From: Myxococcales bacterium
GTDB lineage: Bacteria; Myxococcota_A; Polyangia; Polyangiales; Houyiibacteriaceae
Length of the DNA stretch: 44,915 nucleotides
Reading direction: 5' to 3'
Assembly (NCBI GenBank): GCA_024640845.1
Contig: JAHEEE010000031.1
Location: 1 to 44,915 of the forward strand
The notes under the pieces are model-generated. The model ran no database searches. It saw only the letters and a list, made by a program, of their open reading frames with translations, and had not been told where the DNA came from. How positions within the stretch are numbered: position 1 is the stretch's first letter; each line of letters opens with the position of its first letter. This document shows positions 1-44,915 of this stretch, piece after piece. Made by a program: the position numbers and the translations under genes.

Positions 1-99
1 CGTGACCACCTCGCCTGCGTAAATGTCGAGGTCGAGCCCATCGAGGACGACGTTGCGACCGAATGCCTTCTTGAGGCCTCGCACCTCGAACAATGCCAT
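1..99 (-). CDS. ABC transporter ATP-binding protein, N-terminal fragment
   Basis: The window edge cuts this gene; only the first 33 residues are present, starting MALFEVRGLKKAFGRNVV. The pattern of an amphipathic strand, then KxFG, then VLDGLDLDIYAGEVV is the A-loop region that precedes the Walker A motif in ABC ATPases. The P-loop itself lies outside the window. The ATG at 99 has a GGAG about four bases upstream and follows the HiPIP stop by 12 bp, so it is probably the third gene of the dsbD-like/HiPIP operon. The opening resembles ATPases of the MlaF, LolD or CcmA type, but the subfamily cannot be decided from 33 residues. Confidence 0.8.
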   Translation of the reverse strand, partial: MALFEVRGLKKAFGRNVVLDGLDLDIYAGEVVT

Positions 100-111
100 G
101 GCGCTCCGTGC

Positions 112-432
112 TCAGCCCTTTGTGGCCCAGGAGTTACAATATCCGAGCGGATGAATCGGTCCCTTGACGAGAGTGCACTGCCCGCACTGGTTCTCTTTGC
201 CAGCCACGTAAAACGCACAGTTGCCGCAACGCTTGGTGGAGTCATGCGGCGAGCGATCGACATATTGGAGCGCGGCGCGAAGCTCCGCGTCTTGTTCGTT
301 CAAACCGCTCACGTCTTGGCAACTGAACTCGGCCTTCTTGCAAGCGTGAAGCAGGACAGGGGCAGAGCCGAGAACGGTCAAGTGCGCCGTATTTCGCAGC
401 AGGGTTCGTCTCGAAAACGTGTTTTTCCTCAT
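112..432 (-). CDS. High-potential iron-sulfur protein (HiPIP), Tat-exported
   Basis: A 106-residue protein whose C-terminal half carries the HiPIP cysteine spacing: C69-x2-C72-x13-C86-x12-C99, followed by NSW. HiPIPs hold one [4Fe-4S] cluster and carry electrons in the periplasm. The N-terminus has a twin-arginine signal (SRRTLLRN, about residues 7-14) before a hydrophobic stretch, as expected for a protein exported folded with its cluster. The start at 432 is chosen because AGGGTGA lies just upstream; a GTG at 459 would add nine residues and lacks such a site. LHAC at the end of the signal could be an atypical lipobox (Cys31). An extra cysteine (C83) lies close to the third ligand. It is encoded between a DsbD-like protein and an ABC ATPase. 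The family is clear, the redox partner unknown. Confidence 0.85.
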   Translation of the reverse strand: MRKNTFSRRTLLRNTAHLTVLGSAPVLLHACKKAEFSCQDVSGLNEQDAELRAALQYVDRSPHDSTKRCGNCAFYVAGKENQCGQCTLVKGPIHPLGYCNSWATKG

Positions 433-472
433 CGCGTCACCCTGGCGGGAGGCTAGCACGCCATCGCCCCGA

Positions 473-1792
473 TCAGCGAACGTCGCCCATCATTTCGAGG
501 AAGTCGTCGCTTTCTAGCATGCCCGTCACTCGAGCGGCTTCGGAGCCGTCGCTGTGATGAAGCACGACGAGCGGCAGCCCCGGCTGCTCATAGTTCTTGA
601 GGAGCTCCCACTTCTCCTCGGTGGCTTGGTCGGTGCTTAGATCGACGCGCACGGCCACGAAGCGCTGTGCCTCGGCAACCACCCGCGGATCGCTGAGCAC
701 GTCCCGCTCGAGCTCTTGACATGCCCCACACCAATCCGCCCCGAAGTCGACCATCATAGGGCGACCCTGAGTGAGCGCGATCGACTTTCCTGCGTGGAAG
801 TCCTCCGTCCACGTGATGTGGCTTCCCGGCGGGAGGGCTTCTGCATAACCCACGACGCCGAGGATTCCTGCGACACACGCGACGACTCCGACCGCCTTTC
901 GAACGCGTAGCATCAGGGGGCCCCCCTTGAAGGAAAGGTGGACCGCGCCCACGATCACACCGCCTGCGACCAAGCCGAGGGCGACCGCCAGCCAGATCTG
1001 ATCGCGGACGTGAGGCCGAGGGTAGGGCAGGAGGCCGCGAAGGTAGTAGAAGGCAAGCGCCAGCATTGCGATGCCGAAGACGCTCTTGGTCCATTCTACC
1101 CACCGTCCGGACTTCGGCAGCGAGATCGCGAAGGTGCCTACGACCCAGAACAACACACCGATGCCAATCGCATAGACGAACAACCCGAGCGCGCCGAAGC
1201 CCACGTGCCCGGTGGTGGCGACCCAGGTGAGCAACACCGCGAGAACCGGGCCCGTGCAAGGAGCGGCGATCAATCCATTGACGAAACCGAGTACGAACGC
1301 GCCACGAACCCCGAACCCACCGGCTTGCGCGAGCCGGTTTTGCAAGCCGGAGGGCAGGGCCATGTCGAAGAGGCCGAACATGCTGAGGGCCATTACGGTG
1401 AATAAGGCCGCGAGCGCGCCGACGACCCAAGGGCTCGCGAGGGCGCTGCCGAATGCACTCCCGGTCAACGCCGACACCACGCCGAGCGGTGTGAAAAGCG
1501 CGGCAATGCCAAGCACGAATGCGGTCGATAGGAGGGCTGCTTTGCCCCGGCTCTCCGCCTGCCGCGCGCCAAATACGCTGACCGTGATGGCGATCATCGG
1601 GTAGACGCACGGTGTCAGGGATGTCGCCAGCCCTGCGAGGAAGATCAGTCCCAGGGCACCAGCGTAGCTTCCGTTGCGAAGGGCCTCGCTAAAAGGCCTG
1701 GTTAGCTCAGTCAGGGTATCGGCGGACGCATGCAACTCCACGGCCAAAGCGGCGACAAATCCGAGCAAACCAACCCACGCTCCTCGGCGCAT
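473..1792 (-). CDS. DsbD-like thiol:disulfide interchange protein
   Basis: A 439-residue inner-membrane protein. After a signal-like segment (residues 1-24) comes a DsbD/CcdA transmembrane domain of about eight helices. It carries the two signature cysteine motifs LTPCVYP (Cys62) and AAPCTGP (Cys179), which pass electrons from cytoplasmic thioredoxin across the membrane. A C-terminal thioredoxin-like domain has WCGAC (Cys355/Cys358). The N-terminal periplasmic alpha domain of E. coli DsbD is missing, as in many short DsbD proteins. The frame remains open upstream to 1900, but the ATG at 1792 directly precedes the signal sequence and leaves room for the divergent gene at 1863, although its ribosome-binding site is weak. 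The HiPIP gene follows after about 40 bp, so the likely client is an extracytoplasmic redox or cytochrome-maturation protein. Confidence 0.88.
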   Translation of the reverse strand: MRRGAWVGLLGFVAALAVELHASADTLTELTRPFSEALRNGSYAGALGLIFLAGLATSLTPCVYPMIAITVSVFGARQAESRGKAALLSTAFVLGIAALFTPLGVVSALTGSAFGSALASPWVVGALAALFTVMALSMFGLFDMALPSGLQNRLAQAGGFGVRGAFVLGFVNGLIAAPCTGPVLAVLLTWVATTGHVGFGALGLFVYAIGIGVLFWVVGTFAISLPKSGRWVEWTKSVFGIAMLALAFYYLRGLLPYPRPHVRDQIWLAVALGLVAGGVIVGAVHLSFKGGPLMLRVRKAVGVVACVAGILGVVGYAEALPPGSHITWTEDFHAGKSIALTQGRPMMVDFGADWCGACQELERDVLSDPRVVAEAQRFVAVRVDLSTDQATEEKWELLKNYEQPGLPLVVLHHSDGSEAARVTGMLESDDFLEMMGDVR

Positions 1793-1862
1793 CCCGGAAC
1801 TATGGTGCTCGTTTGGTTGACCGTCCACGAACCTGGGACGTAGCCTTTTCTCGGGGAACACT

Positions 1863-2417
1863 TTGCCGCTACTTTTCCTGCTGTTTGTCGCCATCGCCAC
1901 GGGAGGGCTTTCCGCCTATGCCGGCCGTGACGAGATTCGCCACTCCGGTGAAGCAATGTGGCGAACGGAGGCGTTTCTCGCCTATGCGCTCTTCGTAGGC
2001 TTGGTCCTCCTGCCAACGGTCATCTACTTCTACGTATTTCATGGCGATTGGTTTCTCTTTTACTGGATCGACACGGGGCGCGCCCCTTGGGTGTGGGGCT
2101 TCGCCGCCGTGCTGCTCGTGCTCGGCGCAGCCTTCGGGGGCTTTCGCATCGCGGTGGCTCTCTGCCGGGCGTCTCGCGACGTTGCCGCCCGCCGGATCAC
2201 CATTGTGGCGGCTATCATGGGAATTGCGGTTTGGCCGCTTGGGTGGCAGCGCCTCTCCGTCGTGGGGTCGCATCGCCAGTTTACGCGCGACTACGGGCTC
2301 TTAGGCTTCTTTTCCAGCCCTGCCTTCTACTCGGGGGTCGCGATGCTGCTAGTCGCCTGTGGCGCGTTCGCGTGGATTGTGTATCGGATCGACCGACAAA
2401 CTCGCGACACGGTGTGA
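1863..2417 (+). CDS. Small integral membrane protein, unknown function
   Basis: A 184-residue protein with about four or five hydrophobic helices: residues 1-20, 37-60, 74-95, 110-125 and 155-175. No family motif is recognised. The start would be TTG at 1863 (MPLLFLLFVAIATGG), which puts a hydrophobic segment first. A start further downstream would remove that segment. It is divergent from the dsbD-like gene (70 bp between starts, so shared promoter space) and converges on the TPR gene, ending 14 bp before that gene's stop. Third codon positions are strongly G/C and the helices are clean, so I take it as a real gene. No function can be assigned. Confidence 0.6.
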   Translation: MPLLFLLFVAIATGGLSAYAGRDEIRHSGEAMWRTEAFLAYALFVGLVLLPTVIYFYVFHGDWFLFYWIDTGRAPWVWGFAAVLLVLGAAFGGFRIAVALCRASRDVAARRITIVAAIMGIAVWPLGWQRLSVVGSHRQFTRDYGLLGFFSSPAFYSGVAMLLVACGAFAWIVYRIDRQTRDTV

Positions 2418-2431
2418 GCACGGCCCGCGGA

Positions 2432-5400
2432 TCACGCGGTAAGCAGCCCCATGTGCTCGCGTAGGTGCATAGCCGCGGGGGATGCCCAGAACTTCATCGC
2501 GTCCACGAACGTCGGGTGAGAGTCGAAAGTCTCGCCTTCGGCTTCGCGCTCGGGCGCAATTCGACTTCGTATGTCTTGCACCAGCGGCTCGAGATCGTCG
2601 CAGAGCAAGAGCGCCACGCGCGTCGCGGTCCGATGCGCGGCGTTCGCCCACCGGTCGAACTTCACGCGCCGTGCCTGTGCATAGGCTAGCGCTGCATCGC
2701 GAACGAGACGTCGATCGCGACGCGGGATCGCGCGCTGGAGACGGCGCGTTTGCTCGTTGAGGAACTCCTCGCTGGTCAGCCCGGAGCCGAAGTCTGGCTT
2801 CACGATGCGAGCCGCGGACGCGAGTAAGACGTCGAGCTCCCGTGGCGTGAGTTTCTCGATCGCTTGGTATCCCCGCGCGATCTGGGTCATCGGGCGCGCC
2901 AGGGCGAACGTTTGCGACCGCGGGTCCTTCTCCATGATGGTCGCGGGAACTAGCACCGCCGGATGAACGCCCAGCTCGATGGTGATGTCGCGATTCCGGA
3001 CCCGATGCAGAAACAAATCGAAATGACTGATCTCGAGAGCAGCCGCGATTTGATTCGCGATCTCGCGGAGGGGGTGATTGGCTTCGGTTGGGAGTCGGTC
3101 GCGTGTCGCGAGCCCGTAGCTTTGGAGCTCGGGCGGATACAGCTTTGCGAGCGAAGGTCCAAGCGCCGCGAGCAGAGCGCCCGCTGCTGCGTCCTCCGGG
3201 CGGGGCGTGCCGAGCTGCTCCAGCACAGCGCCGCGCAAAGACCTCGGCCGCACGCGTGCGGGCCTCGGATCAATCGCGTCGACTCGTTCGCGGTCGTGTT
3301 CGTCGTCCACGCCGAGGGCGAGCAGGGGAAGCGTCGCGATTCTCGTTTCTCGCGGCCTGCCTTCGGCTTCGTAGGTGTTCGCGAGCTCCCGCCACACCTC
3401 TTGGCGCATCGGATCGTGTGTCAGTACGGCTTGCAGTTGCTCGACCGCGGCGGCGCTCTCACCTCGGGCGCGCAGACGCACGGCAAGCTCGCGTCGAAGG
3501 TCGGCATTCGCGACGCCTTCCTCGAGTCGGTCGCGCAAAGCCGCGATCGCCGCATGCTCGTCGCGGCAGTGATCCGACAAAATGCGTGCGACCTCGAGCC
3601 CCGCAGTGACACGGCCCTCTTCGCCATCGGCCTGGTATTGGTCGAGTGCCTCCGCGTAGTGCCGCCAATCGTCTGGGGTCTCACAGAGATCTTCGAGCGC
3701 GCGCGCCGCCTCGCTGCCGGGGCCATCGAAGACGACCGCACGCCGCAAGGCGGCTTTGGCCTCGCCGTCGTCTCCTGCCGCGTGCTCGAGCTGACCTAGG
3801 CGCACGAGCGCGTCGCTACGGGCCTCCTCACCACTCACTTCGAGCAGGTGACGGGTCACCTGCAGCGCTTCCGAAACCTGCCCCAGCGCCTCGTGGACGA
3901 GCGAGAGCTCTCCGAGCGCCGCTGCATCGGTCGGATCCGACGCAAGAGCGGACTCGACGTGCCGAAGCGCTTTCTCGGGGGCCTGCAGACGCTCGCGATA
4001 GAGCCGCGAGAGGTTGATCAACACACGCTGCGCGAGGCTGTGGCCCGGGGCAGCCGCCAGGAGCTGCTCCATCGTGGCGGCCGCTTCGTGCCAGCTCTCA
4101 GTCGACTCGAAGTGCCGAGCCAGCCGTTCGAGTGCATCGAGATGTCGAGGCTCCACCTTGAGCACTCGCTGCAACGTGCGAATCGCCGCGGGAACTCTGC
4201 CGAGCTCCTCGCTTTGGATCCGAGCCACGATCAACCAAAGCTCGCTCGCTCTGTCGATCGAGCCCGCGGAGGAGGCGGCCTGCGTCAACCTGTCGACCAG
4301 CGTCGACCAGTCACGGTCGATCGTCAGTACGTCGATCAGTCCGTCGGCAGCGCTTTCGGAGTCCGGCCAAAGCTCTAGCGCTTGCTCGAAGTCCCTCCGG
4401 GCCCCGTCGTGATCGCCAACCCTTTGCAATCGAACGAATGCGCTTTGTACGAACAGCTCGGACGCCGCTTTCGGGTCCCTCTCCGCTTCGGCCTCGCGAC
4501 GAAGGGCATCGACGAGCGCCGTCGGGTCGTCGGTCTCTTGAGCGACACGGGTGAGTCCTCGGGCCGCACCGATGTGATGAGGATCCGCGATTGTCGCCGC
4601 CCGGAATTGCTCGATGGCTTCGGCGTCTTCCAAACCTTCGAATTGCTCCGCGAGTCGAGCGCGGTGGGACGCGGCAACCATGGGATCGTGAGCAGACTGC
4701 GCCATGAGGGCGTCGACCTCTTTCACGAGATCCATATCGCGCCGGCTCGCGGCCAGTCGTTCGAGCTCCAACAACGCGCCGAGGTCCGAAGGGTTCGCTT
4801 CGACAATGCGACGATACGCACTGACGACGTCTTCGTACTCGCCCAGCCCCTGATGCTCGAGCAGACGCGCGAGCTCGTATAGCGCAGCGGTGCGCCCGCC
4901 CGAGTTTCCAAGCACATCGGCCATCGCGCCATAGATGGCACACAGGGATTCCCATGCGCCCACCTGACGGTAGAGTTGCTCCAATGCGAGCAGCGCGCCT
5001 AGATGCTTGTCGTCGATCGTGAGCACATCTTCCCAGGCTTGGATCGCCTGACGATGCTTGTCTTGGCGTTCCAGCACCTGCGCCTTGCGCGCGAAGAGCG
5101 CGATTCTCTGTCCAGGATCGTCGGCAAGCTTGATCTCTCGCTCGAGGTCGGCGAGCAGATGCGTCCAGTCTTGCTCCTCGGCGCGAACACGGGCCAACGC
5201 GTCGACGGCCGGTCGATAGCCTGGATCGGCGGACACGGCTGCTTCATACGAGGTAGCGGCCTTGGCCCGATCGTGAAGATGCTCCTCGTACACTTGCCCA
5301 AGCAGGAACGCGGCGCGTGCGCGTACTTGGGCAGCGCCCGAGCTCCGGAGCTGCAGCTCGAGGACGTCGACCAGCTCGTCCCATGCGCCGCGTTCGCGAA

Positions 5401-7507
5401 GCTGCCGGGAGAGCTCTTGCAGTGACGGCGCGTGCCCTGGATCCACTTTGATGGCCTCGCGGTGATATCGAAGGGCATCGTCGTCGCTGCCGAGTCGATC
5501 TCGTGAGATTTCGGCCATCTTCTGCAGCAAGGCAACGCGCCTCGCCTTGCCCGACGTCAGGCGCAGCTCCTGTTCGTAGACGTCGAGCAGATCGTTCCAG
5601 CGGCCCGCGGCGTAGTAGAGGCGCCCCAAGCTCGAGAGCGTCGGCACGTGGCGCGCGTCCTTTTCGAGACCACGACGATAGCGTGCGATAGCCTCGTCGC
5701 GATCCTCGAGCTGCTCGTCCAAGACTTCACCTGCGCGATGGAGCAACGCGACCAAGCGGTCCCGCTCGACCGTGAGCTCGATTTCGTAGTCGAGTGCTTC
5801 GAGAAGCTCGCGCGGCCGGTGCGCCCGCGATGCAGAGCGCTGCCAAGCGTGTACGGCGGCGAGATTGCTCGCGTCCTGCTGTAGGACGCGCTTGTACGTC
5901 TGAGCAGCCAGCGCGTGCTCTCCGAGCACGTCCTCGTAGAGTTGCGCGATTTTGAAGAGGTACGAGACGGCGCGTGTGCCGGTCGCCCGGTCGAGCGCGT
6001 TCTCGTAGAGCTGGACCAGTTCCTTCGGCTTGTTCACGTCCGACAAGAGCCGCGCGAGCGCCTTGAATGCAGTTGTGTGCTCCGGCATCGCGTTGAGCGC
6101 GCGATGATAGTGCTCGATCGCGTCGTCGACCGCTTGCAGCTTGGCTTCGTAGATCTCCGCGGCTCGCGCGTGCGAGTCTGCTCGACGCTGTGCATCAGTC
6201 GTATACCGCGCCTCCTGCAGGCACATGTCGATGAGCTTCGGCCAAGCCCCGCGCACTCGGTACAGCAGGCTGAGTGCCTGGAGGCTCGACAAGGAGGTCG
6301 GATCCAACTGCACGGCTCGTTCGTGCCAGGCGATGGCCTGGTCGACGTCGCCGAGCTCCTCCTCGTACAGGCGGGCAATGCGTTGGGTATAGGTCAGCCG
6401 CTCCGCTGCGTCCTCGGTCGCTTCGGTGAGCGCCTCGAGCGTTTCGACCAGCGCTTGTAGCTGTTGTCCCGCTTGGTAGTGCCGCGCGAGCTCGCCGAGG
6501 GTCAGTGGGTCGCCCGGTTGCAGGCTTCGCGCCTGTTCGAGCAATCGGATCGCCTCGTCGCGGTTCCCGAGGTGTTCCGCGTTGATGCGGGCCGCCCGGT
6601 AGAGCGATGAGGCCTTCAGGGCAGGCTCGGTCGCGAGCTGGGCCTCGGCCTCGAGGGTACGGATCAAATCCCTCCAGCGATGCTGTCCGTAATACAGACG
6701 TTTCAATGCCTGTACGGCGATGCTGGCCCGGGGATCGAGCTGCAGCGCGGTCTCGTAGAGCTCGGCGGCCTGCTCGGGGCGCTGTTGTCTGGTTTCGATT
6801 AACTGTGCGCGCCGGATGATCAATGCGGCTCGATGCGAGTCGTCAGAGGCGGCGGCGTTCGCGAGCTCCGCCAGGTTGCGGTCTACGTCCGACCAGCTTT
6901 GTTTCGCGTACGAGCGTTGCTCTGTCGCGCCGAGGATGGCCGCGTGGGAGCGGTCGAGCGCGCGCGCAGTGAGATACGCCTCCGTTGCGGCCTCGCGATT
7001 GCCGAGGACATCCTCGAGTAACCTGCCCTTCAAGAGGAATAGCGTCGCCTTGTCACGAGGGTGACGCGTGACGCGCGCCTCCGCATCGAAGAGCTCGAGC
7101 GCTTCCGAGAACATTCGCCCGCCGACGAGAAGCCGCCGCGCGGCTCGTATCGCAGGGACGTAGTCGGGCGCCCGTTCGAGGGATGCCTGGTAGTATTGAA
7201 GCGCACGTCGGTTGTCTTCGAGGGTCGTTTCGCAGGTCCGCGCCATCTCGAAGAGCAAGCGCGCGGCCCGTCGGACGTCAGGTTGACCTTGAAGCTCGCG
7301 CTCGCATTCCTCCACCCAGGATCGTGCACGACGGGTGCGGTCGATACGGGGCTTCGTCGCCGCAGGTCGCGGCGCCGCTGGAGGCTCGGGAGGAGGCGGG
7401 ACCGTCGGAGGCACTACGGAGACCGGCTCTTCGACGAGGTCGTCTTGAGCCAGCTCCTCCGTGGCATCGCGGTGCAAAGCCGTAATCTCCCCTTCCTCGA
7501 AACCCAT
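2432..7507 (-). CDS. Giant tetratricopeptide-repeat protein (1691 aa)
   Basis: A 1691-residue, probably cytoplasmic protein; no signal peptide or membrane segment is visible. Residues 1-50 form an acidic and then proline-rich leader (PPTVPPPPEPP). From about residue 80 to 1390 it is an almost unbroken array of TPR-like helix pairs, with recurrent phrases such as A-x-x-x-Y-x-x-A-L-x-x-D-P and LARLYE. The last 290 residues are not TPR and form a distinct, more compact domain containing ELDVLLASAARIVKPDFGSG. Such arrays act as protein-binding scaffolds. The start is ATG at 7507. The RpoH-like sigma gene ends 84 bp upstream on the same strand, so the two could be co-transcribed. Long TPR proteins of this style are frequent in myxobacteria. 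No partner or role can be named. Confidence 0.85.
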   Translation of the reverse strand: MGFEEGEITALHRDATEELAQDDLVEEPVSVVPPTVPPPPEPPAAPRPAATKPRIDRTRRARSWVEECERELQGQPDVRRAARLLFEMARTCETTLEDNRRALQYYQASLERAPDYVPAIRAARRLLVGGRMFSEALELFDAEARVTRHPRDKATLFLLKGRLLEDVLGNREAATEAYLTARALDRSHAAILGATEQRSYAKQSWSDVDRNLAELANAAASDDSHRAALIIRRAQLIETRQQRPEQAAELYETALQLDPRASIAVQALKRLYYGQHRWRDLIRTLEAEAQLATEPALKASSLYRAARINAEHLGNRDEAIRLLEQARSLQPGDPLTLGELARHYQAGQQLQALVETLEALTEATEDAAERLTYTQRIARLYEEELGDVDQAIAWHERAVQLDPTSLSSLQALSLLYRVRGAWPKLIDMCLQEARYTTDAQRRADSHARAAEIYEAKLQAVDDAIEHYHRALNAMPEHTTAFKALARLLSDVNKPKELVQLYENALDRATGTRAVSYLFKIAQLYEDVLGEHALAAQTYKRVLQQDASNLAAVHAWQRSASRAHRPRELLEALDYEIELTVERDRLVALLHRAGEVLDEQLEDRDEAIARYRRGLEKDARHVPTLSSLGRLYYAAGRWNDLLDVYEQELRLTSGKARRVALLQKMAEISRDRLGSDDDALRYHREAIKVDPGHAPSLQELSRQLRERGAWDELVDVLELQLRSSGAAQVRARAAFLLGQVYEEHLHDRAKAATSYEAAVSADPGYRPAVDALARVRAEEQDWTHLLADLEREIKLADDPGQRIALFARKAQVLERQDKHRQAIQAWEDVLTIDDKHLGALLALEQLYRQVGAWESLCAIYGAMADVLGNSGGRTAALYELARLLEHQGLGEYEDVVSAYRRIVEANPSDLGALLELERLAASRRDMDLVKEVDALMAQSAHDPMVAASHRARLAEQFEGLEDAEAIEQFRAATIADPHHIGAARGLTRVAQETDDPTALVDALRREAEAERDPKAASELFVQSAFVRLQRVGDHDGARRDFEQALELWPDSESAADGLIDVLTIDRDWSTLVDRLTQAASSAGSIDRASELWLIVARIQSEELGRVPAAIRTLQRVLKVEPRHLDALERLARHFESTESWHEAAATMEQLLAAAPGHSLAQRVLINLSRLYRERLQAPEKALRHVESALASDPTDAAALGELSLVHEALGQVSEALQVTRHLLEVSGEEARSDALVRLGQLEHAAGDDGEAKAALRRAVVFDGPGSEAARALEDLCETPDDWRHYAEALDQYQADGEEGRVTAGLEVARILSDHCRDEHAAIAALRDRLEEGVANADLRRELAVRLRARGESAAAVEQLQAVLTHDPMRQEVWRELANTYEAEGRPRETRIATLPLLALGVDDEHDRERVDAIDPRPARVRPRSLRGAVLEQLGTPRPEDAAAGALLAALGPSLAKLYPPELQSYGLATRDRLPTEANHPLREIANQIAAALEISHFDLFLHRVRNRDITIELGVHPAVLVPATIMEKDPRSQTFALARPMTQIARGYQAIEKLTPRELDVLLASAARIVKPDFGSGLTSEEFLNEQTRRLQRAIPRRDRRLVRDAALAYAQARRVKFDRWANAAHRTATRVALLLCDDLEPLVQDIRSRIAPEREAEGETFDSHPTFVDAMKFWASPAAMHLREHMGLLTA

Positions 7508-7508
7508 C

Positions 7509-7587
7509 GTAGACTACATGCTACCCCGGCTCCGCGGAGTACGCATCGGTCCTCGCAAGGTGAGGAGATACCCTACACCTGTACAGG
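7509..7587. promoter_or_regulatory. Small palindromes between the sigma gene and the TPR gene
   Basis: The 84-bp gap holds two perfect 10-bp palindromes, CTCCGCGGAG (7530-7539) and CCTGTACAGG (7578-7587), plus the short inverted repeat GTAGACTAC (7509-7517). The CCTGTACAGG site lies five bases past the sigma-gene stop and is flanked by GGGTA/TACCC outer arms. No T-run follows on the minus strand, so this is not a typical terminator. The sites could be operators for the TPR gene or attenuating RNA structure. This is seen directly in the sequence; function is inferred. Confidence 0.3.
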
Positions 7588-7591
7588 GGTA

Positions 7592-8428
7592 CTAGGCTGC
7601 GGGCGCCAGGTCTTTGAGCTCGTCGGCCAGTTTGCGCTTCGCGCGCGCCTCGAGCTGTCGAGCACGCTCTCGGCTCACGCCAAGCTCCCGACCGAGTGAA
7701 GCCAACGAAGCGGAGTCGTCACTCAGAATCCGCTTCTCGACGATGAGTCGCTCTCGATCATCGAGCACGGAGAGCGCGCCGGCCAGTCGTGTCTGAATCC
7801 CGCTCTGACGTCGTCTCCGGGCGACGGCCACGTCCTGCGGCTCCGCAGAGCCAGGCAGCATCTCGACGAGCGTCGAATCGGAGTCGTGATACGCGGGAGC
7901 ATCGAGCGAGATCTCGCGCTGATCGAGACGGCGCAAAAGCTCCGTCATCTTCACCTTCGTGGTGTCGAAGTCGGACGCGAGCCGTTCGATCAACTCGTCC
8001 GGATCTGCGATCACGTTCGACAGGCGAGCCCGCTCACGACGGAGTCGAAAGAATAGCTTCGAGCGGAAAGGGCCCGAACCGGCGCCCACCATCGTACTCG
8101 AACGGACGACCGCCTCGAGGACGAAGGCGCGGATCCAGTAGCCCGCGTAGGTGACGAATCGAGTCCCGCGGTGTGGATCGAACTTGCGAACTGCCGTCAC
8201 CAGGCCGACGCTGCCTTCAGCGATGAGGTCGCCGAGCGTCACACCGTAGCGGCGGTACTGAAGCGCAATCGCGACCACGTAACGGAGGTTCGCTTCCACC
8301 AGCTTGTCAGCAGCGGCTTGGTCGCCCTTGGCCACGCGGAGGGCGAGTTGGTGCTCGTCTTCGCGGGAGAGCTTGGGGATGGCTCGAACTTGCTGGATGT
8401 ATCGGTCGAGGGAGGCGGATGACTGCAT
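7592..8428 (-). CDS. RNA polymerase sigma factor, RpoH-like (sigma-32 group)
   Basis: A 278-residue group 2/3 sigma factor. Region 2 is intact: DLIAEGSVGLVTAVRKFDPH at about 67-86, then RFVTYAGYWIRAFVLE. It is followed by RSKLFFRLR (122-130), which matches the RpoH box of heat-shock sigma factors. Region 4.2 near residue 250 has the helix-turn-helix LGRELGVSRERARQLE. Region 1.1 is absent, as expected for RpoH. Family members direct core polymerase to heat-shock or development promoters; myxobacteria have several RpoH-like paralogues. The ATG at 8428 has AGGAAC at the right spacing. The upstream gap holds an unusual array of phased heptamers, suggesting activation or repression by a response regulator. 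It is located just before the giant TPR gene on the same strand. Whether this is the main heat-shock sigma or a paralogue is not resolved. Confidence 0.88.
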   Translation of the reverse strand: MQSSASLDRYIQQVRAIPKLSREDEHQLALRVAKGDQAAADKLVEANLRYVVAIALQYRRYGVTLGDLIAEGSVGLVTAVRKFDPHRGTRFVTYAGYWIRAFVLEAVVRSSTMVGAGSGPFRSKLFFRLRRERARLSNVIADPDELIERLASDFDTTKVKMTELLRRLDQREISLDAPAYHDSDSTLVEMLPGSAEPQDVAVARRRRQSGIQTRLAGALSVLDDRERLIVEKRILSDDSASLASLGRELGVSRERARQLEARAKRKLADELKDLAPAA

Positions 8429-8484
8429 GATGAGTTCCTGTATGCGTAGGGTTACGTTACGTTACGGGAGAAAGTCAATACGCG

Positions 8485-8561
8485 TTGTCTAACTCTTGTC
8501 TAGGGACGTTATGGAACTTCCTGGACAAGAGCGCAAGTAAATTTAGACAAGACATGGACAA
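8485..8561. promoter_or_regulatory. Phased heptamer array (PhoB-box-like) upstream of the sigma gene
   Basis: Two TTGTCTA heptamers (8485-8491 and 8496-8502) start 11 bp apart. On the other strand three copies of T(A/G)GACAA start at 8522, 8544 and 8555, all in 11-bp register. CTCTTGTCTAG (8493-8503) and CTGGACAAGAG (8521-8531) form an 11-bp inverted repeat with one G-T mismatch and a 17-base spacer. Seven-base units at 11-bp period are the layout known for OmpR/PhoB-type winged-helix response regulators; the word itself is close to, but not the same as, the E. coli pho box. A TTGACT lies at 8473-8478 (minus) and three tandem GTTAC units at 8451-8465, between the array and the start codon. 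No T-run follows on the minus strand, so it is not a terminator for the Fe-S gene. Confidence 0.5.
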
Positions 8562-8604
8562 TAAATTGCCATGCTCGTCTACTGTGCTGAAATGAAAAGG
8601 GAAA

Positions 8605-8928
8605 TCAGGTTGCGAAGCTCGAGCCGCAGCCGCAGGTCTGCTTGGCCTGCGGGTTTACGAACTTGAACCCTGCACCCTGCAGGCCCTCGACGTAGTCGAT
8701 CTCGGTGCCGTCGAGGTACTGGGCGCTCATCATGTCCACATAGATGGGAATCCCGTGCGACTCGAAGGTCTGGTCGAGGTCCGTCGTCTCGTCCTCAAAG
8801 AACAAATCATACGAAAAGCCGGCACATCCGCCGCCAATCACCCGTACGCGGAGGCCTTGGCCTACGAGGCCCTCGGAATCCCGGATCTCTTTGACTTTTT
8901 CAGCGGCGCGGTCGGTCAGATTCAGCAT
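8605..8928 (-). CDS. IscA/ErpA-family iron-sulfur cluster carrier
   Basis: A 107-residue A-type carrier (HesB/IscA/SufA/ErpA fold). The three conserved cluster-binding cysteines are present: Cys35 in GGGCAGFSY and Cys99/Cys101 in TCGCGSSF near the C-terminus. It would receive Fe-S clusters from a scaffold and pass them to apo-enzymes. The reading frame remains open to 9072, but the ATG at 8928 has a strong AAGGAGC three bases upstream and begins at the family's usual N-terminus (MLNLTDRAAEKVKEI); the longer version has a low-complexity leader that overlaps ygfZ. It follows ygfZ by 67 bp on the same strand, a meaningful pairing because YgfZ also serves Fe-S enzymes. I cannot separate ErpA from IscA or SufA on sequence alone. 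Confidence 0.9.
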   Translation of the reverse strand: MLNLTDRAAEKVKEIRDSEGLVGQGLRVRVIGGGCAGFSYDLFFEDETTDLDQTFESHGIPIYVDMMSAQYLDGTEIDYVEGLQGAGFKFVNPQAKQTCGCGSSFAT

Positions 8929-8995
8929 GTTGCTCCTTGCCCCGCGAGTATAAGGTCGCTCGTCGGCACGCGCCACCGGTTGAGGTTCCCTATCG

Positions 8996-9919
8996 TCACC
9001 CTGGCTCCCTTCCCACCCCCGGCCCTTCGGCGACGGGACCCTTTGGACGGGCGGATTTGCCGCGGATTTCAAACCCTTCGCGCTCGGTCTCGTGACCGCG
9101 CTTGAGGAAGCCGAGCGCCTGGATAGCGCCGTCGGCGGCGACCGCGGAGGTCACCCGGCCCACTTCGGCGCCGGCGAGGACAATGGGCGTCTCCGGGCCC
9201 GGGGGGTCGGCGTCATCGATTTCCCAGCGCCAGAGCACCTTCGGGGCTTTCCCTCGGTTCTGCAGCATCACCACGGTTTCCTGCCCCACGTAGCAACCCT
9301 TGTTGAACGACACGGCAATTGCGGTCAGCCCGGTTTCCTGCGGATAGGTCCAATCGCCAAAGTCGACACCGAACAACGGACGACCACGGACGACGTGCGC
9401 ATGCCGCCAGGCCAGCGCGCCCAGGGATCCGCCCCCGGCGTCGATTGCTCGTTTCGAAGAGCGCTCGAGCTCGGCCTCGAGATCGGCTTCCTCGACGAGC
9501 CAGGTGCGCCCGCCTGTCCCGAGACGATTGGACGGCCAGCCTCCGCTCGCAATCTCGTCGCTCTTCGGCCCCTGAGCGGTCAGGATGCGCCAAGTTGGAC
9601 GACGCTCGAGGTCGACGTCTTCCATGATGATGTAACGGTCGAGGCGTTCCATCAGTGCGTCGACCGCCCCGCCTGGGACCTCGAGCCAGATGCCCCCGTC
9701 GTGAAAATATGCCCACACGTCGGCCATGATGCGGCCCTTCAAGCTCAGGATGAAGCCGTACACCGAAGCGCCGGGCCTCGCGCCTTCACATTGGTTCGTG
9801 ATCTGTCCTTGAAGCCATTCATGGGCGTCGTCTCCGCTGATCGCGATCACGCTACGGTCGGCGAGGGCAAGGACGCCCACGGAGTTTCGAAGCCAATCGA
9901 GCTCGCGCGGATGTAACAT
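8996..9919 (-). CDS. ygfZ: YgfZ/GcvT-domain folate-binding protein
   Basis: A 307-residue protein with the GcvT-like fold and the YgfZ signature K-G-C-Y-x-G-Q-E at residues 207-214 (KGCYVGQETV). In E. coli YgfZ binds tetrahydrofolate and is needed for the activity of certain Fe-S enzymes, including MiaB, with the motif cysteine essential. It is slightly shorter than E. coli YgfZ and ends in a charged tail. The start is ATG at 9919 (MLHPRELDWL). The IscA-type carrier is the next gene downstream, and miaB occurs elsewhere in this window. The birA stop is 44 bp upstream, so nadC-birA-ygfZ-iscA may form one transcript, though the gap leaves room for a promoter. Confidence 0.88.
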   Translation of the reverse strand: MLHPRELDWLRNSVGVLALADRSVIAISGDDAHEWLQGQITNQCEGARPGASVYGFILSLKGRIMADVWAYFHDGGIWLEVPGGAVDALMERLDRYIIMEDVDLERRPTWRILTAQGPKSDEIASGGWPSNRLGTGGRTWLVEEADLEAELERSSKRAIDAGGGSLGALAWRHAHVVRGRPLFGVDFGDWTYPQETGLTAIAVSFNKGCYVGQETVVMLQNRGKAPKVLWRWEIDDADPPGPETPIVLAGAEVGRVTSAVAADGAIQALGFLKRGHETEREGFEIRGKSARPKGPVAEGPGVGREPG

Positions 9920-9963
9920 GGCTCAGTTCTGGCGCCGCGGTCTTCGGCTTGCAAGCACAGAGC

Positions 9964-10746
9964 TCATTCCGTGGCAGGCTGTATGCGCGCGGCGTGCAGC
10001 GATAGGACGCCCGCGTCCGTGCGAACGAGAGCCGCCCCTCGCTCATCGATCCCTTCGAAAACGCCGTGGCCGTCTTCCCAGCGCACTCGCTCTCCCACCA
10101 GCGAGAGGTGCGGTCGAAGCGCATTCACCAAGGTAGGCGCCCCATCTCTAACGAAGCGCTTCACCCAACGCTCGATGTGCTCGAGCAGGGTCGCGAGCAC
10201 CTCGCTACGGTCGAGGGGTGCGTCTTCCCCACGCTCCAACTTCAGCGAAGTCGCGATGCCTTGAAGCTCGCTGGGCCACCGCGTTCGGTTCACATTGAGA
10301 CCGACGCCGATGATCGCCGCTTCGATCTTCGCGCCGAGCATCCGGCTCTCGACGAGTATGCCAGCGCACTTGCGCCGCCCGATCCAAATGTCGTTCGGCC
10401 ACTTCACCTCGACGCGCCGGTTGGGGAGATATCCGGCAACGGCATCGCGCACGCCCAACCCGGTCGCGAGGGTCACCAACGCGGTGGAGCTCGGTTCTAC
10501 ATCGGGTCGCGCGACGATGGACAGATAGAGGTCGGAACCGGGTGGAGACACCCATGCGCGCCCATGTGCCCCGCGCCCATGCGCTTGCCGGTCGGCGACG
10601 ACGACGTGGCCGTCGGGCGCGCCAGAGCGGGCAGCGCTAGACGCGTCGTCCATGGTCGAGGCCGTGCTCTCGAGCACCGTCATCGAACGGCCCCACTCTC
10701 CGGTGATTAGCGTCTGCAGCCGTGCGGGATCGAGATCGTCGGTCAC
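9964..10746 (-). CDS. birA: Biotin--[acetyl-CoA-carboxylase] ligase
   Basis: A 260-residue biotin protein ligase that activates biotin with ATP and attaches it to the carboxyl-carrier lysine of biotin-dependent carboxylases. Diagnostic motifs are GRGAHGR (57-63; the GRGxxGR adenylate loop), KWPNDIW (from 115) and the small C-terminal SH3-like domain. The N-terminal winged helix of E. coli BirA is absent, so this is a monofunctional ligase and not the biotin-operon repressor. The start is GTG at 10746, only 3 bp after the nadC stop, which indicates translational coupling in one operon with nadC. I saw no biotin synthesis genes nearby. Confidence 0.92.
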   Translation of the reverse strand: MTDDLDPARLQTLITGEWGRSMTVLESTASTMDDASSAARSGAPDGHVVVADRQAHGRGAHGRAWVSPPGSDLYLSIVARPDVEPSSTALVTLATGLGVRDAVAGYLPNRRVEVKWPNDIWIGRRKCAGILVESRMLGAKIEAAIIGVGLNVNRTRWPSELQGIATSLKLERGEDAPLDRSEVLATLLEHIERWVKRFVRDGAPTLVNALRPHLSLVGERVRWEDGHGVFEGIDERGAALVRTDAGVLSLHAARIQPATE

Positions 10747-10749
10747 GCG

Positions 10750-11598
10750 TCAACGCCAATCGAGGCCGAGGTCGCACGCCGGCGCGGAGTGAGTTAGTGC
10801 GCCGACGCTGATCACGTCGACGCCCAGCTTGCCGAGCACGGCGACGCGCTCGAGAGTGATGCCGCCGGACGCTTCCACTAAGGCGCGACTACCCACGGTG
10901 GCGAGCGCGCGCTCGACCGCCTCGTCGTCGAAGTTGTCGAGCATGATGATGTCTGCGCCGGCGGCGAGCGCCTCTTCGAGCTGGTCGTGCGTGTCGACCT
11001 CGCACTCGATGCGGCAGGTGTGAGGCGCGTATGCCTTGGCTCGTTCGATGGCCTGACGACATCCACCGGCCGCGGCGATGTGGTTGTCCTTGATGAGAAC
11101 CGCCGCGCCGAGATCCTCGCGATGGTTGAATCCGCCACCGCAACGAACCGCATAGCGCTCGAACGCGCGGAGGCCCGGCGTGGTCTTGCGCGTGTCCGCG
11201 ATGCGGGTCGCTGATCCGTCGGGGAGGGCATCGACGAAGCGACGCGTCATGGTCGCAACTCCCGTCAGCCGCTGCATGAAGTTCAGCGCCACCCGCTCGC
11301 CGAGCAAGATCGAAGCCGCGGGCCCCGTCAACGTTGCGATCGGCCCTCCAGTCTCGATGGTATCTCCGTCGACCGCTAGCGGATCGACGTCCACCAAGGG
11401 GTCCACCTGCCGGTAAACCTCTTCGAGCACCGGTAGCCCAGACAGCACGATCCTCTCGCGCGTACTCAGTGTTGCTTCCCCCATGGCCGTGGGCGAGACG
11501 CAGGCTTCCGTCGTGATGTCACCGCGGTCGATGTCTTCCGCGAGCGCGCGACGAACCGTGGCTTCGAGAATCGTCGGCGCTGGCGGTGCGGGCTGCAT
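10750..11598 (-). CDS. nadC: Nicotinate-nucleotide pyrophosphorylase (carboxylating)
   Basis: A 282-residue quinolinate phosphoribosyltransferase of de novo NAD synthesis: quinolinate + PRPP -> nicotinate mononucleotide + CO2 + PPi. The sequence shows DTRKTTPGLRAFERYAV followed by GGGFNHR (about 133-157), the quinolinate- and PRPP-binding segment. It ends with the alpha/beta-barrel motifs EASGGI and VISVGALTHS. Length is normal for the family. The start is ATG at 11598. It is the first gene of a tight pair with birA, and the CPBP protease gene ends 7 bp upstream of its start on the same strand, so the protease is probably part of the same operon. nadA and nadB are not in the window. Confidence 0.94.
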   Translation of the reverse strand: MQPAPPAPTILEATVRRALAEDIDRGDITTEACVSPTAMGEATLSTRERIVLSGLPVLEEVYRQVDPLVDVDPLAVDGDTIETGGPIATLTGPAASILLGERVALNFMQRLTGVATMTRRFVDALPDGSATRIADTRKTTPGLRAFERYAVRCGGGFNHREDLGAAVLIKDNHIAAAGGCRQAIERAKAYAPHTCRIECEVDTHDQLEEALAAGADIIMLDNFDDEAVERALATVGSRALVEASGGITLERVAVLGKLGVDVISVGALTHSAPACDLGLDWR

Positions 11599-11605
11599 GT
11601 CGGAG

Positions 11606-12346
11606 TTATAGCCAACTCCGAGCCAGAATCTCGGAATAAAGGTTGCTCATGGCGTGGAGGGCGATCGCCGCGCCGACGCCTCCGCGCCACGCTCGCACCC
11701 AACCGAAAAGCAAGCCCGGAAAAAAGACTGCCAGCCGAGCCGGGTGGGGCTGGACGAGAAAATGGACGAGGGCAAACATGGCGGCCTGCAGAAACCACGC
11801 GGCCGGTGCGACCTCGATGCCAAGCACGCGCACGCGCATCTCGCTGAGGTCGGTCAACGCCGTCTGAACGTATCCACGAAAGAACGCCTCTTCGGGGAGC
11901 GCAACAACGACCAGCTGAGCGAGCACGAGGTTGAGCAGGTTCGGTGGCAGCGAAAGCTCAAAAGATCGACTCGGCTCCCACCACCAGAGGTACCCAGCCG
12001 CGTACAGCGGAAACACGACTGCACTGACGACGGCGGCGACGACGAGCTCCTTGAGAGCAGACGGAACGGCCCCGACCACCGCGCGCCCGAGCTCGAACAA
12101 GCCGAGCGGTCCGGCAGGACGCTCGTCGTCCGAAGGAGTGAGAAGCCCTCCGAGTGCAACGCCGTAGTGCACGGGATCGTGCCGCGTCAGTCGAATCGCC
12201 GTGAGCAGAAAGAGCGCAGCCACCACGAGGGGCACATACTGTTGGACGCCGCCGACACGTTCGAGTCGTGTCACACCAAACACAGCGACACATACGAGGG
12301 TGTACACCCACAGGATCTGTCGCAGCGATGCGTGCGCATGATGCAT
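11606..12346 (-). CDS. CPBP-family intramembrane metalloprotease, MrtC-like
   Basis: A 246-residue polytopic membrane protein of the CAAX-protease/bacteriocin-processing (CPBP, Abi) family. It has the catalytic motif EEAFFRGY, the second motif FALVHF, and FFPGLLFGW followed by ALHAMSNL. Glutamate and histidines in these motifs form the active site inside the membrane. The phrase order resembles my memory of the myxobacterial MrtC-type proteases linked to MYXO-CTERM sorting; that subfamily call is an inference needing a profile search. The ATG at 12346 is preferred over TTG at 12382, which would add a non-hydrophobic Cys-rich leader and overlap the dnaG promoter. It is divergent from dnaG (about 100 bp between starts) and 7 bp upstream of nadC. 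Confidence 0.78.
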   Translation of the reverse strand: MHHAHASLRQILWVYTLVCVAVFGVTRLERVGGVQQYVPLVVAALFLLTAIRLTRHDPVHYGVALGGLLTPSDDERPAGPLGLFELGRAVVGAVPSALKELVVAAVVSAVVFPLYAAGYLWWWEPSRSFELSLPPNLLNLVLAQLVVVALPEEAFFRGYVQTALTDLSEMRVRVLGIEVAPAAWFLQAAMFALVHFLVQPHPARLAVFFPGLLFGWVRAWRGGVGAAIALHAMSNLYSEILARSWL

Positions 12347-12375
12347 CGCGCCACAACTACAGCGACCTGTAGCGC

Positions 12376-12403
12376 TTGCCAAGAACCAGGCGAAGCCTAC
12401 ACT
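12376..12403 (+). promoter_or_regulatory. Candidate sigma70 promoter for dnaG-rpoD
   Basis: TTGCCA (12376-12381) and TACACT (12398-12403) are separated by 16 bp and lie about 45 bp before the dnaG GTG. The hexamers match the -35/-10 consensus at four positions each. This is a by-eye call, and other sigma factors could be used. Confidence 0.4.
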
Positions 12404-12447
12404 CCCCAGCGCTTCGAAGGACAGGCGAGTATGGGCGAGACGCGGCG

Positions 12448-14280
12448 GTGATTTCCGAAGACAAGATTGCTGAGATCCGCGAGCGCGCCCCCATCGCAGA
12501 CGTGATCGGAAACTACGTCGCGCTCAAGAAGTCCGGAAACAGCCTGAAGGGCCTGTGTCCCTTCCACAACGAGAAGACGCCTTCCTTCTACGTGCACCCG
12601 AACCGCGGCTTCTATCATTGTTTCGGCTGCAAGGCGTCGGGCGACATCTTTTCGTTCTTGATGCACGTGGAGGGCAAGACCTTTCCCGAAGTGGCGCGGG
12701 ACCTCGCAGAACAGACGGGGGTCCAGCTTCCCGTGTATGACCCCCAACGCGAGGCGGAGTTTCAGCGCAACAAGAAGCAGACCGAGCGTTTCTCGTCGGT
12801 CATGGAAAAGGCGACGGAGTACTATTCTGCGCAGCTACACGAACATCCGGATGGTGGCATCGCACGCGCTGAGTACGCTGACCGCGGCATCTCTGAAGAG
12901 TGGGCTCGGAAGTTCCGGCTCGGCTACGCGCCGCACGGATGGGACTCGCTCGCTCGGTTTCTCGAGCGCGCAGGCGTGTCGCCCTCGGACGCGGAAGCGG
13001 TTGGCCTGATCGCGCCACGCCGTTCGGGGCGCGGGCACTACGATCGCTTCCGCCATCGATTGATGTTTCCCGTGACGGACGTGCACGGCCGCGTAGTCGC
13101 TTTCAGCGGTCGCGCGCTCGAACCTGCTCCCTCGATGGAGGAACAAAAAGAGCCGCCCGCGAAGTATCTCAACAGCCCCGAGAACCCGCTCTATCACAAG
13201 GGTGAGATTCTCTACGGTTTACACGAGGGCCGGGTCGAGATTCGGCGCGAAGATCACGCCGTCTTGTGCGAGGGCAATTTCGATTTGGTCGCGCTTCACC
13301 AGGCGGGGTTCGAGAACGCGTTGGCGCCGATGGGCACTGCCTTCACCGAGGCGCACGCGAAGTTGATCAAACGCTTCGCGCAGAAGGTCACGTTCTTGTT
13401 CGACGGCGACATGGCCGGCCGCAAAGCGGTGCGTGAGGCGTATGCTGTCGTCACCAAGGCAGGGTTGTCCGCGCATGTCGTGAACCTGCCGCAGGGCGCC
13501 GATCCCGATAGCTTCTTGAGAGCGGAGGGCGCGCAATCACTGCGTACACGAATCGTTAGCGCGCCCACTATAATCGAACATTTAATCGATGACGCTGCGG
13601 GCAATGTGGAACCGAACCCGCGTGCGAAAGCCGACGCGATCGCAAAACTTGGTCCGATTCTTGCCGAAGTCGAAAGCCCGATCGAGCGTGGACTCTACGT
13701 CGAACGCGTTGCGCGCAAATTCGGCGTTGCAGACCTGAGTTTGGTGAAGCGCGAGCTTCGTCGTGGTCTCGGTCGCGGCAAGGAGCGAGCGCCTGTTCGG
13801 CGTGACGCAGTGCGCCAGGATATTGCACCGCCAGTGTCGGAGTTACAGTCGAAGTTGATTTCGGTCCTGATCGATCAGCCGACCTTAGTCGATCATCAAG
13901 GCGTGCATAAACTGCCGCAGCTTTTGACGAACCCTGATCTTCGCGCCATCTTTGACGTCATCTTGCGGATGGTGGATAGGCAGGGAGTGCTCGACGTCGC
14001 GGCTTTGCTCGACGAGGTGAACGATAATCGACTCAGGCCGTGGCTGGAAGCGAAGTTGGCGGTGCAACAACACAGCCTGGAAGAGGCGCGTCAAATTCTC
14101 GACGACGGTTTGCCACTTCTCGAACGCAAGAACATCGAACAAGAATTGCCCCGTTTGCAACAGCGCATCGTCGAAGCGCGTCGAGTCGGCGATGACGCGT
14201 TGGCAGCAGGGCTTACCCGCGAGTTCGTGGAGCTGACACGCAGCGCCCACAAGCTCAAAGCGAACGCGAAGCAGAGGTAA
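12448..14280 (+). CDS. dnaG: DNA primase
   Basis: A 610-residue primase that makes RNA primers at the replication fork. The N-terminal CHC2 zinc finger has C37, H40, C58 and C61 (CPFH ... HCFGC). The catalytic core follows, with the Toprim motifs [13 protein letters not shown] and FDGDMAG. The C-terminal third, less conserved and helix-rich, is the expected DnaB-helicase interaction domain. The GTG at 12448 gives the normal family N-terminus ([16 protein letters not shown]); the 24 residues upstream in frame look non-coding. It is the first gene of the macromolecular-synthesis pair with rpoD, whose ATG lies two bases past the stop. rpsU, which precedes dnaG in E. coli, is absent here. Confidence 0.95.
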
Positions 14281-14282
14281 AG

Positions 14283-16133
14283 ATGGCTGGCAAGAGCTCA
14301 GTAAGTAGCGGGGGATCAACGGAATCCAAGTTCAAGTCCGAACCGGTGTCGCGTGTCGTTCCCAAGCTCAAGGGCCGGGAGCGCAAAGAGGTGCAGGTCC
14401 TCCTAGAGCGCGGCCGCGCTCAAGGTCATCTGACTTACGACGAGCTCAACGAAGCCTTACCGCCGGACATGGTGACTTCCGATCAGATCGACGATCTCAT
14501 GGTGTGGCTCAAGAGCGAAGACATCGACGTCGTCGACGGTGCGCCGGAAGGTCAGAGTCGCACGAGTGAAGTCCCGGTGGCAGCGACGCGTAGCTCGACG
14601 CGCCGCCCCTCGACGATTCCTGCACCGGCCGACGACGGGTATGCGCAGAAGTCGAACGACCCGGTGCGCATGTACCTCCGCAAGATGGGCTCCGTATCGC
14701 TTCTCACGCGCGAGGGCGAGGTAGAGATCGCGAAGCGCATCGAAGAAGGCGAAGACAAGATTTTCAACGTGATTCTGAACTCCCGCGTGGGCGTCGCGGA
14801 GATTCTGGAAATCGGCGAAAGGCTTCGAAAAGGCAAGCTCCGCATCAAAGACGTCGTCCGAGATCTGGACAAGGAAGAAGAGGTCGACTTCGAGGCGGCC
14901 AAGGTTCGCGCGCTGAAGCTCTTTGACAAGGTCAAGCGCATCGAGTCTTCCATGTCGAAGGTGCAAACCGAGCTCGAGACGAAGCGCCGCGTCTCCGAGC
15001 GAAGCAAGAAGCAGTACAACGCCCAGATCGACAAGCACGTGGACGAGCGGATTGCGCTTCTGAGAGAGCTCAACCTCACCAAGAAGCAGATCGACCGGGT
15101 CGTCTCCCGGATCAAGGGCTACATTCGGCGTGTCGAGCGAGCCGAGCGCGAGATGAACGAGGCGGAGGCGCGCGTCGGAGGCTTGAAGTTCAAAGACATG
15201 AAGCGCGTCGTTCGCGACATGCAGGAGAGCAAGTCCGTCGAGAAACGCGTTCTTCGCAAGTACGGCTCGGAGGAGCAGATCCTCTTGTCCGAGGAGCACA
15301 TTCGCGATGCGCAGAAAGCCATCGTCGATGTCGAAGATGACATGGGGCAACCCATCGACAAACTGCGCGAGACGTATCGCGCACTTGCTGAGGGCGAACG
15401 GCAGACCGAGCGTGCCAAGGCCGAGCTCGTCGAAGCCAACCTTCGGCTCGTCGTTTCCATTGCGAAAAAATACACGAACCGTGGTTTGCAGTTCCTCGAT
15501 CTCATTCAGGAAGGCAACATCGGTTTGATGAAGGCGGTCGATAAATTCGAGTACCGCCGGGGCTACAAGTTCTCGACTTACGCAACGTGGTGGATCCGTC
15601 AGGCGATCACCCGAGCGATCGCCGATCAGGCCCGCACGATCCGAATTCCGGTCCACATGATCGAAACGATCAACAAGCTCATCCGCACCTCGCGATATCT
15701 CGTACAGGAGCTCGGCCGCGAGCCGGACCCCGAAGAGATCGCCGAGCGGATGGAGATGCCGCTCGAGAAGGTCCGCAAGGTTCTCAAGATCGCCAAGGAG
15801 CCGATCAGCCTGGAGACACCGATTGGCGAAGAGGAAGACAGCCATCTCGGTGACTTCATCGAGGACAAGAACGCGGTGTCGCCCGTGGAAGCCGTCATTG
15901 GCGGCAACCTGGAGGATCAAACACGACGCGTGCTCAAGACGCTGACGCCGCGCGAGGAGAAGGTCCTCCGCATGCGTTTTGGCATCGGCGAGAAGAGCGA
16001 CCACACCCTCGAAGAGGTCGGCCAAGACTTCGAAGTGACCCGCGAGCGCATTCGCCAGATCGAGGCAAAGGCGCTGCGAAAGCTGAGGCATCCGAGCCGC
16101 AGCAAGCAATTGCGCTCGTTCATGGATAACTAA
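14283..16133 (+). CDS. rpoD: Primary sigma factor RpoD (sigma-70)
   Basis: A 616-residue housekeeping sigma factor. Region 1.1 is present (residues about 40-85: [20 protein letters not shown]), followed by a low-complexity Ser/Thr/Arg linker and region 1.2 ([11 protein letters not shown]). A long charged, coiled-coil non-conserved region spans about 160-370. Regions 2.1-2.4 follow ([25 protein letters not shown] near 430), then region 3, and region 4.2 near 575 ([19 protein letters not shown]). Length and architecture fit RpoD. Its ATG is two bases after the dnaG stop, so the two are co-transcribed and probably translationally coupled. Downstream is a large imperfect palindrome instead of a simple terminator. 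A 550-codon open frame on the opposite strand is only a GC-bias shadow. Confidence 0.97.
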
Positions 16134-16136
16134 AGG

Positions 16137-16313
16137 GCCAGGAGTGGCCGGCAGCCTTCGACCGCGACAGCCGATCTGCGCACGCTCAGCCGACGTGCTC
16201 CCTCCGTCATCCTCGACGTAGCGCTGCTACGCCTCCGGTGACTCCAGTCCGCGCCTTCGACTGGTCGCACGCACCTCGACTGTCGCCGTTCGAAGTTGCC
16301 GGCGACTCCTGGC
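16137..16313. repeat. About 177-bp imperfect inverted repeat after rpoD
   Basis: The arms GCCAGGAGT (16137-16145) and ACTCCTGGC (16305-16313) match perfectly, and the next 29 positions inward match at about 22. Pairing continues with gaps to a central hairpin, CGTAGC-GCT-GCTACG, at about 16217-16231. The whole element is symmetrical around position 16225 and begins four bases past the rpoD stop. It could fold into one long RNA cruciform (mRNA 3' end protection or termination) or be a MITE/REP-like repeat. No transposase is visible and no target-site duplication is obvious. Confidence 0.6.
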
Positions 16314-16699
16314 TCTGACACGTCGATTCGCCGAGGCTGACGTCAGTGTTTGCGCGGTAGCGCGAGCCGGAACGGCGAAGCCCGGCGCGAAGCGCCGCCA
16401 AGGCAGAGCGAAGCGAGTGCCGCGGAGGGAGGATTACGTGGTGGGGGTGGGCGGGTCGGATGCAACTAAACCTCCCGACGCCACTTGGGATCCGCGGATG
16501 TGCGTCGCGACCGATTCTCCGAGCCGTCAATCGCCATCCCCGGCCACCTTTGCAGGCCGCCCGTCCCGTGAAACCCCGTGTCGTGTTTTTCCGAGACCCG
16601 TGTGCACCTCGACGCCCGGGCGTCCCGCGCATGGCTTCGAACCGCGGCTCAGTACGATTCGTTCGCCTTCGCTGGTTGTTCACGCTAGAAGACTCTTGA
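16314..16699. other. Gene-free stretch between the rpoD palindrome and the tRNA
   Basis: I find no convincing gene; the short open frames are Arg/Pro/Ser-rich and lack start signals. The stretch includes a small perfect hairpin (CGGCGC-GAA-GCGCCG, about 16383-16397), a run of GCGAAGC-like words around 16375-16425, and the first copy of a 23-bp repeat (16500-16522) that recurs at 17644. The tRNA promoter must lie near its right end, but I see only a weak candidate (TAGAAG at 16686). Confidence 0.5.
16500..16522 (+). repeat. 23-bp dispersed repeat, copy 1
   Basis: GTGCGTCGCGACCGATTCTC and the next three bases recur at 17644-17666 with one difference (C to T at the fourth base). Both copies are intergenic and in the same orientation. 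Confidence 0.7.
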
Positions 16700-16773
16700 G
16701 GGCCCATAGCTCAATTGGTTAGAGCCCCCGGCTCATAACCGGGTTGTTCCTGGTTCGAGTCCAGGTGGGCCTA
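16700..16773 (+). tRNA. tRNA with CAU anticodon, probably tRNA-Ile2 (lysidine type)
   Basis: A 74-nt cloverleaf. The acceptor GGGCCCA pairs with TGGGCCT (G1-U72 wobble), the D stem is GCTC/GAGC, the anticodon stem is CCCGG/CCGGG with loop CTCATAA (anticodon CAT at 16734-16736), and the T stem is CCTGG/CCAGG. The discriminator is A73. CCA is not encoded (CTA follows), so it must be added. CAU could mean initiator Met, elongator Met or Ile2. It lacks the three consecutive G-C anticodon pairs arranged as in initiator tRNA and the 1-72 C-A mismatch, and it has C4-G69 and C5-G68, which are TilS determinants in E. coli Ile2. tilS is encoded at 25324. Ile2 is therefore favoured, but elongator Met is not excluded. 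Confidence 0.85.
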
Positions 16774-16898
16774 CTAGTTTTCTCCCACCCGACGCTCAGG
16801 ATGCCTTCGCGCGTTTTCCTTTTGAAAACCGTTCTCTTGCGTCAGCCAACCAGGCACGCTACAGCCCCGCCAGCTTTGGCTGACGACGGAGGAGATCC

Positions 16899-17612
16899 TT
16901 GCGCGAAGAGCTCGTAGCGCTTGCAAAACTTGCAGAAATGGATGACTCGGCTCGCGACATCGACGCCGAGCTGAAGCAGATACCGCAGCAGCTCGAAGAG
17001 CTGCGGAGCAGCGTGCAGATGCTCGAGAGCATGCTGGCACAAGAGCGAGAGCAGCTCGCCCAAGCCGAAGCCTTGAAGGTCCAGCAGACCGCCGAGCTCA
17101 AAGAGCGAGGGGAAGGTCTTCAGCGAGCTCGCAAGAAGGTCGCTCAATCCTCGAATATTCGAGAAGCGAACGCAGCCGAGCGCGAGGTCGACGCGAACCG
17201 GCGCGCGATCAAGGAACGTGAGGAAGAGCTCGGCCGCATCGCTGAAACGATTGAAGCGAAGACGGCGTCGCTCGCGGAGCGCGAGAAGGACTTCGAAGAA
17301 GCAAAGGGCGTTCTCCAGACCCAGGAGGAAACCACGAAGAGACGCGTTGCCGAGCTCGAAGAGCAGCGGGCCGGCTTGCTCAACGGTCGCGAGCAGCTCG
17401 TGGCCAAAGTCCCGAAGAACGTCGTGAAACGCTACGAGCGGCTGCGCGGCGGAATTCCAAATGCCGTGATCATCATCAAAGACGGTAACTGCACAGCATG
17501 CCGCATGGCATTGCCCCCCCAGCTCAGCATCGAGCTACAGCGAGCCGACGAGCTGCACCAGTGTCCACATTGCCGACGGATCATCATTCATAAGTCGGTG
17601 GTCGAGGACTAA
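16899..17612 (+). CDS. Coiled-coil C4 zinc-ribbon protein (DUF164/zf-RING_7-like)
   Basis: A 237-residue protein. Residues 1-165 are a long, highly charged coiled coil (ELKQIPQQLEELRSSVQ, repeated KEREEEL heptads). The C-terminus has a four-cysteine zinc ribbon: C198-x2-C201 (CTACRMALPP) and C222-x2-C225 (CPHCRRIIIH). This matches a widespread bacterial family of coiled-coil plus C4 ribbon proteins that has been linked to nucleic-acid or envelope roles, but no firm function is known. The start is TTG at 16899 with GGAGGAG seven bases upstream. It lies between the CAU tRNA and convergent ilvE. The N-terminal sequence MREELVALAKLAEMD is typical of the family. Confidence 0.8.
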   Translation: MREELVALAKLAEMDDSARDIDAELKQIPQQLEELRSSVQMLESMLAQEREQLAQAEALKVQQTAELKERGEGLQRARKKVAQSSNIREANAAEREVDANRRAIKEREEELGRIAETIEAKTASLAEREKDFEEAKGVLQTQEETTKRRVAELEEQRAGLLNGREQLVAKVPKNVVKRYERLRGGIPNAVIIIKDGNCTACRMALPPQLSIELQRADELHQCPHCRRIIIHKSVVED

Positions 17613-17643
17613 CGGGCCGAGCGTGGCACCCCAGCGCGAGTAC

Positions 17644-17666
17644 GTGTGTCGCGACCGATTCTCCGA
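17644..17666 (+). repeat. 23-bp dispersed repeat, copy 2
   Basis: Matches 16500-16522 at 22 of 23 positions. It lies in the 56-bp gap between the convergent zinc-ribbon and ilvE genes, ending two bases before the ilvE stop codon. Confidence 0.7.
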
Positions 17667-17668
17667 AC

Positions 17669-18589
17669 TTAGACGATGGAGAGCCAGCCTTCGTCCGGGA
17701 CGTTCTTGCCTCTCACCGCGTCGAAATACGCCGTTTGCACCTTCTCGGTGATTGGGCCTCTCGAGCCTTGGCCGATTTGGCGATTGTCTAGCTCACGCAC
17801 CGGGGTGACCTCGGCGGCTGTGCCGACCATGAAGACCTCGTCGGCGATGTAGAGCTCATCGCGCGAGATCAGGCGCTCGTGGATCGTCAGGCCCAAGCCC
17901 TGCATGACCCGCATCACGGAATTGCGGGTGATGCCCCCGAGGATCGACACGCCCATCGGGGGGGTGGCGACCTCGCCGTCGCGTACCACGAAGATGTTCT
18001 CGCCCGACGCCTCGCTCACGTAGCCCTGGGTGTCGAGCATGATCGCCTCGTCGTAGCCGATCGCCTGGACCTCGCGCTTCGCAAGGATCGAGTTCACGTA
18101 GTGGCCGTTGATCTTGCCCTTGCTCATCAAGGTGTTGACCCCGGCGCGCTGGAAAGAGCTCACCTTCGCGCGGATTCCGCGCTTGAGTCCCTCTTCACCC
18201 AGATAGGCGCCCCAACGCCACGCGATGACCGACACGTGGGTCGGGTTCGTGCGAGCGCCGAGGCCCATCTCGCCATCACCCATGAAGGCGATCGGCCGAA
18301 GATAGCACTCGTCGAGGCCGTTTTCGCGCACCGTCTGGAGGCAAGCCTCGACGAGCTCCTCTTGCGTGTACGGCATCGGAAGCATGCAGATGTGGGCGGA
18401 ATCGAACAGTCGGCGAATGTGCTCTTCCAAACGAAAGATCGCGCTTCGCCCGTCCTCTAGCTTGTAACAGCGAATCCCCTCGAAGACGCCCAGCCCATAG
18501 TGCAGCGTGTGCGTCAATACGTGGACGTTCGCCTGTTCCCACGGAATGAGCTTCCCGTCGAACCAGATCTTGTCCACTTTGTCCACCAT
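17669..18589 (-). CDS. ilvE: Branched-chain amino acid aminotransferase
   Basis: A 306-residue class IV PLP aminotransferase that transfers the amino group between glutamate and the 2-keto acids of leucine, isoleucine and valine. The N-terminus IWFDGKLIPWEQANVHVLTH and FEGIRCY are BCAT hallmarks. The PLP lysine is Lys159 in SKGKINGHY, and the phosphate-binding ends (SEASGENIF, GTAAEVTPV) are present. Length equals E. coli IlvE. The ATG at 18589 has GAGGAG just upstream. It is convergent with the zinc-ribbon gene and divergent from yajC. No other branched-chain genes adjoin, so it is a single-gene unit. A small G/C hairpin (CCCCC/GGGGG, about 18610-18627) lies in its leader region. Confidence 0.93.
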   Translation of the reverse strand: MVDKVDKIWFDGKLIPWEQANVHVLTHTLHYGLGVFEGIRCYKLEDGRSAIFRLEEHIRRLFDSAHICMLPMPYTQEELVEACLQTVRENGLDECYLRPIAFMGDGEMGLGARTNPTHVSVIAWRWGAYLGEEGLKRGIRAKVSSFQRAGVNTLMSKGKINGHYVNSILAKREVQAIGYDEAIMLDTQGYVSEASGENIFVVRDGEVATPPMGVSILGGITRNSVMRVMQGLGLTIHERLISRDELYIADEVFMVGTAAEVTPVRELDNRQIGQGSRGPITEKVQTAYFDAVRGKNVPDEGWLSIV

Positions 18590-18662
18590 GACTCCTCAAC
18601 TCCTAACGCCCCCACCAAGCGGGGGTCGCGCGGTTGTAGCATAAATCCGCAATTCCGCTGAG

Positions 18663-18691
18663 TTGACCCGATTGGGGCCATGGAGTAGAAA
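18663..18691 (+). promoter_or_regulatory. Candidate sigma70 promoter for yajC-secD-secF
   Basis: TTGACC (18663-18668) and TAGAAA (18686-18691) are separated by exactly 17 bp and lie 66 bp before the proposed yajC start. Five of six -35 positions and four of six -10 positions match the sigma70 consensus. Confidence 0.5.
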
Positions 18692-18757
18692 CGCCCGCGC
18701 TTCAGGGGCTCGGATCGCGTTGTGCATCCGGGCTCCAAAAGCATTGAGGGTTCGCCG

Positions 18758-19147
18758 GTGTTGTATTCATTGTTGTCGATTTTGCTTCAGCCCGAGGTCA
18801 GCGGTGGACCTCCCGTTGCCCCGGCACCCGGTGGTGGCGGAGCGCCCGCGCCCGGGCCGATGGGCTGTGGTGGTGGTGGTGTCGAGCAGATCGGCTTCCT
18901 CCTTTTGATGTTTGCGGTTCTCTACTTCTTGATGATCCGCCCACAACAAAAGCGCGCGAAGCAACACGATGAGATGCTCGGCGGTCTCAAAAAGGGCGAC
19001 ATCGTCCGCACCAACGGGGGCATTCGCGGCGAGGTCACCGCGCTCGACGAGCGCGACGTCACCATCGAGATCGCGGACCGCACCCGCATCAAGGTCTTGC
19101 GCAGCCACGTGGCTGGTCTCGACCAAGCTCCCGAAGAAAAAAGCTGA
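18758..19147 (+). CDS. yajC: Preprotein translocase subunit YajC
   Basis: A single-pass inner-membrane accessory subunit of the SecDF-YajC complex, 129 residues from the GTG at 18758, which has GAGGG seven bases upstream; an upstream GTG at 18722 would add 12 residues. The helix IGFLLLMFAVLYFLMIRPQQ and the motif KKGDIVRTNGGIRGEV are diagnostic. Unusually, about 40 residues rich in Gly, Pro and Ala (PAPGGGGAPAPGPMGCGGGG) precede the helix, themselves preceded by a hydrophobic LYSLLSILL segment. Typical YajC begins almost directly with the helix. secD follows after 17 bp. Confidence 0.92.
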   Translation: MLYSLLSILLQPEVSGGPPVAPAPGGGGAPAPGPMGCGGGGVEQIGFLLLMFAVLYFLMIRPQQKRAKQHDEMLGGLKKGDIVRTNGGIRGEVTALDERDVTIEIADRTRIKVLRSHVAGLDQAPEEKS

Positions 19148-19164
19148 ACATACAGGCGAGGATC

Positions 19165-20964
19165 ATGGATCGAGGCTGGTATTTTCGTTTGGCAATCGTC
19201 GTCGGCTCGTCCGTCCTGGGCTTCCTCGCCCTGTGGCCGAGCATCGACCAATGGTTGCCATGCCCGGACATCGTTAAAGAGACCTTCGACAATCAGATCA
19301 ACCCCGGCCTCGATATCAAGGGCGGCCTTCGGTTGATGTATGAGGTCGAGGTCGACGAGTACATTCGCGACCGTCGCGACCGGATCGCCGAGCAGGTACA
19401 ACGCCAGTGCGGCGTGCTCATCGGTATCGTACCCGAGGAAGAGGTCGACGATCTCGACAAGGCGAAGCTCGAAGAGATTCAGCAGCGCTGCAAAGTAGAG
19501 CGCGTCGACAAAGAGGGTGGCGCGGTGCGGGCGATTCGCATCACCTTTTCGAACGAGGCCGATGCGGCCAAGCTGAGCAAGACCTGGGTTGGCGATTACT
19601 TCCGGGATCTTCGCGTCGCGAGCGGCGTCGGTGGCCTCGTGGTCGACCTCCACATGCGCGAGGAGCAGCTGACGAACATGCGCGAAACTGCAGTTCGGCA
19701 GTCCGAGCGCACGATTACCAATCGAATCGATACGATGGGCGTTCTCGAGCCCACCGTCATCGCGCGACCGAACGACGGTGACATCATCATCGAAGTCCCG
19801 GGCGCTCAGGAGGCCTCGTTCGAACGGATCAAGTCGATTATCAGCCGAACGGCGCAGCTAAAGTTCCAAATCGTCGACGATGAGGGCGATTCCCGCTCGG
19901 TGTTCACCGCCCCGCCCGAGGGTGTCTACCTCAACGCCGGCGCGCAGACGTTTGCCGAAGCGTTCGGTGAAGACGCCCGCGACCTGCTCCGCGCATACGT
20001 CGCCACACTACCCGTTCCTGACGATCACGAGATCGTCATCGGCCGACAGCAGGCCGACCCCGAGCGAGGCGGGGAGGGTTGGCGCACCTATTACCTCTAT
20101 CGCATCGCCGGCGCGACCGGTGAAGACCTCGACGACGCAGCGGTGGGCTTCGACCCACAGAGCGGCACACCAGAGGTCGACTTCACGATGAACACTCGAG
20201 GAGCGGCGCGTATGAGCGATCTCACCGGCCGAAACCTCGGCAAACGCATGGCGATCGTCCTCGATGATCGGGTGGAGTCGGCCCCAGTCATCCAGGGCCA
20301 GATCGGCGGTCGCGGCCGTATCACGCTCGGCGCGTACCAGGACCGAAACGAGCTCCTTCAGGAGGCGAGGGACTTGGTCGTCGTGCTTCAGGCCGGCGCG
20401 CTTCCTGCGCCACTTCGGCCTGCCAACGAGCAGCTCATCGGTCCCACCCTCGGTCAGGACTCGGTCCGAAAAGGCGCGGTGGCCGCGCTTGTGGGCGTCT
20501 TCCTCGTGTTGATCTTCATGGCCTTTTATTACGAGGTCGCCGGTCTCGTTGCGGACGCGATGGTGCTACTCAACCTGCAGCTTCTTCTCGGCGTGATGTC
20601 CGGCATCGGCGCAACGCTCACGCTGCCCGGTGTTGCTGCCATCGCGCTCACCGTAGGCATGGCGGTCGATGCCAACGTCCTGATTACCGAGCGCATCCGA
20701 GAGGAGCTCCGGCTAGGCAAGTCCCCGCGCTCCGCGGTTGAACAAGGCTACGCGCGGGCGTACTCGTCGGTTTTCGACAGCCAGCTCACGACGGCGATCG
20801 CCGGCATCGTGCTTTGGCAGTTCGGCACGGGCCCCATCAAGGGCTTCGCAACGATGCTGCTCATCGGCATCGGGACTTCGCTCTTCACCGGAACCTTCTG
20901 TTCGAAGGTGCTCTTCGACTGGCTCGTGCGGGGCGCGCGCGTCCAGCGACTGCGGGTGGGCTGA
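19165..20964 (+). CDS. secD: Protein translocase subunit SecD
   Basis: A 599-residue RND-family membrane protein that uses the proton gradient to help complete protein export with SecF and YajC. The first helix is near residues 8-27, followed by NPGLDIKGGLRLMYEVEVDE, the SecD signature. A large periplasmic P1 domain spans roughly 50-420. Five C-terminal helices then include VGMAVDANVLITERIREEL, which carries the conserved Asp and Arg used for proton transport. The start is ATG at 19165, 17 bp after the yajC stop. secF begins one base after its stop. Length is close to E. coli SecD. Confidence 0.96.
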   Translation: MDRGWYFRLAIVVGSSVLGFLALWPSIDQWLPCPDIVKETFDNQINPGLDIKGGLRLMYEVEVDEYIRDRRDRIAEQVQRQCGVLIGIVPEEEVDDLDKAKLEEIQQRCKVERVDKEGGAVRAIRITFSNEADAAKLSKTWVGDYFRDLRVASGVGGLVVDLHMREEQLTNMRETAVRQSERTITNRIDTMGVLEPTVIARPNDGDIIIEVPGAQEASFERIKSIISRTAQLKFQIVDDEGDSRSVFTAPPEGVYLNAGAQTFAEAFGEDARDLLRAYVATLPVPDDHEIVIGRQQADPERGGEGWRTYYLYRIAGATGEDLDDAAVGFDPQSGTPEVDFTMNTRGAARMSDLTGRNLGKRMAIVLDDRVESAPVIQGQIGGRGRITLGAYQDRNELLQEARDLVVVLQAGALPAPLRPANEQLIGPTLGQDSVRKGAVAALVGVFLVLIFMAFYYEVAGLVADAMVLLNLQLLLGVMSGIGATLTLPGVAAIALTVGMAVDANVLITERIREELRLGKSPRSAVEQGYARAYSSVFDSQLTTAIAGIVLWQFGTGPIKGFATMLLIGIGTSLFTGTFCSKVLFDWLVRGARVQRLRVG

Positions 20965-20965
20965 C

Positions 20966-22099
20966 ATGGAACTGATCAAACCCGGCACCTATATCGACTT
21001 CATGAAGTACCGCGGGCCGGTCATCACCGTCCTCGGTCTCATGGCCCTTTTGAGCCTCGTCTCTCTCTTCTACCCGGGGCCGAACTACGGCATCGACTTT
21101 GCCGGCGGCACCGAGGTACAACTCGCCTTCGATGGGGACACCACCCCAAGTGAAGTGCGTTCGGCGCTCGAGGAAGCGGGGTACTCCCGGCCCGACGTGA
21201 TCAGTGTCGAGGGGAAGCCTAGCGAGTACATCATCCGCGTTCGCGAGGTGTCTTCGCTTCCCGAGAACCAGGTCGACAAGATCCGTGCCTCCGTCGAGAA
21301 CGTGCTTGGCGAGGGGGTGCTTCAAGAGATGAAGGTCTCCCCGGGGGGAGACAAGATCACGTTGCGCGTCTCCGGCGAGGTCCACGAGCAGCAGCTCCAA
21401 GAAGCGCTCACAGCGGGGGGGGCCCACGTTCGCTCGATCAACTCGCTCGCAGGTAGCCGTGATCCTCGATACGAGGCGCAATTGGTGGGCGTTGCAGACG
21501 AGCTGATCGAGCAGCTTCAGGCGCATTTCGGCGAGCGAGCCCCCGCCCACGCCCTTCGGGTCGAGTGGGTCGGTCCGAAGGCGGGCGAGCAGCTTCGTGA
21601 GGCGGCGGTCCAATCGCTCCTCTATGCGATTGCGTTCATCATGTTGTACGTCGCGTTCCGGTTCGACCTTCGCTTCGCTCCCGGGGGCGTCATCGCCATG
21701 CTCCACGATGCGTTGATCACACTGGGCATTTACGTGCTGTTTCAAAAGGAAGTGAACCTCACCACTGTCGCCGCGTTGCTCACCATCATGGGCTACTCGA
21801 TCAACGACACCATCGTCGTGTTCGACCGGATCCGTGAGAACATGGTGCGGGTGCGGGACAAGAGCCTTCGAGAGCTGATCAATGTCAGCACTTCGCAAAT
21901 GTTGTCGCGAACGATCGTCACCTCGCTCACGACGCTGCTCTCCGTGTCTGCGTTCTTCTTCCTCGGAACCGGTGTGATTCGCGACATCGCCTTCGCTCTC
22001 GGCGTCGGCATTCTCATCGGTACCGTGTCGTCGATCTTCATCGCTGCGCCGATTACGGAGCTCATGGACCGGCGCCTGTTCAGTCGCGGCCGAGGCTAG
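20966..22099 (+). CDS. secF: Protein translocase subunit SecF
   Basis: A 377-residue partner of SecD with six predicted helices. The first is GPVITVLGLMALLSLVSLFY, followed by PNYGIDFAGGTEVQLAF, the SecF signature. The later part has the SecF motifs GYSINDTIVVFDRIREN and TTLLSVSAFFFLG. The reading frame remains open upstream into secD, but the ATG at 20966 starts one base after the secD stop (TGA-C-ATG) and gives the standard N-terminus, indicating translational coupling. A somewhat longer periplasmic domain explains why it exceeds E. coli SecF (323 residues). recJ follows after four bases. Confidence 0.95.
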   Translation: MELIKPGTYIDFMKYRGPVITVLGLMALLSLVSLFYPGPNYGIDFAGGTEVQLAFDGDTTPSEVRSALEEAGYSRPDVISVEGKPSEYIIRVREVSSLPENQVDKIRASVENVLGEGVLQEMKVSPGGDKITLRVSGEVHEQQLQEALTAGGAHVRSINSLAGSRDPRYEAQLVGVADELIEQLQAHFGERAPAHALRVEWVGPKAGEQLREAAVQSLLYAIAFIMLYVAFRFDLRFAPGGVIAMLHDALITLGIYVLFQKEVNLTTVAALLTIMGYSINDTIVVFDRIRENMVRVRDKSLRELINVSTSQMLSRTIVTSLTTLLSVSAFFFLGTGVIRDIAFALGVGILIGTVSSIFIAAPITELMDRRLFSRGRG

Positions 22100-22103
22100 C
22101 TCC

Positions 22104-23780
22104 GTGGATCGGTACAGCGTGCGGCCTTCCGATGAACGGGCGGCCGGCATGCTTGCCGACGCATGCGGGCTCGGGCTCAGCGCCGCCCAGGTCCTTCTCC
22201 ATCGGGGGATCCACGAGCCGAACGAAGCACGCCGGTTTCTGGACGCCACGCTCCGAGGCCTGAGCTCGCCTGACCCGATGGCGGACCGCGAGGCTGCCGC
22301 CAAGCGTATCGCGCGGGCCATTCGCGCCGGCGAGCGGATCGTCGTCTTTGGCGATTATGACGTCGATGGCACGACCTCGGCGGTCATCCTCAGCCAACTG
22401 GTCACCGCTCTCGGTGGCGAAGTACGGACGCTGATCGCCGATCGTTTCCGCGGTGGCTATGGGCTCAGCGACGAGGCGCTCGAGCGTTGCCTCGACGAAC
22501 GCCCGGGCTTGCTCGTGACCTGCGACTGCGGGTCTAGTGACCATGCGCGTATCGCCCAAGCTCGTGCCCGCGGGGTCGACGTGATTGTGGTGGACCACCA
22601 CCTCGTCCCCGAAGAAACGCTTCCCGCCTTTGCTTTCCTCAATCCGCATCGACCGGAATGCGGCTTCGCATACAAGGGTTTGTGCAGCGCTGGCCTCGCG
22701 TTTTCGCTCGGTGCCGCGCTCCGCGCCGTGATGAGCGCCGAGCTCGATTTGCGCACATGGCTCGACCTCGTTGCAATCGGCACCATCGCAGATCTCGCGC
22801 CGCTCACCGGCGACAACCGCCGTTTGGTTCGTGCGGGCCTGAGAACGCTCGGCACCGCGCAATCGAGACCTGCACTTCGGGCGATGCGCGAGGCCGCCAA
22901 GATCAGGGAGAGCGCACAGCTGACGTCGCGCGACGTCGCGTTCCGGTTCTCTCCACGCCTAAACGCACCAGGCAGACTCGGTGCGGCCGACCTCACGCTT
23001 CGTTTCTTGATGTCGAAGTCTTCGAAGGAGGCTTGGGGCTTTCTCGCTGACATCGAAGCAAAGAACGACGAGCGAAAAGCGTTGGCGGACAAGGCCACCG
23101 AGGAGGCACTTGCGCAGGCCCGCGAGGTGTACGGGGATTCGCCCGAGCAAGGGATCGTTGTCGCAAGCAGTGACTGGCATCGGGGCGTCGTCGGGATTGC
23201 GGCCGCGAGACTGGTCGACGCGCTGCGCGTCCCTGTCGCGGTCGTCGCGTTCGATGGGGAGCACGGGCATGGCAGCGTTCGGACGACGGCAGACTTCGAC
23301 GTCTACCAAGCGCTCTCTCGATGCGCTTCCGATCTCGGCGCGTGGGGTGGTCACCGGGCTGCTGCCGGGCTCTCGCTAGAGAGACGCGCCCTCGACGCCT
23401 TTCGCGCGTCGTTCGCAGACGCAGCCCCCGCGGGCAGCTTCGCAAAGGCCACGGTAACCGAAGTCGACGTCGAAATCGGTGGCGCTTTTCGCGTTCCCAC
23501 GCTCGAGGATCTGCAGCGCCTGGGGCCGTTCGGCGAGGGTTATCCCGTGCCGACGTTCATGCTCGAGGCACACGTCATCGAGTCCACGGGCGTCGGCGAG
23601 GACGGCGCCCATGCGAAGCTCAAGCTCCGCGTGGGGCAGGATTCGCTCCGCGCGTTCGCGCCGGGCCTCTTCTCGAAGATCGCGGGCCGTCAGGATTTGC
23701 GGCTGGTTGGCGAGATTCAGCCCGATCACTGGATTGGGGGCCAGGCCGTGGAGCTCCTGGTCAAAGACGTGCTGGACTAG
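22104..23780 (+). CDS. recJ: Single-stranded-DNA-specific exonuclease RecJ
   Basis: A 558-residue 5'-3' exonuclease of recombination and mismatch repair. DHH-family motifs are present: FGDYDVDGTTS (near residue 77), VTCDCGSSDHA, VVDHHLVP (the DHH motif) and, in the DHHA1 half, GHGSVRTT and GAWGGHRAAAGLS. A C-terminal OB-like part follows and ends LVKDVLD. The start is GTG at 22104, four bases after the secF stop, so it is very probably the last gene of yajC-secD-secF-recJ. secDF-recJ adjacency is a recurrent arrangement in bacteria. Length is normal for RecJ. Confidence 0.95.
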   Translation: MDRYSVRPSDERAAGMLADACGLGLSAAQVLLHRGIHEPNEARRFLDATLRGLSSPDPMADREAAAKRIARAIRAGERIVVFGDYDVDGTTSAVILSQLVTALGGEVRTLIADRFRGGYGLSDEALERCLDERPGLLVTCDCGSSDHARIAQARARGVDVIVVDHHLVPEETLPAFAFLNPHRPECGFAYKGLCSAGLAFSLGAALRAVMSAELDLRTWLDLVAIGTIADLAPLTGDNRRLVRAGLRTLGTAQSRPALRAMREAAKIRESAQLTSRDVAFRFSPRLNAPGRLGAADLTLRFLMSKSSKEAWGFLADIEAKNDERKALADKATEEALAQAREVYGDSPEQGIVVASSDWHRGVVGIAAARLVDALRVPVAVVAFDGEHGHGSVRTTADFDVYQALSRCASDLGAWGGHRAAAGLSLERRALDAFRASFADAAPAGSFAKATVTEVDVEIGGAFRVPTLEDLQRLGPFGEGYPVPTFMLEAHVIESTGVGEDGAHAKLKLRVGQDSLRAFAPGLFSKIAGRQDLRLVGEIQPDHWIGGQAVELLVKDVLD

Positions 23781-23804
23781 GCGGCGCAACCCGGGTGATG
23801 CGGC

Positions 23805-24584
23805 TTAACGGCCTGTCCACTGAGGCTCGCGCTTCTGGAAAAAAGCCTGGAGCCCCTCCTTGGCGTCCTCGCTGGCCAACAGCGCGTAGAGCTGTTCGCG
23901 CAAGAACGGCAGAGCCTCCGCCGCGGTCATCTCGCGCTGTGCGTTGACCGCATGCAGCCCCATTCGCATCGCAGTCGGAGATTGCTTCGCGAGCTGTCCT
24001 GCCACCTCCGCGATACGCGCGTCGAGCTCTTCATCGGGTACCACCTCGGTGAGAAGCCCGATCTCCTTGGCCTTCTGTGCCGAGATGCGATCCCCGAGGA
24101 GCATCAACTTCATCAGCTCGCGCGGCTGGATCACTCGGCGGAGCACGGCAGTGATCATCATCGGGAAGAGGCCGCGCTTGATCTCCGGTGTGGCCAAGAT
24201 CGCGCTCTCACAGGCGATCGCGAAGTGACAGCAGGCCACGATCCCCATCGCCCCGCCCATCACATAGCCTGGGATGCGCGCGATGATCGGCTTCCGCAGG
24301 TTGTCGAACCGGAGCAGGAGGTCGTCGAACTCGCCCTTCTTCTCGAGCTTTCCGCGCTCCGCCGTCATTCCTTTGAGATCAGCGCCCGCGCTGAAGGCAT
24401 TGCCCGCACCGGTCAGTACGATTACCCGTACCTCGGGGTCCTCCTCGGCATCGTCGAGAGCCCAGAGAAGCTCGTTGACGAGCTCCTGACTCAGGGGGTT
24501 CTTCTTTTCCGGCCTGTTGAAGGTTAGGGTGACGATGTGCCCATCTTGCTGTACGAGAAGGGCTTGGAAGTCGCGATCTTGCAT
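23805..24584 (-). CDS. Enoyl-CoA hydratase/isomerase (crotonase) family protein
   Basis: A 259-residue crotonase-fold acyl-CoA enzyme. The oxyanion-hole segments are clear: NAFSAGADLKGM (about 62-73) and GYVMGGAMGIVACC (106-119). Of the two glutamates used by hydratases, the second aligns with Glu134 (TPEIKRGLFP), but the first aligns with Gly114. A single-glutamate active site is known from delta3-delta2 enoyl-CoA isomerases and other family members, so a classical hydratase is doubtful. It is convergent with recJ (24-bp gap) and divergent from the exported protein at 24705. No other fatty-acid genes adjoin. The exact substrate cannot be named. Confidence 0.85.
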   Translation of the reverse strand: MQDRDFQALLVQQDGHIVTLTFNRPEKKNPLSQELVNELLWALDDAEEDPEVRVIVLTGAGNAFSAGADLKGMTAERGKLEKKGEFDDLLLRFDNLRKPIIARIPGYVMGGAMGIVACCHFAIACESAILATPEIKRGLFPMMITAVLRRVIQPRELMKLMLLGDRISAQKAKEIGLLTEVVPDEELDARIAEVAGQLAKQSPTAMRMGLHAVNAQREMTAAEALPFLREQLYALLASEDAKEGLQAFFQKREPQWTGR

Positions 24585-24627
24585 CGCGGGATTCTTGAGT
24601 GCCGGGTGCCCGATTTCAAGGCGAATG

Positions 24628-24640
24628 ATTGCAGTGCAAT
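24628..24640. promoter_or_regulatory. 13-bp palindrome between the crotonase gene and its divergent neighbour
   Basis: ATTGCAGTGCAAT is a perfect 6-1-6 inverted repeat in the 120-bp divergent gap, 44 bp upstream of the crotonase start. It is a plausible dimeric-repressor operator; the regulator is unknown. Confidence 0.35.
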
Positions 24641-24704
24641 GTCCAGTGGTTGCCGTGATTTCAGCCTCCGGGTAGAGTAGCCACGGACACTGCCGGAGGG
24701 GGCC

Positions 24705-25313
24705 TTGAGCGGTAAACGATTTGCATCGTCGGTTGCGTTAGCGGCAGTGATCACGCTGTCGGCTGCGCCTCGTCCGGCCGATGCGCAGGTCGACCCCGCT
24801 GCGTACGACCAAATCCAGTCGACGCCCAAGGGCACCATCGGCTTGGGCCTCGCCGGCGCGGAGCTAGGTCTGATCATTCCGTCCGCCGCCGGTTTGACCG
24901 AAGTATGGGCGCTTACGGTGTTTCCGGTCGTCGGTGCAACCGGCGGAGCGCTTGCCGGGTACTTCGCGCTCGACAAGCCGGGGCGCGAGAAGGGCTCCGT
25001 CGCAGCGTTGGTCGTCGGGCTCGCAGGGGTGCTGCCGGCGATCTTGGTCACCGTGAAAGGCGTCCGGCGAGAGCGACAGGATCGCTGGGAGCCCACTCCG
25101 CAGCTCGAGATTCGTAGTGACAAAGAGCAGCGCGCATTCGAGGCCGCCGAGGCTGGGCCGGGGCTCCTTCGAAAGACGCGATCGGGCTTTGCCGCGTCGA
25201 TGCCCGGTGTGTCGTTTTCGCGTCGAGAGCCCTCCAGCTCCGAAACCGTCAGGATGGGTGAGCTCCTTGACCGGAACGAGATGCGGCTTTCCCTCGCCTC
25301 TGGCGTGTTCTAG
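24705..25313 (+). CDS. Small exported protein with two membrane segments, unknown
   Basis: A 202-residue protein. A Sec signal peptide is clear (ASSVALAAVITLSAA then PADAQ, cleavage near residue 28). Two hydrophobic, Gly/Ala-rich segments follow, about 68-90 (VFPVVGATGGALAGYFAL) and 99-117 (VAALVVGLAGVLPAILVTV). The remainder is a charged, disordered-looking tail. I recognise no family. The start is TTG at 24705 with GGAGGGGG directly upstream. It ends 10 bp before tilS on the same strand, so it may head the tilS-ftsH run. An alternative frame of tilS overlaps its 3' part but looks non-coding there. Confidence 0.65.
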   Translation: MSGKRFASSVALAAVITLSAAPRPADAQVDPAAYDQIQSTPKGTIGLGLAGAELGLIIPSAAGLTEVWALTVFPVVGATGGALAGYFALDKPGREKGSVAALVVGLAGVLPAILVTVKGVRRERQDRWEPTPQLEIRSDKEQRAFEAAEAGPGLLRKTRSGFAASMPGVSFSRREPSSSETVRMGELLDRNEMRLSLASGVF

Positions 25314-25323
25314 CGTTGGCGAC

Positions 25324-26286
25324 ATGATCACCGCGACGGTGCGCCGGACCGTGCGAGAGCGGGACTTGCTCTCGGCCGGTGACCACGTCCTGGTCGCCTG
25401 CTCGGGGGGGCCGGATTCCACCGTGCTCCTCCACGTTCTGCATCGCCTGCGGAACGATCTCGGGGTCACGCTCCTCGCAGTGTCGATCGATCACGGGCTT
25501 CGTCCCGAGTCCGCTGAGGAGGTGCGGCAGGTTGGCGCATTTGCCGCCGGCCTGGGAGTTCCTTTCGTGAGCGCGCGTGTCGACGTGCCGACCGTCGGGG
25601 CTTCGATCCAGGGGCGGGCCCGCGAGCTTCGTTATGAAGCCCTCCGCGAGATCGCTGCGTCCCGCTCGGCCACGCGGATCGCCGTGGGCCACACGCAGGA
25701 CGACCAAGCCGAAACCGTGCTGGCCCGAGTCCTTCGGGGTTCGGGCGTCCGCGGGCTGGCTGGCATCGAAGCGCGACGCGATGACCACGTTGTGCGCCCG
25801 CTCATCGATTGCCGGCGGGCGGACGTGCTCGAGTACGCCAAGGAGCGCGGCCTCCGGTACGTCAGCGATCCCTCGAATCATCAGCGCGCGTTCGAGCGCG
25901 TGCGAATCCGACACGAGGTGTTGCCGGTGCTCCTCTCGGAGGACCCGCGCGTAGTCGAGCATCTGTGCGCGCTGAGCGACGAAGCCGCCGATCTGAACGC
26001 CTACATCGAGCAGGCGCTCCCCGAGCTTCCGCCGACGGGGGAGCGTTTCGCCCCTATCGCAGTGCTCGCCGAGCTCCCACCACCCCTCCGGATCCGCTGG
26101 CTTCGAGGCTGGATCGCTCGGGAGACCGGTTTAACCCCCAGCCGCAGCCATCTAACCGAGGTGGGCCGACTTCTTACGCGTGGGGGAGAGGTGCTGCTAG
26201 GATCTGGCTGGTCGGTTCGTCACGAAGGTGGTGGGCTTTCGTTGGAATATCGTGAGCATCGTCGAACGCGTAGTAATCGGTTTTGA
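25324..26286 (+). CDS. tilS: tRNA(Ile)-lysidine synthetase
   Basis: A 320-residue N-type ATP pyrophosphatase that converts C34 of the CAU anticodon of tRNA-Ile2 to lysidine. It thereby switches the tRNA from reading AUG to AUA and from Met to Ile charging. The P-loop SGGPDST (about residues 31-37), the IDHGLRPES and [11 protein letters not shown] motifs and the [11 protein letters not shown] segment are all family features. It is shorter than E. coli TilS (432) because the C-terminal domains are reduced, as in many bacteria. The ATG at 25324 gives the normal N-terminus; the 69 codons upstream in frame overlap the previous gene. ftsH follows, a very common tilS-ftsH order. A likely substrate tRNA lies at 16700. 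Confidence 0.93.
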
Positions 26287-26396
26287 GCCCAGTTGCCGGC
26301 GAAGGTTGCCAAGCAGGCTTCGCGGCCTCACAAAGAGAGGAGGGGCAGGGGCCCCAGTATAACTCGATTACGCGGCGCCGCGTCCCGACTTACCGA

Positions 26397-28343
26397 ATGA
26401 AGCAAAGCCAAAAAACACTGCTCTTCTGGGTTCTCGTAATCCTGATGTGCATCGTCATATTCAACTTCGTCGCCCGCGAGGAACAGCCTCGTAGCGTCCC
26501 GTTCAGCGAGTTCGTCACGGACGTCACCGAGGGCAAAGTCAAGAAGGTGAAGATTCGCCCGCAGGAAAACAGCGGCGAGTACACCTACTGGCTGAAGTCG
26601 GTCGATGAGAGCGCGCCGCAAGGTCAGCGAGGTGCGCGTGACGAGAAAGTCACTGTCGGCATCATGGGCGAGCAGATCAACCAGCAGCTGCTCGAGAACG
26701 AAGTCAGCGTCGAGTACCTGCCCGAGGATCAAAACAGCCTCTGGACTAGCATTCTCGTGACCTGGCTTCCGATGATCTTCCTCGTCGGAATCCTCCTATT
26801 CTTCATGCGGCAACTCCAAGCCTCGGGCGGCAAAGCAATGAGCTTTGGTAAGTCACGAGCGCGGCTTCTGAACGAGTCACAGAACAAAGTAACCTTCAAG
26901 GACGTTGCCGGCATCGATGAGGCCAAGGACGACTGCGAAGAGATCATCGCGTTTCTAAAAGACCCGAAAAAGTTCCAGCGCCTCGGGGGCCGCATTCCGA
27001 AGGGCGTTCTGCTCATGGGCGCGCCGGGCACCGGCAAGACTCTGCTGGCCCGCGCCATTGCGGGCGAGGCGGGGGTTCCCTTCTTTAGCATCTCCGGCTC
27101 AGACTTCGTGGAGATGTTCGTCGGCGTCGGCGCTTCCCGTGTTCGCGACCTCTTCGAGCAGGGTAAGAAGCACGCCCCCTGCATCATTTTCATCGACGAG
27201 ATCGACGCGGTCGGCCGACATCGAGGCTCTGGGCTCGGTGGCGGGCACGATGAGCGCGAGCAGACGCTCAACCAGCTCCTCGTCGAGATGGATGGATTCG
27301 AGTCGAGCGAGGGGGTCATCATCATCGCAGCGACCAACCGCCCAGATGTCCTCGATCCGGCGATTCTTCGTCCCGGCCGCTTCGATCGTCGAATCATCGT
27401 GCCACGACCGGACTTGAATGGGCGGCAGGGCATTCTTGCGGTTCACACCCGTCGAGTGCCGCTCGGCGATGATGTGCAGCTCGACATCATCTCGCGCGGC
27501 ACCCCCGGCTTTTCCGGCGCTGATCTCGAGAACCTGGTCAACGAGGCCGCGCTCCTTGCGGCCCGCCAAGACAAAGACCTCGTGTCCATGTCAGATTTCG
27601 AGATGGCCAAGGACAAGGTGATGATGGGCTCGGAGCGCCGATCGATGGTCATCAGCGAGCACGAACGCAAGACCACCGCGTATCACGAGGCGGGCCACAC
27701 GCTGGTCGCGTGGATGCTTCCGAACCACGATCCAATTCACAAGGTCACGATCATTCCGCGAGGCCCCGCGCTTGGGCTCACGATGGCGCTCCCTGAAGAG
27801 GACCGTCAGAGCTACAGCGCCGAATGGATCCTCGATCGGATTGCCATGGCGCTCGGAGGCCGTCTCGCCGAGGAGCTCGTGTTCGGCCAGCTCACCACCG
27901 GCGCCGCCGACGATTTCAAGAAGGCCACCCAGCTCGCACGCTCGATGGTTACCGAGTGGGGCATGAGCCAGAGCCTCGGGCCGCTCTCGTATGTCGAGAA
28001 AGAGGAGTCCGGTTTCCTCGGGCAAACCTATCACAAGGACTACTCCGAGCAGACGGCCAAAGAAATCGACGATGAGGTTCGTACCATCATCAATGCGCAG
28101 TACGATCGGGCCAAGACGGTCATCGAAGGGCAGCGCGACAAGCTCGACGCGATCGCCGAGGCACTTCTCGAGCGTGAGACCCTGGGCCGCGAGGAGATCG
28201 AGGCCATCATGAGCGGGAAAGAGTTGCCCCCGCCGGTCATCGTAAGCGTGCCGACTTATGCGGAAAAGCGCCGCGAGAGCGAAGAGAAGCGAAAGGGCGC
28301 GATTTTTCAGCCCCGTCCGCGTGAGGTCCCGAGCGCCGGGTAG
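26397..28343 (+). CDS. ftsH: ATP-dependent zinc metalloprotease FtsH
   Basis: A 648-residue membrane-anchored AAA+ protease that degrades misfolded membrane proteins and short-lived regulators such as RpoH and LpxC in E. coli. Two N-terminal helices (about 6-25 and 118-137) flank a periplasmic domain. The AAA domain has Walker A GAPGTGKT (near 207), Walker B IIFIDEID and the [22 protein letters not shown]. The zinc site HEAGH is near residue 430. The ATG at 26397 gives the standard start ([11 protein letters not shown]); the upstream in-frame extension overlaps the tilS end and is not expected to be translated. The gap to tilS is 110 bp, so it may have its own promoter. folP follows immediately. 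Confidence 0.96.
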
Positions 28344-28358
28344 TTGACGGAGGTCCCG

Positions 28359-29201
28359 ATGCCCGAGCTTTGGGGCGTCCTCAACGTGACGCCAGACTCC
28401 TTTAGCGACGGCGGGCGATTTCTCGATCCTAGCGCTGCCATCGAGCACGGGCTTCGCCTGGCGGAGGAGGGAGCGCATGTCCTGGACGTCGGGGGGGAGT
28501 CATCGAGGCCCGCTGGGCACACCTACGGTCGGGGCTTCGAGCCCGTGTCCGTGACCGAGGAGATCGGGAGGGTCGTCCCCGTGATCGAGGCGCTCTCGGC
28601 TCAGCCAGGCATCCGTGTGTCCGTCGACACCGTCAAGCCCGAAGTGGCGGTTGCGGCCCTCCAGGCTGGGGCCACGATCGTCAATGATGTCCAGTGTGCG
28701 GCCGATCCAGCGCTCGCGCGGGCAGCCGCCGAGGCTGGGGCCGAGTACGTGATCATGCACAACCGCGGGCGCGGCGAGGTGCGCCCGCCCAACACCGCGT
28801 ACGCGGACCTGGTTTCCGACGTGATCGGCGAGCTACTAGCCGCCGCGGAACGCGCACAAAGCGCCGGCGTGCCACGGGCCTCCGTGTGGATCGATCCAGG
28901 GCTCGGGTTCGCCAAGACAGCGCGCCAATCGGCAGAACTGTTAAGTTCTCTTGGGCGTTTTCGAAAGACCGGATACCGTATACTTGTGGGGCCTTCGCGC
29001 AAATCATTCATTGCCGAGCTCGCGCCGGACCCGAGCGGCGCGCGGCCGCCAGCCGGCGATCGTTTGGGCGGCACTGCGGCTGCGGTGGCAATGTGCGTCG
29101 TGGGTGGCGCCGACGCCGTGCGCGTACATGACGTTGCCATGATGAGGCAAGCTGCGGCAATCGCGGAGGCGCTCTGGCTCCCACGCGGAGGAGCATCATG
29201 A
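28359..29201 (+). CDS. folP: Dihydropteroate synthase
   Basis: A 280-residue TIM-barrel enzyme of folate synthesis that joins 4-aminobenzoate to dihydropterin pyrophosphate; it is the sulfonamide target. Motifs are NVTPDSFSDGGRF (about 9-21), DVGGESSRPAG, SVDTVKPEVA, NDVQ, DPGLGFAKT, GPSRKSF and RVHDV. ATG at 28359 has GGAGG five bases upstream and is preferred over TTG at 28344, which directly abuts the ftsH stop. Its own stop overlaps the cdaA start (ATGA), so folP and cdaA are translationally coupled. ftsH-folP adjacency is common; in E. coli glmM follows folP, whereas here cdaA does. Confidence 0.95.
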   Translation: MPELWGVLNVTPDSFSDGGRFLDPSAAIEHGLRLAEEGAHVLDVGGESSRPAGHTYGRGFEPVSVTEEIGRVVPVIEALSAQPGIRVSVDTVKPEVAVAALQAGATIVNDVQCAADPALARAAAEAGAEYVIMHNRGRGEVRPPNTAYADLVSDVIGELLAAAERAQSAGVPRASVWIDPGLGFAKTARQSAELLSSLGRFRKTGYRILVGPSRKSFIAELAPDPSGARPPAGDRLGGTAAAVAMCVVGGADAVRVHDVAMMRQAAAIAEALWLPRGGAS

Positions 29202-30127
29202 TCGACGTGCTCACCGGCCTCGCGACCAACATGAGCGACGGGTTCATCGGCTTCTTCCGACGAAACCCATGGGAGGTGCTCCACGACTGTCTCGACATCG
29301 GCCTCGTGGCAGTACTCATCTATTGGGCTCTAGTCATCTTGCGCGGCACGCGCGCGATGCAGATCGCCATAGGCCTCTGCTTGGTCTTCGTTGGATACTT
29401 GTTCGCTCGCCGCATCGGCTTGGTCACCGTCACCACGATTCTCGACTCGGTGCTCGCATACCTCGCGGTGATTGTCGTCATCATCTTCCAGTCCGACATT
29501 CGTCGCGCGTTGGCGCGAATGGGGAGGCGACCTCTCCTTCGCGGACAGCGCACGGCCAAAGAGACCCAGACCATCGAGGAAGTGATCAAGGCGGCTGGCA
29601 CGCTGGCGCAGAAGCGTATCGGTGCGTTGATCGCGTTCGAGCGAAGCGCTGCGCTCGACGAATTCATCGAGCGAGGGACCGAGGTCGACGCAGCGGTCAG
29701 CAAAGAGCTCCTCCACAGCATCTTCGTGCCGAGCTTCGAAAACCCGATGCACGACGGAGCGGTAGTCGTCCGTGAGGGTCGCATTTGGCAGGCCGGCGTG
29801 TTCTTGCCGATGGCGGGCTCGGCAGGCGGGGACCGATCGCTTGGTGCGCGCCATCGTGCCGGTCTCGGTATCACCGAGGAGACTGACGCCGTGGTGGTGG
29901 TCGTGAGTGAAGAGCGAGGCTCGATCTCGCTCTGCTTCGACGGAAACATCGTGCGCAACTTGGACGTCGCGTCACTCCGTGATGCACTCTACGGTCTGTT
30001 CTACGCGCCCAAACCGAACCGGCGAAAGGCTGCCGATCGCCGCACGACGCTCGCTCCGCCAGAAACCTCGCGGTCGCAAAACCCCGATGCCGTGATCACG
30101 GTCAAAAAGGTTGAGGAAACCTCGTGA
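29198..30127 (+). CDS. cdaA: Diadenylate cyclase CdaA (c-di-AMP synthase)
   Basis: A 309-residue membrane-bound cyclase that condenses two ATP into cyclic di-AMP. Three N-terminal helices (about 31-48, 53-71, 79-97) precede the DAC domain. DGA (in NPMHDGAVV, near 187) and RHR (in GARHRAGLGITEETD, near 220) are the two catalytic signatures. The C-terminal 40 residues are a charged tail beyond the DAC domain. The start overlaps the folP stop by four bases and its stop overlaps the cdaR start, so the three are one translational unit. In Firmicutes CdaA is regulated by CdaR and GlmM; both are encoded here, but glmM is on the opposite strand. Confidence 0.93.
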   Translation: MIDVLTGLATNMSDGFIGFFRRNPWEVLHDCLDIGLVAVLIYWALVILRGTRAMQIAIGLCLVFVGYLFARRIGLVTVTTILDSVLAYLAVIVVIIFQSDIRRALARMGRRPLLRGQRTAKETQTIEEVIKAAGTLAQKRIGALIAFERSAALDEFIERGTEVDAAVSKELLHSIFVPSFENPMHDGAVVVREGRIWQAGVFLPMAGSAGGDRSLGARHRAGLGITEETDAVVVVVSEERGSISLCFDGNIVRNLDVASLRDALYGLFYAPKPNRRKAADRRTTLAPPETSRSQNPDAVITVKKVEETS

Positions 30128-31092
30128 GTCGGGTGGTCGACGCGCTCCACTCGGTCCGCCTTTTCTTTACCTCCAACCTCGGGTTGAAGGCGAGCGCGGT
30201 CGGGATCGCGATTCTCATGTTCTCCCTCGTGCATGGCGCGGAGGACATGGAACGCAATGTCTACATCGACGTCGTCGTTCGTCCTCCACCAGACGCCGCC
30301 GACATGATTCTCGTGACGGAGACGCCGGACCGCGTTCGTGTGCGGCTCAAAGGAAGCAGGGCGCGTTTGAACGCGATTCGCCAGGAGAACCTGCCGCCCG
30401 TCGATGTGAAGCTCAAGACACGCGAAGAGTCCCGGTACTACTTCGAGAAAGAGATGTTCGATCTTCCTACGGGGGTTTCGGTCGTTCAGGTAGTGCCGCC
30501 ATCGCTGACCTTCAAATGGGTAAAGCGAGCTGTTCGCGAGGTTCCGGTCGAGGTGTTTCTCGACGGGAAGCTGCCAGCCGGCCTCGAGTGGGCTGGCGAG
30601 CCTGAGGTGTTTCCCGAGACCATCGAAGTCGATGGACCAAGTGATGTCGTCAATGCGATGCGCACCGTTCGGTCGATGGAGGTGGACGTATCGGAGTTAG
30701 AGGAAGGTGTCGTCCAGCGAGAGATCCCCCTCGTGGGCGCACCAGCCAATACCAACTTCGAAGCACAGACGGTTCTCGTGACGCTTCGTGTCCAACCGAA
30801 AATGACGGAGCGCGTGCTCTCGCCGCTCCGCGTGGACGCGGAGGGCGTCGTGCCGCGCGCGCTTCGGCCCCGAGCGGTTGCAGCTCGGATTCGGGGCCCG
30901 GAGATAATCGTCGAGAGGATCAATCCAGCTTCCGTGCTCGCGATCGTGAATCTCAGTGACACGCTCGTCAGCAAGAGGTCGGTGACGGTTCCTGTCGAGC
31001 TGCGGGGCCTGCCCGACGAGGTGGACGTCGTCTCCATCGAGCCGTCGTCGGTCACCGTGCTCCTCCCCGACACCACCCCAGAAACCCCGTGA
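30124..31092 (+). CDS. cdaR: CdaR-like YbbR-domain regulator of CdaA
   Basis: A 322-residue protein with an N-terminal membrane anchor (LGLKASAVGIAILMFSLVHG, about residues 17-36) and extracytoplasmic YbbR-type beta repeats, each marked by VRVRLKG-, VPVEV- and VTVLL-like strands. Firmicute CdaR binds CdaA in the membrane and modulates c-di-AMP synthesis. The start is GTG at 30124, overlapping the cdaA stop (GTGA). Position immediately after cdaA supports the assignment more strongly than sequence identity, because YbbR repeats diverge quickly. The stop codon is inside the terminator hairpin that ends the operon. Confidence 0.88.
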   Translation: MSRVVDALHSVRLFFTSNLGLKASAVGIAILMFSLVHGAEDMERNVYIDVVVRPPPDAADMILVTETPDRVRVRLKGSRARLNAIRQENLPPVDVKLKTREESRYYFEKEMFDLPTGVSVVQVVPPSLTFKWVKRAVREVPVEVFLDGKLPAGLEWAGEPEVFPETIEVDGPSDVVNAMRTVRSMEVDVSELEEGVVQREIPLVGAPANTNFEAQTVLVTLRVQPKMTERVLSPLRVDAEGVVPRALRPRAVAARIRGPEIIVERINPASVLAIVNLSDTLVSKRSVTVPVELRGLPDEVDVVSIEPSSVTVLLPDTTPETP

Positions 31093-31133
31093 GCCGCCCG
31101 TAGAAGCGGCTTCGCGCTCACGGGGCTTTGCCC
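31085..31133. terminator. Hairpin terminator between convergent cdaR and glmM
   Basis: CCCCGTGAGC (31085-31094) pairs perfectly with GCTCACGGGG (31116-31125), and inner CCGC/GCGG pairs extend the stem. The cdaR TGA lies inside the left arm. Rightward it is followed only by a weak T-rich tail (CTTTGCCCTT), so it is an imperfect intrinsic terminator that could serve both strands. Confidence 0.55.
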
Positions 31134-31145
31134 TTCGCTCATCGC

Positions 31146-32516
31146 CTATCGCGGGGCTGCCTTGAATTCTTTCTTGGCTTCGGCGGCGATGCCATCGGCC
31201 ATGGTCTGGATGCGGTCCTGCTTCGGCCCCTCGATCATCACCCGAAGCTTCGGCTCTGTCCCGCTCCAACGGACCAGAACCCTACCGTTCTTTCCGAGCG
31301 CCTTCTCAGCGCTAGCGATCGCGCGGGCGGTCTTTGGCAGCTCTTCGAGCGGTCGTTTACCCGGCAGCGTGATGTTCACGAGCACCTGGGGGACCCGCTG
31401 CATCACCTCGGCTGCTAGCTCCGACAGCGGTCGCTCCTCACGCCGCAGGATCGCGAGCACTTGCATGGCCGCCACCAAGCCGTCTCCCGTGGTGGCGTGG
31501 TCGAGGAAGATGAGGTGTCCGGACTGCTCCCCTCCGAAGTTGAAGCCGCGCTCTCGCATCGTCTCGACCACATAGCGGTCCCCCACGTTGCAGCGCACCA
31601 GCTTTCCGTTGTCGTTCTCAATCGCGCGCTCGAGTCCGAGATTACTCATGACCGTGGCGACGAGAGTCCGGCGGCGCAGGCGCTTGTCTCGCAGCATGCG
31701 TGTCGCGCATAGCGCCATGATTACATCGCCGTCGATCTGGTTGCCCTTCTCGTCGATCATGATCACACGATCGGCGTCACCGTCGAGCGCGATGCCGAGG
31801 TCGGCATTTCGCCTGCGGACTTCCTTGGCGCAGTTTTCGGGATGAAGGGCCCCGACCTTGTGGTTGATGTTCTTCCCATTGGGTCGCACGCCGATCGCGT
31901 GCGTCTTTGCGCCCAGCTCGGAAAAGACGAGGGGCGCCGTGCGATACGCGGCGCCATGCGCGGCATCGACGACGATTCGAACGCCCTCGAGCGTGAGCTC
32001 ATTCGGGAACGACGCCTTCACGAACGCGACGTAGCGCCCCGGTGCGTCGTCGAGGCGCTCGGCGCGTCCCACGCGAGTGCCGGTCGGTCGCTTGGTATCG
32101 AGCTCCGAACCAAAGACGAGCTCTTCGATCTCCTGCTCGACTGCGTCGGGCAGCTTGAACCCGTCAGCGCCGAAGATCTTGATACCGTTGTCCTGATATG
32201 CGTTGTGCGACGCGCTGATCACGAACCCTGCGTCCGCGCGCATGCTCGTCGTGAGATGGGCAATGGCTGGGGTCGGCAGCGGCCCGGACAGGAGAACCTT
32301 GCCGCCCATCGCGCAGATGCCGGACGCGACGGCAGTTTCGAAGAGGTAGCCCGAAAGCCGCGTATCTTTTCCGACGACGATCCGGGGCACGTGCTTGACG
32401 CGTTTCCCGGCTTGGTAGGCGACGGCTGCCCCGATACGAAATGCGACCTCGGGTGTCATGTCGTCACGGTTGGCGAGGCCACGAATGCCGTCAGTTCCGA
32501 ATAGCTTGCGTGTCAT
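31146..32516 (-). CDS. glmM: Phosphoglucosamine mutase
   Basis: A 456-residue alpha-D-phosphohexomutase that makes glucosamine-1-phosphate for UDP-GlcNAc, hence for peptidoglycan and LPS. The phosphoserine is Ser103 in ISASHN, the metal loop is DGDADR, the sugar loop is GEQSGH, and the phosphate loop is [14 protein letters not shown] at 32516 gives the canonical [13 protein letters not shown]; the in-frame extension to 32570 overlaps tamB. Its start is 7 bp after the tamB stop, so it is the third gene of tamA-tamB-glmM. It converges on cdaA-cdaR, unlike the co-directional cdaA-cdaR-glmM operon of Firmicutes, in which GlmM inhibits CdaA. Confidence 0.96.
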
Positions 32517-32523
32517 GCGGGTC

Positions 32524-35500
32524 TCAAGGCTCCCAGGTGATGTCGATACTCCAGTTGGATGGAGGGGCAAACGTTCCAGTTGTTACGAAGTTTAGAGGCC
32601 ATAGCGCCTCGATCAAAAATCCCGGCCGCTGCGCCTGCGCGGTCGTGTTCGGGCCACCCTCCGCGCGCCGCGCGACGAACTGCCCTTCGACGTAGAGGCC
32701 TCGAATGGGAATGTCGTCGGGAAGCACGCTATCGACGTTGAAGCCCACCTGCACAGCGGTGTCTCCTTCCACGTCGTCTGCGTAGGCCTGGCCTTGTTGA
32801 ACGCCGAACGTAGGTGCGAAGCCGCCGAACTGCGATTGGAGTGAAGCCGACGCAAGGCCGGCTGCGACCCCCGTCAGGAAGTTCGTCGTTTCTTGCGAAG
32901 CCTGGGCTGCACTGGGACCAGCGCCTCGTTGTTGGCGCGTACTACCGGTCACCAGCAAGGCGATCACCTCGGCCTCGCTGTTCGTTGGAGCACTCGAGCT
33001 GAACTCGATGGTGGGATTGCTCAGTCGTCCCGATACGGTCACGGTAATCGTGTCGTTGCTCCCACGAAGCGAATGGCGGGCGACGAGATCGACTTTCGCG
33101 TCCATATCCTGGTTCCCGTCGAACACCATGCTTCCGGAGCGCAGGTCGAAACGCTTGCCGAAGACCCGGAAGTTGCCGTTGTGAAGATTCACCGTGCCGT
33201 TCACCAGCAGCTCGTCCGCGATCGTCGTATCGAGGTTGGCGCTTGCTTCGACGAAGAAGCCTTGATCGCGGCTCGTGATCACGAGGCGATTCTCCGAGCG
33301 CAGCTTGAGGTGTACCGGGTAGGGCGGCGGTTTTCGGATGGGCTCGTCGGACTCCCCGATCAAGAACACCTCGGGATGCGGAGCAAGGTCCTGGGGTGTC
33401 GCCGAGCTTTCGGGGATGTCGATGGTCACCGATTGGAGGCGAACCTCGCCATCAACCCCCTCGTCTTCGATATCGGCGATCAGTCGGGCCCTGCCCTCGA
33501 CTCGAGCGACGATGGAGCCCTCCTGACGAAGTGGGAAGCTCTTGGCGTTCACCTCGAAGTCGGCCTTGCTGACTCTCAATCGCTCGACGCTCACGCGCCC
33601 GTCGACCTTAGCGCTGCCATTGGTGTCTGTGGCTTTAAGGTTCGTGATCGCTACGCCGTCTTCATCGAAGATGGCCCGACCGCTCACATCCTCGAGCGTC
33701 TGGCCTACGCTGCGGACATCCACCCGACCATCGCTGAGCTCCACACTGCCGACGAAGTTGGGGTCCTGCACCGACCCTTGTGCGATCACGCTCCCCTGGA
33801 GGATCCCTTCGACGTTGACCGCGCCCGCCAGCCAGGCCAGCACCGCTTGGAGCGGCATGCGGTCGAAGTTCGCCTGGCCGTAGAGCTCGCCTCGCTTGGC
33901 AAGCTCTGGAATCGGGTGTTCGGCATTCCAGAGAAGCGGTGCGCGGCCGTTGATGGTCGTCGAACCTCCATTCCACCAGTTCATCTCGAGGCCGAGCTGG
34001 CCGACGCCATCTGCATAGGATCCCGAGATCCGATTCGTTGCCGGTGGGGTTTCGATGATCGTGTTCACCATGCCAGTCCTCCGCGCGGGCTCGAGGCGAC
34101 GCGCGCGTAGGTCGTCTGAAGTCATGGAAAACGAGAGATCTGGATCGTCGCCGAACAACCCGGTGGCTCTGAGCTGAGCTTTGAGTGTGCCGGCTGCGTA
34201 CCGGCAGATGTAGGGGATGTTCTCAGTCGGCGCGTCGTAGAAGTCGGCGCTGATTCGGGTCACCGGCCAGCGCGGAACCTCCGCGGCCGCCAGCCAGTCG
34301 TCGAGCGGCGTTTCCGCCGACGCTTCCACGTTGAGCACTTTGGCATTTCCTACGGCTCCATCGATCGAGAGTTGGGTCAACCCGTCTTCGAGCTGCGCCC
34401 TTACGGTAGCTCGGGGACTAGAATCGCCTCCGCAGAGCCCCTCCGAAGACTCCGAGAGCCAGTCGATACTCGCGTGAAGGTCGCCGCGTGTACGAAAGGC
34501 ACCGCCGGCGATTGTGGCGCTGCCCGCGACTTGCAGTCGGTTCGCATCGGGCACGAAATCCTCTCCGAGGTACTTGGGAAACGCGCTCAGCCTTCGAGGC
34601 GGCACTCTCATCGAGAGGCGCCACGGTGAAGTGGCGAGCGCTTCGATGGTTTCTTCCGGTTTCTGCACGAGGTGGACCAGGTCGACCAGCAAGCTGCTCT
34701 CGCCCTCGAAGAGCTCGCCTTTCTCGTCGCCGAGGCGCACTTGCGCAAGGAGCACGCCATACTCGTAACGGAAGCGCGAGTTGAGCTGGGTCGGGCCCCA
34801 GCCACCCACGATGAGTCCCGGGATCTGGATGGCGCCCTTGAACGACGGCGCGTCGATCGGACCCGAGAACCGGATGCTCGCGTCGGCATAGCCCTCCACG
34901 TCGGGCATGTCTTCCCCGACCAGAAGCTCGAGCAAGGTGAGGTCCATCGCTCCAGTGCTGAGCGTCGTCTCGTACACGCCTTCGCGGAGCGACGCGCCGA
35001 CCCCTCCAGCAACGGGCTCGATGAAGCCGGAGGTGCTGAGCGTGAAGTTACCGCGCCCGCCCATGTCGACCTGAGCGTCTGCGTCGAGCACCCCCTTGTC
35101 GTAACGAATGAGGTACGCGGCATTGACCGGTGCGATCTCCCAGAGCGTAGCATCTGTCAACGTGCCTTCGGCCACGATGGTCGGGTCCTTGTCGAGATCG
35201 CCGCGGAACTCGAAGTGCAGGTCGACGCCCCCATCGAAGTCGAACGCCTCCTCGGGGTAGAGGATCTTCAGGACAGCCAAGTCGAAGTCGTGCAGGTCCG
35301 CTTGGATGTCGTCTGGGCCGTTGAAGAGCCATTCTCCTCTTGCCTCGAGGCGTTGTGAGCGCCGGCCCATGAGGATCCGGTCGAAAGAGACGCCCTTTTC
35401 GACGTCGAGTACGAGGTTGTTGACCGACCCGCGCCAGGACAAATCGCCCACAGCCAGCTCGATGGTATCGACGTTGAGTTGGTAGATGTTCTCGTCTGCT

Positions 35501-37131
35501 TCCACTCGCGCTTGGAACTCAGCGTGCCGGTCTCCGGGAGCCGAGAATTCACCCGTCGCAGAGTACTCCTTTGGACCCCCGGTGAGGATCGCTTGGCCGT
35601 TGCCGATCGGGTAGCCCGCCACCCGCACCGCCGCTCCATCGAGCTCGAGGTTGACCTTGGGGGCGAGCGGGTTGCCCCACACTCGCCCCTCGAGAATCAA
35701 GAAGTGCGCGCGAATCGCACCATAGTCGAAGTCGTCGAACCGGACTCGACCCTTCGTTTCGAAGTCTCCTTGCACCGTCTGCCGGATGCGGAGGTCGAAT
35801 TCTGCATCGCCAGCGATGCCTTCTGCGAAATGTTGAAAGTTTGGATCTTCGCTGACTGCCGGGATCTCGCCCCACGCGTGAACCTCCGTAATGCCCTCGT
35901 ACTCCACATGTCCATTCATGTAGAGGTCGCCGCCGGAGTACTCTGCCTTGACCGACTCGATGTCGAGACCATCTTCGCGTGCGCGCAGCTTCGCGACAAA
36001 CGGGGGAATGTAGAAAGGCGGGTAGGTGAAACCGTCGGTCTCCATGGCGACGCCGAGTACGTCTTCGTCCTTCGGGTCCACGGTCAGCTCGAGCCTGCCG
36101 TTCACTTCGATCTCCGGCGCTCCGCCCACCAGCTTGTCGATCTGCATGCGTGGACTCGTGATTTCGATGCGGGTGATCCCCTCGCTCGGAAGCTCTCCCT
36201 TGATGCGGGCCTTGCCGCCCGAGGTATCGACGTCTCCCTGCACCCGATAATTGCCCTCGGGCCCCCAGAGCCGGACCCAACCGGTGGCCTCACCCTTCAG
36301 GGATTCCGCCCAGTCGAAACCGACGTCGTAGAGCGTCGGTCCACTCACGGGCTCGAGACGCATGAAGAGGTCGAGGTCGTAGGGGTCCTCGGGCGCAGCA
36401 CCCTCCCGCGGTCGATAGACGAGCTCCGCGGTCAGGTGCTCGTCGTCCCTGCTCGCTTCCGCCGTGACTTGTGTGCCCCTCGTGTCCGTGTGCACGGTGC
36501 CGACGATGTTGTCGATCGATGCGTCGAACGGGAACGGGCTCACGATGCGCCCGTCCGCGGACCACACCTCGATGTCGGTGATCCAGTGGAACTCCATCCG
36601 ACCCTTCGTGTTGAGGTCGACCACGCGAAGGCCCTGCAAGCCGAGGATCTCGCCCGTGACCTCCAGGTTGCGGAGATCCATGTTGTCCACGATCGCATGA
36701 AACGGCTCGCCGACCGTGGGGGACTTGTCAGCCGGCTCGAACGCCGCCAGGAATGTGGGTGCGCCCTCGCCATCGTCCACGAGATCCACCCATCCGTTCG
36801 TCAAAGTCCCGTAGTAGAAGCGCAGCTTCCCTCGTAGTCCCGCAATGGGGTCGATACCGAGCTCTACGGTCTCGCCGTAGATGATTGCGCGACCATCGGG
36901 GTCGTACACGAACGTATCTTTGACCACCGTACGCCAGAGGCGGAGTTGCTCGATGTAGCCGGCGTGCATGGTCCCGTCCATTAGCTCGGACACGAACTCG
37001 TTGAGGATGTCTCGGCCCAGGCGGCGCCCGAGATCGGTGTCCAAATGAAAGAGCACGCTCGTGAGCAGCGACACGATCGCGATGAGGGGCCACCCGAGGA
37101 ACCAGCTGAAGAGTCGGTAGAGCCAGCGCAT
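32524..37131 (-). CDS. tamB: TamB-like translocation/assembly module protein (DUF490)
   Basis: A 1535-residue inner-membrane-anchored periplasmic protein. A single N-terminal anchor ([20 protein letters not shown], about 11-30) is followed by a very long run of short beta-strands of the AsmA-like/TamB type, recently viewed as a lipid-transfer groove. It ends in the DUF490 domain ([20 protein letters not shown], then [10 protein letters not shown] and a C-terminal ITWEP). TamB proteins link the inner membrane to an Omp85 protein for outer-membrane protein or phospholipid transport. The start is ATG at 37131, overlapping the tamA stop by one base; the 195 upstream codons are a shadow within tamA. 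glmM follows 7 bp after the stop. Length is larger than E. coli TamB (1259). Confidence 0.92.
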
Positions 37132-39275
37132 CAGAACGCCTCGCCGATGGTGAAGTGAATCGCTCCTGGCACGCCGCCTCGGATGAAACGGAAGATGTTG
37201 TAGGCATTCGGGGGCGCGATTCCGTTGATGACCTGCCAGCGAGGGATCAAGAAGCCGAAGTCGAGACGGATCGGTCCGACGGGCGTGCGGTACCGAAACC
37301 CAAAGCCAGCGGCGGCGCGGATGTAATTGAAGCGCCAGGCTGCCCCGCGGTTCACATCGCCAAAATCCATGAAGAGCGCGGTGGCGAATGCTTGCGTGAT
37401 CGGCACACGCCACTCGACACTTGCCTCCCATTTTCTGAGACCGCCGTCGTTTCGCGCGTCTTGGCCCTCTCGGTTGAGGGAGTCGAGGTCGCCCGGGTCG
37501 CCCAAGAAGCCACCGAAGAAACCGCGATGGGTGGTAGGACCGCCCGAGCGCAGGCGATAGTTCTGAGGGCCGAGCTCTTGGCCGATTAGGTCGAGCCGCC
37601 CGGTATCCCGTGAGAAGATGAACATCGCGCCGATGCCGAACCGAAACGCGAGCGTCGAGGAGAGTGGCAGCGGCGCGTAGCCCCGCACCTCGGGCGAGAC
37701 CCGGACGTACTGCCACGACCGCTTGAGCCTGGCGGGCGACTGCTGGCTGCTCGCGCGGAAGAAGAACCCTGCGCGCGGGCTCCGCGAGTCATCTCTGAGA
37801 TCGACGATCACGCTCTCGTCGAAGAAGACGACCTGGTAGCTCGTCGGAAATCGAGGATCGCGGTCGACCACCAGGTACGCGTCGTAGTTCAGGCCGCCGA
37901 CGAGGAGCAGGCGACCGTCAAAGAATGGGCGTGAGAGATTGCCGCGAATCTGCAAATCGTTGCGGCGGAAGAGCTCGAAGGGGTCAGGGCCCCAATCATG
38001 GCGGAACTCGATCGCTGAAGTCGTGCGCGGTTCGAGGAACGCGGGTCGCCGATATGCGATACGGAGCTCGTTTCCGAAGATGAACCCACGATTGAATCGA
38101 AAGAACGGGTCGGGGGCGACGATCTTTGGACGATCCTCGATGCGCAGCTTCCGAAACCCAGTGATGAAATTACGATGCTCGAAGAGACCGAACAAGTGGA
38201 CGTCGGAGATTCGGGTGTCCTGCTCGAGGGTCAGTGTGTTGATCGCGCCACTCTGAAGGCCCGCGCCTATGCCCCAGCGAATCTGCCGGCCCGGCTCCAC
38301 CTCGATGTTGATGTCGACGACTCCGGTGCAGCGCTCCTCCGCGTCGCGCCTTGGGTTTTCGGCGACGTCGACCGAGGCCAAGGCGCCGAGGGAGTAAACG
38401 GCGCGTTGGGCCTCTGCCACAGCGTCCGAGCTGTAGGTGTCTCCGGTGTGCAAGTCCGCTACGTCGAGGATGGTGCCGGAGGGGAGGTCCTGATACCCGG
38501 AGACCGTAATCTCACCTAGCGTCGACGCCGGCCCGGGCTCGACGAACAGCTCGACAAATGCTTCGCGTGCTTCAGGGTCGATCTCGACCCGACCCGAAGA
38601 TCTGCCGCAGGCGTAGCTCGCGCTGCGAAGCTCGCGGCGAATCGCGCGCTTGCTTCGCTCGTAGATCGACTCGTCGAAGGGTTTGCCGACCTTGAGGGCG
38701 ACGGCGTCTTCGATTTTCCGGCGCTCGCCCTCGCTGAGACTCTCTTGACCGCGCACCTGAATCGAGCGCACCAAGACGGGTAGGCCTTCCTCGATTTCAA
38801 TGCCGATGGAGACTTTGCATCCTTCGCCTTCGCCCTCCCGTGTACACGGCGCCTCTCCGGGCGTCGTCGCCACGATGCGGTCGTCCAAGGCCGCCGAGGG
38901 TGGGTCGAACTCGGTGCTCACCACCGCCGCGTCGTAGTACCCGCGCGCCTGGTACCAGCGTTCGATTCGGTCGATGTCCCTATCGAATACAGCGGCGTCG
39001 AGGGTCGGCCATCCCTTCCGGAGCTTCTTCCAGAGATCGAAGGACAAGCGTTTCCCGTCGAACGGCGGCACCCCGCACTGGCGGTCCGGGCTCGTGCCAA
39101 AGGCTATGGTGACCCGGTCGCGCTCCTGGGATGCCAGGCAGGCCCGGAGCGCTTCGTCGTCGAGCTGCTCCATACCAGTGAAACGGATCCGATCGATGCC
39201 ATATGCATCCTCTGGGATCGTCTTGCACCCGCTCGCAAAAAGGAGCAGGAGCCAGATGCATCGCCGGCCGCCCAT
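37131..39275 (-). CDS. Omp85-family outer-membrane protein (BamA/TamA-like) with lipobox
   Basis: A 714-residue outer-membrane beta-barrel protein. POTRA-like repeats are visible at about 25-110 (IDRIRFTGMEQLDDEAL), 160-240 (VRSIQVRGQESLSEGERRKI) and 250-330 (LGEITVSGYQDLPSGTIL). The barrel has the L6 motif HRGF and ends in phenylalanine (IHFTIGEAF), as outer-membrane barrels do. The signal sequence is a lipoprotein type (CIWLLLLFASGC, Cys17), unusual for BamA or TamA. Next to tamB with overlapping start/stop, it is more likely TamA-like than BamA, but the split is not certain. Start ATG 39275. Confidence 0.88.
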   Translation of the reverse strand: MGGRRCIWLLLLFASGCKTIPEDAYGIDRIRFTGMEQLDDEALRACLASQERDRVTIAFGTSPDRQCGVPPFDGKRLSFDLWKKLRKGWPTLDAAVFDRDIDRIERWYQARGYYDAAVVSTEFDPPSAALDDRIVATTPGEAPCTREGEGEGCKVSIGIEIEEGLPVLVRSIQVRGQESLSEGERRKIEDAVALKVGKPFDESIYERSKRAIRRELRSASYACGRSSGRVEIDPEAREAFVELFVEPGPASTLGEITVSGYQDLPSGTILDVADLHTGDTYSSDAVAEAQRAVYSLGALASVDVAENPRRDAEERCTGVVDINIEVEPGRQIRWGIGAGLQSGAINTLTLEQDTRISDVHLFGLFEHRNFITGFRKLRIEDRPKIVAPDPFFRFNRGFIFGNELRIAYRRPAFLEPRTTSAIEFRHDWGPDPFELFRRNDLQIRGNLSRPFFDGRLLLVGGLNYDAYLVVDRDPRFPTSYQVVFFDESVIVDLRDDSRSPRAGFFFRASSQQSPARLKRSWQYVRVSPEVRGYAPLPLSSTLAFRFGIGAMFIFSRDTGRLDLIGQELGPQNYRLRSGGPTTHRGFFGGFLGDPGDLDSLNREGQDARNDGGLRKWEASVEWRVPITQAFATALFMDFGDVNRGAAWRFNYIRAAAGFGFRYRTPVGPIRLDFGFLIPRWQVINGIAPPNAYNIFRFIRGGVPGAIHFTIGEAF

Positions 39276-39309
39276 CTATCTAGGGCTTGTAGCGCGTTGA
39301 GCCCCAATT

Positions 39310-39345
39310 CCGCCAGCGAACGGCGTGATTTCAGCCGTTTGGCGG
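39310..39345. promoter_or_regulatory. Hairpin in the tamA-miaB divergent gap
   Basis: CCGCCA-GCG-AACGGC (39310-39324) pairs with GCCGTTTGGCGG (39334-39345) around a nine-base loop, with a three-base bulge. It lies about 40 bp before miaB and 35 bp from the tamA start. It could be an operator or a leader structure. It overlaps the -35 of the miaB promoter candidate. Confidence 0.35.
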
Positions 39346-39367
39346 CGGTCCGCCAGGCTGCTAAAGG
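39339..39367 (+). promoter_or_regulatory. Candidate promoter for miaB
   Basis: TTGGCG (39339-39344) and TAAAGG (39362-39367) are 17 bp apart. The expected transcription start is only about 9 bp before the ATG, so the leader would be very short. The match is moderate. Confidence 0.3.
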
Positions 39368-39382
39368 TAGCGCCGCGACTCC

Positions 39383-40816
39383 ATGAAGCAGTACTTCGTC
39401 CAGACCTTCGGTTGTCAGATGAACGTCCACGATTCTCGTCGGATCGAGGAAGTCCTGCGCGGGAGCGGCTACCAGCAGGCCACAGAGCCCGCTTTGGCTG
39501 ACCTCCTGATCGTCAATACCTGCAGTGTTCGCGAAAAGGCGGAGCACAAGCTCATGAGCCTTCTCGGTACGTTTAGGCCCTTCAAGGAGGCCAGGCGGGG
39601 CACCGTCTTGGCAGTCGCCGGGTGCGTGGCGCAGCAAGAGGGGGAGCGGCTACTCAAGAAGGCGCCATTCGTCGACATCGTCCTTGGGCCCGACAACATC
39701 TCCGAGCTGCCGGCGCTGATTCGGGAAGTCGAACAGGGTGCGCCGCCGGTCACGCGCACCGTTTTCGACATGGATGACCCCCAATTCCTGAAAGCCAAGC
39801 CCCATGCCGACCGGCGGGAGGTCACAGCGTACGTGACGGTCATGAAGGGCTGCGACGAGCGGTGCACCTTCTGTATCGTTCCCTATACCCGCGGGTCGGA
39901 ACGCTACCGACCGGCGGACGAGATCGTCGAGGAGATCGGCGATCTGGTGGCCGGTGGGGTGCGCGAGGTGACATTGCTCGGACAGACGGTCAACTCGTGG
40001 CACGAGCCGGGTGAAGTCGCGGAGAGCGCCAAGTCCGAATCAAAGATGGCTGCGTCCACTTCTCAGTTCGCGGGGCTCCTCCGCCGGATTGCGACGGAGG
40101 TCCCGGAGCTCCTCCGCCTTCGCTATACCTCCCCGCATCCACGGCACATGACCCCGGCGCTCATCGCAGCCCACGCGGAGCTTCAGGTGTTGCCCGCACA
40201 CGTGCATCTGCCGGTGCAGTCGGGGTCGGACCGCCTGTTGCGTCGGATGGCGCGGCGCTACACCGCGGAGGACTACATCGCGCGCACCGACGCACTCAAG
40301 AACGCGAAGCCAGGGCTCACGCTGTCTACGGACTTCATCGTCGGCTTTCCCGGCGAGACCGAGGACGACTTCGAACAGACGCTCGCGTTGGTGCGCCGCG
40401 TCGGCTTCGTGGCGGCGTTCGGGTTCAAGTACTCTCCGCGCCCCTATACGCCTGCGTTGAAGCTTGGCGATGAGGTCCCTGAAGACGTGAAGGACGATCG
40501 CTTGGCTCGGTTGTTCGCGCTCGTGGAGATTCAACAGCAGGCGCATTTGCGCTCGTGGATCGGGCACCAGCTCAGCGTGCTGGTCGAGGGACCATCGCCG
40601 GGCGACACCGGACGTTTCGCGGGTCGCAGCGAGCGCAACGAGATCGTGCACCTGGTTGCCCCCGCCGGATATGATCCGACGGGCGAGCTCGTAACCGTGA
40701 CGATTGACGAGCCGTTCCGACACAGCTTGTCCGGCTTCATGACGGGCGCAGAGGGCCAGGCTGACCCGCCGCGCCGAACGCGGCTTTCAATCGTCGACGC
40801 GGGAGGCGCGTCCTGA
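39383..40816 (+). CDS. miaB: tRNA-2-methylthio-N6-dimethylallyladenosine synthase
   Basis: A 477-residue radical-SAM methylthiotransferase that adds the 2-methylthio group to i6A37 of tRNAs reading UNN codons. It has two [4Fe-4S] sites: the UPF0004 cysteines C11, C47 and C81, and the radical-SAM triad C157-x3-C161-x2-C164 (GCDERCTFCIVPYTRGSE). The C-terminal TRAM domain contains LVEGPSPGDTGRFAGRS. The start is ATG at 39383 (MKQYFVQTFGCQMN). It is divergent from tamA and followed after 11 bp by the VanZ-like gene. YgfZ and an A-type Fe-S carrier, both tied to MiaB maturation in E. coli, are encoded at 8605-9919. Confidence 0.96.
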   Translation: MKQYFVQTFGCQMNVHDSRRIEEVLRGSGYQQATEPALADLLIVNTCSVREKAEHKLMSLLGTFRPFKEARRGTVLAVAGCVAQQEGERLLKKAPFVDIVLGPDNISELPALIREVEQGAPPVTRTVFDMDDPQFLKAKPHADRREVTAYVTVMKGCDERCTFCIVPYTRGSERYRPADEIVEEIGDLVAGGVREVTLLGQTVNSWHEPGEVAESAKSESKMAASTSQFAGLLRRIATEVPELLRLRYTSPHPRHMTPALIAAHAELQVLPAHVHLPVQSGSDRLLRRMARRYTAEDYIARTDALKNAKPGLTLSTDFIVGFPGETEDDFEQTLALVRRVGFVAAFGFKYSPRPYTPALKLGDEVPEDVKDDRLARLFALVEIQQQAHLRSWIGHQLSVLVEGPSPGDTGRFAGRSERNEIVHLVAPAGYDPTGELVTVTIDEPFRHSLSGFMTGAEGQADPPRRTRLSIVDAGGAS

Positions 40817-40827
40817 GCCACGCTTCT

Positions 40828-41232
40828 TTGAGAGAGCGGCTTCGTCCCTGGCGGTTCGCGCTTCTTTATATGGCGCTCATCTTCGTCGTCTCTTCATTCG
40901 AGGTGGCGGTGCCCGGCGTGCAGCACCTTCCTTTTCGAGACAAGGCGCTTCACTTCGCGGAGTACGCGGTGCTTGGTTGGCTCTGCGCCCAGGCGTCGTC
41001 GCGCACCTGGCCGTCGTCCCGGGCGTGGCGAACCGCTGCGTTTGCGGTCTTCGTATCCGTGCTCTGGGGGCTTTCCGACGAGATCCACCAGGCGATGGTG
41101 CCAGGCCGTTCCTCCGAGCTAGCCGACCTCGTGGCTGACCTCCTCGGGAGCATCGTCGGTGCCGCGGCCTGGCATGTGTTTTCGAGCAGATCTGTGAGGC
41201 AATACACCGGAAAGTTCACCTCGATGGACTAG
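40828..41232 (+). CDS. VanZ-like membrane protein
   Basis: A 134-residue protein with about four helices and the VanZ-family landmarks DKALHFAEYAVLG (near 38-50) and SDEIHQAMVPGRSSELADL (near 83-101). VanZ of enterococci gives low-level teicoplanin resistance, but most chromosomal homologues have no known function. The start appears to be TTG at 40828, 11 bp after miaB; an ATG at 40870 would remove part of the first helix. No clear ribosome-binding site is visible, so it may rely on coupling to miaB. A promoter-like sequence begins 7 bp after its stop. Confidence 0.82.
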   Translation: MRERLRPWRFALLYMALIFVVSSFEVAVPGVQHLPFRDKALHFAEYAVLGWLCAQASSRTWPSSRAWRTAAFAVFVSVLWGLSDEIHQAMVPGRSSELADLVADLLGSIVGAAAWHVFSSRSVRQYTGKFTSMD

Positions 41233-41238
41233 CTGCCA

Positions 41239-41267
41239 TTGACGGTTCCGCTCCCACTACTTAAAGT
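41239..41267 (+). promoter_or_regulatory. Sigma70-type promoter candidate for an intergenic RNA
   Basis: TTGACG (41239-41244) and TAAAGT (41262-41267) are separated by exactly 17 bp. Five of six -35 positions and four of six -10 positions match the sigma70 consensus. The next 120 bp contain no gene start but end in a strong terminator. Confidence 0.55.
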
Positions 41268-41273
41268 TTAATC

Positions 41274-41397
41274 CATGGGGACGTAGACGTTCCCGATTCG
41301 AACAAACAACAAGCTTTGCCGGCGGAACCCCCCCATAAGTCCGCCGGCCCCCCCGCCCGGTCGTGCCCCCCCCTCCAACGACCGGGCGACCCTTTTT
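41274..41397 (+). ncRNA. Candidate small RNA with two C-rich hairpin loops
   Basis: Between the promoter-like element and a T-run is a 120-nt segment without a credible reading frame. Hairpin 1 has the perfect 9-bp stem GCCGGCGGA (41318-41326) / TCCGCCGGC (41340-41348) and a 13-base loop with seven consecutive C. Hairpin 2 has the perfect 10-bp stem CGCCCGGTCG (41354-41363) / CGACCGGGCG (41379-41388) and a 15-base loop TGCCCCCCCCTCCAA, followed by TTTTT. A promoter, two tandem stem-loops with C-rich loops and an intrinsic terminator is the layout of anti-Shine-Dalgarno small RNAs known in alphaproteobacteria. The 45-nt 5' part is A-rich and unstructured (AACAAACAACAA). The alternative is that these are two terminators of the miaB-vanZ transcript. 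Function is inferred. Confidence 0.5.
41354..41397 (+). terminator. Rho-independent terminator
   Basis: A perfect 10-bp G/C stem (41354-41363 with 41379-41388) is followed by ACCC and five T (41393-41397). This is the clearest intrinsic terminator in the window; it ends the vanZ transcript and/or the candidate small RNA. Confidence 0.8.
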
Positions 41398-41433
41398 AAG
41401 CCCGAGCCGAGCCGAGCCGAGGCGAGCTCGAGC

Positions 41434-41622
41434 TCAGAGCTCTATCCCCGGGCTTCGATCCAGGCCGGTGGCCAGCTGCCGGAGCTCGACCTCGTGGGCG
41501 CAGAGGGCAGAGCGGTCGTGCCGGCACGGGGTAAGCATGGCGTCTACGAGCTCATCCGCGGCAACGGGTGCCTGGACGGCCCACACTGGGACATCTACAT
41601 TCCCGGCCATGAGTTTCACTGA
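41434..41622 (+). pseudogene. Truncated reading frame, C-terminal fragment of an unidentified protein
   Basis: In the frame ending at TGA 41620-41622 there is a coherent peptide with G/C-ending codons: QAGGQLPELDLVG, KHGVYELIRGNGCLDG and PHWDIYIPGHEFH. It has no ATG; the frame opens at 41290 and runs through the terminator hairpins, and the only plausible start is GTG at 41494 (42 residues). It overlaps the first 14 bases of the HAD gene. The His-Trp-Asp ending resembles C-termini I associate with polymorphic or RHS toxin domains, but that is memory-based inference. It is best read as the remnant of a decayed gene or the tail of an inserted fragment. A genuine small protein is possible. Confidence 0.4.
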
Positions 41623-42658
41623 AAGCCGGGCCCGGGGCCTTGTCCTCTTCGTAGTGGTACTGGTTGCGCTCGGGTGCGCAGCGTCAGAAACACCGAGAGC
41701 CAAGGAGCCTAGCGCCGGCGACGAGCTCGAAGCGGCGGTCGACCCGCTTCCGTCTTGGAACAACACGGCGACCAAAGCGAAGATCATCGCATTCGTCGAC
41801 GCGGTGACCGACCCGGACCGCCCTGAATACGTCGAGCCCGAGGAGCGGATCGCGACGTTCGACAACGACGGCACGCTTTGGGTCGAAAAGCCCGCCTATG
41901 CCGAGCTGCTCTTCGCGCTCGATCGCGTGAAGAGCCTTGCTCAGGTGCATCCGGAGTGGAAGAGCCAAGAGCCGTTTCGCGCAGTCCTCGAGGGGAACCT
42001 CGATGCGTTCGTCGCCGCGGGTCGCCGTGGGGTGATCGAGGTGCTGATGGCCTCGCATACGGGAATGAGTGCAGCGCTGTTCAACACGATCGCCACCGAG
42101 TGGATCCGTGACGCGCGGCACCCCGAGCTCGAAAAGCCCTACACCGAGCTCGCGTACCAGCCCCAGATCGAGCTGCTCCGCTACTTGGAGGCCAACGGGT
42201 TCAGCACGTTCATCGTCTCCGGCGGAACCGTGGAGTTCTTGCGCACCTTCGCCGACCCCACATATGGCATTCCGCCCGAACGCGTAATCGGCTCGTCCGT
42301 CGAAACCCGCTACGAGGTGCAGGGCGGCAAGCCGTCGTTGCTGCGCGTGCCCGAGGTTGATTTCGTCAACGACAAGGGCGGCAAACCAGTCGGCATTCAC
42401 AAGCGCATCGGCCGCAGGCCGATACTCGCCTTCGGGAACTCGGACGGCGACTTCGAAATGCTCGAATACACCACGCTTGGCAGCGCGGGCGTTCGGCTCG
42501 GGTTGTTGCTTCACCACGACGACGCGGAGCGTGAGTACGCGTACGATCGCGAAAGCAAAGTGGGAACGCTCGATCGGGCGCTGGACGCGGCCAGCGGCGC
42601 CGGATGGGTCGTCGTTTCGATGAAGAACGACTGGAACACGGTCTTCGTAGAGGAGTAA
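41609..42658 (+). CDS. HAD-superfamily phosphatase-like lipoprotein
   Basis: A 349-residue exported protein. The signal ends in a lipobox (LVALGC, Cys23), so it is probably a membrane-anchored lipoprotein. HAD motif I is FDNDGTLW (Asp85 and Asp87), motif II is the serine of FIVSGG, and motif III/IV is FGNSDGDFEM. The family resembles phosphoserine-phosphatase-like HAD hydrolases; the natural substrate is unknown. ATG at 41609 begins just before the signal; the 82 codons upstream in frame look non-coding and run through a terminator hairpin. The gene starts inside a short degraded reading frame. The next lipoprotein gene follows after 6 bp, so the two probably form an operon. Confidence 0.85.
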   Translation: MSFTESRARGLVLFVVVLVALGCAASETPRAKEPSAGDELEAAVDPLPSWNNTATKAKIIAFVDAVTDPDRPEYVEPEERIATFDNDGTLWVEKPAYAELLFALDRVKSLAQVHPEWKSQEPFRAVLEGNLDAFVAAGRRGVIEVLMASHTGMSAALFNTIATEWIRDARHPELEKPYTELAYQPQIELLRYLEANGFSTFIVSGGTVEFLRTFADPTYGIPPERVIGSSVETRYEVQGGKPSLLRVPEVDFVNDKGGKPVGIHKRIGRRPILAFGNSDGDFEMLEYTTLGSAGVRLGLLLHHDDAEREYAYDRESKVGTLDRALDAASGAGWVVVSMKNDWNTVFVEE

Positions 42659-42664
42659 CGGCGG

Positions 42665-43597
42665 ATGAACAGCCATTCGATGGCGCGCAGCTCGATCTGC
42701 GCCTTGGTGCTTCTGGCGCTCGCGGGGTGCAAGAAGTCGGAGACCGCGGCGGACGTGAGCGCAGCAGATGACGATGGAATTCGTGTGCTCGACAAGGGTG
42801 ACCGTCCGCGGTCGGTCCTTCGCTACAACATACCAGCGGGAACGACGACATCGTCGACCACTACCTTCAAGGTCACCACCCTCGCGACCAGCGCCGACCA
42901 GGCGGCCGTCACTCTTCTGCCGGGGCTTCGCCTCGACATCGTGTCTGGGCCCGCTTCGCTCACCGAGCGCGGCGTGAGGTTTGCCGTCGATGTCGTGAAG
43001 TCAGAGGCGGTCATTCCGCGAGGATTCGACGAGCAACTCGCCCAGGAGCTTCGAGAGGGCGCAGCGGTGGCGAACGACATCGGCGGATGGGTCGAGATCG
43101 ACGACCGGGGCAACATGCTGGCCGCCGAGCTGAATCAGCGAACGAAGCGTTCAGACGTACCGATTCGGCTCCTCAGGATGCTCGTCAACACGCGCGAAAC
43201 GCTCACGCGCGTGCGCCTGCCCGAAGAGAAGATTGGGCTTGGCGCGCGCTGGGAGGTCCGTACGGAAATCAGCGCCTATGGGTTCGAGGTTCAGCAGGTC
43301 AACACCTACACCTTGGTCGACCGTGCCGGCGACGAAGTCATGCTCAACGTGACCGTGCAGCAAATGGCGATGCCCCAAACCATCGAGTTCCCCGACGAGG
43401 GCATCCAGATCTCAGTCGAAACCATGATGGCGCAGGCCGATGGTCAGATCATCCTCGACCTCGACGCCCTCGAGTCAGACGCCTCCGCAAACGGGAAGGG
43501 CGAGGATCGTATCCTCGTGAAGACGGCGGAAGGCATCGATACCATCGAGGTCGCGGAGGAGTTCGAAGTCCAGATCGCGAACACATCTGGTTTGTGA
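42665..43597 (+). CDS. Lipoprotein of unknown function
   Basis: A 310-residue predicted lipoprotein: signal SSICALVLLALAGC with lipobox LAGC (Cys22), then a short acidic linker. The mature part appears beta-rich (VTLLPGLRLDIVSG, TYTLVDRAGDEVMLNV) and ends in EVQIANTSGL. It resembles general bacterial DUF6263-type lipoproteins, a weak recollection only. ATG at 42665 is used; ATG at 42680 would shorten the signal by five residues. It follows the HAD lipoprotein gene by 6 bp and converges on lepA with a 31-bp gap. No function can be given. Confidence 0.75.
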   Translation: MNSHSMARSSICALVLLALAGCKKSETAADVSAADDDGIRVLDKGDRPRSVLRYNIPAGTTTSSTTTFKVTTLATSADQAAVTLLPGLRLDIVSGPASLTERGVRFAVDVVKSEAVIPRGFDEQLAQELREGAAVANDIGGWVEIDDRGNMLAAELNQRTKRSDVPIRLLRMLVNTRETLTRVRLPEEKIGLGARWEVRTEISAYGFEVQQVNTYTLVDRAGDEVMLNVTVQQMAMPQTIEFPDEGIQISVETMMAQADGQIILDLDALESDASANGKGEDRILVKTAEGIDTIEVAEEFEVQIANTSGL

Positions 43598-43628
43598 CCG
43601 CCCGCCCACCCGCGCAGGCCTTTAGAGG

Positions 43629-44915
<1,287 letters not shown>

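What the first reader, a model, noticed from the sequence alone, without database searches (positions are those of the whole stretch)
41239..41400. Candidate C-rich-loop small RNA downstream of miaB-vanZ
Seen: TTGACG-17 bp-TAAAGT, then 120 bp with no gene, then two perfect G/C stems (9 and 10 bp) whose loops contain seven and eight consecutive C, then TTTTT. Known: tandem hairpins with exposed C-rich loops ending in an intrinsic terminator form a class of trans-acting RNAs that pair with Shine-Dalgarno sequences (for example the cuckoo/CcsR types of alphaproteobacteria). Inference: this locus is an independent small RNA and not merely a double terminator. I know of no published RNA with this exact arrangement.
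Basis: partly seen in the sequence, partly recalled or inferred. Interest (0 to 1): 0.7.

Follow-up and report, generated by a model that had tools for sequence, protein, structure and literature searches.

The report
Small RNA with C-rich hairpin loops
This stretch encodes a conserved, free-standing small RNA whose hairpin loops expose runs of C that probably switch off messenger RNAs by pairing with their G-rich ribosome-binding sites; it is one member of a widespread and apparently unrecognised group of such RNAs in myxobacteria, most of which carry a different kind of promoter (sigma-54).

Summary
Confirmed and extended. Fifteen of 18 other genomes of the genus keep a full copy and one a fragment, next to vanZ wherever this could be seen. 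The -35 is invariant, the -10 is TAnnnT at 17 nt, stems show compensatory changes and the C-loops persist, also where the downstream gene is missing. It is an independent sRNA, not a double terminator. No Rfam family matches.

The closest known architecture is actinobacterial 6C/B11 (three stem-loops, C6 loop, then a C9 terminator loop pairing with G-tracts at ribosome-binding sites), not cuckoo/CcsR. A pattern search of 184 genomes of the order found many RNAs with two or three C-loop hairpins plus terminator and unrelated stems. Of 30 such loci in other genera, 27 have a GG-N10-GC (sigma-54) box at the expected place (0.013 expected per locus; 15 of 30 with a stricter form). The window's genus has a second, sigma-54-type member. 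Myxococcus Pxr looks like the characterised relative. The window RNA is a sigma-70-type variant. Targets are unproven.

The parts
41239..41244 (+). -35 element TTGACG
   Evidence: CATTGACG (columns 20-27 of A2) invariant in 16 of 16 genus sequences, flanking columns 1-19 and spacer not
41262..41267 (+). -10 element TAAAGT (genus consensus TAnnnT, 17-nt spacer)
   Evidence: T, A and T invariant in 16 of 16 at the same spacing; inferred start of the RNA near 41274-41276
41277..41294 (+). P1, 5' hairpin GGGGACG-TAGA-CGTTCCC, no C-run in the loop
   Evidence: consensus fold and two pairs with compensatory changes
41295..41317 (+). A-rich single-stranded linker
   Evidence: Unpaired; mostly A-rich in relatives
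41318..41348 (+). P2, 9-bp hairpin with C7 loop (C-run 41328-41334)
   Evidence: compensatory changes in two pairs, 94% of cells paired; C-run kept in 15 of 16, degenerate in G008
41354..41388 (+). P3, 11-bp terminator hairpin with C8-UCC loop (C-run 41366-41373)
   Evidence: 98% of cells paired; C-rich loop in 16 of 16; the 3' arm is damaged only in G014
41393..41397 (+). T-run of the intrinsic terminator
39383..40816 (+). miaB (radical SAM tRNA-modification enzyme), conserved upstream neighbour
   Evidence: UPF0004 and Radical_SAM; same place in relatives
40828..41232 (+). vanZ-like gene, immediate upstream neighbour
   Evidence: PF04892; same place in relatives

Best explanation
The locus is a small RNA gene of about 120-125 nt with its own sigma-70-type promoter and intrinsic terminator. 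The RNA folds into three hairpins; the second and third hold runs of 7-8 C in their loops and the third doubles as the terminator. Most likely it is a trans-acting repressor: the C-loops pair with G-rich Shine-Dalgarno regions (GGAGGGG type) of mRNAs, block ribosome binding and promote decay, as 6C/B11 does in mycobacteria. It belongs to a wider architectural group of C-loop RNAs in this order of Myxococcota, whose other members mostly have sigma-54-type promoters. Shown by sequence: promoter and terminator elements, fold, conservation, wider group, sigma-54-type boxes. Inferred: transcription, start site, pairing with mRNAs, repression, common descent of the group.
For: Fifteen of 18 other genus genomes have a full copy and one (G003) a contig-edge fragment; G001 and G002 lack both RNA and vanZ. 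-35 invariant and -10 TAnnnT at fixed spacing, spacer variable. Stems: 95% of cells paired, 11 compensatory cells vs 4.2 in shuffles, slid controls 31-54% paired. C-loops are kept while linker and flanks drift. RNA is kept in G018 and G008 although the HAD/DUF genes are not found between it and lepA. Only two strong C6-loop terminators were found in the own genome, this one and family B, so such loops are not its general terminator habit. B11: C6 and C9 loops, the latter the terminator, pairs with G-tracts at ribosome-binding sites (PMC12395582). Ten of 13 first-pass loci and all 20 added (selected) loci of other genera have at least two C-loop hairpins.
Against: No transcript data exist here for this organism. 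The target search found no strong conserved regulon: GGAGGGG-N4-11-ATG is about 1.75 times the reversed control, which ordinary Shine-Dalgarno sites explain, and only four ortholog groups shared it. The best target-loop duplexes (-16 to -20 kcal/mol) have no shuffled control. C-loop pairing is by analogy.
Confidence: 0.75

Rival explanations
1. It is only a strong double terminator of the miaB-vanZ operon; the C-runs are passive loops.
For: It lies just behind vanZ and P3 plus T-run is a good intrinsic terminator.
Against: A conserved promoter between vanZ and the hairpins, a conserved P1 hairpin, and C-loops kept across the genus; only two such C6-loop terminators found in the genome; loci of the same architecture elsewhere have their own sigma-54-type boxes.
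Confidence: 0.07
2. It is a 3'-UTR-derived sRNA, processed from miaB-vanZ mRNA, still acting through its C-loops.
For: Directly downstream of vanZ, same strand, no strong terminator seen between.
Against: Invariant TTGACG and TAnnnT at 17 nt argue for primary transcription; read-through could add to it.
Confidence: 0.1
3. The C-loops bind a protein (for instance Rho or another RNA-binding protein) and the RNA is a sponge or scaffold rather than an antisense regulator.
For: Long C-runs are unusual and the loops are better kept than any target site found; Rho prefers C-rich RNA (own knowledge).
Against: The characterised C-loop RNAs read about here (B11, sX13) act by pairing with G-tracts (PMC12395582, PMC3771888, PMC10470900); the UCC next to the C-run extends complementarity to GGAGG.
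Confidence: 0.1
4. It is a leader (cis-regulator) of the downstream HAD-family gene.
For: Downstream gene on the same strand in most relatives.
Against: Ends in a terminator about 200 bp before the gene; HAD gene not found next to it in G018 and G008 though the RNA is kept.
Confidence: 0.02

Closest known systems
6C / B11 sRNA of actinobacteria (Rfam RF01066)
   Same: Three stem-loops; second with C6 loop, third with C9 loop and at once the terminator (B11, M. marinum, PMC12395582); C. glutamicum 6C has two C8 runs and is about 100 nt (PMC4046766).
   Different: Other phylum; the 6C covariance model does not list the window RNA; stems unrelated. The genus's family B scores 31.4 bits against a gathering score of 47.
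Pxr sRNA of Myxococcus xanthus
   Same: Same phylum; three stem-loops; the published SL1 probe (PMC5568312) implies CCCCCCACCCC in SL1, and one C-to-A change in that loop abolishes function (PMC5684412); sigma-54 promoter and tandem paralogs, as in most order-wide members found here.
   Different: The window RNA has a sigma-70-type promoter and lies behind vanZ, not behind an NtrC-like regulator. Pxr itself was not retrieved here, so no direct comparison was made.
sX13 of Xanthomonas
   Same: Three stable stems with apical C-rich loops, repressing mRNAs with G-rich motifs near the start, Hfq-independent (PMC3771888).
   Different: C4-C5 loops and three C-loops instead of two; gammaproteobacterial; sequence similarity not tested.
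Cuckoo/CcsR and ar7 RNAs of alphaproteobacteria
   Same: C-rich-loop hairpin RNAs (cuckoo: own knowledge); ar7 (RF02342) gives sub-threshold hits of 35 bits, E about 0.0015, to two order members, L151 and L130.
   Different: CcsR1-4 are four copies processed by RNase E from a ccaF1 transcript (PMC10253847); the CUCCUCCC motif (own knowledge) is absent from the window RNA; no ar7 hit to the window RNA.

Membership tests
6C/B11 (RF01066) | Two stem-loops, each with about six or more C in the loop, the last being the terminator | tested here: met
   C7 and C8 loops; compare PMC12395582, PMC4046766
6C/B11 (RF01066) | Match to the Rfam 6C covariance model at its gathering score | tested here: not met
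   window RNA not listed even at E up to 5-10. So it is 6C-like, not filed as 6C
6C/B11 (RF01066) | C-loops pair with G-tracts at ribosome-binding sites and repress | not testable with these tools
   Only weak candidate targets
Pxr | Sigma-54 promoter | tested here: not met
   No GG-N10-GC box of the tested form at window 41101-41330; sigma-70-type promoter instead. Met by the genus's family B and by 27 of 30 loci of other genera
Pxr | C-rich loop in a three-stem-loop RNA | tested here: met
   Pxr side from the probe in PMC5568312 and from PMC5684412
Pxr | Next to the NtrC-like regulator gene pxrR (nla19) | tested here: not met
   Neighbours are miaB, vanZ, a HAD gene and lepA
Pxr | Sequence homology to pxr | tested here: inconclusive
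   SL1 sequence not found with up to 3 mismatches in 379 phylum genomes, so no pxr locus was available to compare
Cuckoo/CcsR | Several copies processed from a common transcript with a DUF1127 gene | tested here: not met
   Single copy in the genome, own promoter; neighbours by Pfam are miaB, vanZ, HAD and lepA
Cuckoo/CcsR | CUCCUCCC loop motif (own knowledge) | tested here: not met
   Sequence: loops are ACCCCCCCAUAAG and GCCCCCCCCUCCA

The most novel reading that the evidence does not exclude
A large, ancient and so far unrecognised group of C-loop small RNAs runs through this order and probably the phylum, mostly under sigma-54 and enhancer-binding proteins, with Pxr of Myxococcus as one member; the window RNA is a branch that moved to a housekeeping promoter. 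Pxr's reported recent origin would then be the origin of one sequence lineage only, and sigma-54-controlled repression through G-rich ribosome-binding sites would be a general layer of regulation in these bacteria.
Probability: 0.45. Interest if true: 0.8.

Novelty: new variant of a known kind. Interest (0 to 1): 0.66.

Why it matters
[quoted passage not shown] Here they occur in dozens of loci of one Gram-negative order, with a promoter signature that was not part of the search and so supports function independently. If they share descent with Pxr, the gatekeeper of fruiting-body development whose direct binding targets are described as unknown (PMC11928866), the comparison predicts that Pxr's C-rich SL1 loop binds G-rich ribosome-binding sites, which can be tested in Myxococcus xanthus.

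Tried and rejected
Rfam at gathering and relaxed thresholds: nothing credible for the window RNA or eight relatives. 6C model over the genus: seven sub-threshold hits, none at the RNA locus and unconvincing on inspection. Covariance model R1 beyond the genus: weak hits; G042 and the second G011 hit look like terminators resembling parts of the RNA, G030 is not a C-loop RNA, but G117 proved to be one and led to the wider group. Stretch behind vanZ in other genera: where read in the right direction, a gamma-carbonic-anhydrase-like gene often follows closely and no RNA is seen; for loci on the minus strand, and some cut by contig ends, my script showed the wrong flank, so those were not assessed. 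GGAGGGGGG over the genus: about 20 per genome, no clear excess over the reversed control. Conserved-target search: four ortholog groups. Pxr SL1 pattern over 379 phylum genomes: none. The reverse strand folds less distinctively (z -1.7) and no promoter or terminator was found for it there.

Full report
Observation. Two corrections: the second stem is 11 bp, and a further 5' hairpin (41277-41294) precedes an A-rich linker. The predicted RNA 41274-41398 folds at -52.7 kcal/mol against -34.8 for shuffles (z -5.4). The promoter match and the C-runs taken alone are not beyond chance, so the case rests on comparison.

Conservation. A search of 38 genomes with the DNA found it in the own genome and 16 of the 18 other genomes of the genus and in none of 19 other genera. 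One of the 16 (G003) is a fragment at a contig edge; the two misses, G001 and G002, also lack a vanZ match, so loss and incomplete assembly cannot be told apart. Sixteen full sequences, the window's included, were aligned. CATTGACG is invariant in all, the -10 is TAnnnT with the same 17-nt spacer, while the sequence before the -35 and the spacer vary. On the RNA part, 95% of pair cells are standard pairs, 11 cells show changes on both sides against 4.2 in shuffles, and slid structures pair 31-54%. The support is spread over P1, P2 and one pair of P3; most P3 pairs never vary and so say nothing either way. The C-run of P2 is kept in 15 of 16 and that of P3 in 16 of 16. Lengths of 126-132 nt, with differences not in threes, do not suggest a conserved reading frame.

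Setting. Upstream are miaB and a vanZ-like gene. Downstream a HAD-family protein, a weakly DUF6263-like protein and lepA are usual, but in G018 and G008 the HAD and DUF genes were not found and lepA faces the RNA directly, with the RNA retained. It is therefore not a leader of the HAD gene. One copy was found in the genome.

Known families. Rfam has no credible match for the window RNA at gathering or relaxed thresholds. In B11 of Mycobacterium marinum, three stem-loops carry C6 in loop 2 and C9 in loop 3, loop 3 is the terminator, and it pairs with G-tracts beside ribosome-binding sites (PMC12395582). That is the layout found here. In M. abscessus either loop suffices (PMC10470900). sX13 of Xanthomonas works similarly with three C-rich loops (PMC3771888).

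A wider group. One weak covariance hit, in another family of the order (G117, locus L094), turned out to have two hairpins with C9 loops plus a T-run and unrelated stems. I therefore searched the order with CCCCCC-N20-50-CCCCCC-N8-26-TTTTT: 83 of 184 genomes match, against 35 by my count of the table for the reversed control. Among the first 13 loci from other genera, 10 have C-runs in two hairpin loops; among 26 loci outside the order only 3 do by the same test. Twenty further loci of the order, fetched because their matched letters looked promising, all have two or more C-loops; that second set is selected and is not an estimate of frequency. Some are tandem arrays (L389, four copies; L398, three). 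None of 15 such loci matches Rfam at gathering score.

Sigma-54 promoters. Looking upstream of the loci, I found a GG-N10-GC box of the sigma-54 type. The box definition was changed in steps after I had seen sequences: a first pattern, a strict form TGGCAC-N5-[TC]NGC that left many loci without a hit, inspection of those, and then TGGC[AC][CTG]-N7-GC[AT]. With the last form 27 of 30 loci (32 of 37 sites) have a box at -130 to -25 from the first C-run, mostly at -45 to -58. With the strict form, by my count, 15 of those 30 loci do. The background rate of the last form on the fetched loci is 0.013 per 105-nt stretch, and 0 of 22 pattern matches outside the order without two C-loops have it. The p-value printed (3e-48) should not be taken literally: the form was fitted to these loci, and loci are related, several coming from the same genus. 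By my tally the 27 come from 18 genera in five families. Even the strict form, at 0.013 per 200 nt in background, is far above expectation, and the upstream sequence played no part in the C-run search.

Second member in the genus. Family B (G000:C59, locus L139) has three C-loop hairpins, the last a terminator, and a sigma-54-type box (TTGGCACG...GCAT) in seven of seven aligned genomes. The palindrome TTCAGATCTGAA is present upstream of its box and also occurs in L094, L390 and L393 from another family of the order; a shared activator site is a guess. The window RNA itself has no such box. Among C6 runs followed by T5 in the own genome, only the window RNA and family B form strong C-loop terminators, so C-loops are not this genome's general terminator style.

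Pxr. The Myxococcus sRNA Pxr has three stem-loops and a predicted sigma-54 promoter, and tandem paralogs in Cystobacter (PMC5568312). The published probe for Pxr, ACCGGAAGTGCTGAAGGGGTGGGGGG, implies CCCCCCACCCC (PMC5568312); PMC5684412 states that its probe pairs within SL1 and that a C-to-A change in the SL1 loop abolishes function. Pxr was reported to have arisen recently, basal to Cystobacterineae. The order-wide loci share its hallmarks. I could not retrieve a pxr locus, so common descent is a proposal, and convergence is open.

Mechanism. Most likely the C-loops pair with G-rich Shine-Dalgarno sites. GGAGGGG-N4-11-ATG occurs 226 times in five genus genomes against 129 for the reversed pattern, which ordinary ribosome-binding sites can explain. 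Of 140 stretches fetched, 70 start an open frame of 60 aa or more, and four ortholog groups share the site; one, a lipoprotein-like gene, has it in all three genomes compared, with a 9-10 bp match to the P3 loop in two of them and about -18 to -19 kcal/mol in all three, without a shuffled control. This is a lead only.

Verdict. Independent sRNA: strongly supported by sequence. C-loop antisense action: probable by analogy. Membership in 6C, Pxr or cuckoo families: not established; a defining feature failed in each case. It is best described as a 6C-like, sigma-70-type member of an order-wide group of C-loop RNAs.

Noticed in passing
G000:C59:26666-26735 (locus L139, 1416-1570): Second C-loop RNA of the genus (family B): three C-loop hairpins, terminator, sigma-54-type box in 7 of 7 aligned genomes; neighbours include a histidine-phosphatase-family gene and an EamA-type transporter gene.
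   Followed up: partly
L389 (G074:C1:9573900-9575400) and L398 (G086:C233:11500-12900): Tandem arrays of four and three C-loop RNAs about 330-410 nt apart, each copy with a sigma-54-type box about 46-51 nt before its first C-run.
   Followed up: partly
L139:1321, L094:166, also L390 and L393: Palindrome TTCAGATCTGAA near C-loop RNAs in different families of the order, possibly an enhancer-binding-protein site.
   Followed up: no
L156:1758-3050 (-): A sigma-54 activator gene (PF00158, Fis-type HTH) lies next to a C-loop RNA; none was recognised by eye among the longest ORFs of the other nine loci listed.
   Followed up: partly
L224 (G000:C46:20097-20110), L289, L317: Lipoprotein-like gene with conserved GGAGGGGACTTATG start region in three genomes, complementary to the P3 loop over 9-10 bp in two of them: a candidate target.
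   Followed up: partly
L011 (G014): The 3' arm of the P3 terminator is damaged in this one relative, though the C-run is intact.
   Followed up: no
41401-41430: Short GAGCC/GAGGC repeats right behind the terminator; relatives have other repeats there, and G013 (L014) an inverted repeat AACCCTTTCAAAAAGGGGACAGTCCCCTTTTTGAAAGGGTTAA.
   Followed up: no
40828-41232: The window's VanZ frame runs further than in most relatives, where the matched stretch contains a stop near the C-terminus.
   Followed up: no
L151, L130 and L139: Sub-threshold matches to the alphaproteobacterial sRNA model ar7 (28.8-35.3 bits, gathering 60) fall on C-loop RNAs of this order.
   Followed up: no
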